Assembly (NCBI RefSeq): GCF_030687715.1 | Contig: NZ_CP117445.1 | Span: 437,501-501,500, forward strand | DNA: 64,000 nucleotides | From: Pseudomonas sp. FP2196 | GTDB lineage: Bacteria; Pseudomonadota; Gammaproteobacteria; Pseudomonadales; Pseudomonadaceae | Direction: 5' to 3' | Part shown: piece after piece, positions 1-64,000 of the stretch | Numbering within the stretch: position 1 is the first letter of the stretch | How the letters are laid out: each line of letters opens with the position of its first letter | Program-made: the position numbers and the translations under genes | Notes under the pieces: model-generated | What the model was told of the DNA's origin: nothing | Database searches by the model: none | What the model saw: the letters and a program-made list of their open reading frames with translations, nothing else

Positions 1-2
1 AG

Positions 3-1769
3 CGGCAAACCAGCGGCTTCAGTGAAAAGCACCTGGACAAGGCTGACTATCTAGCTTCCTACAAGCCACGCAAGACCGCGAAAGCCACCAAAATCACGGA
101 AACCGCGACCGCCGAAGAAAAACCCAAGGCGCCATCTGATGATGAGTTCGACTCAGAGCTCGAAAAAGTGTTTAAGAGTCTGGCGACCTGGCAACCGCCC
201 GGTATCGGCGTGAAACCGTCCAGGCGCACCTTTTCGTTGACTCTGCCCGGGCCTGAGGTTCTGATCAAGGGCAAGGGTAAGGACATTATCAAGATCACCC
301 ATCTGCGCGAGGTGTGGGATCTCTGTCGCAAGGATGGCGTAGATCTTGCGGGGCTTTCCAAGCGCGATGATAAGCCCACCCAGAATGTCTATACGTGGCT
401 GACCACGTGGTGCGGGTTCATTGACTGGGCCCATATCGTCGAAAAGATGCGGATGCTGGAAATCCACTGTATTGGCGATGAAAGTACATTGGAGGTAAGA
501 GCGCGTGAGTCGCTAGATAGACATTTCAGTGACTCAGCCATGGCCTTGAGTGTGCTGCTGGACTATATCGCGGACAGCACCACTGATACTAACGCGGTGA
601 GTTGCCATACCGCGGCCAAGCACCTACAGAAGTTGCTTCTACCAGGTGTTCAGACCTGGACGCAGTACCTGGCAAACCCTATACCCGGTCAAAGTTGGAC
701 GGTCACCGGCACGCACGACATCGGCAGTACACCGACCGTTCCTCATCGTAGCCCTGCCGAGCAAATCGTTAGCCATCACTGGGCGGAGAGCATTCCGAAC
801 AGGCGGCTTCGACTGCATGCTAAATATGCCCGCCCCACCAAGGCGCTCACGCTGCCCTCCGCCATCCTTCGACTGGCGTTGCATCTGAAAAAGGGCAGTG
901 AATCCATGCTTTTGGGGGAGCCCGCCTGGCGCCAAGGTGCGCACAATGAATTGAGGAGTACGCTTGGTGACACTGACCGTGATCTCGATGACCTCCCATG
1001 GTTTGATAATTCCGAGGCACTTTCTTGCGCCATGGGGCGCGAACTCTCCTTCCCCGCAAACACCAAAGACGAGTCGGATGCGCTTCATAGCGCGATGAAT
1101 GATCTTGTATGGCATCAGCTCCAGATTTGCGTCGATAAGAAGCTGAACGAGATCGCTGACCATGATTTGTCGACTGCCGTGGCAGAAAAGTGGCAGATCT
1201 GGCGAGCCGATTTAGACAAAGATCCAGATGCCCGCCTGCTTCTTTTCGAGCAGATGATGTATCCCCAGACCGAAGGCATCAATGCCAAGCATGCGCTGCG
1301 TATTGGGCCTCGCACGGTGGAACTGATGGAATCCGCAACCATCATGCTGCTATTAGCGTGTGTGGGGCTTGGCGGCATTGACTGGCGTTCGATCGAGCCG
1401 ATTGGTGATGTGCTAAGCATCGCCCTGCGCCACTGGTCTGGAGAACCTACCGACCATGACGGGCCTCGGCGCCTGGGTGATGACAATCTACGCAAGCTGT
1501 TGGGCCAGGCCCCACCACCTGTAGTCATCCTTTCGGGTGTAGAGGAGTCTGCGACTGAGTTGCTTGAGGCAGGTATGGCTGAGGATTTGGAAGCCGGTCA
1601 TAGCATGGCAGCCGAGCGACAGCCACGCCTCCTCGTCACCCGATTCCAAGTTTATAAGCAGCTACGAACCGGGACGCTGGTCAAGCTGCAAGCACATTTT
1701 CAAAAGCACTGGAACGCCTGGCTTCAGGCGCGCGAAGCGGCAATCGAAGCTTGTGGGAAAGGACACTGA
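3..1769 (+). CDS. Large component of an ABC-three-component (Lamassu-like) system, 5' truncated
   Basis: The frame is open from the first bases of the window, so the true start lies upstream; the GTG at 168 is only an internal codon. The visible 588 residues begin with a Lys/Ala/Glu-rich segment and contain no nuclease or NTPase motif that I recognise. Near residues 420-450 is a hydrophobic stretch following an RIGP tetrapeptide, which resembles the C-terminal region of ABC-3C effector proteins. The stop is followed after 2 nt by the ATG of the middle component, so the three genes form one operon. The role as effector or large subunit is inferred from position. The N-terminal domain that would name the activity lies outside the window. 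Confidence 0.6.
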   Translation, partial: RQTSGFSEKHLDKADYLASYKPRKTAKATKITETATAEEKPKAPSDDEFDSELEKVFKSLATWQPPGIGVKPSRRTFSLTLPGPEVLIKGKGKDIIKITHLREVWDLCRKDGVDLAGLSKRDDKPTQNVYTWLTTWCGFIDWAHIVEKMRMLEIHCIGDESTLEVRARESLDRHFSDSAMALSVLLDYIADSTTDTNAVSCHTAAKHLQKLLLPGVQTWTQYLANPIPGQSWTVTGTHDIGSTPTVPHRSPAEQIVSHHWAESIPNRRLRLHAKYARPTKALTLPSAILRLALHLKKGSESMLLGEPAWRQGAHNELRSTLGDTDRDLDDLPWFDNSEALSCAMGRELSFPANTKDESDALHSAMNDLVWHQLQICVDKKLNEIADHDLSTAVAEKWQIWRADLDKDPDARLLLFEQMMYPQTEGINAKHALRIGPRTVELMESATIMLLLACVGLGGIDWRSIEPIGDVLSIALRHWSGEPTDHDGPRRLGDDNLRKLLGQAPPPVVILSGVEESATELLEAGMAEDLEAGHSMAAERQPRLLVTRFQVYKQLRTGTLVKLQAHFQKHWNAWLQAREAAIEACGKGH

Positions 1770-1771
1770 TT

Positions 1772-2359
1772 ATGATGACGCTCCAACAATTGACCGCGGC
1801 GATAAGCCTGCGTGCCGAGGGTCGGTATGAGGTACAACTGGCGGATGCGATGGAGCTTCCAGAGGTTGATCACGCCTCACAAATTCTGCGACTAAAACGC
1901 GCTCGTATAGACAAGGCCGGCTGGCGAACTGTTTTGTTGATCGAGCTTCCATCTCACGCAGTACAAGCGGCTCACCAGTGGGCTGCCAATGTTCGCGACG
2001 TCTTGCCGGAGCCGGAAACGTCCGATCTATATATGTTCATCATCCTTAGAGACACCACTCATGATGAGGCCACTCGCATTGAAACGGATGATCGATTCTG
2101 CCGGAAAGTCGTAGCGCGCCAGCAAGAGATGCCGATCGAGTTTCTCGACCGCACATTCCTGGCGGCGCTCGACCCTCCAGGCGAAGTTGAAACGCTTAGC
2201 GACCCACTGGTTGCAGCGTTACAAGCGCTCTCCTCCGCTCAATCGTGGACAAAGGACCATATTGACTTCTGGAAGACGGAACTGCTGTCGACTACGAACG
2301 GCGCCGACGTTGCGCGTTCGCTGCGCGAATCGATGGCTGGCAGCGAGGATCAGCAATGA
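1772..2359 (+). CDS. ABC-three-component system middle component
   Basis: A small soluble protein of 195 residues. The frame is open back to a TTG at 1751, but the ATG at 1772 is preferred because GGAAAGGA lies 8 nt upstream and it follows the previous stop by 2 nt. The segment SDLYMFIILR, then DDRFCRK, then FLDRTFLAAL matches my memory of the ABC-3C middle component 1 family (strand, conserved CRK, then a conserved FLDRTF block). Such proteins sit between effector and ATPase genes and are thought to bridge them. The stop overlaps the ATPase start (ATGA, 2356-2359), indicating translational coupling. Family assignment is from memory of motifs plus gene order. Confidence 0.65.
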   Translation: MMTLQQLTAAISLRAEGRYEVQLADAMELPEVDHASQILRLKRARIDKAGWRTVLLIELPSHAVQAAHQWAANVRDVLPEPETSDLYMFIILRDTTHDEATRIETDDRFCRKVVARQQEMPIEFLDRTFLAALDPPGEVETLSDPLVAALQALSSAQSWTKDHIDFWKTELLSTTNGADVARSLRESMAGSEDQQ

Positions 2360-5300
2360 GCAAGTTGAATTCCATAACGGTGTCAAACCTGCGCAAATTC
2401 GGCCCTGGTGTTCAGATCGAGCTGAGTCCTGGCGCAACCATCGTCCTCGCACCCAATGGCACGGGCAAAACGACCTTGTTCGAGGCCATTGAATTTGGCC
2501 TCACTGGGAGAATTGCCCGCCTTCACGACGACATTAACCATGTCATTCGGGATGACGAGGCGTTCGCTCAGGTCAGTTTGAACTTCGCTGATTTTACCGC
2601 GACGTCCAAAGTTACCGCGGCGGGTAAGGTCAGCCAGGAAGGAGATCTGAGCGACCTATTCCCCGGCATCCCCAAAAATGACCTCCCATTCCTGCTTCGA
2701 CTGACGCATTTGCTTGATCAAAGAGAGAATGAATGGATCGTCAAGGCTGACGAGAAAGACGCCGGTTCCCAGCTGGCGAAGCTTCCGATCGGGCGTGAGG
2801 GTTCCCGGGCCGGCGCGACGCTTCCCTCTGTACGACGGTCATTGACCGACGAAAAAAACCGTCAACAGAAGGGGTTGATTGATCTTGAAAAAGAACTGGG
2901 TGACTGGAATCGACTCATCCAGGAGCGCGACATCGCCGCAGCCGGCGCTGTAGGGGCCTTGCGTCCGCAGGAGCACCTTGCCAAGGTCGTTTCAGAGGTA
3001 GCCGTCCAGACGGAGAGTCTTGAACAGATTTCACCTGGACTACTCTCGGAGCCCGTGAATCAGGACACCCTGGCCCTCGCCCATTCCGCGCTGCTCGATA
3101 TCTTGCGTATCAAAGTGGAGCGTGTGCAGGCACTCATCGTAGTTTTGGCGGAGGCGGACGGCCTGGTAGAAAGCTTCGGTGCCGTGCGGTCTCGACTCGA
3201 AATGCTCAGCGCACAATTGGCCGCCGCGCGCGAGACGCTCGATAGTCACTCGAAGAGCCGAACGGAACAAGCGACGCTCCTTCAGGAGCACCAGACCAAT
3301 ATCCAGCTCGCTCAACAGGAGCGTGTGAGCGTGGCACAAGCGCTGGAGCGACTGGTCAATGAGGCCGGTGCCAAACAGCAGGTCGAGCATCGTAACCAGG
3401 CGTTAACAGAGGCTGCTACCGTCGTCGGGGACGCCGAACAACAATGCGCAGCGTTGCGGGAAAAGCATGAGCGCAACCTGCAGATCCAGAATCAGCACGC
3501 TCAGCTCGACAATCAGTTTCAATCGCTCGACCAGACAGAGAAACGGCTGCGTGAAGGCCAGCGGTTGGTCATCGAGTGGGAAGCTACCGAAACGCGGTTG
3601 AAGGAGAACCGTAAAGAGTCAGATCTTCTTGAAGAGATTCTCGCCCATCTGGGCGCGGAGCTGGCCGAAAAACGCGCTGCACAGCAAGCGTGCAAAACCG
3701 CCGAAGACGCGGCCAGAAATCATTATCAGGCGTTGAGTTCTTCCGCAGATGCGATTCGCCAGGCGGTGGCCTCCATTGCCGAACACCTTCCGCCAGAACA
3801 AGGAAGCTGTCCGCTGTGTTTGTATCCTCATGGCGCAGAGGACTTGCACAACCGTGTAACCAGCGCTTTGCAGGCGATAAACCCTAGCCTGACCGATGCC
3901 GATCAGCAATTGAAAGCCGCTGTAGAGGCCTTGGCCGCAAGCGACGCCGAGGTAGTTTCTGCGCTCGAAGCTGTGGGGGATTGCCAGGCGAACCTTGCGG
4001 CACTGGACGATATGTGCCAGGTCTTGGAGCGGGCGATTGTTCAGTTTCGCATTGATCCAATCCTGGCAAGCGATTCAGTGCCATTGGCTAAAGAATCGCT
4101 AAGGGTTCAACTGGAGGGGATCTCAGCGAGTCGCAGAAGCCTGACAGATCGGCGCGCCGGTCTGGAGCCGTTGATCGCTCAGGACACTTTCGATCAGGCT
4201 CTCCACGCCTACAAAACGGCTGTTGCCGCGCTCGATCAGGCGCGGGTTCGGCACAGCGAGTCGCTGACTCGACGTGATCAAGCGATCGCCGCGTTGTCTG
4301 CACTTACGTCAGGCGCACCCGGTGGGCGATCGCTGGAAGAGCTGACGGTACAAAGAAACCAGCTCGACGATCGAATCCGCGAGCTTCATGGGAAAGCGGA
4401 TACTGTCCAGTCGGCGCTAGACGCACAACAAAGCCAGCTGCTAGAGCTAAGCAGTGCTGTGAGAACGACCGAAGAGGCGATCAGGCATGCTCAGTCCCAG
4501 CTCGCGTCGCTGCGCGCCAGCTGGCAGAGGCTTGGCCTAATGGGCGATCCACTCGCAGAAGCCGCTCAAGCTCGCGTCAGTAACTTGCGTTCGACGTTGG
4601 CTGGTCTTGAGAGCAACTTGGGGATGCTTGAAAATCTGGGGGTTGAGATATCGGCTTGGGCCAAGCTGAATGAATCGCAGCTTGCGCAACGGCTCATCGA
4701 TGTCCAACGCTTGGATCGCACAGAAGAGAGTTTTTTTGCATACCTCAACGACAGGATCACTATTGCCACCGGACAACTGGCCGATTTAACCAAGCTGTCG
4801 GATGCTATGGACGCCCTAGATGGCTTCTTGAAGAAGGAAATCGGAAACGTTCAGAAGCACGTTAGTAAGGTTGTTCCCCGCTGGCAGGCACTGCTCAAGC
4901 GGGTCGTGCGCGAAACGAGGTTCCACGAAGCGAGCCTTAAGTTTTTCACCTCCTACAATAAGGAACGGGCCGAGGTCTCAGTACCGCTGGGCAAGAAATC
5001 AGCCCCGGTACCTGACGTCGCAAGCGAGGCTCAGCTGACTGATCTTCAGTTGACCTTCCTGTTGTCAATGGCCATGAGTCACCAATGGTCACCTTGGAAA
5101 GCCCTGCTGCTCGATGATCCGACCCAGCACCACGACCTGGTGCATGCGTCCGCGGTCTTCGATTTGCTGCGTGACTACATTGTCGACCACGGTTTTCAGG
5201 TCGTAATCGCGACCCACGATGCGCTGCAGGCGCGATATTTCATGCGCAAGCTCCAGAACGACGGCATCGAGGCGAAGATCTGGTCGCTCGTGCCGACGGA

Positions 5301-5370
5301 CAGCGGCGTTACTGCAGAGGAAGGACATCGTAAGCAGCAAACCAGCTTGGCTCCGCCTCCCGTGAGCTGA
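2356..5370 (+). CDS. SMC/Rad50-like ABC ATPase with zinc hook (ABC-3C / LmuB-like)
   Basis: A 1004-residue ABC-type ATPase. The Walker A is PNGTGKTT at residues 33-40. Long Gln/Glu/Ala-rich coiled coils run about 160-470 and 510-860 on either side of a CPLC zinc hook at 485-488. The C-terminal head has a Walker B ending in DDP (D920, D921), the following QHHD, and an IATHD switch with H954. This layout is that of Rad50, SbcC and RloC-type sensors, and the DDPTQHHD form is typical of ABC-3C ATPases. In Lamassu-type systems the ATPase senses foreign DNA and releases the effector; that role is inferred here from the operon. The start overlaps the previous stop by 4 nt. Confidence 0.8.
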   Translation: MSKLNSITVSNLRKFGPGVQIELSPGATIVLAPNGTGKTTLFEAIEFGLTGRIARLHDDINHVIRDDEAFAQVSLNFADFTATSKVTAAGKVSQEGDLSDLFPGIPKNDLPFLLRLTHLLDQRENEWIVKADEKDAGSQLAKLPIGREGSRAGATLPSVRRSLTDEKNRQQKGLIDLEKELGDWNRLIQERDIAAAGAVGALRPQEHLAKVVSEVAVQTESLEQISPGLLSEPVNQDTLALAHSALLDILRIKVERVQALIVVLAEADGLVESFGAVRSRLEMLSAQLAAARETLDSHSKSRTEQATLLQEHQTNIQLAQQERVSVAQALERLVNEAGAKQQVEHRNQALTEAATVVGDAEQQCAALREKHERNLQIQNQHAQLDNQFQSLDQTEKRLREGQRLVIEWEATETRLKENRKESDLLEEILAHLGAELAEKRAAQQACKTAEDAARNHYQALSSSADAIRQAVASIAEHLPPEQGSCPLCLYPHGAEDLHNRVTSALQAINPSLTDADQQLKAAVEALAASDAEVVSALEAVGDCQANLAALDDMCQVLERAIVQFRIDPILASDSVPLAKESLRVQLEGISASRRSLTDRRAGLEPLIAQDTFDQALHAYKTAVAALDQARVRHSESLTRRDQAIAALSALTSGAPGGRSLEELTVQRNQLDDRIRELHGKADTVQSALDAQQSQLLELSSAVRTTEEAIRHAQSQLASLRASWQRLGLMGDPLAEAAQARVSNLRSTLAGLESNLGMLENLGVEISAWAKLNESQLAQRLIDVQRLDRTEESFFAYLNDRITIATGQLADLTKLSDAMDALDGFLKKEIGNVQKHVSKVVPRWQALLKRVVRETRFHEASLKFFTSYNKERAEVSVPLGKKSAPVPDVASEAQLTDLQLTFLLSMAMSHQWSPWKALLLDDPTQHHDLVHASAVFDLLRDYIVDHGFQVVIATHDALQARYFMRKLQNDGIEAKIWSLVPTDSGVTAEEGHRKQQTSLAPPPVS

Positions 5371-5483
5371 CTTAGCGGCAGCTGGGCGAAACTAAGCTGA
5401 GCAATTTGGCTTGGTTTCGCTTCCTATACCCACCTCACCCCGCAATCCCCCCATGCGTTTGCTCAAAAAATTTGTACATTTAG

Positions 5484-5502
5484 CTCGTGTCCTTCCCACG
5501 AG
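5484..5502 (+). promoter_or_regulatory. Stem-loop abutting the start of the 27-codon ORF
   Basis: CTCGTG (5484-5489) pairs with CACGAG (5497-5502) around the loop TCCTTCC. The stem ends one base before the ATG at 5503, so it would hide the start region in a transcript. The pyrimidine loop could also pair with a Shine-Dalgarno sequence. On the other strand the loop reads GGAAGGA. A function in translational control is inference. Confidence 0.3.
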
Positions 5503-5586
5503 ATGAAAAAAAAGAGCGACTTGATTGATCTTATTTTGGCTTTAGCTATTTTAGTTCGAGTCATCACACAGCTCCTTTCAAAATAA
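5503..5586 (+). CDS. Possible 27-residue hydrophobic peptide (type I toxin-like)
   Basis: Too short for routine ORF calling. The frame reads MKKKSDLIDLILALAI and ends in a Ser-Lys pair before TAA: a lysine-rich start, one continuous hydrophobic or amphipathic helix of about 17 residues, and a positively charged end. That is the general shape of type I toxin peptides. A stem-loop ends immediately before the ATG and no separate Shine-Dalgarno sequence is accessible. Against it, an antisense 33-codon frame has a better ribosome site, and the length is within what chance could give. No family is recognised. Confidence 0.3.
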   Translation: MKKKSDLIDLILALAILVRVITQLLSK

Positions 5587-5766
5587 CGACGATAGGTTGT
5601 CAGTAAGTAATTTTGTAGACGCCTCCTTTTGGTCCTCTCAGACTCCGGGAAGCCTACTCTCATCTCTGATACAGCATCGCTGTGGGGGAAGGGTATTTAC
5701 ATAAAACGTGCGGTTATGGATATTTCGCAGTTTCACTGAGCCACATAGGATGCTCCTTAACTTTCA

Positions 5767-5796
5767 TTGACAATGCTGATTAAGAATGGAGATAAT
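5767..5796 (+). promoter_or_regulatory. Sigma-70-like promoter overlapping the annotated T5orf172 start
   Basis: TTGACA at 5767-5772 and GATAAT at 5791-5796 are separated by 18 bases, close to consensus. The -10 lies inside the first codons that follow the ATG at 5786. If this promoter is used, that ATG is not on the transcript and translation would begin at the next in-frame ATG at 5843. Confidence 0.45.
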
Positions 5797-6475
5797 ATAC
5801 TTAACCAATACTAGATTATCATTTCTTGGGCAAAACCTTTCAATGAACTTCGAATATGATGGATTTGACTCAGACGAAGAAATAGCCGAACAAAACGATC
5901 ACTATGCTGCATATCCGCTCTCTGAACATGGATGGCTGTATATCGTGGCCGACATTAGAGATATGAGCATATCAAAAATTGGGTTAACAACAAAAAAAAC
6001 CCCTGAACAAAGACTTGCTGAGGGAAAAACCTATAACCCTTTCATTGTACTTTTTGCCACTTATAATCTCTCAAAACTAACCTATGGAATTTCAAAGGTT
6101 GAGCTAAAGGATATCGAAGGCTATATTCACCGAAGATCATTTGCTGATCCAGTCATGCACTTATATACAGGTCGAAACTCCGAATGGTTCTATATGCATC
6201 CGGAAACAGCTGAGCTAGAAGTTGATCGGATGCTGGCGAAGCGCGGGTTTAGTGTTGGGGGAAAATATCTGTACTCGAGCTATGAAGGCGACCACAATCA
6301 TAACGGTATTTATGCCTCACGAATGAGAGAGATAAAAACTATATATCGTCCCTTTCCTAGAGATTTTGAGGAAATGGTCGCCGACCTTGGAACTCCAAAA
6401 ATATACTACCAGAGTTATTTAGATTACCTTAAAGACTATCACCTAAGAAGCCATAGGGACAAAATTTATCTTTGA
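5786..6475 (+). CDS. T5orf172-type GIY-YIG domain protein
   Basis: 229 residues from ATG 5786, or 210 from ATG 5843, which lies downstream of a good promoter. The core pattern is GWLYIVAD, then KIGLTT with a following PEQR, then a glutamate-containing helix (ELKDIEG) and NSEWFYMHPE. This is the signature of the T5orf172/MUG113 branch of the GIY-YIG nuclease superfamily, found in phage and defence-associated proteins. Residues 1-50 are acidic and unassigned. The gene is AT-rich and stands alone on the plus strand between the ABC-3C-like operon and the minus-strand genes. The family call is fairly firm; whether the protein cuts nucleic acid is not shown. Confidence 0.6.
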   Translation: MEIIYLTNTRLSFLGQNLSMNFEYDGFDSDEEIAEQNDHYAAYPLSEHGWLYIVADIRDMSISKIGLTTKKTPEQRLAEGKTYNPFIVLFATYNLSKLTYGISKVELKDIEGYIHRRSFADPVMHLYTGRNSEWFYMHPETAELEVDRMLAKRGFSVGGKYLYSSYEGDHNHNGIYASRMREIKTIYRPFPRDFEEMVADLGTPKIYYQSYLDYLKDYHLRSHRDKIYL

Positions 6476-6584
6476 TTTCTCCCGCGCTCCATGGCTGTCG
6501 CCCCAGTGGAATGCAATGGAAAACTAGTAGCAATCTTTGAATTCATGCCTGATACAGTCAGCTTAAGAAGATTGATACAGAGAT

Positions 6585-6602
6585 GGAGGCCTTGCGGCCT
6601 CC
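6585..6602. terminator. GC-rich stem-loop between convergent genes
   Basis: GGAGGCC (6585-6591), loop TTGC, GGCCTCC (6596-6602) is a perfect 7-bp stem. It lies between converging transcripts. No T-run follows directly on either strand; the nearest on the plus strand is TTTTT 17 nt further on, so it is at best a weak terminator. Confidence 0.3.
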
Positions 6603-6621
6603 AAACCTTCAGCGACAGTTT

Positions 6622-6858
6622 TTATTGTCCAAATCCACCAGCCAGCATCGATACACAGGAGTGCCCCAGCATCTGAACAGCATCGGATGCTTCACCCCAC
6701 TCGATCTAGTACGGTGGCTCGCCGTCATCACTATATGGGGGCTCAAAGGGCTCACCTGTTTCGATCAAACGTATACGCTCGACAAAAGGTGCAGAGGCAT
6801 CGCGATAAAAGTATCGGATAAAGCTAACGCGCCGTTTCAGAAACCATGCGACGTCCAT
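6622..6858 (-). pseudogene. Interrupted small gene with in-frame TAG
   Basis: On the minus strand an ATG at 6858 is preceded by AGGAG with 7-nt spacing. The frame reads MDVAWFLKRRVSFIRYFYRD and continues as 50 protein-like codons to a TAG at 6708-6706. The same frame stays open and protein-like for 27 more codons (containing IEWGEASDAVQMLGHS) to TAA at 6624-6622. I recall Pseudomonas hypothetical proteins with a similar start and a continuous PPY/F-x-x-EW junction, so the TAG looks like a nonsense mutation, and the tail appears truncated. The name and function of the family are unknown to me. It could instead be a genuine 50-residue protein. Confidence 0.45.
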
Positions 6859-6960
6859 CAGATATCTCCTACGATTGAGCATATTAGAGCGTACTGACGA
6901 TATTTATCTCGACCCCTGATTTAAAGCTACAACAATTATGAGGGCGACAACTCAAATTAG

Positions 6961-7986
6961 TCAGTTTCTGCCAGGCAACATGAATTCATGACCTGTAAGC
7001 TCAGAAGATATTTCATCAATAAATTGGGCAGATGCCGAAGATATGAACTCCGAGAGTAGCCAGTTATGTTGGCAGTCGAAATGTCGTGACAACTTATCAG
7101 GCTCATATCTAGCCATTTCAGATAATTTATGCATAGCAGCAAAAGCGATGGTCATGGAGCTTCTAGGTATAAGGCCTGCGATATTGCCTGCGCGCTTCAA
7201 GTACCAAAGCCGCTGAGCGCCGTTTATATAGTAAATATTTTTTCTGAGCTTTGTATGGTAGCCTTTATATCTTACCAGGTTCTGCTCAACCTGATTCGGC
7301 TTCCAGTTGAACCTGTTAGTTGATCTAATTAGAAAAGCATCTTCAACACTGATATCTCGTTCGAATTTATCGGGTAGCTTGTTCATAGTATGGTTTGTGG
7401 CGTATTGCCCTGTGACTTCAGCACAAAACCATGCCTCATTTGTTTTTGCAGACTTAACAATTTTTGGATCTGCCAATGGTATAAAAAGCTCAGAATCAGA
7501 GCTATAGGTCAAGTTAAACGCTCGGTGTATGCCAGGGAGATTATATAAAAGATCCTTTAGCGAATATGAGTTTTCGTCAGCAGGCTCACCTAGGTGTCGG
7601 CACAGTGCTGGAAGGATGCCGGAAGTCTTAAATTTTACCTGCTCATTACTAAGGGAGGTATGTCCCTTTTTCGTGTAACCCGATACACCGTGCTCATCGC
7701 TGAACTGGACGCCTTTGGCTAGCAATAGTGTTTTTGTTGCATTCAAGAAGCAATAGTAAGCAGTGAGAGGGGCAGACGTTTTAGGGAGCATTTTAGTGGC
7801 GTCATAGAAACTCCTTGCCTGACTCCAGAAAAACCTAGCATCTTTTTTTCCGGCCCGCTTCAGCCACAAGTCAACGTAATCCCAAGTGCTGGTAACTAGC
7901 ACGGTCCTTTCGTTGAAATGCGGTGTAGTGACTGATTTATGTATGGTTAGGTTTTTTCGTTTGTATTTTATGTCACGATGTGCCAT
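6961..7986 (-). CDS. YaaC-like protein
   Basis: 341 residues, soluble, rich in Lys, Asn, Ser and aromatic residues. Residues about 50-110 have the pattern FFWSQARSFYDA, then YYCFLNATKTLLLAKG, then a following EHGVSG, which matches the YaaC family as I remember it. A second conserved-looking block near the C terminus is NWLLSEF. The biochemical function of YaaC proteins is not established. The start ATG 7986 has AAGGAA six bases upstream. The gene lies 82 bp downstream of gmtX on the same strand, so it could be read from the recombinase operon, but its AT-rich composition marks it as separate cargo. Confidence 0.5.
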   Translation of the reverse strand: MAHRDIKYKRKNLTIHKSVTTPHFNERTVLVTSTWDYVDLWLKRAGKKDARFFWSQARSFYDATKMLPKTSAPLTAYYCFLNATKTLLLAKGVQFSDEHGVSGYTKKGHTSLSNEQVKFKTSGILPALCRHLGEPADENSYSLKDLLYNLPGIHRAFNLTYSSDSELFIPLADPKIVKSAKTNEAWFCAEVTGQYATNHTMNKLPDKFERDISVEDAFLIRSTNRFNWKPNQVEQNLVRYKGYHTKLRKNIYYINGAQRLWYLKRAGNIAGLIPRSSMTIAFAAMHKLSEMARYEPDKLSRHFDCQHNWLLSEFISSASAQFIDEISSELTGHEFMLPGRN

Positions 7987-8068
7987 TACAGTTCCTTGCG
8001 ATTACGGCTTTGTACTCTTCTAATCAACTCAGCAGTTCATTTTTCGCTAGAATAAATTGCAGTTGACG

Positions 8069-8731
8069 TCAATTACCCAGTATTTTACGTATCGCCCTCG
8101 CAAAGCCCACTTCAAATATTGTCCGGCCTCGCTCATTGATAATTTCGCCATGGCTGCCTTCATGAAGGCTTCGTTCTCCAAGGTACTCGGGTGATATGGC
8201 CTTCTGAAGAGAATCTCGTTCAGACGGGGTTAGTTGCGCAGAGAGGGCAAGCACAGCTACTGACTGCATTCCAGGGGCCACCGGGATAGTTGCTCCCAGT
8301 GGGCGTCGGTCAACAGTAACTTGAGTGTTAGCCTTAAGGACGTTGAGTTGTGCCTTGAGCTTATCTCGCTCGGCGATGACGGCTTGCATGATGGAGCGGA
8401 TAGCTGGATCTTCAATGCGAATCAGATACTCATGGCTTGCCAGCACCTTCGCCGGTTTTGGCACCGGCGGTCCGGCGTAGGCCGCCCAAGCTTCGATGAG
8501 CACTCGATAGTCTGCGGACTGGGCGTTATAGAGAGCTCGCCCCTTCATGACGTTGCCAGCTTCGGCCAGCCGGCCGATGGCTGGCAACGAAAAGTCTCGG
8601 GACCTGGCTTCATAATGCTTGCGGCAAAGCTCGTGCATCTTCGCCAGGTTTGCGCGGCGGTTCGAACGCCCGCCTTTGGCTAGTAACGCTTCTAGGACCG
8701 CATCCGGGTGAATGTCCGTTTTGCCATTCAT
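8069..8731 (-). CDS. gmtX: Gamma-mobile-trio protein GmtX
   Basis: 220 residues from ATG 8731, which has AGGAGAC just upstream and overlaps the gmtZ stop in an ATGA. A longer frame from TTG 8782 would overlap gmtZ by over 50 nt and is rejected. The N-terminal half is basic and looks DNA-binding (NRRANLAKMHELCRKHY, then IGRLAEAGNVMKGRAL). A central helix (AVIAERDKLKAQLNVL) could form a coiled coil. The C-terminal segment ends in GRTIFEVGFARAIRKI. The identification rests on being the third gene after two tyrosine recombinases in the GMT order. Its molecular role in transposition is not known to me. Confidence 0.65.
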   Translation of the reverse strand: MNGKTDIHPDAVLEALLAKGGRSNRRANLAKMHELCRKHYEARSRDFSLPAIGRLAEAGNVMKGRALYNAQSADYRVLIEAWAAYAGPPVPKPAKVLASHEYLIRIEDPAIRSIMQAVIAERDKLKAQLNVLKANTQVTVDRRPLGATIPVAPGMQSVAVLALSAQLTPSERDSLQKAISPEYLGERSLHEGSHGEIINERGRTIFEVGFARAIRKILGN

Positions 8732-11349
8732 GTCTCGTCTCCTGGGAGGACCCGGTGCCTGGCATAAGCTGTCTGAGGGCAATTTATCGGCGGTAGCAGC
8801 GTAGCGAGGTCTATGTCGAAGTGGTGGCTTAGGCTCACACCCGCGTCAATCAAATGAATCACTTGGCGTTGGCCAAGCGCGGGATTCTCCGGGTTCATTT
8901 TCTGCGCAAGGTGGCGCATAAAAGCGTTGCCGGCGAGAAGTTGCTCCTGTTCGCTTAGTAGCATGAACAGGGGAGACAGATCCTCGCGATAAAGGACAGC
9001 ATCAAGCAACTGACTACGACGGAACACCGCCTTACCCGGCTCTAGGTCAGGGTAGACCTCAACGCTTTCGCATACGCCCGCAAGCTGGAGTAACTCCGAC
9101 TCCGTTTCTTCGAAAGCGATATTCACATCACCCACCATGCCAGCTACGATTAATTGCGTACCATCGCCAAGCTGCGCATGAAGGGCAGCTTTGCAGCGTT
9201 CGATGAGACGCCAACAGGCTACCAAGTCCTCGGCAAGGTCGCTGAAGCGTTTAATGCTTTTTTCCCAGACCCGCTCTGCCTGCCGGTACGCGTCAATCCG
9301 CACAAACGGTTGGTTTTCTTCCTCGGCGTCCGCTTTTTGTTTTTTCAGGTCTTGCAGCGTGTTTTCATGAGTAATACAGGCGTTACGTGCCTCGTCAAAG
9401 TGATAGGCGAGAGTATTAAAGTGGGCGACCAGTGCAGGCATATGGTGCGGCTCGGTCACAAACCAGCGGCAGCGCACGCAATTTCTGCTACCGCCGGGCA
9501 CTGGGCCATATTTCTTTAAACTCGGTGAGCCAATCTGAGGGCCGCCGTTATAGCAACCACCCACCGAGCTATTCTCTTCGATTTCACTAGTGTTGCCGCC
9601 GACCAAGCAAAGCCCGTGGTGCATTGGCATCCAACCAACTGGGTTCCGTGCGGCTGGATGCGAGGGAATGGCGGCGGCAAAGCCGGACACGCTGTTGCAG
9701 ATGGCCTTTTCTAGGAGTTCATCATATTCGGTGTCTAGTAGAAAATTTTGAATGCTTACTTCTTTGCTCTCCTCCAGTCGCTCTACTGCCTTACGCAACA
9801 CGTCGCGGATATGCGTCGCACCGGGCTTGGTGTAGTACAAAGTCATCAGCAAACGGCTGTGGCCTACGAGTTTTTGAAGGATAGGGAACGGCACCAGCCC
9901 TTCTAGGGCAAGCGCGGTGATGAGTGATACTCGCAGACTGTGCAGAGGAAAGAGAGTTACTGTATATGTTCCTGGTTTTCTTTTGGTTCGTAATTCCTGG
10001 GCCGGAATGAAACGAATCGGGATGCCGTTGCAATGCGTTTCGCCTTGGTTGGCAAGCTGCAGCTCGAGCGTCTCCAGCAAGCGATACCAAGGCATATCCA
10101 ACGAGTCTCGGCTTAAAGGAAGGTTGCGCTTGCCATCGCGCGATTCCGGCAGGCGGAAGAGAAAGCAGGCCCTGGGATAACCTGCCAGTTGCACCTCGCT
10201 TTTCACCATAATGTGACGCGCGTCCAATTCTGCCCAGTTCGTGCGCCTCGAAATCGGGTTGTATTTCTCTTGCCAGTCGCGCAGTTTTTCAAACCAGTAC
10301 AATATATCCTGATGCTCAGCCCCCCCAGCGGGCCATGGCAGGACATAGCCTTTTTCAGGTCCGGACTTGGCGATGTCAGAGGTCTTGTTAGTGTTTATGT
10401 AGAGCTGGGTTGGCAGTTCGGCACCATCGACAAATGTGTCGCTACGGCGAAATACTCCCTGTCGCAGCGGTCGGCGTTCGCTACCCTCCGCTAGCCTATT
10501 CGTATTTAGAACCCAAACACTTTTCTCATACCGCCAAGTATCAGCTTCGCCCGAGTCGAGCAGGCGGACCTGGTGGTTGCGCAGCGGCAAAATGAGCTTC
10601 ACGAGCAGGGCCACCCATCGAACCGGGCTCCACATTTCCAGCACTGACCCACCGCGATAATTCCGGTTAAATTTCCTGACTCGCCATACGCAGTCCGGGT
10701 CATTGCGATCTATCTGTTCTTCTTCTACCTCGAACCAGTCTGGTGCGACAGATCCGCCATGACCAGTTGCGGTCCCTAACGCATCCTGCGCCCACTGCCA
10801 GTCGCGGAAATGTGGCCCCGCAGCAAGTATCTGCCGCAAGCGCACGATATAGCCGTAAGGTAGCGGAGAGTACACACTCTCATAATTTTTGAGCATCCCG
10901 GCCCTAGAGAGGCGGGGAACAGGATTGCGGAAGGATGGCAAGATCACCGGCTGACCGTCGTCGGCTGGTTTGCTGAATTCTCGTAGCAGCACGAAATTCA
11001 AGAAGGAGTGAATCCAGTTATTAGATACAACGCCCTCTATCGAATCTGGGAGTGCCACCCGGTATAAGTCAGGAAGAATTGAGTTTCTCGATAGGAACAC
11101 AGCAGGGTCCAGCGGCAGTCTCTGCTGGATAAGAAATCGCTCAAAGAACGCGCTCAAGGCTTTCAGCTTCTTGTCTAGGCCGGTAGTCTCGCCCTTCAGC
11201 CAGTCCATCGCAAATATGCGCCAGACACCCAGTTGCGGATAATCGCGCTCGACCCAGCCAAGCGCGATGTCCGATTCACGTCGAACTCCTATTACCTTTG
11301 GGGCCAAGATGGTTGAGGCTTTGAGCGCTGTAGGTTTCTTTTCTGCCAT
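8728..11349 (-). CDS. gmtZ: Gamma-mobile-trio integrase GmtZ (VPA1269-like tyrosine recombinase)
   Basis: An 873-residue protein. The central region carries a tyrosine-recombinase catalytic set: R257 in LPLRNHQVR, H470 and R473 in HSLR, H497 in LVGHSR, and the nucleophile at Y505 or Y506. The 370 residues after the catalytic domain contain four cysteines (C581, C599, C624, C627, the last two as CVRC) and adjacent histidines, suggesting a zinc site, then a long helical segment. Such a long C-terminal extension separates it from XerC/D-type enzymes and fits GmtZ. ATG 11349 is preceded by AGGAG. It starts 24 bp after gmtY and overlaps gmtX by 4 nt. Confidence 0.75.
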   Translation of the reverse strand: MAEKKPTALKASTILAPKVIGVRRESDIALGWVERDYPQLGVWRIFAMDWLKGETTGLDKKLKALSAFFERFLIQQRLPLDPAVFLSRNSILPDLYRVALPDSIEGVVSNNWIHSFLNFVLLREFSKPADDGQPVILPSFRNPVPRLSRAGMLKNYESVYSPLPYGYIVRLRQILAAGPHFRDWQWAQDALGTATGHGGSVAPDWFEVEEEQIDRNDPDCVWRVRKFNRNYRGGSVLEMWSPVRWVALLVKLILPLRNHQVRLLDSGEADTWRYEKSVWVLNTNRLAEGSERRPLRQGVFRRSDTFVDGAELPTQLYINTNKTSDIAKSGPEKGYVLPWPAGGAEHQDILYWFEKLRDWQEKYNPISRRTNWAELDARHIMVKSEVQLAGYPRACFLFRLPESRDGKRNLPLSRDSLDMPWYRLLETLELQLANQGETHCNGIPIRFIPAQELRTKRKPGTYTVTLFPLHSLRVSLITALALEGLVPFPILQKLVGHSRLLMTLYYTKPGATHIRDVLRKAVERLEESKEVSIQNFLLDTEYDELLEKAICNSVSGFAAAIPSHPAARNPVGWMPMHHGLCLVGGNTSEIEENSSVGGCYNGGPQIGSPSLKKYGPVPGGSRNCVRCRWFVTEPHHMPALVAHFNTLAYHFDEARNACITHENTLQDLKKQKADAEEENQPFVRIDAYRQAERVWEKSIKRFSDLAEDLVACWRLIERCKAALHAQLGDGTQLIVAGMVGDVNIAFEETESELLQLAGVCESVEVYPDLEPGKAVFRRSQLLDAVLYREDLSPLFMLLSEQEQLLAGNAFMRHLAQKMNPENPALGQRQVIHLIDAGVSLSHHFDIDLATLLPPINCPQTAYARHRVLPGDET

Positions 11350-11373
11350 GAGAGCTCCTAATCTTCGAGTTCA

Positions 11374-12759
11374 CTATCGGGGCAACAACAAACCAGTCGC
11401 TGGAAGTATCCCGTCGTATTTATCCCGTAACCGCTGCGCAGCTGCCTCTAGTGCTGCGAGGGCCTCGCGAGTGTTCGCCTGGGTGTAGACCTCCTGGCTC
11501 TCGAGCGACGCATGGTGCATGAAGCGACGGATGAACTCCTTATCGACGCCAGCTTTGCGCAGTCGCCGGCCATAGGCGTGGCGGTGACCGTGCGGCGTGG
11601 TGCCCAGCGCCTTACTCACCGTGAGCCCGATACGTTCGCATGCCGCAGCGTGCGCCTTGTTGTACTGGGTGAGCGTGTACATAGCGCCGATGGGCTCACG
11701 GCTCAGGTTGATAAAGGCAAATGGGTGGCCACGCTCAATACGCGCTACCTGTTCGAGGTAACGGTGCCAGAGTTGCAGGAACCACTCGCTGTACTCAGGC
11801 ACAAACCAGTACGCCTGCTTGTAGTAAGCCCCATCGTGCATGCCGCCCTTCCAGCCAGCGTGTCGTCGGTTCATCAGGTCGGTACGGGGGACGAGGCCGA
11901 ACTGGAGGGCGAGGTATTCGGATCGCTTGCCCTTGCATGGCCGTCCCCGCTCGTCGCGCCAATCGCTGGGTGCGGCACCGTGGCTCGGATGGTGGATGAA
12001 GACCTGCGCCTGACGTGGATTGGCAGGGTTCGGGCACACGTCGGAGATGTAGAGATGGAAAGGCTCCGATTCACGGAAGCCCGCGCCGTGCTGCAGCAAG
12101 GTGAGGAGCATGCCGCGATAGTCGTAGCGTCCAGCAACGCAAAATCCCTTGACCAGCAGTTCCTCGAAGCGCTCTTCCGGAAAGGCCGGGGGATCGCTTC
12201 GCTCAACCTTAGGTAGGCGCTGGCCTCGCACAAAGTGCCCTGTCTCGGCGGGGGATAGGTTCTGCGCCCAGGTATGTCCAAGGAAGGCCTTGCTGCGTTT
12301 GTACTGATAAGCGGCCTCGTCGGTCTGTCGATCAAAGGCGCTGCCTGCATATTGGGAGTTCACCTTGGCCGCCTCAGGTCGGGTCTTGCCGAGCCAATCG
12401 AAGAAGTCGGAGAGGTGGGTGATAATGTGTGAAGCATCCTGCGGTGAGCGTGGCGGCCAGCACAAGCCGCTGGGATCAAGTCTTGTCTCGCGGTCGAAAG
12501 TCCCGGTATAGAGTCGTTGGGCGAAGTTCTGGAATAGTAGGTAGGTTTCGCACTCCTCCGGATTGGTTTGCAGATACTCGAGGAACATCCGCACGGAGCG
12601 TGTCACCTTCCGCATCCACGTCAGACTTCGGTCGTGGCTTCGGTGAAGACAATAGTCGAGCAGCGTCTCTAGCACACCATCGGGCGTAAGCAGCGCTGGC
12701 AGTTCCGTGTAGACACCTGTCGCATCTGTGTAGACACGAGCCTTCACCGTAACAAACAT
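11374..12759 (-). CDS. gmtY: Gamma-mobile-trio tyrosine recombinase GmtY
   Basis: 461 residues. An N-terminal helical core-binding-like domain (about 1-190) precedes a catalytic domain with R229 in GAGFRESE, H390 and R393 in HGHR, the HH pair at 415-416, and Y425 in EVYTQ. This is the complete R-H-R-H-Y tyrosine recombinase set. Insertions around residues 240-320 are larger than in phage integrases. ATG 12759 has GAGGAG upstream. It leads the trio and is the presumed strand-exchange enzyme moving the island. A 65-codon frame ends 30 bp upstream and may be co-transcribed. Confidence 0.75.
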   Translation of the reverse strand: MFVTVKARVYTDATGVYTELPALLTPDGVLETLLDYCLHRSHDRSLTWMRKVTRSVRMFLEYLQTNPEECETYLLFQNFAQRLYTGTFDRETRLDPSGLCWPPRSPQDASHIITHLSDFFDWLGKTRPEAAKVNSQYAGSAFDRQTDEAAYQYKRSKAFLGHTWAQNLSPAETGHFVRGQRLPKVERSDPPAFPEERFEELLVKGFCVAGRYDYRGMLLTLLQHGAGFRESEPFHLYISDVCPNPANPRQAQVFIHHPSHGAAPSDWRDERGRPCKGKRSEYLALQFGLVPRTDLMNRRHAGWKGGMHDGAYYKQAYWFVPEYSEWFLQLWHRYLEQVARIERGHPFAFINLSREPIGAMYTLTQYNKAHAAACERIGLTVSKALGTTPHGHRHAYGRRLRKAGVDKEFIRRFMHHASLESQEVYTQANTREALAALEAAAQRLRDKYDGILPATGLLLPR

Positions 12760-12789
12760 GAAGTGCTCCTCATCTACGAACTGTGCAGG

Positions 12790-12987
12790 TTAATTCGCCC
12801 ATTCGTAGCCGTTCTCAACGACCTGATGTGTTTCGCTAACCACAATGAGCGCCTTACCGCGGTGTACCAAGCAGAAATTAGATACGAGTTCAGCGTCGAC
12901 ACCCGCTGCGGACGTTGTGTCGCCAAGCGCGCCTATCCATACATAACGGTGAGTTTCGAGGCATGCCAAGTAGTAACCTGTAGGCAT
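12790..12987 (-). CDS. Small protein upstream of gmtY
   Basis: A 65-codon frame starting MPTGYYLACLETHRYVWIGA. ATG 12987 has GGAG seven bases upstream; a longer version from TTG 13032 lacks such a site. Composition is protein-like: aromatic-rich N terminus, then a hydrophobic strand pattern (VAELVSNF-like and KALIVVSE). It ends 30 bp before gmtY on the same strand, so it would be the first gene of the recombinase operon. I recognise no domain. It could be a regulator or accessory factor of the trio, or a chance frame. Confidence 0.45.
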   Translation of the reverse strand: MPTGYYLACLETHRYVWIGALGDTTSAAGVDAELVSNFCLVHRGKALIVVSETHQVVENGYEWAN

Positions 12988-13175
12988 AGCGTTGCTCCAA
13001 TCGATGAGGTTGCGATACGCGAAGCTGGCCAACGCTAACGATGGCGACGATCGGATAAAAGCTGTCTGCTAAGAAGCATAGAAACTTCAACCCCATATCC
13101 TTTCCCTGATACATAGAACCAAGTTCCAGCTACATACAATGGTAGATTACGGTATGGCTTTCACACGGACAGAGC

Positions 13176-13202
13176 AAAAAAATACCCCTCAGAGAGGGGT
13201 AT
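13176..13202 (-). terminator. Rho-independent terminator reading leftward at the island edge
   Basis: A perfect 9-bp stem, ATACCCCTC (13182-13190) with GAGGGGTAT (13194-13202) and a 3-base loop. On the minus strand it is followed by seven T residues (13182-13176). No minus-strand gene lies directly upstream, so it may insulate the recombinase operon from leftward transcription entering from the chromosome. Confidence 0.65.
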
Positions 13203-13237
13203 GGTGATTCATTACTGACTTAAGCATCCGAACTATG

Positions 13238-13257
13238 TATTCCCAGGTGGGGGAATA
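13238..13257. repeat. Short inverted repeat near the island junction
   Basis: TATTCCC (13238-13244) and GGGAATA (13251-13257) flank the 6-base spacer AGGTGG. It lies between the last island signal and the IS element. It could be a recombinase-binding site or a terminator remnant; neither is shown. Confidence 0.3.
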
Positions 13258-13287
13258 ACGAGAGAGTCGGGGCTTTTTGTATGGCAG

Positions 13288-13314
13288 TGTCCCGTCCTGA
13301 ATAAGGTTTACACC
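13288..13314 (+). repeat. IS left terminal inverted repeat
   Basis: Starts TGTCCCGTCCTGAATAAGG and ends in TTTACACC. It matches the reverse complement of the right end at 23 of 27 positions. Confidence 0.85.
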
Positions 13315-13340
13315 TTCTGACTTCTTTTCAGGAAGGTGCA

Positions 13341-13736
13341 ATGGATACGGGCACGAAGCGCAGTCAGCGTGATTACACACTGGCTTTTAAATTATCGGTT
13401 GTCGACCAGGTCGAAAAAGGCGAGTTGAGTTATAAAGAGGCTCAGCGGCGCTATGGGATTCAGGGTCGGTCGACGGTGCTGGTTTGGTTACGCAAACATG
13501 GTCGCCAGGACTGGAGCCAAGGCGCCTCCATTCGTTCCCAGAGGATCAGATCTATGGACGAGCCAACCTTGCCACTGACTCCCGAGCAAAGAATCAAAGA
13601 ACTCGAGGAACAACTGGCGCTGGCAACTCAGAAAGCCCAATTCTTTGAAGCCGTGGTCGATGTTCTGAAAAATGACTACGGCGTATCTGTCGTAAAAAAG
13701 CGACCCGGCAAGTCGTTGCGCAAACCCAAACCCTGA
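13341..13736 (+). CDS. IS3-family transposase OrfA
   Basis: 131 residues. The N terminus is a helix-turn-helix of the IS3/IS911 OrfA type (YTLAFKLSVVDQVEKGE, then SYKEAQRRYGIQGRSTV). A leucine-zipper-like helix near residues 88-115 (IKELEEQLALATQKAQFF) would mediate multimerisation with OrfAB. GGAAGG precedes the ATG. Near its end the message carries the slippery heptamer that allows a shift into orfB. Confidence 0.9.
   Translation: MDTGTKRSQRDYTLAFKLSVVDQVEKGELSYKEAQRRYGIQGRSTVLVWLRKHGRQDWSQGASIRSQRIRSMDEPTLPLTPEQRIKELEEQLALATQKAQFFEAVVDVLKNDYGVSVVKKRPGKSLRKPKP
13694..13700 (+). promoter_or_regulatory. Programmed -1 frameshift site (A AAA AAG)
   Basis: In the orfA frame the codons AAA (13695) and AAG (13698) are preceded by A, giving the canonical heptamer. 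A -1 slip enters the frame used by orfB, which is open from upstream of this point through 14563, so a single OrfAB transposase would result. Confidence 0.75.
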
Positions 13737-13759
13737 GTGTCAGCAGGGCTTGCCAATTT

Positions 13760-14563
13760 ATGGGAATAAGCCGTCAGGCCTATTACAAACGCAACCGGGT
13801 CTACAGGGCTCGGGCCGACCAGGATCAGCAGCTCATAACGTTTGTAGAGAAGGTCCGTGCTCGCCAACCGTGCATCGGCACTCGCAAGCTGCATTCGATG
13901 ATGCATGAGCAGCGTGAGCAACAGGAGCTCCATGTTGGCCGGGATCGTTTGTTCGCGGTTTTGCGGGAAAGCCGCCAGTTGGTCCGCAGAAAACGGGCGT
14001 ATCACAAGACGACCGACAGCCATCATCGCTTCCGCCGACACCCCAATCTGCTGAAACCAAGCCCGGAACAAATAGTCGCTACCGGCCCAGAACAGGTCTG
14101 GGTGGCCGATATTACTTACCTGCCTACCCGTGATGGCGTTGCCTATTTGAGTTTAGTGACGGATGTCTTTTCGAGAAAAATAGTCGGCTATCACGTGCAT
14201 GAAAGTCTGCACACCAACTCCGTGGTGCAAGCCTTTCGAATGGCTTTGAAGCGACGTCGAAGCGTTCAGAAACTGGTCCATCACTCGGATCGAGGCGCGC
14301 AGTACTGCTCGGCCCTTTATCAAGAAATGCACGCAAAGCATGGCATCACTTGCTCGATGACCGACGGCTACGACTGCTACCAAAACGCCTTGGCAGAGCG
14401 GGTCAACGGCATCTTGAAAACAGAGTTCTTGATCCACCGACCTGCGGATTTTGCGCAGGCCACACAGATGGTGCGAGAGGCCGTCACGATCTACAACCAG
14501 GAGCGGCCGCACCTCTCTTTAAAATACAAAACGCCCGATGCGGTGCATCGGGCGTTAGGGTGA
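13760..14563 (+). CDS. IS3-family transposase OrfB (DDE integrase domain)
   Basis: 267 residues counted from ATG 13760, although the frame is open further upstream and the functional product is probably the OrfAB fusion made by -1 frameshifting at 13694-13700. It has an HTH_21-like N-terminal region and an rve-type catalytic core. The DDE residues are visible as D in VWVADITYLP, D in HHSDRGAQYCS and E in YQNALAERVNG. No stop or frameshift interrupts it. Confidence 0.9.
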   Translation: MGISRQAYYKRNRVYRARADQDQQLITFVEKVRARQPCIGTRKLHSMMHEQREQQELHVGRDRLFAVLRESRQLVRRKRAYHKTTDSHHRFRRHPNLLKPSPEQIVATGPEQVWVADITYLPTRDGVAYLSLVTDVFSRKIVGYHVHESLHTNSVVQAFRMALKRRRSVQKLVHHSDRGAQYCSALYQEMHAKHGITCSMTDGYDCYQNALAERVNGILKTEFLIHRPADFAQATQMVREAVTIYNQERPHLSLKYKTPDAVHRALG

Positions 14564-14567
14564 AACA

Positions 14568-14594
14568 GGTGTAAACCTATTTCAGGACTAGACA
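14568..14594 (-). repeat. IS right terminal inverted repeat
   Basis: Begins GGTGTAAACC and ends GGACTAGACA on the plus strand; it is the partner of the left repeat at 13288-13314. Confidence 0.85.
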
Positions 14595-14595
14595 C

Positions 14596-14706
14596 AGATC
14601 AAAAGATCGCAGCCTTCGGCAGCTCCTGCAGTTGGCCGTGGACACTGCCGATTTCGCGGATCGGCAACGATCCTGTAGGAGCTGCCGAAGGCTGCGATCT
14701 TCTGAT
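14596..14706. repeat. REP-type inverted repeat pair
   Basis: Two copies of the unit GATCGCAGCC-TTCGGCAGCTCC face each other around a short centre. This is a fluorescens-group REP pair lying downstream of mrcA. Similar units occur at 35640-35725 and 63867-63949. Confidence 0.85.
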
Positions 14707-14721
14707 CGTGCTTTGAGGCAT

Positions 14722-14760
14722 AAAAAAGCCCCGCACTTCAATCGAAGGCGGGGCTTTTTT
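14722..14760. terminator. Bidirectional rho-independent terminator after mrcA
   Basis: AAAAAAGCCCCGC (14722-14734) pairs with GCGGGGCTTTTTT (14748-14760), giving a GC stem with an A-tract before and a T-tract after on either strand. It follows the mrcA stop by 12 nt. Confidence 0.9.
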
Positions 14761-14772
14761 GCTGCTTCAGGA

Positions 14773-17220
14773 TCAGAACAAATCGATCGGCGCCTGTTCG
14801 TCCGCCGGCAGCGGGCTACCCGGTACCGAGCCATTACCCAGCTCATTCACCGACGGTGGTGTGTCTTCAGCCTTGAACAGCTCGAAGTAAGCCCCTGGCG
14901 TGCTCGGCGTCGCCGCACGGCCGCTGACCGGATCTACCCGCAGACTGAGCAAACCTTCCGGCTCAGGCTGGACGTGAGGCGGCTTGTCCTTCAGCGCAGC
15001 GCCCATGTAGTTCATCCAGATCGGCAGTGCCACGGTGCCACCGAACTCTCGGCGACCTAGGCTTTCCGGCTGGTCGAAGCCCGTCCATACCGTGGTCACG
15101 TAATCGGCGTTGTAACCGGAGAACCAGGCGTCTTTCGATTCGTTGGTGGTGCCGGTTTTACCGGCGATGTCGCTGCGACCCAGCGCCAGCGCGCGACGAC
15201 CGGTGCCGAGCTTGATCACGTCCTGCAACATGCTGTTGAGGATATAAGTAGTGCGACCATCGACGATCCGCTCCGCTACGGCCGGCGCTTGTGGTGCCGC
15301 TGCGGCGCCCGAAGCTTCACCCGGAACCGGCGCGGCGTTGACGGTGAGCGACTGCTCGGCCGGCGCTGCGATACCGTCGCTGGCTGAGCCACCCTGAGGC
15401 ACAGTCGGCGGGTTGGCGACGAACAGCGTGTCGCCATTGCGGCTTTCGATCTTGTCGATGATGTACGGGGTGATCTTGTAGCCGCCGTTGGCGAAGGTGC
15501 TCCAACCGGTGGCGATCTCCATCGGCGTCAGCGTTGCAGTGCCCAGTGCCAGCGACAGGTTTGGCGGCAGATCCTGCTTGTTGAAGCCGAAGCGGGTGAT
15601 GTAGTCGATGGTCTTGCCCACGCCCATCGCCTGCAGCAAGCGGATCGACACCAGGTTGCGCGACTTGTACAGCGCCTCGCGCAGACGGATCGGGCCGAGG
15701 AAGGTGTTGGTGTCGTTCTTCGGGCGCCAGACCTTGTCCAGGTACTCGTCGACGAACACGATCGGCGCATCGTTGACCAGTGTGGCGGCGGTGTAACCAC
15801 TGTCCAATGCAGCGCTATAGACGAACGGCTTGAAGCTCGAACCCGGCTGACGCTTGGCCTGCATGGCGCGGTTGTAGTTGCTCTGCTCGAAGGCGAAACC
15901 ACCGACCAGCGAGCGAATCGCGCCGTTCTGCGGATCCAGCGATACCAGTGCGCCTTGCGCCTGCGGAATCTGGCTGAACTTCAGCGAGTTGTCTTTCTGG
16001 CGCTGCACGCGAACCAGATCGCCGACCTGTGCCACATCCGAGGGCTGGCGCGGGTTGGCGCCCATGCTGTTGGTGTTGAGGAACGGCCGTGCCCATTTCA
16101 TGGTGTCCCAGGCAACGTGCTCTTCGCCGGTGCGGGTCAGCACTTGCAGACCGTTCTTGTCGATCTGGGTGACGATCGCCGGTTCCAGGCTGCTGATAGT
16201 GCGCTGTTTGGTCAGTTCGGTTGCCCACGCTTCACGGGTCTTGCCCGGCAGGCGCGACTCGGGGCCACGGTAGCCGTGACGCTGGTCGTAGGTCATCAAA
16301 CCTTCGTGCAGAGCGGTGTTGGCCATTTCCTGCAAGTTGCTCGGCACCGTGGTGGTGACGCGGAAACCTTCGGTGTAGGCGTCGCTGCCATAACGGCCGA
16401 CCATTTCGGCACGGGCCATTTCGGCGATGTACGGTGCGTTCACTTCCGGGGTCGGCACGTGATAGCTGGCGTTCAGTGGCTCGTTGATCGCAGCCGTGTA
16501 GTCCGTTTCGTTGATCTTGCCAAGCTTGTACATGCGTCCGAGGATCCAGTCGCGACGTTCTTTACTGCGCGCCGGGTTGGCCAGCGGGTTGAAACGCGAC
16601 GGAGCTTTCGGCAGGCCGGCGATCATCGCCATCTGCGCGAGGCTGACGTCACGGATCGATTTGCCGTAATAAACCTGCGCCGCCGCCTCGATGCCGTAGG
16701 CGCGGTTGCCCAGATAGATCTTGTTCACATACAGCTCGAGGATCTCGTCCTTGGTCAGCTGACGTTCGATTTGCAGAGCCAGGAGGATTTCGGTGGTTTT
16801 GCGCGAGAAACTGCGTTCGCTGGTCAGGAAGAAGTTCTTCGCCACCTGCATGGTGATGGTGCTGCCGCCGGATTGAATGTGTCCACTCTTGACCAGTTGG
16901 GTCGCGGCGCGCATCAGGCTGCTTGGATCGACACCGTAGTGATTGGCGAAATTGTCGTCTTCAGCACTTAGTAACGCATTAATGAAATTGGGGGGAATGT
17001 CGGCGAAACGGATCGGAGTCCGGCGCATTTCGCCGAATTCTGCGATCAACTTGTCATCGCTGCTGTAGACCCGCAGTGGAATCTGCAACTGAATGCTTCT
17101 CAGAGCCTCCACGGATGGCAAACCCGGACTAAGGTAAAGATACGCCCCGCTGAGACCTAAAAGCAGTCCGCAGAAAACGGCGACGATGGACCAACCGAAA
17201 AATTTCAGCAAACGAATCAA
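14773..17220 (-). CDS. mrcA: Penicillin-binding protein 1A (transglycosylase/transpeptidase)
   Basis: Bifunctional class A PBP that polymerises and crosslinks peptidoglycan in the periplasm. A single N-terminal membrane anchor (about 8-30) is followed by the GT51 domain with the glutamate in SAEDDNF and the GGSTITMQ block. The transpeptidase domain carries the nucleophile in RQPGSSFKP, and KTGTT near the C terminus. The frame extends to 17415, but TTG 17220 gives an 815-residue protein starting MIRLLKFFGW, which matches the family start and length; the upstream extension lies in the promoter region shared with pilM. The C-terminal Ala/Pro-rich insertion between catalytic motifs is usual in Pseudomonas. 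It is divergent from pilM. Confidence 0.95.
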   Translation of the reverse strand: MIRLLKFFGWSIVAVFCGLLLGLSGAYLYLSPGLPSVEALRSIQLQIPLRVYSSDDKLIAEFGEMRRTPIRFADIPPNFINALLSAEDDNFANHYGVDPSSLMRAATQLVKSGHIQSGGSTITMQVAKNFFLTSERSFSRKTTEILLALQIERQLTKDEILELYVNKIYLGNRAYGIEAAAQVYYGKSIRDVSLAQMAMIAGLPKAPSRFNPLANPARSKERRDWILGRMYKLGKINETDYTAAINEPLNASYHVPTPEVNAPYIAEMARAEMVGRYGSDAYTEGFRVTTTVPSNLQEMANTALHEGLMTYDQRHGYRGPESRLPGKTREAWATELTKQRTISSLEPAIVTQIDKNGLQVLTRTGEEHVAWDTMKWARPFLNTNSMGANPRQPSDVAQVGDLVRVQRQKDNSLKFSQIPQAQGALVSLDPQNGAIRSLVGGFAFEQSNYNRAMQAKRQPGSSFKPFVYSAALDSGYTAATLVNDAPIVFVDEYLDKVWRPKNDTNTFLGPIRLREALYKSRNLVSIRLLQAMGVGKTIDYITRFGFNKQDLPPNLSLALGTATLTPMEIATGWSTFANGGYKITPYIIDKIESRNGDTLFVANPPTVPQGGSASDGIAAPAEQSLTVNAAPVPGEASGAAAAPQAPAVAERIVDGRTTYILNSMLQDVIKLGTGRRALALGRSDIAGKTGTTNESKDAWFSGYNADYVTTVWTGFDQPESLGRREFGGTVALPIWMNYMGAALKDKPPHVQPEPEGLLSLRVDPVSGRAATPSTPGAYFELFKAEDTPPSVNELGNGSVPGSPLPADEQAPIDLF

Positions 17221-17410
17221 GGCGTTTGGACATCCAGGGCAAAGAATGAATTTGGCAACGGGGGTTGTGGCGACACACAGAACGACCCGCGCTGGCAGTA
17301 AAAAGCGGAAAAAATCGCTGGGCATTATAAGCACTTTTCTGCTGGAGGCGTCATTTGCGCTTCTGTCAAGACGGGGTGAAGGAACGCAATGCGTATTACA
17401 GAGTCCGTAA

Positions 17411-18501
<1,091 letters not shown>

Positions 18502-18502
<1 letters not shown>

Positions 18503-19068
18503 TGGCGCGGATCAACCTTTTACCCTGGCGTGAGGAGCGCCGCGAAGAGCGGCGTAAACGCTTTCTGCTGACCTTGATCGGGGTGGTGGTCGGTTCGGTG
18601 GGCGCCGTATTCATTGCCGATCAAATCATCAGCAACGCCATCGCCCGGCAAGTGGCGCGCAACGACTACATCGGCAAACAGATCGCCGTGGTCGACGAGC
18701 GGATCAAGCAGATCAGCGAGCTCAAGGCCCACCGTCAACAGCTGGTCGAGCGCATGCGCATCATCCAGGACTTGCAGGGCAACCGGCAGGTCAGCGGGCG
18801 GATCTTCGATCAACTGGCGCGCACGTTGCCCGATGGCGTGTATTTCACTGACGTGAAAATGACCGGCAAAACCCTGTCGATCAGCGGAGCTGCGGAGTCG
18901 AATAACCGCGTCTCAGAGTTGATGCGCAATCTGGATGCGTCCGACTGGTTCGATGCACCGAGCCTGAACGAAGTGAAAGCGACTTCCGCCGATCAGCAGG
19001 AGCAGGCCAATCTCTTTCAGTTGACCGTTCGTCAGACCCAGCCCAAGACCGTGGAGGACGAGCCATGA
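18502..19068 (+). CDS. pilN: Type IV pilus inner-membrane protein PilN
   Basis: 188 residues. The conserved cytoplasmic INLLPWR motif at the very N terminus binds PilM. One membrane segment follows (about 22-45), then a coiled coil and a periplasmic ferredoxin-like domain that pairs with PilO. It overlaps pilM by one base and pilO by four, so the operon is translationally coupled. Confidence 0.97.
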
Positions 19069-19688
19069 AGCCGTCCGAATGGCTGGACAGTCTGCGCAGC
19101 ATCGACTTCAACGATCTGGATAGCAGCAATATCGGTTCCTGGCCGGCGGCAGTGAAAGCCATCGCGGGGGCGTTGTTGATGGTGTTGGTGTTGGCGCTGG
19201 GTTACAACTTTTTCATCAGTGACATGGAAAACCAGCTCGATGCCAAACGCGAGGAGGAGGCCACGCTCAAGGAGCAATTCGCCAGCAAGGCGCGCCTGTC
19301 GGCGAATCTGGAGTTGTACACCCAGCAGATGAAGGAAATGGAGAACACGTTCGGCGTGTTGTTGCGGCAATTGCCCAGCGACACCGAAGTGCCAGGCTTG
19401 CTGGAAGACATCACGCGTACCGGTTTGGGCAGTGGTCTGGAGTTTGAGGAGATCAAACTCTTGCCGGAGGTCGCCCAGCAGTTCTACATCGAACTGCCGA
19501 TTCAGATCACCGTCACTGGCGCCTATCACGACCTTGCTACCTTCGTCAGCGGAGTGGCCGGGTTGCCGCGCATCGTCACCCTGCATGACTTCGAACTAGC
19601 CCCTGCCAATAAGGAGGGCGGGCCGAAACTGCGCATGAGCATCCTTGCCAAGACTTACCGCTATAACGACAAAGGGCTGCAAAAATGA
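19065..19688 (+). CDS. pilO: Type IV pilus inner-membrane protein PilO
   Basis: 207 residues. A short cytoplasmic segment (with SLRSIDFNDLD), one transmembrane helix near 28-48, a coiled coil rich in Glu/Lys, and a periplasmic domain that heterodimerises with PilN. Starts within the pilN stop (ATGA) and ends overlapping the pilP start. Confidence 0.97.
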   Translation: MKPSEWLDSLRSIDFNDLDSSNIGSWPAAVKAIAGALLMVLVLALGYNFFISDMENQLDAKREEEATLKEQFASKARLSANLELYTQQMKEMENTFGVLLRQLPSDTEVPGLLEDITRTGLGSGLEFEEIKLLPEVAQQFYIELPIQITVTGAYHDLATFVSGVAGLPRIVTLHDFELAPANKEGGPKLRMSILAKTYRYNDKGLQK

Positions 19689-20212
19689 CCCTGATTCGTT
19701 ATCTGGCCTTGTCGATGGTGCTGCTGGCATTAAGTGGATGTGGTGGCAGCGATGACCTCAGCGACCTCGACGCCTACATGAATGAAGTACGCCTGCGCCC
19801 GGCAGGCAAGATTGAACCAACCCCGACATTTCGGTCTTACCCGACATTCACTTACAGCGCCGCCAACCTGCGTAGCCCGTTCTCGCGCCAGGTGCGCGTC
19901 GATCTGGCCGGGCAGAAACAAGGCTCGCGCAACGTAAAACCGGATCCCAACCGGATCAAGCAATACCTCGAAGGTTTCAACATCGAGCAGTTCGAGATGG
20001 TCGGTACGATCGGCAATGCCGCCGGTTCTTTCGCATTGTTGCGCGGAGCGGGTGGAGTGCATCGCCTGAAAGTTGGCGATTACCTGGGGCGCAACGATGG
20101 CCGCATCGTTGCCATCAGCGCCACCCAGGTCGATGTGGTCGAAATCGTGCCTGATGGCGACGGCGCCTGGCTGGAGCGTCCGCGCACCATTCCTTTGAAA
20201 GAGCACTCATAG
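19685..20212 (+). CDS. pilP: Type IV pilus lipoprotein PilP
   Basis: 175 residues. A lipoprotein signal with lipobox LSGC puts the lipidated cysteine at 19. A disordered segment follows (including the LRSPF motif), then the beta-rich C-terminal domain (LKVGDYLGRNDGRI) that contacts the secretin PilQ. It links the PilMNO inner-membrane complex to the outer membrane pore. Ends 13 nt before pilQ. Confidence 0.97.
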   Translation: MTLIRYLALSMVLLALSGCGGSDDLSDLDAYMNEVRLRPAGKIEPTPTFRSYPTFTYSAANLRSPFSRQVRVDLAGQKQGSRNVKPDPNRIKQYLEGFNIEQFEMVGTIGNAAGSFALLRGAGGVHRLKVGDYLGRNDGRIVAISATQVDVVEIVPDGDGAWLERPRTIPLKEHS

Positions 20213-20225
20213 TGGAAGTCGAATA

Positions 20226-22313
20226 ATGAACAGGATTTTCTCCACCCTCGGTTTTTCGCTATGGATAGCGCTGATGTCACCGATGGTTCAGGCGGCTAAT
20301 CTGAAGGCGCTGGACGTAGCAGCGTTGCCGGGTGACCGTGTCGAGTTGAAGCTGTCATTCGACGGCCCGCCGCCGCAGCCCAAGGGCTACACCACCGATT
20401 CGCCGGCGCGGATCGCGCTGGATTTGCCCGGTGTCGCCAGCCAGTTGGCCAGCAAGCATCTCGATCTGGGTAGGGGCAATGCACGCACGGCCACGGTGGT
20501 TGAAGCGAAGGATCGGACGCGCCTGATCGTCAATCTCACGCAATTGGCGCCATATGACACGCGGGTCGAGGGCAACAATCTTTTTGTGGTGGTAGGTCAG
20601 GGGGCGCCGACAACCACTGCGCGCCCGGTTGCTGTGGCGGCGTCCCGTGCGACCACGGCAGCGGCTTCCGCACCCGCCAGGGCGTTCGTGCCAAAAACCA
20701 AAGCCATTCGCGGCGTGGATTTTCAACGAGGCACGGAGGGGGAGGGTAACGTGGTCATCGACCTGTCCGACCCGACCATTGCTCCCGATATTCAGGAGCA
20801 TGACGGCAAGATCATCCTCAGCTTCGCCCGCACGCAATTGCCCGACAAGCTGCGGGTGCGCCTCGACGTGAAGGATTTCGCCACGCCGGTGCAGTTCGTC
20901 AACGCCGCCGCCACTGGCGACCGCGCGATCATCACCGTTGAGCCCAGCGGTACGTTCGATTACTCCACCTACCAGACCGATAACAAACTGACCGTCAGCA
21001 TCCGGCCGATCACGGCGGATGACCTGCAAAAACGCAACGCAGATCGACAGGCCTATATCGGTGACAAACTATCACTGAACTTCCAGGACATCGACGTGCG
21101 CTCGGTGCTGCAACTGATCGCCGATTTCACCAACCTCAATCTGGTGGCGAGTGACACGATTCAGGGCGGGATCACTCTGCGTCTGCAAAATGTGCCGTGG
21201 GATCAGGCGCTGGATCTGGTGTTGAAAACCAAGGGGCTGGACAAGCGCAAGATCGGCAACGTGTTGCTGGTCGCTCCGGCCGACGAAATCGCCGCCCGCG
21301 AACGCCAGGAGCTCGAATCGCAGAAACAGATCGCCGAACTGGCGCCACTGCGCCGTGAGCTGTTGCAAGTGAACTACGCCAAGGCCGCGGACATCGCCAA
21401 GCTGTTCCAGTCGGTGACCAGCGCCGAGGCCAAAATCGACGAGCGTGGCTCGATTACCGTCGATGAGCGCACCAACAACATCATTGCCTACCAGACTCAG
21501 GATCGTCTCGATGAACTGCGGCGGATCGTGGCGCAACTGGATATTCCGGTGCGTCAGGTGATGATCGAGGCACGGATCGTTGAAGCCAACGTCGATTACG
21601 ACAAGAGTCTGGGTGTGCGCTGGGGCGGTTCGGTGCAGAACAAGGGCAACTGGAACACCTCCGGGGTCAGTAACGGCTCATCGACCACCATCGGCACGCC
21701 GGGTAGCACCAGCACCAATTCGCCATTCGTCGACATGGGCACTGTCAACAACACGTCCGGGATTGGTATCGCCTTCATCACTGACAATGTTCTGCTCGAC
21801 CTTGAGCTGACGGCCATGGAGAAGACCGGTAACGGCGAAATCGTCTCGCAACCGAAGGTGGTCACCTCCGACAAGGAAACCGCGAAGATCCTCAAAGGCA
21901 CCGAGATTCCCTATCAGGAAGCCAGCTCCAGCGGCGCGACCTCGGTATCGTTCAAAGAAGCCTCGCTGTCCCTGGAAGTGACACCGCAGATCACCCCCGA
22001 CAACCGCATCATCATGGAGGTCAAGGTCACCAAGGACGAACCGGACTACCTGAACAAAGTGCAGGATGTACCGCCGATCAAGAAGAACGAGGTCAACGCG
22101 AAGGTGCTGGTCAATGACGGTGAAACCATCGTGATTGGTGGCGTTTTCTCAAATACTCAAAGCAAGGTTGTAGATAAGGTGCCATTTCTTGGCGATGTGC
22201 CGTATCTTGGCCGCCTTTTCCGGCGTGATGTGGTTTCGGAGAAAAAATCCGAGCTGCTGGTATTTCTCACTCCGCGTATCATGAATAACCAGGCGATTGC
22301 TGTGAGTCGTTGA
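20226..22313 (+). CDS. pilQ: Type IV pilus secretin PilQ
   Basis: 695 residues; forms the outer membrane pore for the pilus fibre. A Sec signal (about 1-23, ending VQA) is followed by two AMIN peptidoglycan-binding domains (about 27-130 and 160-255). Then come N0/N1 domains ([20 protein letters not shown]) and the secretin domain from about 420, with a Gly/Ser/Thr-rich gate region and the C-terminal [15 protein letters not shown] signature. Last gene of the pil operon; aroK begins 4 nt after its stop. Confidence 0.97.
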
Positions 22314-22317
22314 TTCT

Positions 22318-22836
22318 GTGCGAAATTTGATTCTTGTAGGACCGATGGGCGCTGGAAAAAGCACCATCGGCCGGTTGCTGGCCAAAGAGCTGCGCCTGCC
22401 GTTCAAAGATTCCGACAAGGAAATTGAACTGCGCACGGGCGCCAATATCCCGTGGATCTTCGACAAGGAAGGCGAGCCCGGCTTTCGCGACCGTGAGCAG
22501 GCGATGATCGCCGAACTGTGCGGATTCGACGGCGTGGTGCTGGCGACCGGCGGTGGCGCGGTAATGCGTGACGCCAACCGCAAGGCCCTGCATGAAGGCG
22601 GCCGTGTGGTGTATCTGCACGCCTCCGTCGAACAGCAGGTCGGCCGCACGGCGCGCGATCGCAATCGGCCGCTGCTGCGCACTGCCAATCCCGAGAAAAC
22701 CCTGCGCGACCTCCTCGCAATACGTGATCCGCTCTATCGGGAAATCGCCGATCTGGTGGTGGAAACCGATGAACGGCCACCGCGCATGGTAGTGCTCGAC
22801 ATTCTCGACCGCCTGGCGCAGCTTCCACCCCGTTAA
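22318..22836 (+). CDS. aroK: Shikimate kinase
   Basis: Phosphorylates shikimate in the chorismate pathway. 172 residues with Walker A GPMGAGKS, the shikimate-binding DSDKEIE and FRDRE, and ATGGGAV. The start is GTG 22318, four bases after pilQ, so it may be read from the pil transcript. Gene order pilQ-aroK-aroB is usual in Pseudomonas. Confidence 0.97.
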
Positions 22837-22988
22837 AGCATCGCCCGAAATGCGCTATCCTCGGCGTCCTGTCACAGCCCGGCGAGGTTGTGGCGGATGG
22901 CGTGCGAGCGGCGTCATACCCGCTATAGGCCGCAGATAACCAATAATTCAGGGCAGGACGCCTGCTTCCATCTTCACTGTGGGGACAC

Positions 22989-24089
22989 ATGCAGACACTC
23001 AAGGTCGATCTAGGCGAGCGCAGCTACCCGATTCATATTGGCGAAGGTTTGATGGATCAGCCCGAGCTGCTGGCTCCGCATATCCACGGACGTCAGGTGG
23101 CAATCATCTCCAACGAGACCGTTGCGCCGCTCTATCTCGAGCGTCTGACTCGCAGCCTTGCGCAGTTCTCAGTGATTTCCGTGGTGCTGCCGGACGGCGA
23201 AGCCTTCAAGAACTGGGAAACCCTGCAACTGATCTTCGACGGTCTGCTGACCGCTCGTCATGATCGCCGCACCACGGTGATCGCCCTTGGCGGCGGTGTG
23301 ATCGGCGATATGGCCGGTTTTGCTGCTGCCTGCTACCAGCGTGGCGTCGATTTCATTCAGATCCCCACTACATTGCTGTCCCAGGTCGATTCGTCGGTGG
23401 GCGGCAAGACCGGCATCAACCATCCGCTGGGCAAGAACATGGTTGGCGCGTTCTACCAGCCGAACGTGGTGCTGATCGATACGGCATCACTGAAAACCCT
23501 GCCAGAGCGAGAGCTGTCGGCGGGTCTGGCGGAAGTCATCAAGTACGGCCTGATCTGCGACGAGCCGTTCCTCACCTGGCTGGAGGACAACGTTGACGCC
23601 CTGCGCGCGCTGGACCAGAAAGCCCTGACTTACGCCATCGAGCGCTCCTGTGCAGCCAAGGCTGCGGTGGTCGGCGCCGATGAGAAGGAAACCGGCGTGC
23701 GCGCCACGCTCAATCTCGGCCACACCTTCGGCCACGCCATCGAGACCCACATGGGCTATGGTGTGTGGCTGCATGGTGAGGCGGTCGCCGCTGGCACCGT
23801 GATGGCGTTGGAGATGTCCGCGCGCCTCGGCTGGATCAGTGAGCAGGAGCGTGATCGCGGTATTCGTCTGTTCCAGAGGGCCGGTTTGCCGGTGATCCCG
23901 CCGACAGAGATGAGCGAAGCTGATTTTCTCGAACACATGGCTATTGATAAAAAAGTGATCGACGGTCGTCTGCGCCTGGTGCTGCTGCGCCGGATGGGCG
24001 AAGCGGTAGTGACCGACGATTATCCGAAAGAGGTTCTACAGGCCACGCTGGGAGCGGATTACCGCGCCCTGGCTCAGCTTAAAGGTTAA
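22989..24089 (+). CDS. aroB: 3-dehydroquinate synthase
   Basis: Converts DAHP to 3-dehydroquinate using NAD and a metal. 366 residues. Visible motifs are the NAD-binding [11 protein letters not shown] and the metal/substrate residues in [11 protein letters not shown], the glutamate in GLAEVIKYG, and HTFGHAIE. It follows aroK after 152 bp in which I see no distinct feature, and is followed 10 bp later by the SPOR protein gene. Confidence 0.97.
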
Positions 24090-24099
24090 TAAGATTCCG

Positions 24100-25692
24100 A
24101 TGACTAGTTTGCATGCCGACGAGGCGTTCCTCGGCCATTTCCAGTTAAGTCACGACCCCTTTGCTCCGCGGGTGCCGGGCTTCAAGTTCTTCCCGGCCCA
24201 GCGCAAACCGGTGCTGGGTCAACTGCATCACCTGGCGCGTTACAGCCAGTTGCTGCTGGTGGTCACCGGCCCGCAGGGCAGCGGCAAGACGCTGCTGCGT
24301 CAGGCACTGGTGGCCAGCACCAACAAGCAATCGGTGCAGAGCGTGGTGGTTTCCGCACGCGGTGCCGGCGATGCGGCGGGCGTGCTGCGTCAGGTCGCTC
24401 AGGCGCTGAACGTGGCCCAGGCCGAAGTCGGCGCGATTCTGGATCAGGTGGTGCAACTCGCGCTGACTGGCCAGGAAGTCTATCTGCTGGTGGACGACGC
24501 CGAGCAGCTCGACGAATCCGCCCTCGAAGCGCTGATGGCGCTGGGTGCCGGCGCTCCGGAAGGTCGCCCGCATGTGTTCCTGTTCGGTGAGTCGTCGCTG
24601 ATCGCTCAGCTCGAGGCTTTGCACCTTGAGGAAGAGCGCTTCCACGTCATCGAACTGCAGCCGTACACCGAAGAAGAGACCCGAGAGTATCTCGACCAAC
24701 GGCTCGAAGGTGCAGGCCGGGGTGTCGAACTTTTCACCGCGGATCAGATCTCTGATATTCACGAAAGCTCCGAGGGTTGGCCGGGCAACATCAACCAGGT
24801 CGCCCGCGATGCTCTGATCGAAGTCATGATTGCCAGCCGCTCTGCGGTGAAGCGTCCAAGTATGGGGTTCAACATGCCGAAGAAACACGTATTGGCGATT
24901 TCCGCCGTCGTTGTGGTCGCGGTCGCCGCCGCCTGGCTGATGCCGGGTCGCAACAAGGCGCCAACCACCGGCGCACCGGCCAACGAACAGGCGCAACTGC
25001 CATTGGGTCAGGGCGCTGCGAACGGCGGCGCGCCGAACGTCGAGTTCGCCGGCAATACGCAGCCGATGCCGTTGCCGCTGGTCGGCAATTCGCAACCGGT
25101 GATGCGCGGGCCATTGGCCGAAGCGGCCGGCGGGATCACCGAAGGCGACGACGGCGTGCCACTGGAAGGCTCCAGCGATACGCCGCCAACCGTGACCACT
25201 TCGGCGCCTCCGGCAGGCGTTCCGGCCGGTCCGGCACCAACACCGGTTCCAGTCCCGGCCGCCAAGCCGACGCCTGCGCCGACGCAAATCGCCACCGCCA
25301 AGCCTGCTCCGGCAGCGCCAGCAGCGAAACCTGCTGCAGCGCCAGCCAAGCCTGTCGCCGCGACCAAGCCGGCCGAGAAGCCGGTGACCGTCGCCAAAGC
25401 CGCCGGTGGCAGCTGGTACGCCGGTCAGCCGACGAGCAACTACGTGGTGCAGATTCTCGGCACCAGCTCCGAAGCCGCGGCGCAAACGTTCGTCAAAGAA
25501 CAGGGCGGCGAGTACCGTTATTTCAAGAAAGTCCTCAACGGCAAGCCTCTCTACGTCATCACCTACGGCAACTTCGCCAATCGTGATGCGGCTGTTTCTG
25601 CCATCAAGGCCTTGCCAGCGAAGGTTCAGGCTGGTAAACCTTGGCCTCGCACTGTCGCCAGCGTCCAACAGGAACTGGCAACAACTCGCTGA
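24100..25692 (+). CDS. DamX-like AAA and SPOR domain protein
   Basis: 530 residues. The N-terminal ExeA-type AAA domain has Walker A GPQGSGKT near 57-64 and Walker B LLVDDAEQL. A transmembrane helix lies around 264-284, followed by an Ala/Pro-rich linker (about 340-430). The C-terminal SPOR domain (about 445-525, with YVVQILG and YVITYGNF) binds septal peptidoglycan. This is the DamX-type division-associated protein found after aroB in gammaproteobacteria; here the N terminus keeps an intact P-loop. Ends about 350 bp before gltB. Confidence 0.85.
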   Translation: MTSLHADEAFLGHFQLSHDPFAPRVPGFKFFPAQRKPVLGQLHHLARYSQLLLVVTGPQGSGKTLLRQALVASTNKQSVQSVVVSARGAGDAAGVLRQVAQALNVAQAEVGAILDQVVQLALTGQEVYLLVDDAEQLDESALEALMALGAGAPEGRPHVFLFGESSLIAQLEALHLEEERFHVIELQPYTEEETREYLDQRLEGAGRGVELFTADQISDIHESSEGWPGNINQVARDALIEVMIASRSAVKRPSMGFNMPKKHVLAISAVVVVAVAAAWLMPGRNKAPTTGAPANEQAQLPLGQGAANGGAPNVEFAGNTQPMPLPLVGNSQPVMRGPLAEAAGGITEGDDGVPLEGSSDTPPTVTTSAPPAGVPAGPAPTPVPVPAAKPTPAPTQIATAKPAPAAPAAKPAAAPAKPVAATKPAEKPVTVAKAAGGSWYAGQPTSNYVVQILGTSSEAAAQTFVKEQGGEYRYFKKVLNGKPLYVITYGNFANRDAAVSAIKALPAKVQAGKPWPRTVASVQQELATTR

Positions 25693-25863
25693 AGATTCGG
25701 CGGCCTTACCCAGGCCGCCTCTCCAAGCACCTCAAAATTTCTACGAGTGCGCGCCGCCTTTACAGGCCGCGTGCCTTGTGGTGTCTGCGTCACAGTAGTC
25801 TTTGAGTCGTTGCGGTCAAAATTAAAAAAGTTTTGACTAGCACAGCAGATCGCTTTAAACCTT

Positions 25864-25910
25864 TCACAAATGCGACATAGATTTGCGACATTTCGTCGTC
25901 AAATTTGTGA
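25864..25910. repeat. Inverted repeat and tandem GCGACA boxes upstream of gltB
   Basis: TCACAAAT (25864-25871) is the inverse of ATTTGTGA (25903-25910), the latter containing the putative -35. Between them TGCGACA occurs twice, 13 bp apart. On the minus strand these read TGTCGC, the core I recall for Pseudomonas ArgR half-sites, and ArgR is known to control gltBD in P. aeruginosa. Operator function here is inferred. Confidence 0.35.
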
Positions 25911-25933
25911 GCGTCTGTGTCGCTGTGTACAAT
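25905..25933 (+). promoter_or_regulatory. Putative gltB promoter
   Basis: TTGTGA (25905-25910) and TACAAT (25928-25933) are spaced by 17 bases, about 110 bp before the gltB start. The rest of the 350-bp gap 25693-26042 holds the inverted repeat described separately and nothing else I can name. Confidence 0.45.
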
Positions 25934-26042
25934 GACCACCCTTTTGCCCCCGCTAAGCCGGCGTACGTTCGGCGCGGATCGCAAGTGGTTGAATTGAAAA
26001 GAAATTTGCCTCGAAAAGAGGCAGCCTGGTGAGAAAGTGTCT

Positions 26043-29000
26043 ATGAAAGCAGGTCTGTACCAACCAGATGAATTCAAGGATAACTGCGGTTTCGGCCTGA
26101 TAGCCCATATGCAGGGCGAGCCCAGTCATACCCTTTTGCAAACGGCCATTGAGGCCCTGACCTGCATGACCCACCGCGGTGGGATTAATGCCGACGGCAA
26201 GACCGGTGACGGTTGCGGTCTGCTGATTCAAAAACCCGACGCGTTCCTGCGTGCCATTGCCCAGGAATCCTTCAGCGTCGAGCTGCCCAAGCAATATGCC
26301 GTGGGCATGGTCTTCTTCAATCAGGATCCGGCCAAGGCCGAAGCCGCTCGCGAGAACATGAACCGCGAGATCCTCGCTGAAGGCCTGCAACTGATCGGCT
26401 GGCGCAAAGTGCCCATCGACACCAGCGTCCTCGGCCGCCTGGCCCTTGAGCGCCTGCCGCAGATCGAGCAGGTGTACATCGGCGGTGAAGGCTTGAGCGA
26501 TCAGGACATGGCGGTCAAGCTGTTCAGCGCCCGTCGTCGTTCGTCGGTGTCTAACGCCGTCGACTCCGACCACTACATCTGCAGCTTTTCGCACAAGACC
26601 ATCATCTATAAAGGCCTGATGATGCCGGCCGACCTGGCCGCGTTCTATCCGGACCTGAGTGACGAGCGTCTGCAAACCGCTATCTGCGTGTTCCACCAGC
26701 GCTTCTCCACCAACACCCTGCCGAAATGGCCGCTGGCTCAGCCATTCCGCTTCCTCGCCCACAACGGCGAGATCAACACTATTACCGGTAACCGCAACTG
26801 GGCGCAGGCCCGTCGGACCAAGTTCACCAACGATCTGATGGATCTGGAAGAACTCGGCCCGTTGGTCAACCGTGTCGGCTCCGACTCCTCGAGCATGGAC
26901 AACATGCTCGAACTGATGGTCACCGGCGGCATCGACCTGTTCCGTGGCGTGCGGATGATCATTCCGCCTGCGTGGCAGAACGTTGAAACCATGGACCCGG
27001 ATCTGCGTGCGTTCTACGAGTACAACTCGATGCACATGGAGCCGTGGGACGGCCCGGCCGGCGTGGTAATGACCGATGGTCGTTACGCGGTGTGCCTGCT
27101 CGACCGTAACGGTCTGCGGCCGGCGCGTTGGGTCACTACCACCAACGGCTTCATCACCGTTGCTTCGGAAATCGGCGTCTGGAACTACCAGCCGGAAGAT
27201 GTGATCGCCAAGGGCCGTGTCGGTCCGGGGCAGATCCTCGCCGTGGACACCGAAACCGGGCAGATCCTCGATACCGATGCGATCGACAACCGTCTGAAAT
27301 CCCGTCATCCGTACAAGCAATGGCTGCGCAAGAATGCCCTGCGCATTCAGGCGACCATGGAAGACAACGACCACGGTTCGGCGTTCTACGACGTCGATCA
27401 GCTCAAGCAATACATGAAGATGTATCAGGTCACGTTCGAAGAGCGCGATCAGGTACTGCGCCCGCTCGGCGAGCAAGGCTACGAAGCCGTGGGTTCGATG
27501 GGCGACGACACGCCGATGGCCGTGCTGTCCCAACGTGTACGCACGCCGTACGACTATTTCCGCCAGCAGTTCGCGCAGGTGACCAACCCGCCGATCGACC
27601 CGCTGCGCGAAGCGATCGTGATGTCGCTGGAAATCTGCCTCGGTGCCGAGCGCAACATCTTCCAGGAGTCGCCGGAACACGCCTCGCGCGTGATCCTCAG
27701 CTCGCCGGTCATTTCCCCGGCCAAGTGGCGCTCGCTGATGAACCTCGACCGCCCGGGTTTCGAGCGGCAGATCATCGACCTCAACTACGACGAAAGCGTC
27801 GGCCTCGAAGCAGCGATCCGCAACGTTGCCGATCAGGCTGAAGAAGCCGTGCGTGCCGGTCGTACCCAGATCGTTCTGAGTGACCGTCATATCGCTCCGG
27901 GCAAGCTGCCGATCCACGCCTCGCTGGCCACTGGCGCGGTACACCACCGCCTGACCGAAAAAGGCCTGCGCTGCGATTCCAACATCCTCGTTGAAACCGC
28001 TACCGCACGCGATCCGCATCACTTCGCGGTGCTGATCGGTTTCGGTGCCTCGGCGGTCTATCCGTTCCTGGCTTATGAAGTGCTGGGCGACCTGATCCGT
28101 ACCGGTGAAGTGCTGGGCGACCTCTACGAGGTGTTCAAGAACTACCGCAAAGGCATCACCAAAGGTCTGCTGAAGATCCTGTCGAAGATGGGCATCTCGA
28201 CCATCGCCTCGTATCGCGGTGCGCAGCTGTTCGAAGCCATCGGCCTGTCCGAAGAAGTGTGTGAGCTGAGCTTCCGTGGCGTGCCAAGCCGTATCAAGGG
28301 TGCACGTTTCGTCGACATCGAAGCCGAGCAGAAAGCACTGGCCACCGAAGCCTGGAGCCCGCGCAAGCCGATCCAGCAGGGCGGTCTGCTGAAATTCGTC
28401 CACGGTGGCGAATATCACGCTTACAACCCGGACGTGGTCAACACCCTGCAAGCCGCTGTGCAGCAGGGTGACTACGCCAAGTTCAAGGAATACACCTCGC
28501 TGGTGGACAACCGTCCGGTGTCGATGATTCGCGACCTGCTCAAGGTCAAGACCCTCGACACGCCGTTGGACATCAGTGAAATCGAGCCGCTGGAATCGGT
28601 GCTCAAGCGCTTCGACTCCGCCGGTATTTCGCTGGGCGCTCTGTCGCCGGAAGCTCACGAAGCCCTGGCCGAAGCCATGAACCGCCTTGGTGCGCGTTCC
28701 AACTCCGGCGAAGGCGGCGAAGACCCGGCGCGTTACGGCACCATCAAGAGCTCGAAAATCAAGCAGGTCGCGACTGGCCGTTTCGGCGTGACCCCGGAAT
28801 ACCTGGTCAACGCCGAAGTGCTGCAGATCAAGGTCGCCCAAGGCGCCAAGCCGGGCGAGGGCGGGCAACTGCCGGGCGGTAAAGTCAACGGGCTGATCGC
28901 CAAGCTGCGTTATGCCGTGCCGGGTGTGACCCTGATTTCGCCGCCGCCGCACCACGACATCTACTCGATCGAAGACTTGTCGCAGCTGATTTTCGACCTG

Positions 29001-30488
29001 AAACAAGTCAACCCGAAGGCGCTGGTCTCGGTGAAACTGGTAGCAGAAGCAGGCGTCGGCACCATCGCCGCCGGTGTGGCCAAGGCCTACGCGGACTTGA
29101 TCACCATCTCCGGCTACGACGGTGGCACCGGTGCTTCGCCGCTGACCTCGATCAAATACGCTGGCGCACCGTGGGAACTCGGCCTTGCCGAAACCCACCA
29201 GACCCTGCGCGGCAACGACCTGCGCGGTAAAGTCCGGGTGCAGACCGACGGTGGCCTGAAAACCGGCCTCGACGTGATCAAGGCGGCGATCCTCGGCGCT
29301 GAAAGCTTCGGTTTCGGCACCGCGCCGATGATCGCGCTGGGCTGCAAATACCTGCGTATCTGCCACCTGAACAACTGCGCTACCGGCGTTGCGACTCAGA
29401 ACGAGAAGCTGCGCAAGGATCACTACATCGGCACCGTCGACATGGTGGTGAACTTCTTCACCTACGTCGCCGAAGAAACCCGTGAGTGGCTGGCCAAGCT
29501 CGGCGTGCGTTCCCTCGAAGAGTTGATCGGTCGCACCGAGCTGCTGGAAATCCTCGAAGGCCAGACCGCCAAGCAAAACCATCTGGATCTGACTCCGCTG
29601 CTGGGCAGCGATCACATTCCGGCGGACAAACCTCAGTTCTGCGGCGTTGAGCGCAACCCGCCGTTCGACCAAGGCCTGCTGGCCGAGAAAATGGTCGAGC
29701 TGGCGTCGTCGGCGATCAACGACATGAGTGGTGCCGAGTTCGACCTGGACATCTGCAACTGCGACCGTTCGATCGGCGCACGGATCTCCGGCGAAATCGC
29801 GCGCAAGCACGGCAACCAGGGCATGGCCAAGGCGCCGATCACCTTCCGCTTCAAAGGCACTGCCGGTCAGAGCTTCGGCGTGTGGAACGCCGGCGGTCTG
29901 AACATGTATCTGGAAGGCGATGCCAACGACTACGTCGGCAAAGGCATGACCGGTGGCAAGCTGACCATCGTGCCGCCCAAGGGCAGCGTTTATAAGACTC
30001 AGGAAAGCGCCATCATCGGCAACACCTGCCTGTACGGCGCCACGGGCGGCAAGCTGTTCGCTGCCGGCACCGCAGGTGAGCGTTTCGCCGTGCGTAACTC
30101 CGGTGCCCACACGGTTGTGGAAGGCACTGGCGATCACTGCTGCGAGTACATGACCGGTGGTTTCGTCTGCGTGTTGGGCAAGACCGGTTACAACTTCGGC
30201 TCTGGCATGACCGGTGGTTTCGCCTACGTGCTCGACCAGGACAACACTTTCGTTGACCGGGTCAACCACGAACTGGTGGAAATCCAGCGGATCAGCGGCG
30301 AGGCGATGGAGGCTTATCGCAGCCACCTGCAAAACGTGCTGAACGAGTACGTCGCCGAAACCGACAGCGAGTGGGGTCGTGAACTCGCCGAGAACCTCGA
30401 TGACTACTTGCGCCGTTTCTGGCTGGTCAAGCCGAAGGCTGCCAACCTGAAATCGTTGCTTTCCAGCACTCGTGCCAACCCGCAGTGA
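26043..30488 (+). CDS. gltB: Glutamate synthase (NADPH) large subunit
   Basis: Makes glutamate from glutamine and 2-oxoglutarate. ATG 26043 is preferred to GTG 26037 and gives 1481 residues starting [18 protein letters not shown]; the cysteine in DNCGFG becomes the N-terminal nucleophile of the glutaminase after removal of a short propeptide. The glutaminase domain spans about 1-420, the FMN-binding synthase domain about 800-1180, and [12 protein letters not shown] supplies the 3Fe-4S cluster ligands. The C-terminal beta-helix GXGXG domain follows. gltD starts 33 bp downstream. Confidence 0.97.
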
Positions 30489-31940
<1,452 letters not shown>

Positions 31941-31969
31941 ACCCGTCCGGCTGACTGCAATGCAATACC

Positions 31970-32056
31970 TGTGGGAGCTGGCTTGCCAGCGATAGCATCA
32001 CCTCGGTCAATCTGACAAAACGAGGTGTCTGCATCGCTGGCAAGCCAGCTCCCACA
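31970..32056. repeat. REP-type inverted repeat pair after gltD
   Basis: TGTGGGAGCTGGCTTGCCAG at the left is repeated in inverse orientation at the right end. The unit is the same as at 41250-41339 and differs from the GCAGCC-type units elsewhere in the window. It probably forms a long hairpin in the gltD 3' region. Confidence 0.85.
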
Positions 32057-32188
32057 GTGCTTTGTGTTGCTGCAAAAATCAGCATTCCAACGCAATAAAT
32101 TGACCCGATAGACAAAAGGCTGACCTGCATCCGTGCCTTTTGTGTCGCGCTCTGAGAAAATGCCCGCACTTTTTTTCCGGATGCCGAC

Positions 32189-33256
32189 ATGACTGCCCTG
32201 AAGAACGACCGTTTCCTCCGCGCCCTGCTCAAGCAACCCGTAGACGTCACCCCCGTGTGGATGATGCGTCAGGCCGGCCGCTACCTGCCGGAATACCGCG
32301 CCAGCCGTGCCCACGCCGGTGACTTCATGAGCCTGTGCATGAATCCGGAATTCGCTTGCGAAGTCACCATGCAGCCGCTCGACCGCTATCCACAACTGGA
32401 CGCGGCGATCCTGTTCTCCGACATCCTCACCATTCCCGACGCGATGGGCCAGGGCCTGTACTTCGAGACCGGTGAAGGTCCGCGCTTCAAGAAAGTCGTC
32501 AGCACCCTGGCCGATATTGAAGCCTTGCCGATCCCGGATCCGCACAAAGACCTTGGTTACGTAATGGATGCGGTCAGCACCATCCGTCGCGAGCTGAACG
32601 GCCGTGTGCCGCTGATCGGTTTCTCCGGCAGCCCTTGGACGCTGGCCACCTACATGGTCGAAGGCGGCTCGTCGAAAGACTTCCGCAAGACCAAAGCGAT
32701 GCTCTACGACAACCCGCAAGCCATGCACCTGCTGCTGGATAAACTCGCGCAGTCGGTGACCTCGTACCTCAACGGCCAGATCATGGCCGGTGCGCAAGCG
32801 GTGCAGATCTTCGATACCTGGGGCGGCAACCTGTCGGCGGCGGCGTACCAGGAGTTCTCGCTGGCCTACATGAAGAAAATCGTCAGCGGCCTGATCCGCG
32901 AGCACGACGGTCGCAAAGTGCCGGTGATCCTGTTCACCAAGAACGGCGGCCTGTGGCTGGAAAGCATTGCCGAGGCCGGCGCCGACGCACTGGGCCTGGA
33001 CTGGACCTGTGACATCGGCAACGCCCGCGCCCGCGTCGGTGACAAGGTTGCCCTCCAAGGCAACATGGACCCGACCGTCCTTTACGCAAAACCGGAAGCC
33101 ATCCGCACCGAAGTCGGGCGCATCCTGGCCAGCTATGGCAAGGGCAGCGGCCACGTGTTCAACCTCGGCCACGGCATCACGCCTGAGGTTGATCCGGAGC
33201 ACGCCGGCGCCTTCCTGCGCGCGGTGCATGAGCTATCGGCGCAGTATCACGAGTGA
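32189..33256 (+). CDS. hemE: Uroporphyrinogen decarboxylase
   Basis: Decarboxylates uroporphyrinogen III to coproporphyrinogen III in heme synthesis. 355 residues with the N-terminal signature [16 protein letters not shown], the catalytic aspartate in [29 protein letters not shown], and the C-terminal FNLGHGI. Monocistronic, between a REP pair and a strong terminator. Confidence 0.97.
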
Positions 33257-33268
33257 TCGCGACACAAT

Positions 33269-33298
33269 AAAAACGCCCGGCATATGCCGGGCGTTTTT
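33269..33298. terminator. Bidirectional terminator between hemE and the MFS gene
   Basis: AAAAACGCCCGGCA pairs with TGCCGGGCGTTTTT around a central TA. It serves hemE on the plus strand and could also stop the convergent MFS transcript. Confidence 0.9.
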
Positions 33299-33345
33299 GT
33301 TTCGATGATCCAATGTCGGACGCGGATCAAATGCAGGGATTTGCG

Positions 33346-34617
33346 TCAGGCTTTGACGCCGCCGAGGGGCGGCAGCTTCGCCAGTTTCAACGCCACCAAC
33401 AGTGCGATCAGCAACAACGCACCGATAAACAAACCAATCCCGTTCCACCCGCCCAAATGCCAGAACACCCCGCCCGCCGTCCCGGCAATGCTCGACCCGG
33501 CGTAATAGCTGAACAGGTACAGCGACGACGCCTGGCCCCTGGCCTTGATTGCACGGCGCCCGATCCAGCTACTTGCCACCGAATGCGCGGCGAAGAAGCC
33601 GAAGGTGAAGATCAGCATGCCGATGATCACCAGCGGCAACGGCGTGAACATGGTCAGGGCGAGGCCGGCGAACATCAGGGCAATCGTCGCCCACAACACC
33701 TTGCGCCGCCCCAGTTTGTCCGCCAGCGAACCAATCTTCGCCGAGCTGTAGATACCCGACAGGTACACCACCGAGAGCAAGCCGACAAACACCTGATCAA
33801 GGTTGTACGGCGCAGCCAGCAAGCGATAGCCGATGTAGTTGAACAGCGTGACAAACGCGCCCATCAGCACGAACGCTTCGAGGAACAGCAACGGCAGACC
33901 GGCATCGCGAAAGTGCATGGTGAAGCCATCCAGCAGACTGCGCGGGTGCAGCGAACGCGAGTGGAAATTGCGCGACTCCGGCAGGATCTTCCAGAACACC
34001 GCCGCCGCAATCATCGCCAGACCGCCAATCACCAGCATCGCCGTGTGCCAACTGACGAAGTCGATCAACACCCCGGTAATCAGCCGTCCGCTCATCCCGC
34101 CAATTGCGTTGCCGCCGATATACAACCCCATGGCAAGGCCGATGTGTTGCGGATGAATCTCTTCACTGAGATAGGTCATCGCCACCGCCGCCAGACCGCT
34201 CAACGACAAGCCGATCAGCGCGCGCATGATCAGAACGCCCTGCCAGCTCGGCATCATTGCACTGGCCATGGTGCACAGCGCTGCCGCGAACAGCGCGGCA
34301 ACCATAACCGGTTTACGCCCGACCCGGTCGGAAATCGGCCCGGTGATCAGTAAGCCAATGGCGAGCATGCCGGTGGCCACCGATAGGATCAGGCTGCTCT
34401 GCGCCGCGTTGATTCCGTATTCATGCGACAGCAACGGCATCATCGGCTGCACGCAATACAGCAGGGCAAACGTCGCGAATCCGCCGCTGAACAGCGCCAG
34501 CACCGTGCGCATGAACATCGGTGTGCCTTTTTCGATGTAGATCTCTTGCCGTTCGGCGACGACATCGTCCGCTGCAGGCGGAACCTCATGGGCAAGGGGG
34601 GCGGTGGCAGTTTTCAC
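33346..34617 (-). CDS. MFS efflux transporter (YnfM-like)
   Basis: 423 residues, twelve predicted membrane helices, with the MFS loop signature GPISDRVGRKP between helices 2 and 3 and a related GSLADKLGRRK in the second half. It resembles the YnfM subfamily of arabinose-efflux-like permeases. A 40-residue hydrophilic N terminus precedes the first helix. It is divergently transcribed from a LysR gene across 119 bp, the same arrangement as ynfL/ynfM in E. coli, which suggests control by that regulator. The substrate cannot be read from sequence. Confidence 0.85.
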   Translation of the reverse strand: MKTATAPLAHEVPPAADDVVAERQEIYIEKGTPMFMRTVLALFSGGFATFALLYCVQPMMPLLSHEYGINAAQSSLILSVATGMLAIGLLITGPISDRVGRKPVMVAALFAAALCTMASAMMPSWQGVLIMRALIGLSLSGLAAVAMTYLSEEIHPQHIGLAMGLYIGGNAIGGMSGRLITGVLIDFVSWHTAMLVIGGLAMIAAAVFWKILPESRNFHSRSLHPRSLLDGFTMHFRDAGLPLLFLEAFVLMGAFVTLFNYIGYRLLAAPYNLDQVFVGLLSVVYLSGIYSSAKIGSLADKLGRRKVLWATIALMFAGLALTMFTPLPLVIIGMLIFTFGFFAAHSVASSWIGRRAIKARGQASSLYLFSYYAGSSIAGTAGGVFWHLGGWNGIGLFIGALLLIALLVALKLAKLPPLGGVKA

Positions 34618-34685
34618 ATCAGACCTCGGGAGAGCACGGCCAGGCAGGCAATGAAAAAATCATATAGCTGGCTAATGTTTCTATC

Positions 34686-34695
34686 CAATATATTG
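34686..34695. promoter_or_regulatory. Palindrome in the LysR/MFS divergent region
   Basis: CAATATATTG is a perfect 10-bp palindrome roughly midway between the two divergent starts, in an AT-rich patch. The position suits a LysR-type operator or a promoter -10 region; function is inferred. Confidence 0.3.
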
Positions 34696-34736
34696 TTCGA
34701 CCTGTTTGATAGCTTTAACGACCTAATGGGGTTTTC

Positions 34737-35639
34737 ATGGAATTGCGTCACCTGCGCTACTTCATCGCCGTCGCCGAAGAACTGCACTTCGGCCGCGCAG
34801 CACAGGTGCTGGGCATCTCCCAGCCACCGCTTAGCCAGCAGATTCAGGCGCTCGAGCAAGAGGTCGGTGCACGCCTGTTTGAACGGACCAATCGTCGGGT
34901 CGAGCTGAGTGAGGCCGGCAGATTGTTTTTGCAAGAGGCGCGGCTGGTGCTGGCGCAAGTCGACAAAGCGGCGGATGTCGCCCGTCGTGCGCAACTCGGC
35001 GAACTAGGGGAACTGAAGATCGGCTTCACCTCATCGGCGCCGTTCAACTCGACCATTCCCCAGGCAATTTTTTCCTTTCGTCAGCGTTTCCCGGCGGTGC
35101 ACCTGAATCTGAGGGAGATGAGCAGCACCATGGTTGCCGACGCCTTGGTGGACGAGTCGATTGAGGTCGGCATCATGCGCCCGTTGGGCCTGCCCGATTC
35201 ATTGAACGTGGTGGAACTGATGCGCGAGCCTTTGGTGGCGGTGCTCAGCGCCAAGCATCCGTTGGCCCAGGGCAGCGAGGAAGGCCTGTTCCTCTCGGCA
35301 TTGGCGCTGGAACCGTTCGTGTTCTTCCCGCGCAGTTATGGCAGCGGTCTTTACGCACAACTGCTTAGCCTGGCCCGTGACGCCGGTTTCAGCCCGCACT
35401 TTGCGCAAGAGGCCGGGGAGGCGATGACCATCATCGGACTGGTGGCTGCTGGCCTGGGCGTCTCTGTTTTGCCTGCCTCTTATCAGCGCATGCGTATCGA
35501 CGGTGTGGTGTATCGGCCGTTGCTCGATCCCGAGGCCATTTCTGCGGTGTGGCTGGTGCAGCGCAAGGATCAGAAATCACCGATGGCCAAAGCGTTCGTC
35601 GAACTGCTCACGCGCAAGGTCGAGCCTTTGCCGACTTAA
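34737..35639 (+). CDS. LysR-family transcriptional regulator
   Basis: 300 residues. The N-terminal winged helix-turn-helix (LRHLRYFIAVAEELHFGRAA, then SQPPLSQQIQALEQ) is followed by a linker helix and a periplasmic-binding-like effector domain from about residue 90. Divergent from the MFS transporter, which is its probable target. Similar to YnfL by arrangement and by the MELRHLRYF start. Followed directly by a REP pair. Confidence 0.92.
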   Translation: MELRHLRYFIAVAEELHFGRAAQVLGISQPPLSQQIQALEQEVGARLFERTNRRVELSEAGRLFLQEARLVLAQVDKAADVARRAQLGELGELKIGFTSSAPFNSTIPQAIFSFRQRFPAVHLNLREMSSTMVADALVDESIEVGIMRPLGLPDSLNVVELMREPLVAVLSAKHPLAQGSEEGLFLSALALEPFVFFPRSYGSGLYAQLLSLARDAGFSPHFAQEAGEAMTIIGLVAAGLGVSVLPASYQRMRIDGVVYRPLLDPEAISAVWLVQRKDQKSPMAKAFVELLTRKVEPLPT

Positions 35640-35725
35640 CATCAAAAGATCGCAGCCTGCGGCAGCTCCTACAGGGAAAAGCGAATTCCACTGTAGGAGC
35701 TGCCGCAGGCTGCGATCTTTTGATG
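35640..35725. repeat. REP-type inverted repeat pair
   Basis: CATCAAAAGATCGCAGCCTG at the left is mirrored exactly at the right end, with a short centre. It lies between the converging LysR gene and the exported-protein gene and may act as a shared terminator. Confidence 0.9.
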
Positions 35726-35731
35726 TTGCCG

Positions 35732-36169
35732 TTAAGGCAACCGCACCAGATCCCCTTTCAACGCCACCCGCGTCGCAAACACCCCCGCCCGGCACTCATA
35801 CGTATTCAAATCCTTGCGCACATGCTGGTCGTAATAACTGACAATATTGACCACCGCATTTGCCCCGACCCGCTTGGCCTCGGCCTGCAACTTGATCAGA
35901 TTCGACTGCAACACCCACTCGCACGAGAACTGATCACTCTTGTTGAAACCGTTGGTGCTCAAGTCACTGACCACACCCCGCCTTAGCAACTGTTGAGTTC
36001 CCACCGGCCCATTGCCAACCAGATAGAACTTCACACTGCCATCCAGTCGTCCGGCACGAAGTGCGTCCGACAGCACCGTCTCGAACGGCATGTACATCAG
36101 ATTGGTGGCCTGGCTGGCGCCGGGGAGCAGGCACAAGAGCGTGGCGGCAATCAGGGCTTTCACTTGCAT
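35732..36169 (-). CDS. Exported protein, paralogue of the lipoprotein at 36328
   Basis: 145 residues with a Sec signal peptide (about 1-21, ending SQA). The body (about 40-145) shares a domain with the C-terminal part of the neighbouring lipoprotein: LDGSVKFYL, NKSD, a cysteine in SCEW, ANAVVNI, and ECRAG with a second cysteine. The two conserved cysteines suggest a disulphide. Relatives in Pseudomonas are sometimes labelled as an excinuclease ATPase subunit, but no ATPase motif exists here. Start ATG 36169 is preferred over 36175 because AGGAG lies six bases upstream of it. Confidence 0.75.
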   Translation of the reverse strand: MQVKALIAATLLCLLPGASQATNLMYMPFETVLSDALRAGRLDGSVKFYLVGNGPVGTQQLLRRGVVSDLSTNGFNKSDQFSCEWVLQSNLIKLQAEAKRVGANAVVNIVSYYDQHVRKDLNTYECRAGVFATRVALKGDLVRLP

Positions 36170-36284
36170 GGTCATCTCCTTGACGGTGAAAGAGAACTAC
36201 GAGTGCTTGGCGGATTGGCGCTCGCCATTCTGGCAGGCGCGATGCGGCGGCCTGCCAGGACGAGTGTAGATGCTGAAAATGAAG

Positions 36285-36307
36285 AGGGCGCCGAATGGCG
36301 CCCTTTG
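36285..36307. terminator. Stem-loop downstream of the lipoprotein gene
   Basis: AGGGCGCC and GGCGCCCT pair around GAAT, about 20 bases after the stop of the minus-strand lipoprotein gene. On that strand the following sequence is only moderately T-rich. Confidence 0.6.
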
Positions 36308-36327
36308 TGGTGAGGGGGTTTACTGAA

Positions 36328-37131
36328 TCAATCCACGTGCGCCAAATCCCCACGCAACGCCACGCTCGACACCACCATCCCTGCACGGCACTGGAATTTC
36401 TCAGTGTCTTTGTACAGGTCGCGCTGGTCGACGCTGGCGATGTTGATCACGGCGTTGGCGTCGGCTTTTTTCGCGGCGTTTTGCAGGGTGGCGAGGGCCG
36501 ATTGCAGGGCCCAGAAGCAGGCGTCTTCGTCGGATTTGTTCGAGCCGTTGGTTTTGCGGCTGCTGCTCACGGTGTCGAGTTTGCGCACTTGTTTGGGCAG
36601 GGTTTCGCCGGCCAGGTAGAACTTCACGCTGCCGTCCAGCAGGCCGGCGTCGGTGGCGCGTTTGACGCCTTCGCGAAAGCTCAGGTAGGTCGGCTCGTCG
36701 GCACCTTGTTTGACGATGCCCAGGTCGTTGACGAACTCGATGTCCGGGTTGATCGACAGCTCTTTGAGCACGTTGTCGCGCAGGCGGTTGACCCAGCGGT
36801 TGTAGTTGCCGTGGATTTTGCCGTCCTTGGCGTCGAGGCCGTAGCTGCTGCGGTAGTCGATTTCAAACGAGGTCGGGGTGAACGGGATGTCGACTTCGGC
36901 GTGATGGCGACCGCGTACGGTGATCGCAGCTTTGATCATGCCCGGACGCACGGATTGCACGACCCATTGGCGGTCGTTCAGCGCGGTAACGATGGCACGG
37001 CTCATTTGCGACTGGGTAAAGCCGAGGTTCGGCGAGAACTCTTCCTTGGCGTTGTACACCGGTTTGCTGGTGCAACCGCCGAGGACAAAGGCCAGGGCCA
37101 ACAGGGCGGCGATGCGGTGAAACTGAGTCAT
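36328..37131 (-). CDS. Envelope lipoprotein sharing a domain with its neighbour
   Basis: 267 residues with a lipoprotein signal (lipobox LGGC, lipidated cysteine near 20). The N-terminal half (about 30-140) is beta-rich and unassigned. The C-terminal half repeats the domain of the 145-residue protein next door (LDGSVKFYLAG, NKSD, a cysteine in DACFW, ANAVINI, QCRAG). ATG 37131, eight bases after GGAG, is chosen over GTG 37140. It begins only 25 bp after the apeR stop on the same strand, so it is probably on the aryl polyene transcript. Function unknown. Confidence 0.75.
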   Translation of the reverse strand: MTQFHRIAALLALAFVLGGCTSKPVYNAKEEFSPNLGFTQSQMSRAIVTALNDRQWVVQSVRPGMIKAAITVRGRHHAEVDIPFTPTSFEIDYRSSYGLDAKDGKIHGNYNRWVNRLRDNVLKELSINPDIEFVNDLGIVKQGADEPTYLSFREGVKRATDAGLLDGSVKFYLAGETLPKQVRKLDTVSSSRKTNGSNKSDEDACFWALQSALATLQNAAKKADANAVINIASVDQRDLYKDTEKFQCRAGMVVSSVALRGDLAHVD

Positions 37132-37156
37132 TCCCTTCACTCCAAACGTGTTGCGG

Positions 37157-38383
37157 TCAGTGCCAGCGGCGGAAAATCAACGAGGTGTTGACGCCACCAA
37201 AAGCGAAATTGTTGTTCATCACGTACTCGTGATGCATCTGGCGGAACTCGCCGCGCAGGTAGTCGAGTTTGCCGCAGTGCGGATCGACCTCGTCGAGGTT
37301 GAACGTGTGCACGTACAGGTCACGATTCATCATCTCGATGCTGAACCACGACTCCAGCGCACCGCAGGCCCCAAGCGTGTGGCCGAGGAAACTCTTCTGC
37401 GAGCTGATCGGCATGCGTTCGCCGAACAGACTGCTGGTTGCCAGTGTTTCGGCAATGTCGCCCTGTTCTGTAGCCGTGCCGTGACCATTTACATAACCGA
37501 TGGCATCCGGCGTCAGGCCAGCGTCTTCCAGCGCCAGTTCCATCGCGCGGCGCATGGTGACTTGTTCCGGGCGTGTGGTGTGCTGGCCGTCGGCGTTGCT
37601 GCCGAAACCGACGATCTCGGCGTGGATGTGTGCGCCGCGAGCGAGGGCGTGTTCCAGCTCCTCAAGCACCAGCATGCCGCCACCTTCGCCGATCACCAGG
37701 CCATCGCGGCTCTTGTCGTACGGGCGCGGGCTGGTTTGCGGCGCATCGTTTTTCAGGCTGGTGGCGTAGAGCGCGTCGAAGACCATTGCTTCGGTCGGGC
37801 AGAGTTCTTCGGCGCCGCCGGCGAGCATCAACGGCAAGCGACCGAACTTGATCGCCTCGTAGGCGTAACCGATGCCCTGGCTGCCGCTGGTGCAGGCGCT
37901 GGACGTCGGGATCAGGCGTCCGGTAAGGCCGAAGAAGATGCTGATATTGGCGGCGGTGGTGTGCGGCATCATCCGCACGTAGGAGTTGGCGTTGAGGCCT
38001 TCGGCCACCGAGTTGAGCAGCATGTTGCCAAAGGCTTTGATCTCGTCGGTGCTGCCGGTGGACGAACCACAGGCCACGCCCATGCGCCCGTCCTTGATCG
38101 ATTCGTCGCCAAGCAAACCGGCATCGGCCAGGGCTTGTTCCGCCGCACCGACCGCCAGCCGCGACACCCGGCCCATGCTGCGCAGTTGTTTACGCGTCCA
38201 GTGCGCAGGCACGAGAAAGTCATCGATCGGCCCGGCCAGGCGCGTGTTGAGTTCGCTGAAACGATCCCACTCGTCCATCCGGCGGATGCCGCTGCGGTTG
38301 GCCGCGAAGTTGCCGGCGATGGTCTCCCAGTCGCTGCCCAGCGAGGTGATGCCGGCCATGCCGGTGACGACGACGCGCTTCAT
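37157..38383 (-). CDS. apeR: Aryl polyene beta-ketoacyl-ACP synthase (ApeR-like)
   Basis: 408 residues, FabF-type condensing enzyme. The catalytic set is the cysteine in SACTSGSQG, the histidine in NGHGTATEQGD and the histidine in FLGHTLGACGALE. In the aryl polyene type II PKS, ApeR is the homodimeric ketosynthase thought to start chains. It is the last PKS gene, matching the order O-P-Q-R seen in E. coli. It overlaps apeQ by one base (TGATG). Assignment as R rather than O is from gene order. Confidence 0.85.
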   Translation of the reverse strand: MKRVVVTGMAGITSLGSDWETIAGNFAANRSGIRRMDEWDRFSELNTRLAGPIDDFLVPAHWTRKQLRSMGRVSRLAVGAAEQALADAGLLGDESIKDGRMGVACGSSTGSTDEIKAFGNMLLNSVAEGLNANSYVRMMPHTTAANISIFFGLTGRLIPTSSACTSGSQGIGYAYEAIKFGRLPLMLAGGAEELCPTEAMVFDALYATSLKNDAPQTSPRPYDKSRDGLVIGEGGGMLVLEELEHALARGAHIHAEIVGFGSNADGQHTTRPEQVTMRRAMELALEDAGLTPDAIGYVNGHGTATEQGDIAETLATSSLFGERMPISSQKSFLGHTLGACGALESWFSIEMMNRDLYVHTFNLDEVDPHCGKLDYLRGEFRQMHHEYVMNNNFAFGGVNTSLIFRRWH

Positions 38384-39111
38384 CAGCACAGGCCTCCGTT
38401 GACTGCCAGGACCTGGCGGGTGATGTACGAGGCTTCCGCCGACATCAGGAAATTCACCGCACCGGCCACTTCTTCAGGGGTGCCCATGCGTTGCGCGGGG
38501 ATCATTTTCATCAGTTCTTCCACCGGCACGTTTTCGTCGAGCATCGCCGTGTCGATCAGACCCGGCGCGACGCAGTTAACGGTGATTTTGCGCTTGCCCA
38601 GTTCGATCGCCAATGCCTTCGCCGCGCCGATGACGCCAGCTTTGGAGGCGCTGTAGTTGACCTGGCCACGGTTGCCGATCAATCCCGATACCGAGGTAAT
38701 GCAAACAATGCGACCAGCGGCACGGCGGCGGATCATCGGCATCATCACCGGGTGCAGCACGTTATAAAAACCGTCGAGGTTGGTGCGCAGCACCACGTCC
38801 CAATCGTCGTCGCTCAGGGCCGGAAAAGCGCCGTCGCGGGTCAGGCCGGCGTTGAGCACCACGCCGTAATAGGCACCATGGGTTTCGACGTCGGTTTCGA
38901 GAATGCTTTTGCAGGCTTCGCGGTCGGCAACGTCGAATTGCAGAATCCGCGCCTGGCGGCCCAGCGCTTCGACTTCGGCTTGCACGGCTTGTGCGTCGGC
39001 AATGCCGCTGCGGCAATGCAGGACGATGTCATGCCCGGCCTGCGCCAGACGCAAGGCAATGGCGCGGCCGATGCCACGGCTGGAGCCGGTGACCAGTACG
39101 GATTCAGTCAT
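38383..39111 (-). CDS. apeQ: 3-oxoacyl-ACP reductase (ApeQ-like, FabG family)
   Basis: 242-residue short-chain dehydrogenase reducing the beta-keto intermediate with NADPH. TGSSRGIGRAIA binds the cofactor, VLNAGLT is the NNAG-type motif, and the catalytic Ser-Tyr-Lys are in ITSVSG and NYSASKAG. ATG 39111 gives the usual start (MTESVLVTG) and an 8-nt overlap with apeP. It is translationally coupled to apeR. Confidence 0.9.
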   Translation of the reverse strand: MTESVLVTGSSRGIGRAIALRLAQAGHDIVLHCRSGIADAQAVQAEVEALGRQARILQFDVADREACKSILETDVETHGAYYGVVLNAGLTRDGAFPALSDDDWDVVLRTNLDGFYNVLHPVMMPMIRRRAAGRIVCITSVSGLIGNRGQVNYSASKAGVIGAAKALAIELGKRKITVNCVAPGLIDTAMLDENVPVEELMKMIPAQRMGTPEEVAGAVNFLMSAEASYITRQVLAVNGGLC

Positions 39112-39568
39112 CGTTCGACTCCTGTGCTTGTTGCAGATATTGGGTTGGCTGTGGCGGGCGGAACACATTCAGTCGAGCACTGACCTCGATGCCGGGCGCG
39201 TTGATATGGCACTCGAACACGCCCATGCCGTTGTCGTCTTCCAGCGAGCGGATGCCATGGATAGTCAACTCGCTGCCCGCAGGAAACGTGTCGACGTTGC
39301 ACTCGAACTTGCGCGTGCCGAGCAGAAAGCCCAGCTCCACCGGGTTGCCTTTCTGTCGCGCATGGCAACCGGCGAACGCGGCGACGCTTTGCGCCATCAA
39401 CTCGATGCCGACCCACGCTGGCAGGCTGCCGTCGGGCAGGTTGAACAAACCCTCGGACTTGACCGTGAGGCGGGTGTAGATCTGTTCTTCGTCGAAGCTG
39501 AGAATCTTGTCGATCAGGATCATGTCGCCAGCGTGGGGCAACAGTTCGGCGAGCGGCCAGTCGGTCAT
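39104..39568 (-). CDS. apeP: Hotdog-fold dehydratase subunit (ApeP-like)
   Basis: 154 residues, FabZ/FabA-like hotdog fold with LLPHAGDMILIDK at the N terminus and ELMAQSVAAFAGCHARQKG on the central helix. In aryl polyene synthesis ApeP pairs with ApeI to dehydrate 3-hydroxyacyl-ACP. Here the ApeI partner is fused to the AMP-ligase encoded earlier in the cluster. Starts in the apeO stop (ATGA). Confidence 0.85.
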   Translation of the reverse strand: MTDWPLAELLPHAGDMILIDKILSFDEEQIYTRLTVKSEGLFNLPDGSLPAWVGIELMAQSVAAFAGCHARQKGNPVELGFLLGTRKFECNVDTFPAGSELTIHGIRSLEDDNGMGVFECHINAPGIEVSARLNVFRPPQPTQYLQQAQESNDD

Positions 39569-40761
39569 GGGGCGTCTCCGATAATCAGGCTGACGTTGTT
39601 GCCACCGAAGGCAAACGAATTGCTCATCAGGTAGCGGGGTGCAGTGGACGACAGGCGTTCGCTTGCGGTCACCCACTTCAGCGGCGGCAGCTCGGGATCG
39701 GCCTGGCCATCCCAGACGTGCGGCGGCAGCGCGTGTTGGTGGTTGTCAGCGCTGAGGCTCAGCCAGCAGAACGCCGCTTCCAGCGCACCGGCCGCGCCAA
39801 GGGTGTGGCCGGTCATCGGTTTGGTCGAAGAGCAGGCCACGCCCTCTGGGAATAGCGAGGCGACTGCCAGACTTTCCATGGCGTCGTTGTGTTGGGTTGC
39901 GGTGCCGTGCAGGTTCAGATAGTTGATCTGCGCGGCTTGCAGATGAGCACGGCGCAAGGCTTTCTGCATCGCTTGCAAGGCGCCGCGTCCGCTCGGCTCT
40001 GGCGCTGAGATGTGGTGCGCATCTGAGCTGGCGCCAGCGCCGAGCAGGGCGATGGCCGGGCCATCACCGCGCTGCTTGGTCATCACGAACAGCACCGCCG
40101 CTTCGCCGATGTTGATGCCGTTGCGATTGGCCGAGAACGGATTGCAGCGCTCGTCGGACACCGCTTCCAGCGACGAAAAACCGTTCAGTGTCAGCTTGCA
40201 CAGACTGTCGACACCGCCGCACAGCACGGCGTCGCACAGACCGAGATCAAGCAGACGCTGCGCACTCATCAATGCGCGGGCGCTGGAGGTGCATGCGGTG
40301 GAAATCACATAGGCCGGGCCGCTCAGTTGCAGCCAGTCAGCAAGGAAATTGGCCGGGGCGCCGAGTTCCTGTTGTCCGTAGTCGTATTGCGCCGGGAATT
40401 GGTGCTCACGGATGTAGTGCGCCAGACCACGGCTGGCTTCGTCGATACCCGAGGTGCTGGTGCCGAGCACTACGCCGATGCGGTCGCGGCCGTAGGTCTG
40501 GATCGCGTGATCAATGTCGGCGCGAATCTGCAGCGCGGCTTCCAGCAACAACTGATTGTTGCGACTGCTCTGGTCGGCCAGTTCTGCCGGGATCGGCGCC
40601 AGTTCACCGCGTACGGCGGCTACCGGCAACTCACGCTCCGCCACCCAGCCCGACTCAGGGCGCATGCCCGAGCAGTCGCCGGCGAACAGATTGCGCGCGA
40701 TTTCTTGCTTGTCGCGGCCCAGGGCGCAGATCACGCCGAGGGCATTCAGGTAGGCGGTCAT
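39565..40761 (-). CDS. apeO: Aryl polyene ketosynthase (ApeO-like)
   Basis: 398 residues with the complete Cys-His-His set: STACTSSARA, LHGTATQHND and MTGHTLGAAGALE. In the E. coli system ApeO forms the elongating heterodimer with the chain-length factor ApeC, which is encoded at the other end of this cluster. ATGA overlaps join it to the lipoprotein gene before it and apeP after it. Confidence 0.88.
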   Translation of the reverse strand: MTAYLNALGVICALGRDKQEIARNLFAGDCSGMRPESGWVAERELPVAAVRGELAPIPAELADQSSRNNQLLLEAALQIRADIDHAIQTYGRDRIGVVLGTSTSGIDEASRGLAHYIREHQFPAQYDYGQQELGAPANFLADWLQLSGPAYVISTACTSSARALMSAQRLLDLGLCDAVLCGGVDSLCKLTLNGFSSLEAVSDERCNPFSANRNGINIGEAAVLFVMTKQRGDGPAIALLGAGASSDAHHISAPEPSGRGALQAMQKALRRAHLQAAQINYLNLHGTATQHNDAMESLAVASLFPEGVACSSTKPMTGHTLGAAGALEAAFCWLSLSADNHQHALPPHVWDGQADPELPPLKWVTASERLSSTAPRYLMSNSFAFGGNNVSLIIGDAP

Positions 40762-41249
40762 GGCGTCGTTTCACCGAGTGGGGAGACGCGATAGTGCGGG
40801 CCTTGGGGCAGGTTCAATTCGAAGCTCAACGGTTGTGCATAACGGATGTCCCAGCGCGCCGGCAGCGAACGTTGCCCGCTCTGCTGCTGGGCGGAGGGGT
40901 AATTGCGCAGCAGTTCGCCCGACGGGGTCAGGGCGAACAGCAACGCGGCGAACAGCTCGCGGGCTTCGGGGTTGGGCGGCAGCAGACCGTCGGCCTGCCA
41001 GCGCCCGTCGATCAGTTGCTGACGCGCCTGGGGAATGCCCAGCGGGTCCATCATCGACCAGCGGATGCCCGGGCCTTCGCGCTGGATCACCAGCAGCCAG
41101 TCCTGACGCTGATCGGCTTGTTGGCGCTCGATGTGCAGTTGCAAGGGCAGCGGCAAAGTCGGGTTGCCGGTTGGCAGCGGCGCCTGGCTGGCGCAGGCAC
41201 TTAACAGCAGTACAAAACCGAGCACAAAAAGCTGCCACACAGCGGTCAT
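40758..41249 (-). CDS. DUF3261-like lipoprotein of the aryl polyene cluster
   Basis: 163 residues from ATG 41249, with a lipoprotein signal ending in LSAC. The remainder contains LGIPQARQQLIDGRW and a C-terminal strand-rich part, as in DUF3261 lipoproteins found in aryl polyene clusters. The likely site is the outer membrane, helping pigment or lipid placement (inferred). A REP pair lies directly before the ATG, so no normal ribosome site is visible. The frame runs on into the repeat up to 41372, but that extension is repeat sequence, not protein. Confidence 0.8.
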   Translation of the reverse strand: MTAVWQLFVLGFVLLLSACASQAPLPTGNPTLPLPLQLHIERQQADQRQDWLLVIQREGPGIRWSMMDPLGIPQARQQLIDGRWQADGLLPPNPEARELFAALLFALTPSGELLRNYPSAQQQSGQRSLPARWDIRYAQPLSFELNLPQGPHYRVSPLGETTP

Positions 41250-41339
41250 TGTGGGAGCTGGCTTGCCAGCGATGGCGTCGGCACTTTCAACATTGGGGCT
41301 GACTGATACACCGCTATCGCTGGCAAGCCAGCTCCCACA
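41250..41339. repeat. REP-type inverted repeat pair inside the aryl polyene operon
   Basis: TGTGGGAGCTGGCTTGCCAG is mirrored at the other end. It separates the methyltransferase gene from the lipoprotein gene and touches the latter's ATG. It is the same unit as at 31970-32056. Confidence 0.9.
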
Positions 41340-41371
41340 GGGTTTGGGTTGTACAGATCGAAAGTGTCCCA

Positions 41372-42097
41372 TCAGATGGCGCCTTCAAACGGCTTGCGGG
41401 CGACGACATTCACCAACGTCTCTTCCCGTTGCCCAAACGGCTTCGGCTTGAGCAACCCAAAGCGCTCCAGCAAGCCGAAATCTTTCGAACGGCTCCACCA
41501 CAAATACGGGTACGAGACATTGCGTTCGCCAAACTCGAAACCCTGCTCGCGAATCATCTGCAGATACTGCGCCGCGCTCTTCTGCACATGCATCGGATGG
41601 CGGAACAACCAGCGAATCACCCAGGTATCAATGTAGGCCTCGGTGGATTCGGCGAACAGCAGATAACCGCCCGGCTTGAGCACCCGATAAAACTCGGCCA
41701 GTGCCTTTTCCTGCTCGACCAGATGATGAAAGGTCTGATGACAGAACAGCAGATCAACACTGGCGTCCGGCACGTTGAGGGTTGCGCAATCGCTGCCGAT
41801 CAACTCGACGTCCAGACCCTGACGCGCGGCTTCTTCGCCGCTCAACCCAAGGCTGTGCGGATCGGCGTCAACGCCAATCAAACGCTGTGGCGCGAAGGTT
41901 TGCCGCAAATGGCGGAACGACTTGCCCTGACCGCAACCGGCATCCAGCAGCACCGGGTTTGCCGGCAGCGACTCGCTGAACAGCCCGCGCAGATCGTTGA
42001 TCGCCACGCGCAACACATGGTGCTGCCATGTGTGACTGCGCAGGAACCAGAAACCGAAGCGGGTTTCCTCGACGTAGCTGTCGCTCAGGTAACTCAT
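41372..42097 (-). CDS. SAM-dependent methyltransferase
   Basis: 241 residues, class I methyltransferase fold. Motif I is LLDAGCGQGKSF near residues 50-62, the acidic residue after strand 2 is in LIGVDADP, and LLFCHQTFHHL and YRVLKPGGYLL are motifs II-III of the Methyltransf_11 type. Aryl polyene head groups are often C- or O-methylated, so head-group methylation is the probable role (inference). Starts in the stop of the flavoprotein gene (ATGA). Confidence 0.85.
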   Translation of the reverse strand: MSYLSDSYVEETRFGFWFLRSHTWQHHVLRVAINDLRGLFSESLPANPVLLDAGCGQGKSFRHLRQTFAPQRLIGVDADPHSLGLSGEEAARQGLDVELIGSDCATLNVPDASVDLLFCHQTFHHLVEQEKALAEFYRVLKPGGYLLFAESTEAYIDTWVIRWLFRHPMHVQKSAAQYLQMIREQGFEFGERNVSYPYLWWSRSKDFGLLERFGLLKPKPFGQREETLVNVVARKPFEGAI

Positions 42098-43341
42098 GGG
42101 GCGTCCTTTGCACAAAGTTCGGAAATCATCTTCAACCGGCGGCGCGCTTCGCTGACAAACGGGTTGCGTTCGTCCCAGGCGTAACCGGCGAGGATCGAGC
42201 AGATCATCCGGCGAATTTCCGCCTGGCTGTCTTCATAAAAAATCACGTCTTGAAAGGTGCCGGCGTACCAGCCCTCGACGTAGCAGCGGAAGGTGTCAAC
42301 GCCGCGCTTCAGCGGTTCGGCGAATTCGCTTTGCCAGTCGACGGTTTCACCCTGCAACTGACGATGCAGCACAGCGGCCGCCATGCTCGCCGAACGCATG
42401 GCGATGGTCACGCCGGAGGAGAACACCGGATCGAGAAATTCCGCCGCGTTGCCCAGCAGCGCGAAGCCCGGCCCGTGCAAGGTTTTGACGTTGGCCGCGT
42501 AGCCACCGAGGGTGCGTGCCGGAGTGTCCCACACGGCGTTGTTCAGCACGCCGGCGAGGCTTGGCGTCTCGGCAATGAAACCGCGCAGGCAGGCATCAAG
42601 GTCAGCGTCGCGACCGTGGAAATGTTCAGCGGCGGCGACCACGCCCACCGAGCAGCGACCGTTGCTGAACGGGATCGTCCAGAACCAGATATCGCGATGC
42701 TGCGGGTGGGTGGTGACGAGGATTTTTTCGCGGTCGAACGCCGGGTTGTCGATGTGATCTTCGACGTGGGTGAACACGGCCTGGCGCACCGGGAAATTCG
42801 ACGGCGCTTCCAGATCGAGCAAGCGCGAGAGCACGCGACCATAACCGCTGGCGTCGAGGACGAAATCGGCCTCGACGCGGTATTCGCTGCCGTCTTCGCG
42901 GCGCACATCGAGTTGCGGTTTTACTCGGTCAAAATCGACGCTGACGATGGCGTCGCCATAGCGGATCTCGGCGCCTTGCAGCGCCGCTTGATCGGCCAGC
43001 AGTTTGTCGAAATCGGCGCGCTGTACCTGGAACGTGGTTGGCTTACCGTTGGTGAAGGTATCGCTGAAATCGAACGCGCTGTAGCGCTCGCCCCAGGCAA
43101 AAGCGGCGCCGGTCTTGCGCTGAAATCCCGCGGCGTTGACCGCGTCGAGCATGCCGGCTTCTTCGACGAAATCCAGGCAGTGGCTGAGCAGGCTTTCGCC
43201 GATGGAAAACCTCGGAAAGTGCTGGCGCTCGATCACCAGCACGTCGTGGCCCTTGCGCTTGAGCAGCGCGGCGGCGATGGCGCCGGACGGTCCGGCGCCG
43301 ATGATCACTACCTGACGACGTTGCATTTCAACGGTTGGCAC
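42094..43341 (-). CDS. FAD-dependent oxidoreductase (tryptophan-halogenase-like fold)
   Basis: 415 residues. FAD binds at VVIIGAGPSGAIAA and through the GD-like motif in FALLGNAAEFLDPVFSSG. The arrangement resembles geranylgeranyl-reductase and halogenase-like flavoproteins, but the tryptophan-halogenase WxWxIP segment is not present; WFWTIPFSNGR is the nearest match. Start GTG 43341 has GGGAG upstream. In aryl polyene clusters such a protein is common; its reaction is not clear from sequence. Confidence 0.75.
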   Translation of the reverse strand: MPTVEMQRRQVVIIGAGPSGAIAAALLKRKGHDVLVIERQHFPRFSIGESLLSHCLDFVEEAGMLDAVNAAGFQRKTGAAFAWGERYSAFDFSDTFTNGKPTTFQVQRADFDKLLADQAALQGAEIRYGDAIVSVDFDRVKPQLDVRREDGSEYRVEADFVLDASGYGRVLSRLLDLEAPSNFPVRQAVFTHVEDHIDNPAFDREKILVTTHPQHRDIWFWTIPFSNGRCSVGVVAAAEHFHGRDADLDACLRGFIAETPSLAGVLNNAVWDTPARTLGGYAANVKTLHGPGFALLGNAAEFLDPVFSSGVTIAMRSASMAAAVLHRQLQGETVDWQSEFAEPLKRGVDTFRCYVEGWYAGTFQDVIFYEDSQAEIRRMICSILAGYAWDERNPFVSEARRRLKMISELCAKDAP

Positions 43342-44491
43342 GTGAACTCCCGGGCGCGATGGCGGTGTTTTTCAGGGGCGCGCGGTGCAGGCCGATCAGG
43401 GCTGGCAACAGCGTCGCGATCAAGCCCATCAGCATCAGCGCGAAGTACAGCGCCGGGGTGATGAGCTGTTGCTGCAACAACAAGTTGAGAAAGACGATTT
43501 CGCTCAGGCCGCGAATGTTCAGCAGCACGCTTTCGCGCCAGCGACTGGCGCCTGCGAACGAGGCCCCGGCCCAGCCGAGGCCGAGCCAGTTGCCGAGCAG
43601 TTTACTGGCAATCGGCAACAGCAGCAGCGCTGCCCATTGCACCGCGCCGAGGCTGGCGAGGGCCGCGTGTACGTCGATCTGGACGATGCCGAACGTAAGG
43701 ATCAACGGGATTGCGATCCACGTTTGCAAACGGCTCATCCAGCGCGCCGGCAACGGTAAAACCAGCGGTATTTTCAGTGCGGCCATGCACAGCAGATAAC
43801 CGATGCCGAAAATCAGTGCGTTGAGTTTGTAATGCTCGGCCATGACCAGCAGCGCGAAAAAACCGAGGCTGTACGTCAGTGGTCGGCGCACTCCGACCAG
43901 ATGCAGCATTAATGGCACGCACGCCAGGCCCAGCGGCAGCAACAGACTGCTCAGGTGCAAACTGCCCTGGGCGAGGCCGAAGAGTGTCCAGCAGGTCAGG
44001 TCGATCAGGATTGCCGTCTGCACCAGGCGCCGCGTGGCAGCCGGCGGGTAATCGATGTGACGCAGATACAGGTACAGCACCGGAATGGCGGTAATCGCAA
44101 ATACCAGTCCGATGGCCAGTGAGTTCAGCCACGGTTGCGCCGGCAACAGCCAATACGCGGCCGCCAGACCACAGGCGAACGGCACGGCAAAACTCGGCAC
44201 GGCGATTTTCACGCTCTGGCGATCCAGGCGCAGATCAATCACATCGCTGAGGATGTGTCCGAGCAACAGCGCGAAGCTCAGGCTGTAGAGGTTTTTCAGC
44301 CACTCCGGCGCGATCAGTTCGGCACCGCTGAGCTGCCAGCCCGGCTCGATCCAGAAATACATCAGCAGCGGCAAGCCGAAACTCGCCAGCAGCAACTGGC
44401 TGACAATCGGGATCAGACCGAAGTGGCGGCCGATGCGAGTGGCTAATGCGAATAACGCCAGGGCCAGCAGCCAGAAACCGATGACCATCAT
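43328..44491 (-). CDS. Cation/proton antiporter-like membrane protein
   Basis: 387 residues, about twelve membrane helices with a fold and spacing like the CPA2 Na+/H+ exchanger family. Helix features such as FAITAIPVLYLYL and a conserved RGLSEIVFLNLLL stretch (compare the RG-x-x-E segment of CPA antiporters) support this. No cytoplasmic regulatory domain is present. It starts in the MMPL exporter stop (ATGA) and overlaps the flavoprotein by 14 nt, so it belongs to the operon. It may energise export or adjust local ion balance; that is inference. Confidence 0.65.
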   Translation of the reverse strand: MMVIGFWLLALALFALATRIGRHFGLIPIVSQLLLASFGLPLLMYFWIEPGWQLSGAELIAPEWLKNLYSLSFALLLGHILSDVIDLRLDRQSVKIAVPSFAVPFACGLAAAYWLLPAQPWLNSLAIGLVFAITAIPVLYLYLRHIDYPPAATRRLVQTAILIDLTCWTLFGLAQGSLHLSSLLLPLGLACVPLMLHLVGVRRPLTYSLGFFALLVMAEHYKLNALIFGIGYLLCMAALKIPLVLPLPARWMSRLQTWIAIPLILTFGIVQIDVHAALASLGAVQWAALLLLPIASKLLGNWLGLGWAGASFAGASRWRESVLLNIRGLSEIVFLNLLLQQQLITPALYFALMLMGLIATLLPALIGLHRAPLKNTAIAPGSSRANR

Positions 44492-46827
44492 GCCGCGTGC
44501 TCCGTAACGGTAGCGGTGTGTTCATGACGCCCGGCCCACGGCGCGAGCATGAAACTGAACGCCAGCCCCAGGCTCACCGACAGGCCGAAATTGCTCACTG
44601 CCGGTGTGCTGGAAACCGCCAACAAGCCAAACGACAGCCATGTGGTCACGGCCGCCAGCAAGGTGCCGAGCAGACTTACCGCCGCACCGCCGACCTGCTC
44701 GCGCATGAGAATCGCGTAGTCGACGCTGATCGCCGTCACCAGCAACAGGCCGAACAGACTGAACAGGGTCAGCGGCTGGCCGAGCCAGCCGAGGCTGGCC
44801 AGACTGCACAGCGCCGCCAACAGCGGCAACGCGACGATGCGCAACGCGCCGCCCAAGCCAAAGGGCAGGATCAACACCAGCACGATTAACACGCAGGACG
44901 CGAGTTTCAGCTCGGCGGCGCTGATCTGCGTGGCCGCGAAAACATTGTTAAGGTCGCCGAGGCGATCCACCAGCACCACGCCCGGCAGATCCAGCGCCTG
45001 CACGCGCAGCAGTGAAGGGTTGTTCAGGCCTTGCAGGCTGGTTATCGCCGCCACGCCTTCTTCGGTCGGACCGAGCCACAGCGTGCGGTAAGGTTCGCCA
45101 AGCGGGCCGGTCAGCGCGGCGTCGATATCCTCAAGCGGCAGCGTCTGCAACTGCTGCAGTTCGGTTTGCAATGCAGCGAGTGGCACCCCGAGATCAAGCA
45201 GCGGCTGCCAGAACTGCGGCAGTTTGTTCAGTGCTTCTCGCACTTGCTGTTGTTGATCCGCAGGGCTGATCAACTGATCTAGCGCCAGATAGCCTTGCAG
45301 CTTGTCGAGGTTGACCAATTGCTGCAGGCGCTCGCTTAGCGCGGCTTGACGTTCGAGCAGTTCTTGCTGATTGGCCGCGCGAACCAGAAAGAACTGACTG
45401 GTCGGCTGATAGCCGGTGATGCGCGCAATAGTCTGTGCTTCATCGGTCAGCCGTTGCGGTGCGCCGACCCACTGACGGATGTCGTTTTTGCTTTGCAGTT
45501 GCAAGAGTCCGCCAACGCAGAAGGCGATCAGCACAAGCAGCAATACCGGCGTGCGAACGCGTTCAAGCAGTTTTTCCCGCAGACCGACTAATCGCTCGGC
45601 CAGACGCAGCGGCCATTGCGCCGGGCGCAGTTCGACATTCTTCAGCAGCGCCGGCAGCAGACACACCGCCGACAGATAGGCACCGAGCAACCCGGCAGCG
45701 GAGAACACCGCGATTTGCGTCAGCGCCGGGAACGGCGTCCACGCCAGCGCCAGATAACCGATGGCGCTGGTGATCAAGCTCAACGTCAGCCCGGGCAGGG
45801 TCAGGCGCAACGCCGGCCAGCTGCGCCACGGCTTGAGGCTCCAGCTCTTCGACAGATAGTGCAGCGGGTAATCCACCGCCACGCCGATCAGGCTCGAGCC
45901 GAGCACCAGCGTCATCACATGCATATGACCGAACAGCGCCACGCACGCCACCGCGCCGAACAGCATGCCGACCAACACTGGCACGAACGCCAGCAGCACC
46001 CGCCAGCGACGGAATGCCAACAGCAACAACAACAGAATACCCAGCGTGGCGCCGCCGCCGACCCAAGTCATTTCGCGTGTGGCTTGCTGCTGACCGTTGG
46101 CGGCGTAAAGCAAACCGCTGGCGGCCAGTAATTGCACATCGGATTTCGCCGCCTGCTCGCGACTGTGCTGGAGCAGATCCGCCACTTGCAGCGGCAGGTT
46201 CATATCGAAGGCATTGCCGGTGGTGCGCGCGCGCAGCAGCACCCAGCTCTTGCCGTCGGCGTCGGCGACCAATGCACCGCTACCGATGTCCAGTTGCACC
46301 GCGCCGTGTTGCGGCTGGCTGTTCTGGATGCGCCCGGTGAGGCCCAGCCAGTCATCCTGATTCGGCACCAGACTGAAACCGGTGAAGGGGTCGAACAGCG
46401 CCTGCACCCGTTGCTGAATAAAGGCGTCGGGGTGTTCGATCAGCAATTGCCGGTCATCCGCCGAGAGCATCGCCAGCCGCCCTTGCAGCAATTGCGTGCG
46501 CAGGGCCGGCAGATCGGCTTGCAGGTTCCACTGCACTTTTTCGAACAAGCCGCTGGCCTGCCATTGCTCGGCCAGCGTCTGCGCCATGGCCACCGCTTGC
46601 TGGCGATCGGCGTGGCCGACCAACACCATCATTTCGCGGTTGAGCGGTTCCTGCATGCGTTGTTCAGCGCGCAGTTCGAGGGCGTCCGGGTTAGTGCCCG
46701 GCACCAGCTCCATCAGATTCGCCGACAGCGGTGCGCCGTCGCGCCACTGCCAACCGGCCAGGGCGACAACTGTCAGCAGCAGAATCAGGAACAGCCACGG
46801 CAGTCTGCGTTCACTCAGCAAAGTCAT
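44488..46827 (-). CDS. MMPL/RND-family exporter of the aryl polyene cluster
   Basis: 779 residues from ATG 46827 (GGAG four bases upstream); ATG 46839 is an alternative. The layout is RND-like: one N-terminal helix, a large periplasmic domain (about 35-230), five to six helices including SLIGVAVDYPLHYLSKSW, a second periplasmic domain, then helices with VTAISVDYAILMREQ. The two VDY segments are the paired family signature. It probably moves the finished aryl polyene lipid toward the outer membrane together with the LolA-like protein. Confidence 0.85.
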   Translation of the reverse strand: MTLLSERRLPWLFLILLLTVVALAGWQWRDGAPLSANLMELVPGTNPDALELRAEQRMQEPLNREMMVLVGHADRQQAVAMAQTLAEQWQASGLFEKVQWNLQADLPALRTQLLQGRLAMLSADDRQLLIEHPDAFIQQRVQALFDPFTGFSLVPNQDDWLGLTGRIQNSQPQHGAVQLDIGSGALVADADGKSWVLLRARTTGNAFDMNLPLQVADLLQHSREQAAKSDVQLLAASGLLYAANGQQQATREMTWVGGGATLGILLLLLLAFRRWRVLLAFVPVLVGMLFGAVACVALFGHMHVMTLVLGSSLIGVAVDYPLHYLSKSWSLKPWRSWPALRLTLPGLTLSLITSAIGYLALAWTPFPALTQIAVFSAAGLLGAYLSAVCLLPALLKNVELRPAQWPLRLAERLVGLREKLLERVRTPVLLLVLIAFCVGGLLQLQSKNDIRQWVGAPQRLTDEAQTIARITGYQPTSQFFLVRAANQQELLERQAALSERLQQLVNLDKLQGYLALDQLISPADQQQQVREALNKLPQFWQPLLDLGVPLAALQTELQQLQTLPLEDIDAALTGPLGEPYRTLWLGPTEEGVAAITSLQGLNNPSLLRVQALDLPGVVLVDRLGDLNNVFAATQISAAELKLASCVLIVLVLILPFGLGGALRIVALPLLAALCSLASLGWLGQPLTLFSLFGLLLVTAISVDYAILMREQVGGAAVSLLGTLLAAVTTWLSFGLLAVSSTPAVSNFGLSVSLGLAFSFMLAPWAGRHEHTATVTEHAA

Positions 46828-47413
46828 GTTGCTCCGCATCGCTCAACGGTTGGCCAGCGCTGCTGTCCTGCATGCGCAGCACGGTGCTGTCGCCTTGGGT
46901 TTCCAGCAGTTCGATGCTTTGCACCAGTTCGCCGCCATCGATGTTGATCTGGTTGAACACTTGCTTGAGCAGCATCGAGCGCGGGGTCAGGGTCAGCTTC
47001 CATTTCTGCGCATCGCCGCTCAGGGCCAGTTCGAAATCCCGTTGCAGGCCACTGCTGTCGCCTTGCAATACGGCGAGGAACAAACGGTTCTGCTCGGCCC
47101 CGGCGCTCTTGTTCGGCAGCAATTGCCAGCCGTTGCCGTCACGCCGGGCAATGCCTTTGGCACTGATGCGGTAATCCTGTTGCAGCGGCGTTTTCAGCAG
47201 CCAGAGCAAGCCGTGATTTTTCGCGAGGACGAAACTGCCCTTGCTGATCAGCGGCTGGGGCAGGGCGCGCAGGTGTTTTTCCTGGATGAACTGGCCGTGG
47301 ATCACATCCGGTTTCGCCAGTTGTTGGCTGAGCTGTTGCAGGTCGAAAGCGTGGGCCAGCGTCGATACGGCCAGCAGCGCCAGAGCGCCAAGACTTTTGG
47401 ACATCAGGTTCAT
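46811..47413 (-). CDS. LolA-like outer membrane lipoprotein carrier
   Basis: 200 residues with a Sec signal (cleavage after AHA near 23). The LolA-type fold begins with FDLQQLSQQLAKPDVIHGQF and a strand with GSFVLAKNHGLLWLLKTP. It is thought to ferry the aryl polyene lipid through the periplasm as LolA ferries lipoproteins. ATG 47413 lies in the stop of the thioesterase gene (ATGA). Part of its end overlaps the exporter start. Confidence 0.85.
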   Translation of the reverse strand: MNLMSKSLGALALLAVSTLAHAFDLQQLSQQLAKPDVIHGQFIQEKHLRALPQPLISKGSFVLAKNHGLLWLLKTPLQQDYRISAKGIARRDGNGWQLLPNKSAGAEQNRLFLAVLQGDSSGLQRDFELALSGDAQKWKLTLTPRSMLLKQVFNQINIDGGELVQSIELLETQGDSTVLRMQDSSAGQPLSDAEQHDFAE

Positions 47414-47835
47414 CGCAGCATCCTTTCCACGGCATCGGTGAAGATTTTCGGCGAAGCCAGTTGCATCTCGCGGCTGCTCACTTCGACTGCCACCTGCACG
47501 GAGCTTGCGCGGGTCAAGCGCTCGCCGGTTTGCAGGTCGGTGATCAGATAGTTGATCTTCAGGCGGTTTTCCCACTCGACCAGACTGGCGCGAACGTTCA
47601 GCTTCTGGCCGAACACTGCGCCGCGCACGTAGCGCAGTTGCAGATCGATGATCGGCCAGGCGTAACCGGACTCGACCATGTGCGTGTAGTTGTGTCCGAT
47701 CTTGTCCAGCAGCGCGCAACGCGCCACTTCCAGGTATTTGACGTAATGGCCGTGCCAGACCACGTGCATCGTGTCGACGTCAAAGAACGGCACGAGGATT
47801 TCCGTATCGGCGTGAAGCACTCCGGCACTACGCAT
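47410..47835 (-). CDS. 4-hydroxybenzoyl-CoA-type thioesterase (hotdog)
   Basis: 141 residues. The catalytic aspartate lies in FFDVDTMHVVWHGHYVKYLE, the usual YbgC/4HBT start, with the second strand block LNVRASLVEW. In aryl polyene clusters a thioesterase of this kind may release or proofread ACP-bound chains. ATG 47835 is chosen because it gives the family start; it overlaps the ammonia-lyase end by 8 nt. Confidence 0.85.
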   Translation of the reverse strand: MRSAGVLHADTEILVPFFDVDTMHVVWHGHYVKYLEVARCALLDKIGHNYTHMVESGYAWPIIDLQLRYVRGAVFGQKLNVRASLVEWENRLKINYLITDLQTGERLTRASSVQVAVEVSSREMQLASPKIFTDAVERMLR

Positions 47836-49372
47836 GCAGCCTCCAGTGTTGCGCGGCGATGCGTTGCAGACACAGGCGCAGCTCGCCTTCCAGCGCACGG
47901 TCTTCGATGACCGGCGGGAAGTCCTGGGCCAGTTCTTCGTGCATGGCCGCCAGTGCTGGCGGCAGTGGTCGGGCGTCTTGATCGCGACCCCGCAGCCACA
48001 CGCCTTGATTGGCGGCGAGCAGTGTGGCAGCGGCGACTTGTTCGGTCAGCTCCAGCACGCGGATCGCATCGCGGGCGGCGATGGTGCCCATGCTCACCTT
48101 GTCCTGGTTGTGGCACTCGGTGGAGCGCGAGAAGACGCTGGCTGGCATGGTGTTTTTCAACGCCTCGGCGGTCCAGGCGCTGGTGCCGATCTGCACGGCC
48201 TTGAAGCCGTGGTTGAGCATCGCCCGATCAGCGCTGGCGCCAGACAGGTTGCTCGGCAAACCGTGGTTGTAACGCTCATCCACCAGCAATGCGAGTTGAC
48301 GATCAAGCAGGTCGGCGACGTTGGCCACGAGGTTTTTCAGGCTGTCCATGGCAAACGCGATGTGCCCGCCGTAGAAGTGCCCACCGTGCAAAACACGTTC
48401 GGCTTCGGCGTCGATGATCGGGTTGTCGTTGGCACTGTTGAGTTCGGTTTCGATGAACGAGCGCAGCCAGTTCAGGCTGTCGGCCAGCACGCCGAGCACA
48501 TGCGGGGCGCAGCGCAGCGAGTAGCGATCCTGCAAGCGATGCAGCGGCGCAGTCGGCGCGTCGATTGCCAGATCCTTGCGCAGCCACGCGGCGACCTGCA
48601 TTTGCCCCGGATGCGGTTTGGCGGCGAACAGGCGTTCGTCGAAGTGTTCCGGGTTGCCTTGCAGCGCTACGACATTGAGCGCGGTGATGCGCGTGGCCAG
48701 TTGCAGCAGATAATCGGCGCGGGCGTAGGCGAGGCAGGCGAGGCCAGTCATTACGGCGGTGCCGTTCATCAATGCCAGCGCTTCTTTCGGGCGCAGCACC
48801 AATGGCGTCCAGCCCAACTCGCGATGCACATCGGCAGCCTGACGACGCTCGCCACGGAACATCACTTCGCGTTCGCCGGACAGCGTCGCGGCGACATACG
48901 ACAGCGGTGTCAGATCGCCGCTGGCGCCGACCGAACCTTCTTCCGGGATCAGCGGCAGGATGTCGTGTTCGAGAAAGGCGTGCAGACGCTCCAGCAGTTC
49001 CACGCGTACCCCGGACACGCCGTGGCACAGCGACTGCAAACGTGCCGCCAGCACCGCGCGGGTGGCCTGGGCGTCGAGCAGTTTGCCGAGGCCGCAACCG
49101 TGGAACGTGTAGAGGTGACGGGGCAGCGCCTCGACGTGATGCAGCGGCACCGCGACCACGCAGGAGTCGCCGTAACCGGTGGTCACGCCGTAGATCACGC
49201 CTTCCTTGTCCAGCAACGAATCGAGGAACCGCGCGCCCTTGGCGATGCGTTCGCGGTACGCTGCGTCGCTCTGCAATTGCACGGGCGCCTGACGGTTGGC
49301 CAGGGCCAGCACGTCTTCGATGCGCAAAGGGCGTTCGCCGAAGGTTACCGGCTCATGGGTTGGCGTCGTCAT
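47828..49372 (-). CDS. Aromatic amino acid ammonia-lyase (HAL/PAL/TAL family)
   Basis: 514 residues. The Ala-Ser-Gly triad that cyclises to the MIO cofactor is at 150-152 (GSVGASGDLTPLSY) and the catalytic tyrosine at 61 (IYGVTTGYG). The substrate-selecting pair is F90-H91, whereas HAL usually has Ser-His, PAL Phe-Leu and TAL His-Leu. It likely makes cinnamate or 4-coumarate as the aryl starter for the polyene rather than degrading histidine, since no hut genes are near. It overlaps the acyltransferase gene before it by 20 nt. Confidence 0.85.
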   Translation of the reverse strand: MTTPTHEPVTFGERPLRIEDVLALANRQAPVQLQSDAAYRERIAKGARFLDSLLDKEGVIYGVTTGYGDSCVVAVPLHHVEALPRHLYTFHGCGLGKLLDAQATRAVLAARLQSLCHGVSGVRVELLERLHAFLEHDILPLIPEEGSVGASGDLTPLSYVAATLSGEREVMFRGERRQAADVHRELGWTPLVLRPKEALALMNGTAVMTGLACLAYARADYLLQLATRITALNVVALQGNPEHFDERLFAAKPHPGQMQVAAWLRKDLAIDAPTAPLHRLQDRYSLRCAPHVLGVLADSLNWLRSFIETELNSANDNPIIDAEAERVLHGGHFYGGHIAFAMDSLKNLVANVADLLDRQLALLVDERYNHGLPSNLSGASADRAMLNHGFKAVQIGTSAWTAEALKNTMPASVFSRSTECHNQDKVSMGTIAARDAIRVLELTEQVAAATLLAANQGVWLRGRDQDARPLPPALAAMHEELAQDFPPVIEDRALEGELRLCLQRIAAQHWRLHA

Positions 49373-50300
49373 CGGTCTTCCAGAAAGGGTAAAAGTTGAA
49401 CCATTGCTGCGGTGCTTCGAGGCAATAGTGACTCAGGCGCTGCGCATAGCGAGTGGCCCACTGATGAATGACCTGCTCGCGCTCGCGGCGTGTCCACACC
49501 ACGGCGTCGGCGAAGGGTTCGAGGGTCAGGCGATAGTGGCCGTCCGGCTGCTTGAGGCACATGAGCAGATTGACCGGGCATTTCAGCAGGCCGGCGAGTA
49601 GCCACGGGCCTTGCGGGAACGGCGCCGGGTGGCCGAGAAAGTCCACGCTGACACTACGCCCGCCGTGCAGTGGCACGCGGTCGCCGGCAATCGCCAGCCA
49701 CTCGCCGCGCTCCAGGCGTTCGTGCAGTTGCAGCATGATCACCGGGTCGAGTTCGCTGACCTGAATCAGGCGCAGATTGGTCGCCCCGGCCTCGCCCAGC
49801 AGGCGGTTGAATTGCTCGGCGTGCTTGGTGTGCACCAGCACATTCATCGTGACCTTTTCGCCGATCTCCGCCAGCGCCCGGCACACTTCGAGATTGCCCA
49901 GATGCGCGCCGACCAGCAGTTGCCCGCGACTGCCGCGCAGTTGATTGCGCAGCAGCGCCGGATCGATGATTTCGATCTGCTCGATACGCAGCTTGCCGTT
50001 CCACACATCGAGCTTGTCGAGCATCGAATCGGCGAACGCCATGAACTGGCCGAATACCCGCCAATGACTCGGACGCAAGTCTTCGCGTTTGCTCCAGTCA
50101 GCGAGGCGCTGTTGGTACTGCCAGGCACTGCGCCGCGCGGTGCGGCCGAACAGGAAAAAGTACAGGACGATGCCGTACAGCAATGGACTCAGCAGACGCC
50201 GGCCAAGGACTTTGGCAGCGAACGCGGTGAATTTCATCAGCAGGAAACTGCCGCGCTCTTCGCGGTCGGCCCAGTGCTTTTTGTCGGTCTCGACGGTCAT
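49353..50300 (-). CDS. LpxL-like lysophospholipid acyltransferase
   Basis: 315 residues, one N-terminal membrane helix. It resembles lipid A lauroyl acyltransferases: the HLGNLE segment in LVGAHLGNLEVC is the HX4E/D-type catalytic motif, and IAGDRVP follows. It may acylate the aryl polyene lipid or its anchor. ATG 50300 in the stop of the glycosyltransferase gene (ATGA) is chosen over the long upstream frame. In some clusters I recall glycosyltransferase and acyltransferase joined in one protein; here they are two. Confidence 0.82.
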   Translation of the reverse strand: MTVETDKKHWADREERGSFLLMKFTAFAAKVLGRRLLSPLLYGIVLYFFLFGRTARRSAWQYQQRLADWSKREDLRPSHWRVFGQFMAFADSMLDKLDVWNGKLRIEQIEIIDPALLRNQLRGSRGQLLVGAHLGNLEVCRALAEIGEKVTMNVLVHTKHAEQFNRLLGEAGATNLRLIQVSELDPVIMLQLHERLERGEWLAIAGDRVPLHGGRSVSVDFLGHPAPFPQGPWLLAGLLKCPVNLLMCLKQPDGHYRLTLEPFADAVVWTRREREQVIHQWATRYAQRLSHYCLEAPQQWFNFYPFWKTDDDANP

Positions 50301-51031
50301 GTGCGCCACCGTCGCCAGAGGATGACGGGCAGGCGCAGCAACATGCCGAAGAACAGCCGTGTGTGCATGCTCGAAATGAGCGCGTTGTCGTGGAACAGCC
50401 GGAAGTGTGACACGCCATCGAGCGGGTAATGCACGCTGGTTTGCAGCCAGCGCATCGGCTGATTGCGCCATGACAGGCGCACCAGAATGTCGGAGTCGAA
50501 ATCCATGCGTTTGCCGACTTTGGCCGAGTCGATCACGGCCAAGGTCGGCGCCAGCGGATAGACGCGAAAACCACACATCGAATCGCGAATTTGCAACGAC
50601 AGCGTGTTGATCCACACCATCACGTGGGTCAGGTAACGCGCGTACAAACGGCCTTTCGGCACGCTCTCATCGAACAGCGGATAACCGCAGATCATCGCTT
50701 CAGGATGGGCGCGGGACTCCTCGACGAAACGGGCGACGTCGTGCAAGTCGTGCTGACCATCGGCGTCGACCTGCAAGGCATGGCTGAAACCCAGCCGCGA
50801 GGCTTCGCGCAGACCGGTCATCACCGCGCCGCCCTTGCCCTGATTGGCGGTCAGCCGCACCAGAAACACGTTGTCGCGCTCGGCCAGACCATCGAGCACG
50901 CGCGCGCAGGATTGTGTGCTGGCGTCGTCCACCAGAATGCACGGCAGACTTTGCGCGAGCAGCGCATCGACCACGGTGCCGATGGCTGTTTCATGGTTGT
51001 AGACCGGGATCACCGCGCAGGGGTTATGCAT
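50297..51031 (-). CDS. Family 2 glycosyltransferase
   Basis: 244 residues. A GT-A fold starts at once (CAVIPVYNHETAIGTVV), with the sugar-nucleotide residues in LVDDASTQ, GKGGAVMTGL, and the DXD-like motif in LQVDADGQHD. The C terminus has one or two hydrophobic helices that could hold it to the inner membrane. Probably glycosylates the lipid carrier or product of the aryl polyene pathway. ATG 51031 is the family start; about 80 bp separates it from the AMP-ligase gene, including half a REP. Confidence 0.82.
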   Translation of the reverse strand: MHNPCAVIPVYNHETAIGTVVDALLAQSLPCILVDDASTQSCARVLDGLAERDNVFLVRLTANQGKGGAVMTGLREASRLGFSHALQVDADGQHDLHDVARFVEESRAHPEAMICGYPLFDESVPKGRLYARYLTHVMVWINTLSLQIRDSMCGFRVYPLAPTLAVIDSAKVGKRMDFDSDILVRLSWRNQPMRWLQTSVHYPLDGVSHFRLFHDNALISSMHTRLFFGMLLRLPVILWRRWRT

Positions 51032-51060
51032 GCCGTTTCTCCACTGGAAAACTGCGATCC

Positions 51061-51087
51061 CTGTAGGAGTGAGCCTGCTCGCGATTG
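51061..51087. repeat. Single REP half-unit
   Basis: CTGTAGGAGTGAGCCTGCTC followed by GCGATTG matches one arm of the pair at 56496-56585; no inverse partner is present. It lies in one of the few gaps of the aryl polyene operon. Confidence 0.6.
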
Positions 51088-51112
51088 AGTGCGCAGCACT
51101 CACCAAGGTCAA

Positions 51113-52789
51113 TCATTGCTCTACACCCAAAAGAATCCGTCCACTGGAGCAAGTTGCCGTGTCATTACGGTAAGCGAAATACAATTTGCCGCGTTCAGGA
51201 TCAAAACGCAGATGCAGTTGGACTTCGTCGCCGGGGCGCACCAGTTGCTGGAATTTCAGCACTTCCATGCCGACGAACGCGCCGTTCAGGTTCAGCAGTT
51301 GGCGGCCGAGGTTCAGTGCCCATTCGACTTGCACCACGCCGGGCAGCACCGGGGCTTTGGGGAAGTGCCCGCTGAAGTAGGCCAGATCCGGCGGAACACT
51401 GAGTTGCAGGCTCCATTCTCCGTCGGATTCGACTTGCTCCAGCACTTCGGGGGCTTTCGGTCGGGAGGCGAGCAGCAGCGCTTCGATGTCGGCCTGGGGC
51501 AGTTTCCCTTGGCTGTTCAACGGCAGTTGCCGCACCAGACGCCAGCGACGGGGCAGGGCCAGGGCTTCGCAATGCTGACTCAAGTGTTTGCGCAGGGCTT
51601 CGGTCAGGCTACGGCGGCCGTGTTCGCGTAAGGCAAACAGGCCTTCGTCACTGAGCACAAGCAATGCGCCGAGGACGGCACGATTTTCCTGCACCACACC
51701 GAGACGCGCTTCGGCGACCCAATCGTGGGCGACCAGCGCTTGTTCCAGCATCGGCAGGGAAATGCGCTTTTCTTCGAGTTTGACGATCCGGTCCAGCCGC
51801 CCCAGCAGTTCGAAACGACCATCGGCGGCTATGCGCGCGGCATCGGCGGTGTGTTCGACATGCCCGGCAGGCAAATAAGGTGAGGCAATCAGCAGGGCGC
51901 CGTCAGCGTTCTGGCTCAGCTCGACACCGGCGAACGGCTGCCACAGGGTTTCGCCCTGACGCCAGGCAATGCCGCCGGTTTCCGAGCTGCCGAGGATTTC
52001 CGTTGGCCATTGCTGCAAACGCTGATGCAGGCTTTGCGCGGCTTCGGCCGGCAACGCGCCACCGGAGGAAAACACCCGACGCACTGCACTCAGGGCAGGC
52101 CAGTCGAGGTTGTCGCCCATGCGCTTGAGCAGCGCAGGACTGGCGACCCAGGCGAAGATGGAATGCTCGCGACTGGCGCGCTGCAAGTCCTCGGGGAAGG
52201 CCAGTTGCTTGCGCACGAACGTCCGCCCGGCGCACAGCGGCCATAGCACGCGGAACAGCAAACCGTAGATGTGTTGGGTGGCAACACTGCCGATGATGCA
52301 GGCCTCACCCAGATCCGCGCCCCACAGCTGTTCCAGCGCTTCGACCTCATTGGCCAATTGGCGCAGGGTCTTGTCGATGCGCTTGGGTTCACCGCTGGAG
52401 CCGGAAGTGCACAGGCTCAAGCGGCACTCGTCGAGATTCAGCTCGGCGCCCGTTAATGCAGGCTCATGGAAGTCAGCCAAGCGGCTGTCACCGGTCTGAT
52501 CGGTCAGCCACAGATCGACTTCACCCGACCAGCGCTGGCGGGTCTGCGCTTGCAGATCCGAGGGCAGCAATACGCTGACGCCTGCGCGCCACGCACCGAG
52601 CAAGCCGATGGCCAGTTCGGCGGCATCTTCCAGATGCACAGCCAGACGCCGCACACCTTGGGCTTGCAGGCCGGCGGCAACGCTCAACGCCTGCTCGCAC
52701 AGTTGCGCGTGATCGAGTGCCGGCGCGTGGCTGATCGCCCGCGCCGGCAGGGCCTTGAGCAACAGCTGCTCAAGTTTTATCCAGTTCAT
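51113..52789 (-). CDS. AMP-ligase fused to hotdog dehydratase (ApeH-ApeI-like)
   Basis: 558 residues with two domains. Residues 1 to about 450 are an ANL-family acyl-ACP/CoA ligase: phosphate loop CTSGSSGEPKR near 127 and SSETGGIAW for adenine. It should activate the aryl acid onto the ACP. Residues about 460-558 are a FabZ-like hotdog domain with the catalytic histidine in YFSGHFPKAPVLPGV (near 475), corresponding to ApeI, the partner of ApeP. The E. coli cluster has these as separate genes. ATG 52789 overlaps the preceding stop (ATGA). No stop or frameshift lies between the domains. Confidence 0.85.
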   Translation of the reverse strand: MNWIKLEQLLLKALPARAISHAPALDHAQLCEQALSVAAGLQAQGVRRLAVHLEDAAELAIGLLGAWRAGVSVLLPSDLQAQTRQRWSGEVDLWLTDQTGDSRLADFHEPALTGAELNLDECRLSLCTSGSSGEPKRIDKTLRQLANEVEALEQLWGADLGEACIIGSVATQHIYGLLFRVLWPLCAGRTFVRKQLAFPEDLQRASREHSIFAWVASPALLKRMGDNLDWPALSAVRRVFSSGGALPAEAAQSLHQRLQQWPTEILGSSETGGIAWRQGETLWQPFAGVELSQNADGALLIASPYLPAGHVEHTADAARIAADGRFELLGRLDRIVKLEEKRISLPMLEQALVAHDWVAEARLGVVQENRAVLGALLVLSDEGLFALREHGRRSLTEALRKHLSQHCEALALPRRWRLVRQLPLNSQGKLPQADIEALLLASRPKAPEVLEQVESDGEWSLQLSVPPDLAYFSGHFPKAPVLPGVVQVEWALNLGRQLLNLNGAFVGMEVLKFQQLVRPGDEVQLHLRFDPERGKLYFAYRNDTATCSSGRILLGVEQ

Positions 52790-53331
52790 GTACGGCCTCT
52801 TACCCGTTGTCGTATCAGCCATTCAATGGCAAACATCAGGCCGATCAATCCGTAGGAGATCAGGCCGGTGTACAACATCCACCAATTCAGCGGCGCCCAT
52901 AGGGTCAGGAGGGCGGCGCATAAACCGTTGCAGAAAAAAAACACACTCCAGGCCACGGTGACCTTTCGGGTGTAGGCAATCGCGTTGGCTGGCAGCTGCG
53001 GTTCTCGCAGCCGCGCCAGACGCTCGACCATCGGCGGGCCGAATTTCAGGCTCAGACTGAACAGCACCAGCATGAAGCCGCTGATCAGCACCGGATACCA
53101 GCGCAGCAACAGCGGGCTGTCGAACACCGCCAGCAGCAGGCAGAAACCGATGGCCACGCAAGCCATCCACAGGCTGCCGGGCTTGCGTTCGCCAGTCAGC
53201 GCGCGCGCCAGCCACAGGCTGCCCAGCAGCAAGCCGAACTGCCATGGGGCGAAGTGCTCCATGCCGAAATACACCGCAAAGGGGTACAGCAGACCGGCCA
53301 GCAGCAGGCCGAGGCCGATCAATCGGCTCAT
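52786..53331 (-). CDS. Integral membrane protein (ApeG-like, COG4648)
   Basis: 181 residues with about six membrane helices and few charged residues outside short loops. It starts in the stop of the second ACP gene and ends in the start of the AMP-ligase gene, matching the COG4648 membrane protein usually at this place in aryl polyene clusters. No catalytic motif is evident. Confidence 0.75.
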   Translation of the reverse strand: MSRLIGLGLLLAGLLYPFAVYFGMEHFAPWQFGLLLGSLWLARALTGERKPGSLWMACVAIGFCLLLAVFDSPLLLRWYPVLISGFMLVLFSLSLKFGPPMVERLARLREPQLPANAIAYTRKVTVAWSVFFFCNGLCAALLTLWAPLNWWMLYTGLISYGLIGLMFAIEWLIRQRVRGRT

Positions 53332-53582
53332 GCGGCCGGTTGAACCAGACGGAAGACCGCCTCGACCACGTCACCGACCGTGCGCACCGATTTGAATTCT
53401 TCGGCGGCGATTTTCTTGCCGGTCTGACGCTTGATGTGATCGATCAGATCGACGGCGTCGATGCTGTCGATTTCCAGATCCTGATACAGGTTTGATTCCA
53501 GACTGATGCGCGCAGGCTCCAGTTCGAACAGCTCGACCAAGGCATCGCGCAGGGTGTTGAAAATGTCGTCACGAGTTTGCAT
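53328..53582 (-). CDS. apeF: Acyl carrier protein 2 (ApeF-like)
   Basis: 84 residues. The phosphopantetheine serine lies in LEIDSIDAVDLIDHI. Acidic four-helix ACP of the type II PKS. Nine bases separate it from the first ACP gene. Which ACP carries the starter and which the growing chain cannot be read from sequence. Confidence 0.85.
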   Translation of the reverse strand: MQTRDDIFNTLRDALVELFELEPARISLESNLYQDLEIDSIDAVDLIDHIKRQTGKKIAAEEFKSVRTVGDVVEAVFRLVQPAA

Positions 53583-53591
53583 GGTCCGGTC

Positions 53592-53852
53592 TCAAGCTGC
53601 CTGTTTTGCCGTGACGAAGGCCGCGAGGCTCGCCACGTTGGTGAAGTGGTTACGGGTGTCTTTGGCGTCGGCGTCAATCTTGATGCCGTACTTTTTCTGG
53701 ATCGCCAGACCCAGTTCAAGCGCGTCGACCGAATCCAGGCCCAGGCCTTCGCCAAACAGCGTCTGGTCATCGCCGATGTCGTCGACGCTGATGTCTTCGA
53801 GGCCTAGGGCGTCGATGATCAGCAGTTTGATGTCACGGTGCAGATCGCTCAT
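53592..53852 (-). CDS. apeE: Acyl carrier protein 1 (ApeE-like)
   Basis: 86 residues with the phosphopantetheine serine in GLGLDSVDALELGLAI. ATG 53852 gives a normal ACP length; the longer frame overlaps the acyltransferase gene. The true overlap is 20 nt. Confidence 0.87.
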   Translation of the reverse strand: MSDLHRDIKLLIIDALGLEDISVDDIGDDQTLFGEGLGLDSVDALELGLAIQKKYGIKIDADAKDTRNHFTNVASLAAFVTAKQAA

Positions 53853-54642
53853 CTTCGGCGAGCTCCTTGATGAAGTAAGAGTGCAAATAATCGTTGAGCT
53901 TGCGCGAGGCCTGCGGTGCCGGGCCAAGCGCAGCGAATGTCTGTGGGTCTATATCGGCCCCGACACGAAAACTGAAATGCACGCGGCGTTTGGGGATCCG
54001 ATACCAGGGCTCGGCTTTGGTCAGCGTGGTCGGGCTGACCTTGATGACCACCGGAGTAAGGATTTTCGCACCACGCAGGGCTATCGCCGCAGCCCCCCGA
54101 TGAAAGGCCGGTGCCTGTCCCGGTTGAGTGCGGGTGCCTTCGGGGAAAATGATCAGGGTCTGGCCGTTTTGCAGGGACTCGGCGGCGGCATCGAGCATGT
54201 CCATGCTGCCGTCATTGCTGATGTATTCGGTACAGCGCAGCGGGCCACGGGTGAAGGGGTTTTCCCACAGGCTTTTCTTCACCACGCAGTTGGCCTCACG
54301 TACCAGGCCGATCAGGAAGACCACGTCGATCAGCGAAGGGTGATTGGCGATGATCATTTGCCCGGGACGGCCAAGACGTTCAGCGCCTTGAATGTCGTAA
54401 GTGAGCACGCCGGTGCGGGCCATGAACCGGACAAAAAACCAGAACAGCCGACTGACGGTCTGCCGCGCGCGTTGGCGGTGTTTCAGGGCATCGCCCGGCA
54501 GGCAGCCGAGCAGCGGAAACACCAGTATCCGCAGGCACAGCCCGCCCAGCCCGAACAGAGCGAAGCTTGCGGCGGTGGCCAGCAGGCGCCAGTAATAGGC
54601 GTCGCGGTGCTTTTCGGTCACGGGTTGCGTTGCCAGGTCCAT
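53833..54642 (-). CDS. 1-acylglycerol-3-phosphate-type acyltransferase (ApeD-like)
   Basis: 269 residues of the PlsC/LPLAT family. The catalytic NHX4D box is ANHPSLIDVV, and the substrate-binding FPEGTRT follows. One membrane helix precedes the catalytic domain (about 22-50). It probably moves an acyl or aryl-polyenoyl group to a lipid carrier. ATG 54642 gives the family start and a 25-nt overlap with apeC; the upstream frame to 54828 lies inside apeC. Confidence 0.82.
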   Translation of the reverse strand: MDLATQPVTEKHRDAYYWRLLATAASFALFGLGGLCLRILVFPLLGCLPGDALKHRQRARQTVSRLFWFFVRFMARTGVLTYDIQGAERLGRPGQMIIANHPSLIDVVFLIGLVREANCVVKKSLWENPFTRGPLRCTEYISNDGSMDMLDAAAESLQNGQTLIIFPEGTRTQPGQAPAFHRGAAAIALRGAKILTPVVIKVSPTTLTKAEPWYRIPKRRVHFSFRVGADIDPQTFAALGPAPQASRKLNDYLHSYFIKELAEDERSAP

Positions 54643-55343
54643 ACACGATTTTTCCAGGCATGTTGGCAAAGGGTTTGCTGGCCGAGCAGGGTACGCAGCA
54701 GATTCAACGCGTGCGGCCAGTGCGCCTTTGACAGTGCTTCTGAGGTGCTGTTCAGGGTCAGCCGCCAGTCGGTACCCGGGGTGAGCAAAAGGCCTACCGC
54801 GTAAGGAAACGGTACGTCGTCGATCCACCGCGAATAGGCTTCGGGCGGTTGTTCTTCGGTGATCACCAACAGCACGGCCGGCGCGCCCTCATTGAGCAGG
54901 GTCGCGGCTTCGAGCATGCCGTGTTCGAGACCGTCACCCGCGGCGGCGAGGGCGGTCATTTCGCTGGTTTCGCCACGCATGATCGACCACAGACCAATAA
55001 TTGCGTTGTGCACCGACAGGCTGAACTGGGTCGGGGACAGCGGTTCGTCCTTGGCCAGGTCACTGAGAATCTCGTAAGTGCGCGGGGTTTCGCCGTGCCG
55101 CGAGACAAACACCAGCGGCAGATTGTCCCGTCCGTCGGCCAATGGCCAGCCGACACTGAAGGCCATTCGCGCCAGCCGACTGAGGCGGCGGCGCTGCATG
55201 GCCGGCAAAAACGACACATCAGGCGCGGCATCACTGCTCTGGAGCACGACCGGTTGTCGGCCCCAGGCCTGCCAGGCGTCCACACTGTCGAGCCCCGGGG
55301 CCCACGCGCGCCATTGGGCGATGTTGAAGTTGATCACGGACAT
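54618..55343 (-). CDS. apeC: Chain-length factor, ketosynthase-like (ApeC-like)
   Basis: 241 residues of the truncated beta-ketoacyl synthase type (Ketoacyl-synt_2). It starts [15 protein letters not shown] and has [16 protein letters not shown] and [16 protein letters not shown]. The catalytic Cys-His-His set is absent, as expected of a chain-length factor that pairs with ApeO. It is the first gene of the operon; a small hairpin covers the region just before its ATG. Confidence 0.85.
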
Positions 55344-55699
55344 TCATCCCGCCCCTGCGGGCTTTTGTTAACGCGTTGAGTCGCCAAAGCCGCAGCAGGC
55401 TTGACGTGGCGCCAGGCACCGGGTGGCGCGCATTATCCCGGTGCGACGAGTGTGTAGCAAATGCTGGTTACATTTTGCGCAATGAAATGTACCGAATGGT
55501 TCGCCGAGAAACTGTCAATTGGCCATTATCCAGATTGTCTGCGACTTGTCTGTCAGGCATTACAGCGATTGATGGCGGTTTTTACTCGGTCTGCACGCGG
55601 ATATTTGCACCTGACCTTGTAGTCCACCGCTGTGAAGGTAGCGAAGCGAGGCCGCGCGCAACTACACTCGGTCATTCTTTGATACACGGAGGTTTGGTC
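55344..55699. other. Divergent region between apeC and the ParA-family gene
   Basis: 356 bases holding both promoters. Visible elements are the hairpin beside the apeC start (CCCGC-CCCT-GCGGG at 55348-55361), the inverted repeat TACATTT/AAATGTA at 55469-55491, and a minus-strand TTGACA at 55518-55513 with no well-spaced -10. A strong GGAGG lies before the ParA start. Confidence 0.5.
55469..55491. promoter_or_regulatory. Operator-like inverted repeat upstream of the aryl polyene operon
   Basis: TACATTT (55469-55475) and AAATGTA (55485-55491) flank the 9-base spacer TGCGCAATG. The dyad is about 125 bp upstream of apeC. It may bind a regulator of the pigment operon or of the parA-like gene. Confidence 0.35.
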
Positions 55700-56470
55700 A
55701 TGCGGCGCGTGGTGTTCAATCAGAAAGGTGGCGTAGGCAAATCCAGTATTGCCTGCAATCTGGCAGCGGTCAGCGCGAGCGAGGGGTATCGCACGCTGTT
55801 AGTCGATCTCGATGCCCAGGCCAACTCCACTCAGTATCTGACCGGGCTTACCGGCGACGACATACCGATGGGCATTGCCGATTTTTTCAAGCAGACCCTG
55901 TCTTCCGGGCCGTTTTCGAAAAAGAACCAGGCCGATATCTACGAAACCCCATTCGACAACCTGCACATCATCACCGCCACTGCCGAGCTGGCCGACCTGC
56001 AGCCCAAGCTTGAGGCCAAGCACAAGATCAACAAGCTGCGTAAGTTGCTCGATGAACTATCGGAAGATTACGACCGGATCTACCTCGACACGCCTCCAGC
56101 GCTGAATTTTTATGCGGTATCGGCGCTGATTGCCGCTGATCGCGTGCTGATCCCCTTCGATTGCGACAGTTTCTCGCGTCAGGCCTTGTACGGCTTGATG
56201 GCCGAAATCGAAGAATTGAAGGATGACCATAACGAAGGGCTGGAAGTCGAAGGCATCGTGGTCAACCAGTTTCAGGCCCGGGCGAGCCTGCCGCAGCAGA
56301 TCCTGGATGAGTTGATTGCCGAAGGTCTGCCGGTGTTGCCGGTGTACCTGACCAGTTCGGTGCGCATGCGCGAATCGCATCAGGCCAGTACACCGCTGAT
56401 TCACCTCGATCCGCGACACAAGCTGACCCAGCAATTCGTCGAATTGCACAACCTGCTTGAAGATCACTGA
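55700..56470 (+). CDS. Orphan ParA-family ATPase
   Basis: 256 residues. A deviant Walker A KGGVGKSS at 9-16 and a Walker A' aspartate in [12 protein letters not shown] mark the ParA/MinD family; [11 protein letters not shown] is the Walker B region. No ParB gene is adjacent. It should form nucleotide-dependent dimers on DNA or membrane and position some cargo, which is not identified. ATG 55700 has CGGAGG upstream; the open frame before it is non-coding. Confidence 0.9.
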
Positions 56471-56495
56471 TTTTCCGGATTGCACCCAACCTACC

Positions 56496-56585
56496 TGTGG
56501 GAGCGAGCCTGCTCGCGAAGCGGTCGGTAGATTCAACATCTGAGTTGACTGACCGAATGCCTTCGCGAGCAGGCTCGCTCCCACA
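56496..56585. repeat. REP-type inverted repeat pair
   Basis: TGTGGGAGCGAGCCTGCTCG is mirrored at the right end. This is the third REP type in the window and lies between the convergent ParA and trxC genes. Confidence 0.9.
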
Positions 56586-56602
56586 ATTGGATTTGTGTTG
56601 GT

Positions 56603-57037
56603 TCAGATACCCTGGCTACGCAACCAAGCCATCAGTTGCGGCAACGGAAACGCACCACTCTGGCGCGCCACCTCCCGGCCGTTCTTGAACAGAATCAAAC
56701 TCGGAATCGAGCGAATCCCCAACTGCGCCGACAACTGCTGATTGGCCTCGCTATCGAGCTTGGCCAACCGGCACTTGCCCGCCAATTGCGCAGCCGCCTG
56801 CTCGAACACCGGCGCAAACGCCTTGCATGGCCCGCACCAGTCCGCCCACACGTCCACCAATAACGGCAGATCGCCCTTGATCTGGCTGGCGTAGTCGCCT
56901 TGCTTGAGTTCGAACGGTTTGTTCAGCAACACCGCGGATTTGCAGCGCCCGCACTTCGGCTGGTCGGCGAGGCGCTCGGCAGGGATGCGGTTGAGGCCGT
57001 TGCAGGTGGGGCAGGGGATGAGGAGTGGGTTGGTCAT
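56603..57037 (-). CDS. trxC: Thioredoxin 2
   Basis: 144 residues. The N-terminal zinc-binding part has two CXXC pairs (CPTC and CGRC), followed by a thioredoxin fold with active site WCGPC. Cytoplasmic disulphide reductant, often induced by oxidative stress in relatives. Slightly overlapping transcripts with the ParA gene are separated by a REP pair. Confidence 0.95.
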   Translation of the reverse strand: MTNPLLIPCPTCNGLNRIPAERLADQPKCGRCKSAVLLNKPFELKQGDYASQIKGDLPLLVDVWADWCGPCKAFAPVFEQAAAQLAGKCRLAKLDSEANQQLSAQLGIRSIPSLILFKNGREVARQSGAFPLPQLMAWLRSQGI

Positions 57038-57117
57038 GATCGGCTCGGAAAAATTTAACGATGCGTGTGCCTTATCTGGAGACGTACAAATCGCTTATCA
57101 AGATGGAGTCCAGCGCT

Positions 57118-58620
<1,503 letters not shown>

Positions 58621-58629
58621 TTAGACCGG

Positions 58630-61600
58630 TTAGTCGAGTTTGGCCGGCGGCGGCTCTCGCAGCGGTTTCTGCTCGTCGGGCACCGCCACGATGGTTTTGG
58701 CTTCGGGTTCGATCGGCACCATCTTGTATTCCTGGCCGTGGAGGTTCTTCAGATAAACCTCCATCTGCCGGAACGAGATGTTGATGTGCTGCTTCTTGAA
58801 CTCGCGATTGATGAATCGGTTGACCTCGTCCAGCACCGGGTTGCGGTCACCAAGGTCACGCACGTGCATGCGCAGTTCGTGGTCGAGGGTACTTTCGCCG
58901 AAGTTGAGGAAGTACACGTGCGGCTCGGGTTCTTTGAGCACGCGCGGGTTTTCCCGGGCAGCCTTGAGCAACAGTTCCTTGACCAGATCCAGATCGGAGC
59001 CGTAATCGACACCAAGCTTGAGCGTGACTCGGGTGATGGTATCCGTCAGCGACCAGTTGATCAGTTGCCCGGTGATGAACGTCTTGTTCGGGACAATGAT
59101 GTCCTTGCGGTCGAAGTCGGTGATGGTCGTGGCGCGGATGCGGATCTTGCTTACCGTGCCTGACAGGTTGCCGATGGTGATGGTGTCGCCGATCCGTACC
59201 GGACGTTCGAACAGGATCATGATGCCGGAGATAAAGTTCGCAAAAATCTCCTGCATGCCGAAGCCGAGACCGACCGAGAGCGCCGCCACCAGCCATTGCA
59301 ACTTGTCCCAGCTCACACCCAGGGTCGACAGGGTCGAGACAAAACCGACGCCGGCGATCACATACGACAGCAGCGTCGTGGTCGCGTAAGCACTGCCCTG
59401 CGCCAGATTGAGTTTCGACAGCACAAACACTTCGAGCAAGCCCGGCAAGTTGCGCGCCAGGGCGAAGGTGATGCCGATGATGATCAGCGCACCCAGCATG
59501 TCGCCAATGCTGATCGGCACCATGCTCATGTTGGCGCCGGTGCCGCTGGTGTATTCGTAGAGGGTGATGTTGTCGAGGTACGAGAACACTGAAATCAGGT
59601 CCGACCAGACCCAGTACAGCGCCGCGATAAAGCCGCCGAGCAGGGCCAGACGAATCAGGCGCAGAGACTGCTCGTTGACCTTTTCGATATCCAGGGTCGG
59701 CTCTTCGATCACCGCTTCGCCGTCGCCGGCCTCTTTCGCCGCTTGGCGTTTGGCCAAGGCGCGCTGATAGGCGAGACGTCGCGCCGCGACACTCAGACCA
59801 CGGACGAAAGTTGCTTCGATCACCAACCAGAACATCAGCAAGTAGAGGGTATTGATCAAGCGGTCGCTGAGTTTCAGCGCGGTGTAGTAGTAGCCGAAGC
59901 ACACCGCGACGAACAGGGCGATTGGCAGCAGGGTGAACATCACCCCGACAGCCTTGCGGAACAGCGAAGCGTTTTCGTGCGCCGGGCTGCTGATCAGCAA
60001 GCGACTGAGCAACCACGCCATCAACGCGTAGCAGGTCAGCACCACCGGCATGCCCAGCACATCGTCGGCGAGCGCCGCCGGTTGCAACTCGGCGACGGCC
60101 ACCACGGCGACCAGCGCCATGACCACCAGCCCGAGTCGGCGTACCCAGCCTTGAAGGAATTCGACCTGGGGTTTTTCCCAGCGGAAATGCAGCTCAGCCA
60201 CGCCACCCGGCGCAAGAATCCGGTAGGCGGTGTAGAACACCAGCCACGCCTGGCCCATTTGCAGCAGCGCCGCGCCCATGTTGGCGTTCTGGCCGCGGGC
60301 GTCGATCTGCAAGGCCAGACCGCACAGGCCCAGACCGAGCGCCACCGGCATCGCCAGCAGAATGTTGATCAGAATCGCCTGCGGCGTGTGCCACTGACTG
60401 TCGCGTTTGAAATGGCCGATGTCCTGGTGAACCTTGTTCAGCCGACCGTAGAGACTTTTGCGCCGCCACAGCAGTGCGCCGATCAGCAACGCCAATGGCA
60501 GGAACAGCAAGGGGCGCTGGGTCAGACCGTCGGTCAGTTCGCTCAGGCTGGATGCCCATGGCAGCGTGTCGACCTGACGTTTCAGTCGCTCCGGCACCGC
60601 ACGCATCCACTCCAGGTCCAGCGGCTTGTTGCTGGGAATCCAGAACATTTGTTCATCAAGCGTCGCACGCAGGCTCTGGGCGGTGCTCAGCAGTTGCTTC
60701 TGGTTGAGTTGCAGAGTGATCGATTCGTTGAGCATCGCACTCAGTTCGCGGTTCAGACGCTCCAGCAGGTCGACGCGAGTGTTGGCCAGATCCAGCAGAC
60801 TTTTGCGCAACTGCGGGGTGACTTGCTCTGGTGGCTGGGTGGCCAGCAGAGTGTCGACATAGGCCGCCGGATTGCTCAGCAGTTCACGCTGCTGGCTGAC
60901 GTCAAACTGATACAGGCGAATGTCGGCGATTTGATCGGCCAGATCGCGGTCGACCTTGAGCCGTGGCAGAGCCTGTTTCTGCTTATAGAGAATCTTCGAC
61001 AGCAACAGGCTGCCCTTGAGCACGTTGATCTGCTCATCCAGTGCCGAATCGCTTTGAGTCAACGTGTCGAGTTGCTGTTTGGTTTGCAGGTTCTGCTGAG
61101 TGACTTCGTTGAGGCGGTCGGTGCTCTTGAGCAGGTAGTCCGAGAGCTTGAGGTTGGCGGCGCTTTCGGTGGCAAGCAGGCTGCTGCTGCCGGCCTTTTG
61201 CGCTTCGATTGATTGCTGGGTAACGGTTTCCTGCGACTGCGCCAGACGCTTCTGGTTGATCAGGGTTTGCAGTTCCTGAATCTCGCGGTCGAGGCGGTCG
61301 GATTTCTCCGAGAGCAGGTCATGTTGGGCGTTGCCCAGATCCTGCAACTGGCTGTTGCCGGCCAGTTCCTGACGGCGCAGCGGGATCAGCGCATTCAGTG
61401 CCGCCAGTTCGGCGTTCAACTGGTCGCGCTGTTCGGCGCTGACAGTCTTGCCGGCGTCCTTGCCGGACTTGAGGATGTTGTTGATCTGCTGGATGCGCGT
61501 CTGGCTGGCGGAAATTTCTGCCTGGGCGCGTTCGGGGCGGGTCTGCGCAGTGATGATCAGGCTGTTGGCGTCGGCCAGGGCCTTTTGCAGATCACTTTGC

Positions 61601-61983
61601 TGGGTCGAGCGATCCGTGAGGATCTGCTCCAGCTGCGGGATCGACTCTTTGGGGAAACGCTGTGCCACCGGCACCACTGCAGTGGCCTTGAGGCGCGTCA
61701 GTTCGCGGGTACCCTCGATCGTCTGCTTCGGCGCCGTAGCCAATTGCTGCTTGAGGTCGATCAGCTTCTGCGCGTAATCACGCTGATTGTTCAACTGATT
61801 GAGCGTGCTCTGCAGGACGGATTGCAGGGACTTTTTATCGGCATCCGGCAGTTTGCTGTCGGCGAGCTTGTCCAGACTGGCCTGCACGGCGTCGCTGGAC
61901 GGTGGTTCGGCGGCATAAAGCGGGCCGACAGTAAGACTCAGGCCCAGCAGGGCCGCGGCGAAAAAGGAGCGCAGGGTAGGCAT
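58630..61983 (-). CDS. mscK: Mechanosensitive channel MscK/KefA type
   Basis: 1117 residues, the usual size for MscK/MscM. A Sec signal (about 1-24) precedes a long periplasmic coiled-coil domain (to about 480, Gln/Leu-rich). About eleven membrane helices follow, and the C-terminal MscS domain holds the pore helix and GLGFGMQEIFANFISG, then FERPVRIGD and IVPNKTFI. It opens under membrane tension to protect against hypo-osmotic shock. The C-terminal tail after residue 1080 is charged. Whether it is MscK or the YjeP/MscM paralogue is not fully settled. Confidence 0.88.
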   Translation of the reverse strand: MPTLRSFFAAALLGLSLTVGPLYAAEPPSSDAVQASLDKLADSKLPDADKKSLQSVLQSTLNQLNNQRDYAQKLIDLKQQLATAPKQTIEGTRELTRLKATAVVPVAQRFPKESIPQLEQILTDRSTQQSDLQKALADANSLIITAQTRPERAQAEISASQTRIQQINNILKSGKDAGKTVSAEQRDQLNAELAALNALIPLRRQELAGNSQLQDLGNAQHDLLSEKSDRLDREIQELQTLINQKRLAQSQETVTQQSIEAQKAGSSSLLATESAANLKLSDYLLKSTDRLNEVTQQNLQTKQQLDTLTQSDSALDEQINVLKGSLLLSKILYKQKQALPRLKVDRDLADQIADIRLYQFDVSQQRELLSNPAAYVDTLLATQPPEQVTPQLRKSLLDLANTRVDLLERLNRELSAMLNESITLQLNQKQLLSTAQSLRATLDEQMFWIPSNKPLDLEWMRAVPERLKRQVDTLPWASSLSELTDGLTQRPLLFLPLALLIGALLWRRKSLYGRLNKVHQDIGHFKRDSQWHTPQAILINILLAMPVALGLGLCGLALQIDARGQNANMGAALLQMGQAWLVFYTAYRILAPGGVAELHFRWEKPQVEFLQGWVRRLGLVVMALVAVVAVAELQPAALADDVLGMPVVLTCYALMAWLLSRLLISSPAHENASLFRKAVGVMFTLLPIALFVAVCFGYYYTALKLSDRLINTLYLLMFWLVIEATFVRGLSVAARRLAYQRALAKRQAAKEAGDGEAVIEEPTLDIEKVNEQSLRLIRLALLGGFIAALYWVWSDLISVFSYLDNITLYEYTSGTGANMSMVPISIGDMLGALIIIGITFALARNLPGLLEVFVLSKLNLAQGSAYATTTLLSYVIAGVGFVSTLSTLGVSWDKLQWLVAALSVGLGFGMQEIFANFISGIMILFERPVRIGDTITIGNLSGTVSKIRIRATTITDFDRKDIIVPNKTFITGQLINWSLTDTITRVTLKLGVDYGSDLDLVKELLLKAARENPRVLKEPEPHVYFLNFGESTLDHELRMHVRDLGDRNPVLDEVNRFINREFKKQHINISFRQMEVYLKNLHGQEYKMVPIEPEAKTIVAVPDEQKPLREPPPAKLD

Positions 61984-62017
61984 AGAGACCGGTCAAGCAA
62001 GTGAGAGTGGACGCAGT

Positions 62018-63760
62018 TTAGAGGAAGAGCCCGGGGCCCGGGCGACTTCCTTCGGGGAATCTGACGCCCACTTTGCCAATCTTGTTCCCGTCCATGACCG
62101 CGACGGTCCAGTGGGTGTTGTTCCACTCCACCTGGTCACCGACGATAGGAGCACCCCCGACTTTCTGGGCAATGAAGGCGCCAAGAGTCATGTCCGGATC
62201 GATGCCCTCGGCGTGCAGGCCGTAAAGTGCTGCAACAGCTTTAAGCTGGGCGTCTCCTTCGAGCACGAAGTCACCGAAGAAGCGCAGATCGAGGCCGCGT
62301 TGCGGCGCCTGGCTGAACAGTTTTCCGAGGGCTGGCAAGTTGTGTTCGTGGCCGATAACACACAGCAAATCATCGACTTCCAGCACCGTACTACCCGACG
62401 GATGGAGCAGTTGCTGGCCACGAAACAGGGCGGCAATACGTGTTCCCTCAGGCATTTTCAGTTCACGCAGGGGCGAACCGATGCACCATTTCTCGGCGCC
62501 GAGCTTATAAACGAACAGTTCCCACTCGCTGGTGACGTGTACTTCCAGTGCCGATCGGGAAATCGGTGCGGGCTCGGGCGGTACCGTCACCTTCAGCAGT
62601 TTGGCCACCCACGGCAGGCTTGTGCCCTGCAACAGCAGCGACACCAGCACGATAAAGAATGCGAGGTTGAAGTACAGCTGCGCATTCGGCAGCCCGGCCA
62701 TGAGGGGGAACACCGCGAGAATGATCGGTACCGCGCCGCGCAAGCCCACCCAGGAAATAAAGGCCTTTTCGCGGCCATGGAACGCCTTGAACGGCAGCAG
62801 GCCCACCACCACCGACAGCGGCCGCGCGAACAGAATCATCCACAGCGCCAGACCGAGGGCGGGCACGGCAATTGGCAGCAAATCATGCGGGGTAACCAGC
62901 AAGCCCAGCACGAGGAACATGCCGATCTGCGCCAGCCACGCCATGCCGTCGAGCATATGCAGAATGCCGTGGCGACTGCGCACCGGGCGGTTACCGATTA
63001 CCAGGCCACACAGGTAAACCGCGAGGAAACCACTGCCATGCAAGGCGTTGGTCAGGGCGAATACCACCAGACCGCCGGCGATCATCAGAATCGGATACAG
63101 GCCAGCGGCGAGGTTGATCCGGTTGACCAGTTGCAGCATCAGCCAGCCGCCGCCCAGGCCGATCACGCCTCCGATTCCGAACTCGCGGATCAGGTGCGTC
63201 AGCAGGCTCCAGTGCAAACCGGTCTGGCCGCTGGCGAGCATATCGATCAGGGTCACGGTGAGAAACACCGCCATCGGATCGTTGCTGCCGGATTCGATTT
63301 CCAGGGTGGCGGTCACCCTTTCGTTCAGACCTTTGCCGCCGAGCAGCGAAAACACCGCCGCAGCGTCGGTCGAGCCTACGATGGCGCCGATCAGCAGGCC
63401 TTGAATCATGTTCAAATCGAACAGCCACGCAGCCGCCATGCCGGTCAGCCCCGTGGTGATCAACACCCCGACCGTGGCCAGCGACAGCGCCGGCCATAAG
63501 GCCACGCGAAAACTTGAAACCCGCGTGCGCAAGCCGCCGTCGAGGAGGATCACTGCCAGTGCGAGGTTGCCGACCAGATAGGCCGTGGGGTAGTTATCGA
63601 AAATGATGCCGCCGCCATCGACCCCGGCCGCCATGCCGACCGCGAGAATGATGACCAGAATCGGAATGCCGAGACGGGAAGAAAGAGAGCTGACAAGAAT
63701 GCTTGCGCCTACCAGCAACGCGCCGATCAAGAACAGGCTGTTGATGGTCGTCGCATTCAA
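62018..63760 (-). CDS. cvrA: Potassium/proton antiporter CvrA (NhaP2)
   Basis: 580 residues. A CPA1-type antiporter domain with about twelve helices (including [14 protein letters not shown] and [12 protein letters not shown], the acidic ion-binding residues) spans 1 to about 395. A TrkA-C/RCK-C domain and a CorC/HlyC-type domain follow in the cytoplasm. The start is TTG 63760 with GGAG eight bases upstream; the nearby ATG at 63756 is out of frame. Confidence 0.92.
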
Positions 63761-63866
63761 AGGCAGTACTCCAGAAGCGTAAAGACGGGCACAAACTGAC
63801 CATGCAGTCTGCGTGCCAGCGATTCTAACCTGTTGAAATGTGGTGCTGTCAAAAAGGTTTTTGGCA

Positions 63867-63949
63867 GATCAAAAGATCGCAGCCTGCGGCAGCTCCTACA
63901 GGGTGTACATGAGTCCCGTGCAGGAGCTGCCGCAGGCTGCGATCTTTTT
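63867..63949. repeat. REP-type inverted repeat pair
   Basis: GATCAAAAGATCGCAGCCTG at the left is mirrored at the right end; the unit matches 35640-35725. It lies between the cvrA start and the end of the chemoreceptor gene. Confidence 0.9.
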
Positions 63950-63960
63950 GCTTTTAAAGG

Positions 63961-64000
63961 TTAAAGGCTGAACCGCCCAACCATATTGTTCAGATCCAGC
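63961..64000 (-). CDS. C-terminal end of a methyl-accepting chemotaxis protein, partial
   Basis: The last twelve codons on the minus strand read LDLNNMVGRFSL followed by TAA at 63963-63961. This is the usual C-terminal tail of Pseudomonas chemoreceptors (a helix ending in VGRF). The rest of the gene is outside the window. Confidence 0.6.
   Translation of the reverse strand, partial: LDLNNMVGRFSL

Follow-up and report, generated by a model that had tools for sequence, protein, structure and literature searches.

Why a defense island sits where it does is usually explained by a tRNA gene or by a single conserved site. The stretch of the Pseudomonas sp. FP2196 chromosome analyzed here (the window; 64,000 nucleotides of a 6.24-Mb genome, positions 437,501 to 501,500 of contig NZ_CP117445.1) carries an island that raises the question afresh, because relatives of it lie in the terminators of other genes, which suggests how such islands find harmless places. 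The element belongs to the Gamma-Mobile-Trio (GMT) islands, reportedly introduced by Mahata et al. in 2024 in Nat Microbiol. The initial annotation of the sequence recognized the trio and its cargo; the target site, missed in that first reading, is the more informative feature.

Gene content and extent of the island

The element is a complete GMT island of 14,453 bp (14.45 kb), lying between the two arms of the terminator of its left neighbor and spanning window positions -1194 to 13258. Its left part is outside the window, and its left edge corresponds to contig position 436,306. The initial annotation had placed the island at 1 to 13287, which was nearly correct on the right; on the left the edge falls beyond the window. 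To judge from Pfam domains, the left neighbor is a malic enzyme gene and the right neighbor a penicillin-binding protein gene, which we take to be maeB and ponA. The island's gene order from left to right is LmuA-like, middle component, SMC-type ATPase, T5orf172, YaaC-like, gmtX, gmtZ, and gmtY; the YaaC-like gene and the three gmt genes lie on the strand opposite to the three-gene operon. Directly to the right of the split terminator, at 13288-14594, is an IS3-family insertion sequence with two reading frames, bordered by CAG at 13285-13287 and again at 14595-14597, probably a 3-bp duplication; this copy is host-side and outside the island.

The supposition that two tandem tyrosine recombinases and a small third gene make up a GMT was borne out by the NCBIfam models, all of which were exceeded far above their cut-offs: gmtY (11374..12759, minus strand) matched NF040693 with 528.6 bits (cut-off, 340), gmtZ (8728..11349, minus strand), encoding the large recombinase, matched NF047926 with 978.9 bits (cut-off, 600), and gmtX (8069..8731, minus strand) matched NF040692 with 226 bits (cut-off, 40). 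The two recombinases match these GMT equivalog models rather than ordinary integrase families. Each has the H-x-x-R...Y signature by which active tyrosine recombinases are known (H390-x-x-R393 and Tyr425 in GmtY; H-x-x-R at 470 and a later Tyr in GmtZ). The three genes are adjacent to one another, as in the GMT trio, and the 24-bp gap between gmtY and gmtZ contains no gene.

The cargo also proved to be as first described, an ABC-3C/Lamassu-type operon with T5orf172 and YaaC proteins, the T5orf172 assignment barely passing its cut-off. The first operon gene, LmuA-like and encoding 655 aa on the plus strand, starts at about -198, outside the window, and occupies 1..1769 within it; the first 67 residues are therefore missing from the window. 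The C-terminal part of its product matches CTD2 (Pfam) with 241 bits. The second gene (1772..2359, plus strand) encodes an LmuC-like middle component matching MComp1 (Pfam) with 40 bits (cut-off, 27.3) and LmuC weakly, and the third (2356..5370, plus strand) encodes an LmuB-like SMC/Rad50-type ATPase of 1004 aa, whose best PADLOC match is the LmuB model (240 bits, residues 4-995). A CTD-type effector, a middle component, and an SMC-type ATPase thus stand together in one operon, which is the Lamassu/ABC-3C layout.

The N-terminal region of the LmuA-like protein keeps E14, E42, D50, D51, and Q65, with K67 near-invariant, in an alignment of 24, a pattern that we take to be a PD-(D/E)xK motif, and the region accordingly looks like a PD-(D/E)xK nuclease as far as its residues can tell. 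By sequence the protein matches the LmuA model weakly and nothing in the PDB. Its structural model is poor (mean pLDDT, 60), and the fold matches drawn from it appear weak but coherent: Hachiman at E 9.5e-4 and then, interspersed with unrelated proteins, LmuA and Cap4 from E 0.07 upward. The putative GIY-YIG-type T5orf172 protein (5786..6475, plus strand) only just passes its Pfam cut-off (20.9 bits against 20), and its core is kept among homologs despite this marginal score; 47 matches were found, the window's own copy included, and in an alignment of 20 most homologs begin about 19 or more residues later. The YaaC-like protein (6961..7986, minus strand; Pfam YaaC, 178 bits) has 991 homologs and a confidently predicted fold (mean pLDDT, 89.5), and its model matched no PDB entry at E 0.001 or better. 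We infer an anti-phage function for the unassigned cargo genes. In the Lamassu/ABC-3C-type operon, the SMC-type ATPase and the middle component would sense foreign DNA and release the nuclease.

Insertion in the maeB terminator hairpin

The left junction of the island closes with one half of a terminator and the right junction opens with the other. Beyond the left edge of the window, at about -1215 to -1201, lies the left arm of this split maeB terminator; the right arm with its T tract, AGTCGGGGCTTTTTG, is at 13265..13279 on the plus strand. The island occupies the loop of the hairpin, separated from either arm by a 6-bp spacer. On the gmtY side, the element ends at 13258 (minus strand, reading TTATTCCCCC...), and the adjoining spacer, 13259..13264, reads CGAGAG on the plus strand; the same letters occur in the loop of the relative L037, and we judge this spacer to be the target's own loop.

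Island-free relatives confirmed what the site looks like before insertion. A search matched 59 genomes, the island's own included, and among the best 29 of the 58 matching relatives the terminator was intact and without an island in all 28 that were judged, L021 being left out for want of the maeB end in its sequence. The island genes are therefore not core genes at this place, in agreement with the first reading. The letters of the maeB terminator stem differ in some of these relatives.

The island also brings a terminator of its own. An intrinsic terminator with a stem of 10 and a T tract lies at 13173..13203 on the minus strand, 55 nt inside the gmtY-side end, and reads into the island. Such an inward terminator was present 34-57 nt inside the gmtY-side end at 21 of 21 ends examined, in both of the clades described below. 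Of the 5 ends found in plasmid copies, 4 have it. Among other GMT clades, 2 of 21 loci had any match in the 450 nt before gmtY, a loose comparison given that the ends there were not located, and both matches were 6-bp stems 359-410 nt from gmtY; in random stretches the same scan matched 22 of 760. At the far end, 10 of 12 clade-1 islands and one of three clade-2 islands carry an inward terminator, which is absent from the island here. A GC-poor hairpin without a T tract, at window positions -1112 to -1085, lies near the position of the far-end inward terminator of relatives and may be its decayed remnant. The built-in terminators may stand in for the host terminator that insertion breaks, or they may insulate the trio against transcription coming from the host.

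Targets of related islands

Of 398 genomes in the genus, 28 had a protein matching GmtY at E 1e-40 or better, and a scan of 369 genomes across the class yielded, besides the island's own copy, two distant copies only. We compared 20 loci with GmtY relatives (18 full matches at 71-89% and two partial ones at 80 and 84%) and four further loci from Pseudomonas genomes, at least three of which apparently represent the same strains. Wherever it was found, the gmtY-side end bears a constant motif, and the far end bears another. The far-end motif, built from 8 islands, was located at 14 places, 5 of them new, spread over 13 of the 21 genomes searched, whereas its reversed control occurred 0 times. 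About 6 bp beyond each end motif, the host DNA on the two sides forms a complementary pair of arms, most of which have A and T tracts. A second clade, with GmtY 38-40% identical to the one here, has the same arrangement with different end motifs; its far ends were located by a search for the matching arm, and the common element-side motif found at them provides an independent check on that search.

For 14 islands from several genera, both ends could be placed on a single contig; 11 of these islands belong to clade 1 and 3 to clade 2. This set omits L006, for which only the far end was seen, L064, whose far end is on another contig and whose gmtY-side end was not located, L068, the gmtY-side-only L054, L055, L057, L059, L069, and L071, the same-strain L007/L063, and L065 and L066 (no clear end); L005 is the same strain as L061 and L070 the same strain as L052, each counted once. 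Over 12 positions, the two arms of an island were complementary at a mean of 10.4, versus 7.3 for mismatched pairs and 5.2 for random positions in the same flanks, and the observed sum was reached by none of 20,000 reassignments. The arms start within 0-2 nt of the 6-bp centre in all 14, the range that the test allowed. A site was counted as terminator-like if at least 8 of 12 positions paired and four consecutive T or A were present; 11 of the 14 islands qualified, versus 0.18% of 36,819 control positions; without the three clade-2 islands, whose high scores are partly circular because their far ends were found by the arm search, the count is 8 of 11.

The islands that lacked a run of four T or A by this fixed test were L051, L061, and L067. 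The empty site of L061 is terminator-shaped all the same, and L051 is located in a palindrome without a T run. Tested apart, since its far end is on another contig, L068 fits the terminator pattern, with arms paired at 10 of 12 positions and a T run. Of the six gmtY-side ends lacking a far end, judged by eye, L057 and L059 had no terminator half and L055 was unclear. Empty sites were seen elsewhere as well: the sspB terminator that holds a clade-2 island is an intact hairpin in 17 of the 20 best-matching genomes, the genome studied here among them, and the site at a DUF748 gene that holds a clade-1 island is the same intact site in 2 of the 20 best-matching genomes (both by eye).

One terminator was entered twice. 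L071 and L072, whose GmtY proteins are 87% identical, are flanked by the same BON-domain gene and hairpin arm, which lie on the gmtY side in L071 and on the far side in L072. The other neighbor of L072 is sspB; L071, whose far side runs off the contig, presumably has sspB there too. The two islands entered one terminator in opposite orientations, which is what a symmetric target would lead one to expect. In L061 the gmtY-side 6 bp equal the empty-site loop and the far-side 6 bp differ from it; in L072 both spacers occur in loops of relatives, which leaves the origin of the 6 bp ambiguous. Folding energies, taken as a guide to which end keeps the target's 6 bp, gave no consistent answer, favoring the gmtY side in 3 of the 14 islands and the other side in 7, with 4 ties.

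Plasmid-borne copies of clade 1 were examined after the rule had been formed, 9 of 130 matching records being taken and H3, H5, H10-H12, and later matches left out. Five had both ends (a count that omits L157, L159, which is the same island as L155, L160, and L162): L156 lies in a perfect terminator, L154 in a short repeat without a T run, and three in neither (L158, L161, and L155, the far end of the last being uncertain). The four others gave one end or none. Plasmid-borne copies L154-L162 with readable ends thus lie mostly outside terminators, unlike the copies on chromosomes and draft contigs. When the two sets are combined, 16 of 19 islands sit at an inverted repeat, defined by pairing at 8 or more of 12 positions, and the repeat is terminator-like for 12 of the 19. 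Terminator targeting by GMT islands looks like a strong preference, weaker on plasmids, rather than a law, because only one of the five plasmid copies was in a terminator.

Other GMT clades, of which a few loci were inspected by eye, are located at or in genes. L082, L086, and L090, which are distant GMT loci, share a host flank immediately ahead of the element. It resembles an end of a greA/greB-type gene and may point to a fixed target at the end of a gene in that clade. A scan of 399 genomes of the order to which G766 belongs added one further copy, with GmtY 46% alike, to three known ones. This copy, L166/L167 (G775:C12), is a second GMT element in the genome of L060, and by eye it is seemingly inside a gene, presumably for a sulfate-binding protein, and not in a terminator. 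Two patterns run against viral contigs found no close GmtY there, a clade-2 gmtY had no match in any E. coli genome, and no Rfam family was found in four loci.

Proposed mechanism and known systems

The explanation that we consider well supported as a whole is that of a GMT island whose recombinases join it to a hairpin loop, that supplies terminators of its own, and that carries Lamassu/ABC-3C cargo. GmtY and GmtZ, with GmtX helping, would join the element's ends to the loop, about 6 bp long, of a hairpin-forming inverted repeat, the two arms serving as the paired sites that tyrosine recombinases need. The recombinases would act on the imperfectly inverted ends of the element and exchange 6-bp spacers, GmtX would take the place of Srap or TnpC, and the island's own terminators would replace or insulate what insertion breaks. 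Terminators are common hairpin-forming repeats located between genes, and the island would therefore land where little harm is done.

How the loop is recognized admits of two main accounts. The terminator may be read as a palindrome in duplex DNA, with a loose sequence preference for an A tract, a C-rich arm, and a 6-bp centre, rather than as a folded hairpin, and we hold this to be a serious contender that falls a little short of being probable. Duplex DNA with inverted arms is the normal substrate of tyrosine recombinases, most clade-1 arms have in common an A tract and a C-rich beginning, and L051 sits in a palindrome that has no T run; on the other side, arm sequences vary by site and differ again in clade 2, although a loose consensus remains compatible with this variation. 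The other account, which we advance tentatively and regard as somewhat doubtful, is that at least two GMT clades read DNA shape, entering the folded terminator loop in either orientation and with largely any stem sequence, the split terminators being made good. By analogy, such recognition would be comparable to that by integron integrases, which use folded attC sites. Folding would account for the variety of stems, the use of both orientations, and the precise centring, but so would a loose palindrome. Precedent for the recognition of motifs of this kind comes from integron integrases and from group IIC introns.

The remaining accounts fared worse. Near-random integration, with selection sparing only insertions in harmless terminators, would draw on the intergenic position of terminators and on the more varied sites of plasmid copies; it is improbable, since neutral intergenic DNA needs no such precision as the placement of the arms 0-2 nt from a 6-bp centre in 14 of 14 islands, and one terminator was hit twice. 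That islands are flanked by matching inverted arms could also mean that the hairpin arms are the element's own terminal inverted repeat, a very improbable reading given that the arms differ between islands and pair better within than between them, and one ruled out at maeB, sspB, and the DUF748 gene, where relatives without the island have the arms as well. An ordinary phage-integrase island with unrelated passengers, to which the match of GmtY to Phage_integrase (Pfam) would point, is ruled out by the far better GMT equivalog matches, and the 64-kb window contains no tRNA or tmRNA gene.

If insertion into terminator loops by GMT recombinases is accepted, the use of terminators as a class of target would account for the spread of one family over many loci and genera without gene breakage, and the rule would allow island ends to be called automatically from sequence. 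Should shape reading be true, any terminator in a genome would be a possible home for defense cargo. Linked to this are the questions of what role two dissimilar recombinases and a third protein play and whether folded DNA is read by any tyrosine recombinase besides the integron integrase.

Insertion at terminators as such is already known. Tn7 also inserts at terminators, and the same is true of group IIC introns. According to passages of PMC4424553, these introns insert at intrinsic terminator motifs, with a smaller fraction at attC, and they differ in being retroelements that insert after terminators, neither in the loop nor by a recombinase. The islands described in passages of PMC12595487 adjoin tmRNA and not terminators.

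The Lamassu/ABC-3C systems, as outlined in passages of PMC10586767, resemble the cargo operon in having an effector with a variable N terminus, a middle component, and an SMC-like ATPase in one operon; the effector here differs in matching the LmuA model weakly by sequence. A Lamassu-type operon in a GMT island is seemingly not new, because a passage of PMC12715929 already names Lamassu-family systems among GMT cargo. The island agrees with GMT islands as known in its GmtY, GmtZ, and GmtX (NCBIfam equivalogs) and in defense cargo that includes Lamassu-type systems, and what is described here in addition is the terminator-loop target and the inward end terminators; the founding GMT report lay outside both this comparison and the literature searched, in which we found no account of GMT, SE, GInt, or Tn554 elements inserting into terminator loops, and we claim no priority.

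Among multi-integrase elements, the GInts (ginABCD) are likewise genomic islands with cargo and include Pseudomonas among their hosts; they differ in having four genes with three putative integrases and in lying often at the end of ssb, and a word search of PMC5385486, the source of these statements, gave no mention of terminators. The island here has two recombinases and one small gene only, not the ginABCD layout. SE elements have the four core genes intA, tfp, intB, and srap, and our island has no Tfp gene between its recombinases; a word search of the SE paper found terminators nowhere mentioned. In SEs the target's 6 bp are kept at the first-integrase side and foreign 6 bp stand at the other, a pattern that L061 fits when set against its empty site, with which the island here is consistent, and for which L072 is ambiguous. 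A parallel in layout is offered by TnpA, TnpB, and TnpC of Tn554, again three genes encoding tyrosine recombinases and a small third protein, and Tn554 likewise carries 6 bp from its old site; unlike these islands, it is listed as target-specific in PMC10214605. An exchange of 6-bp spacers has been proposed for SEs and Tn554 alike. The GMT element itself is thus known, and it is the target that is newly seen, one whose recognition is possibly structure-guided.
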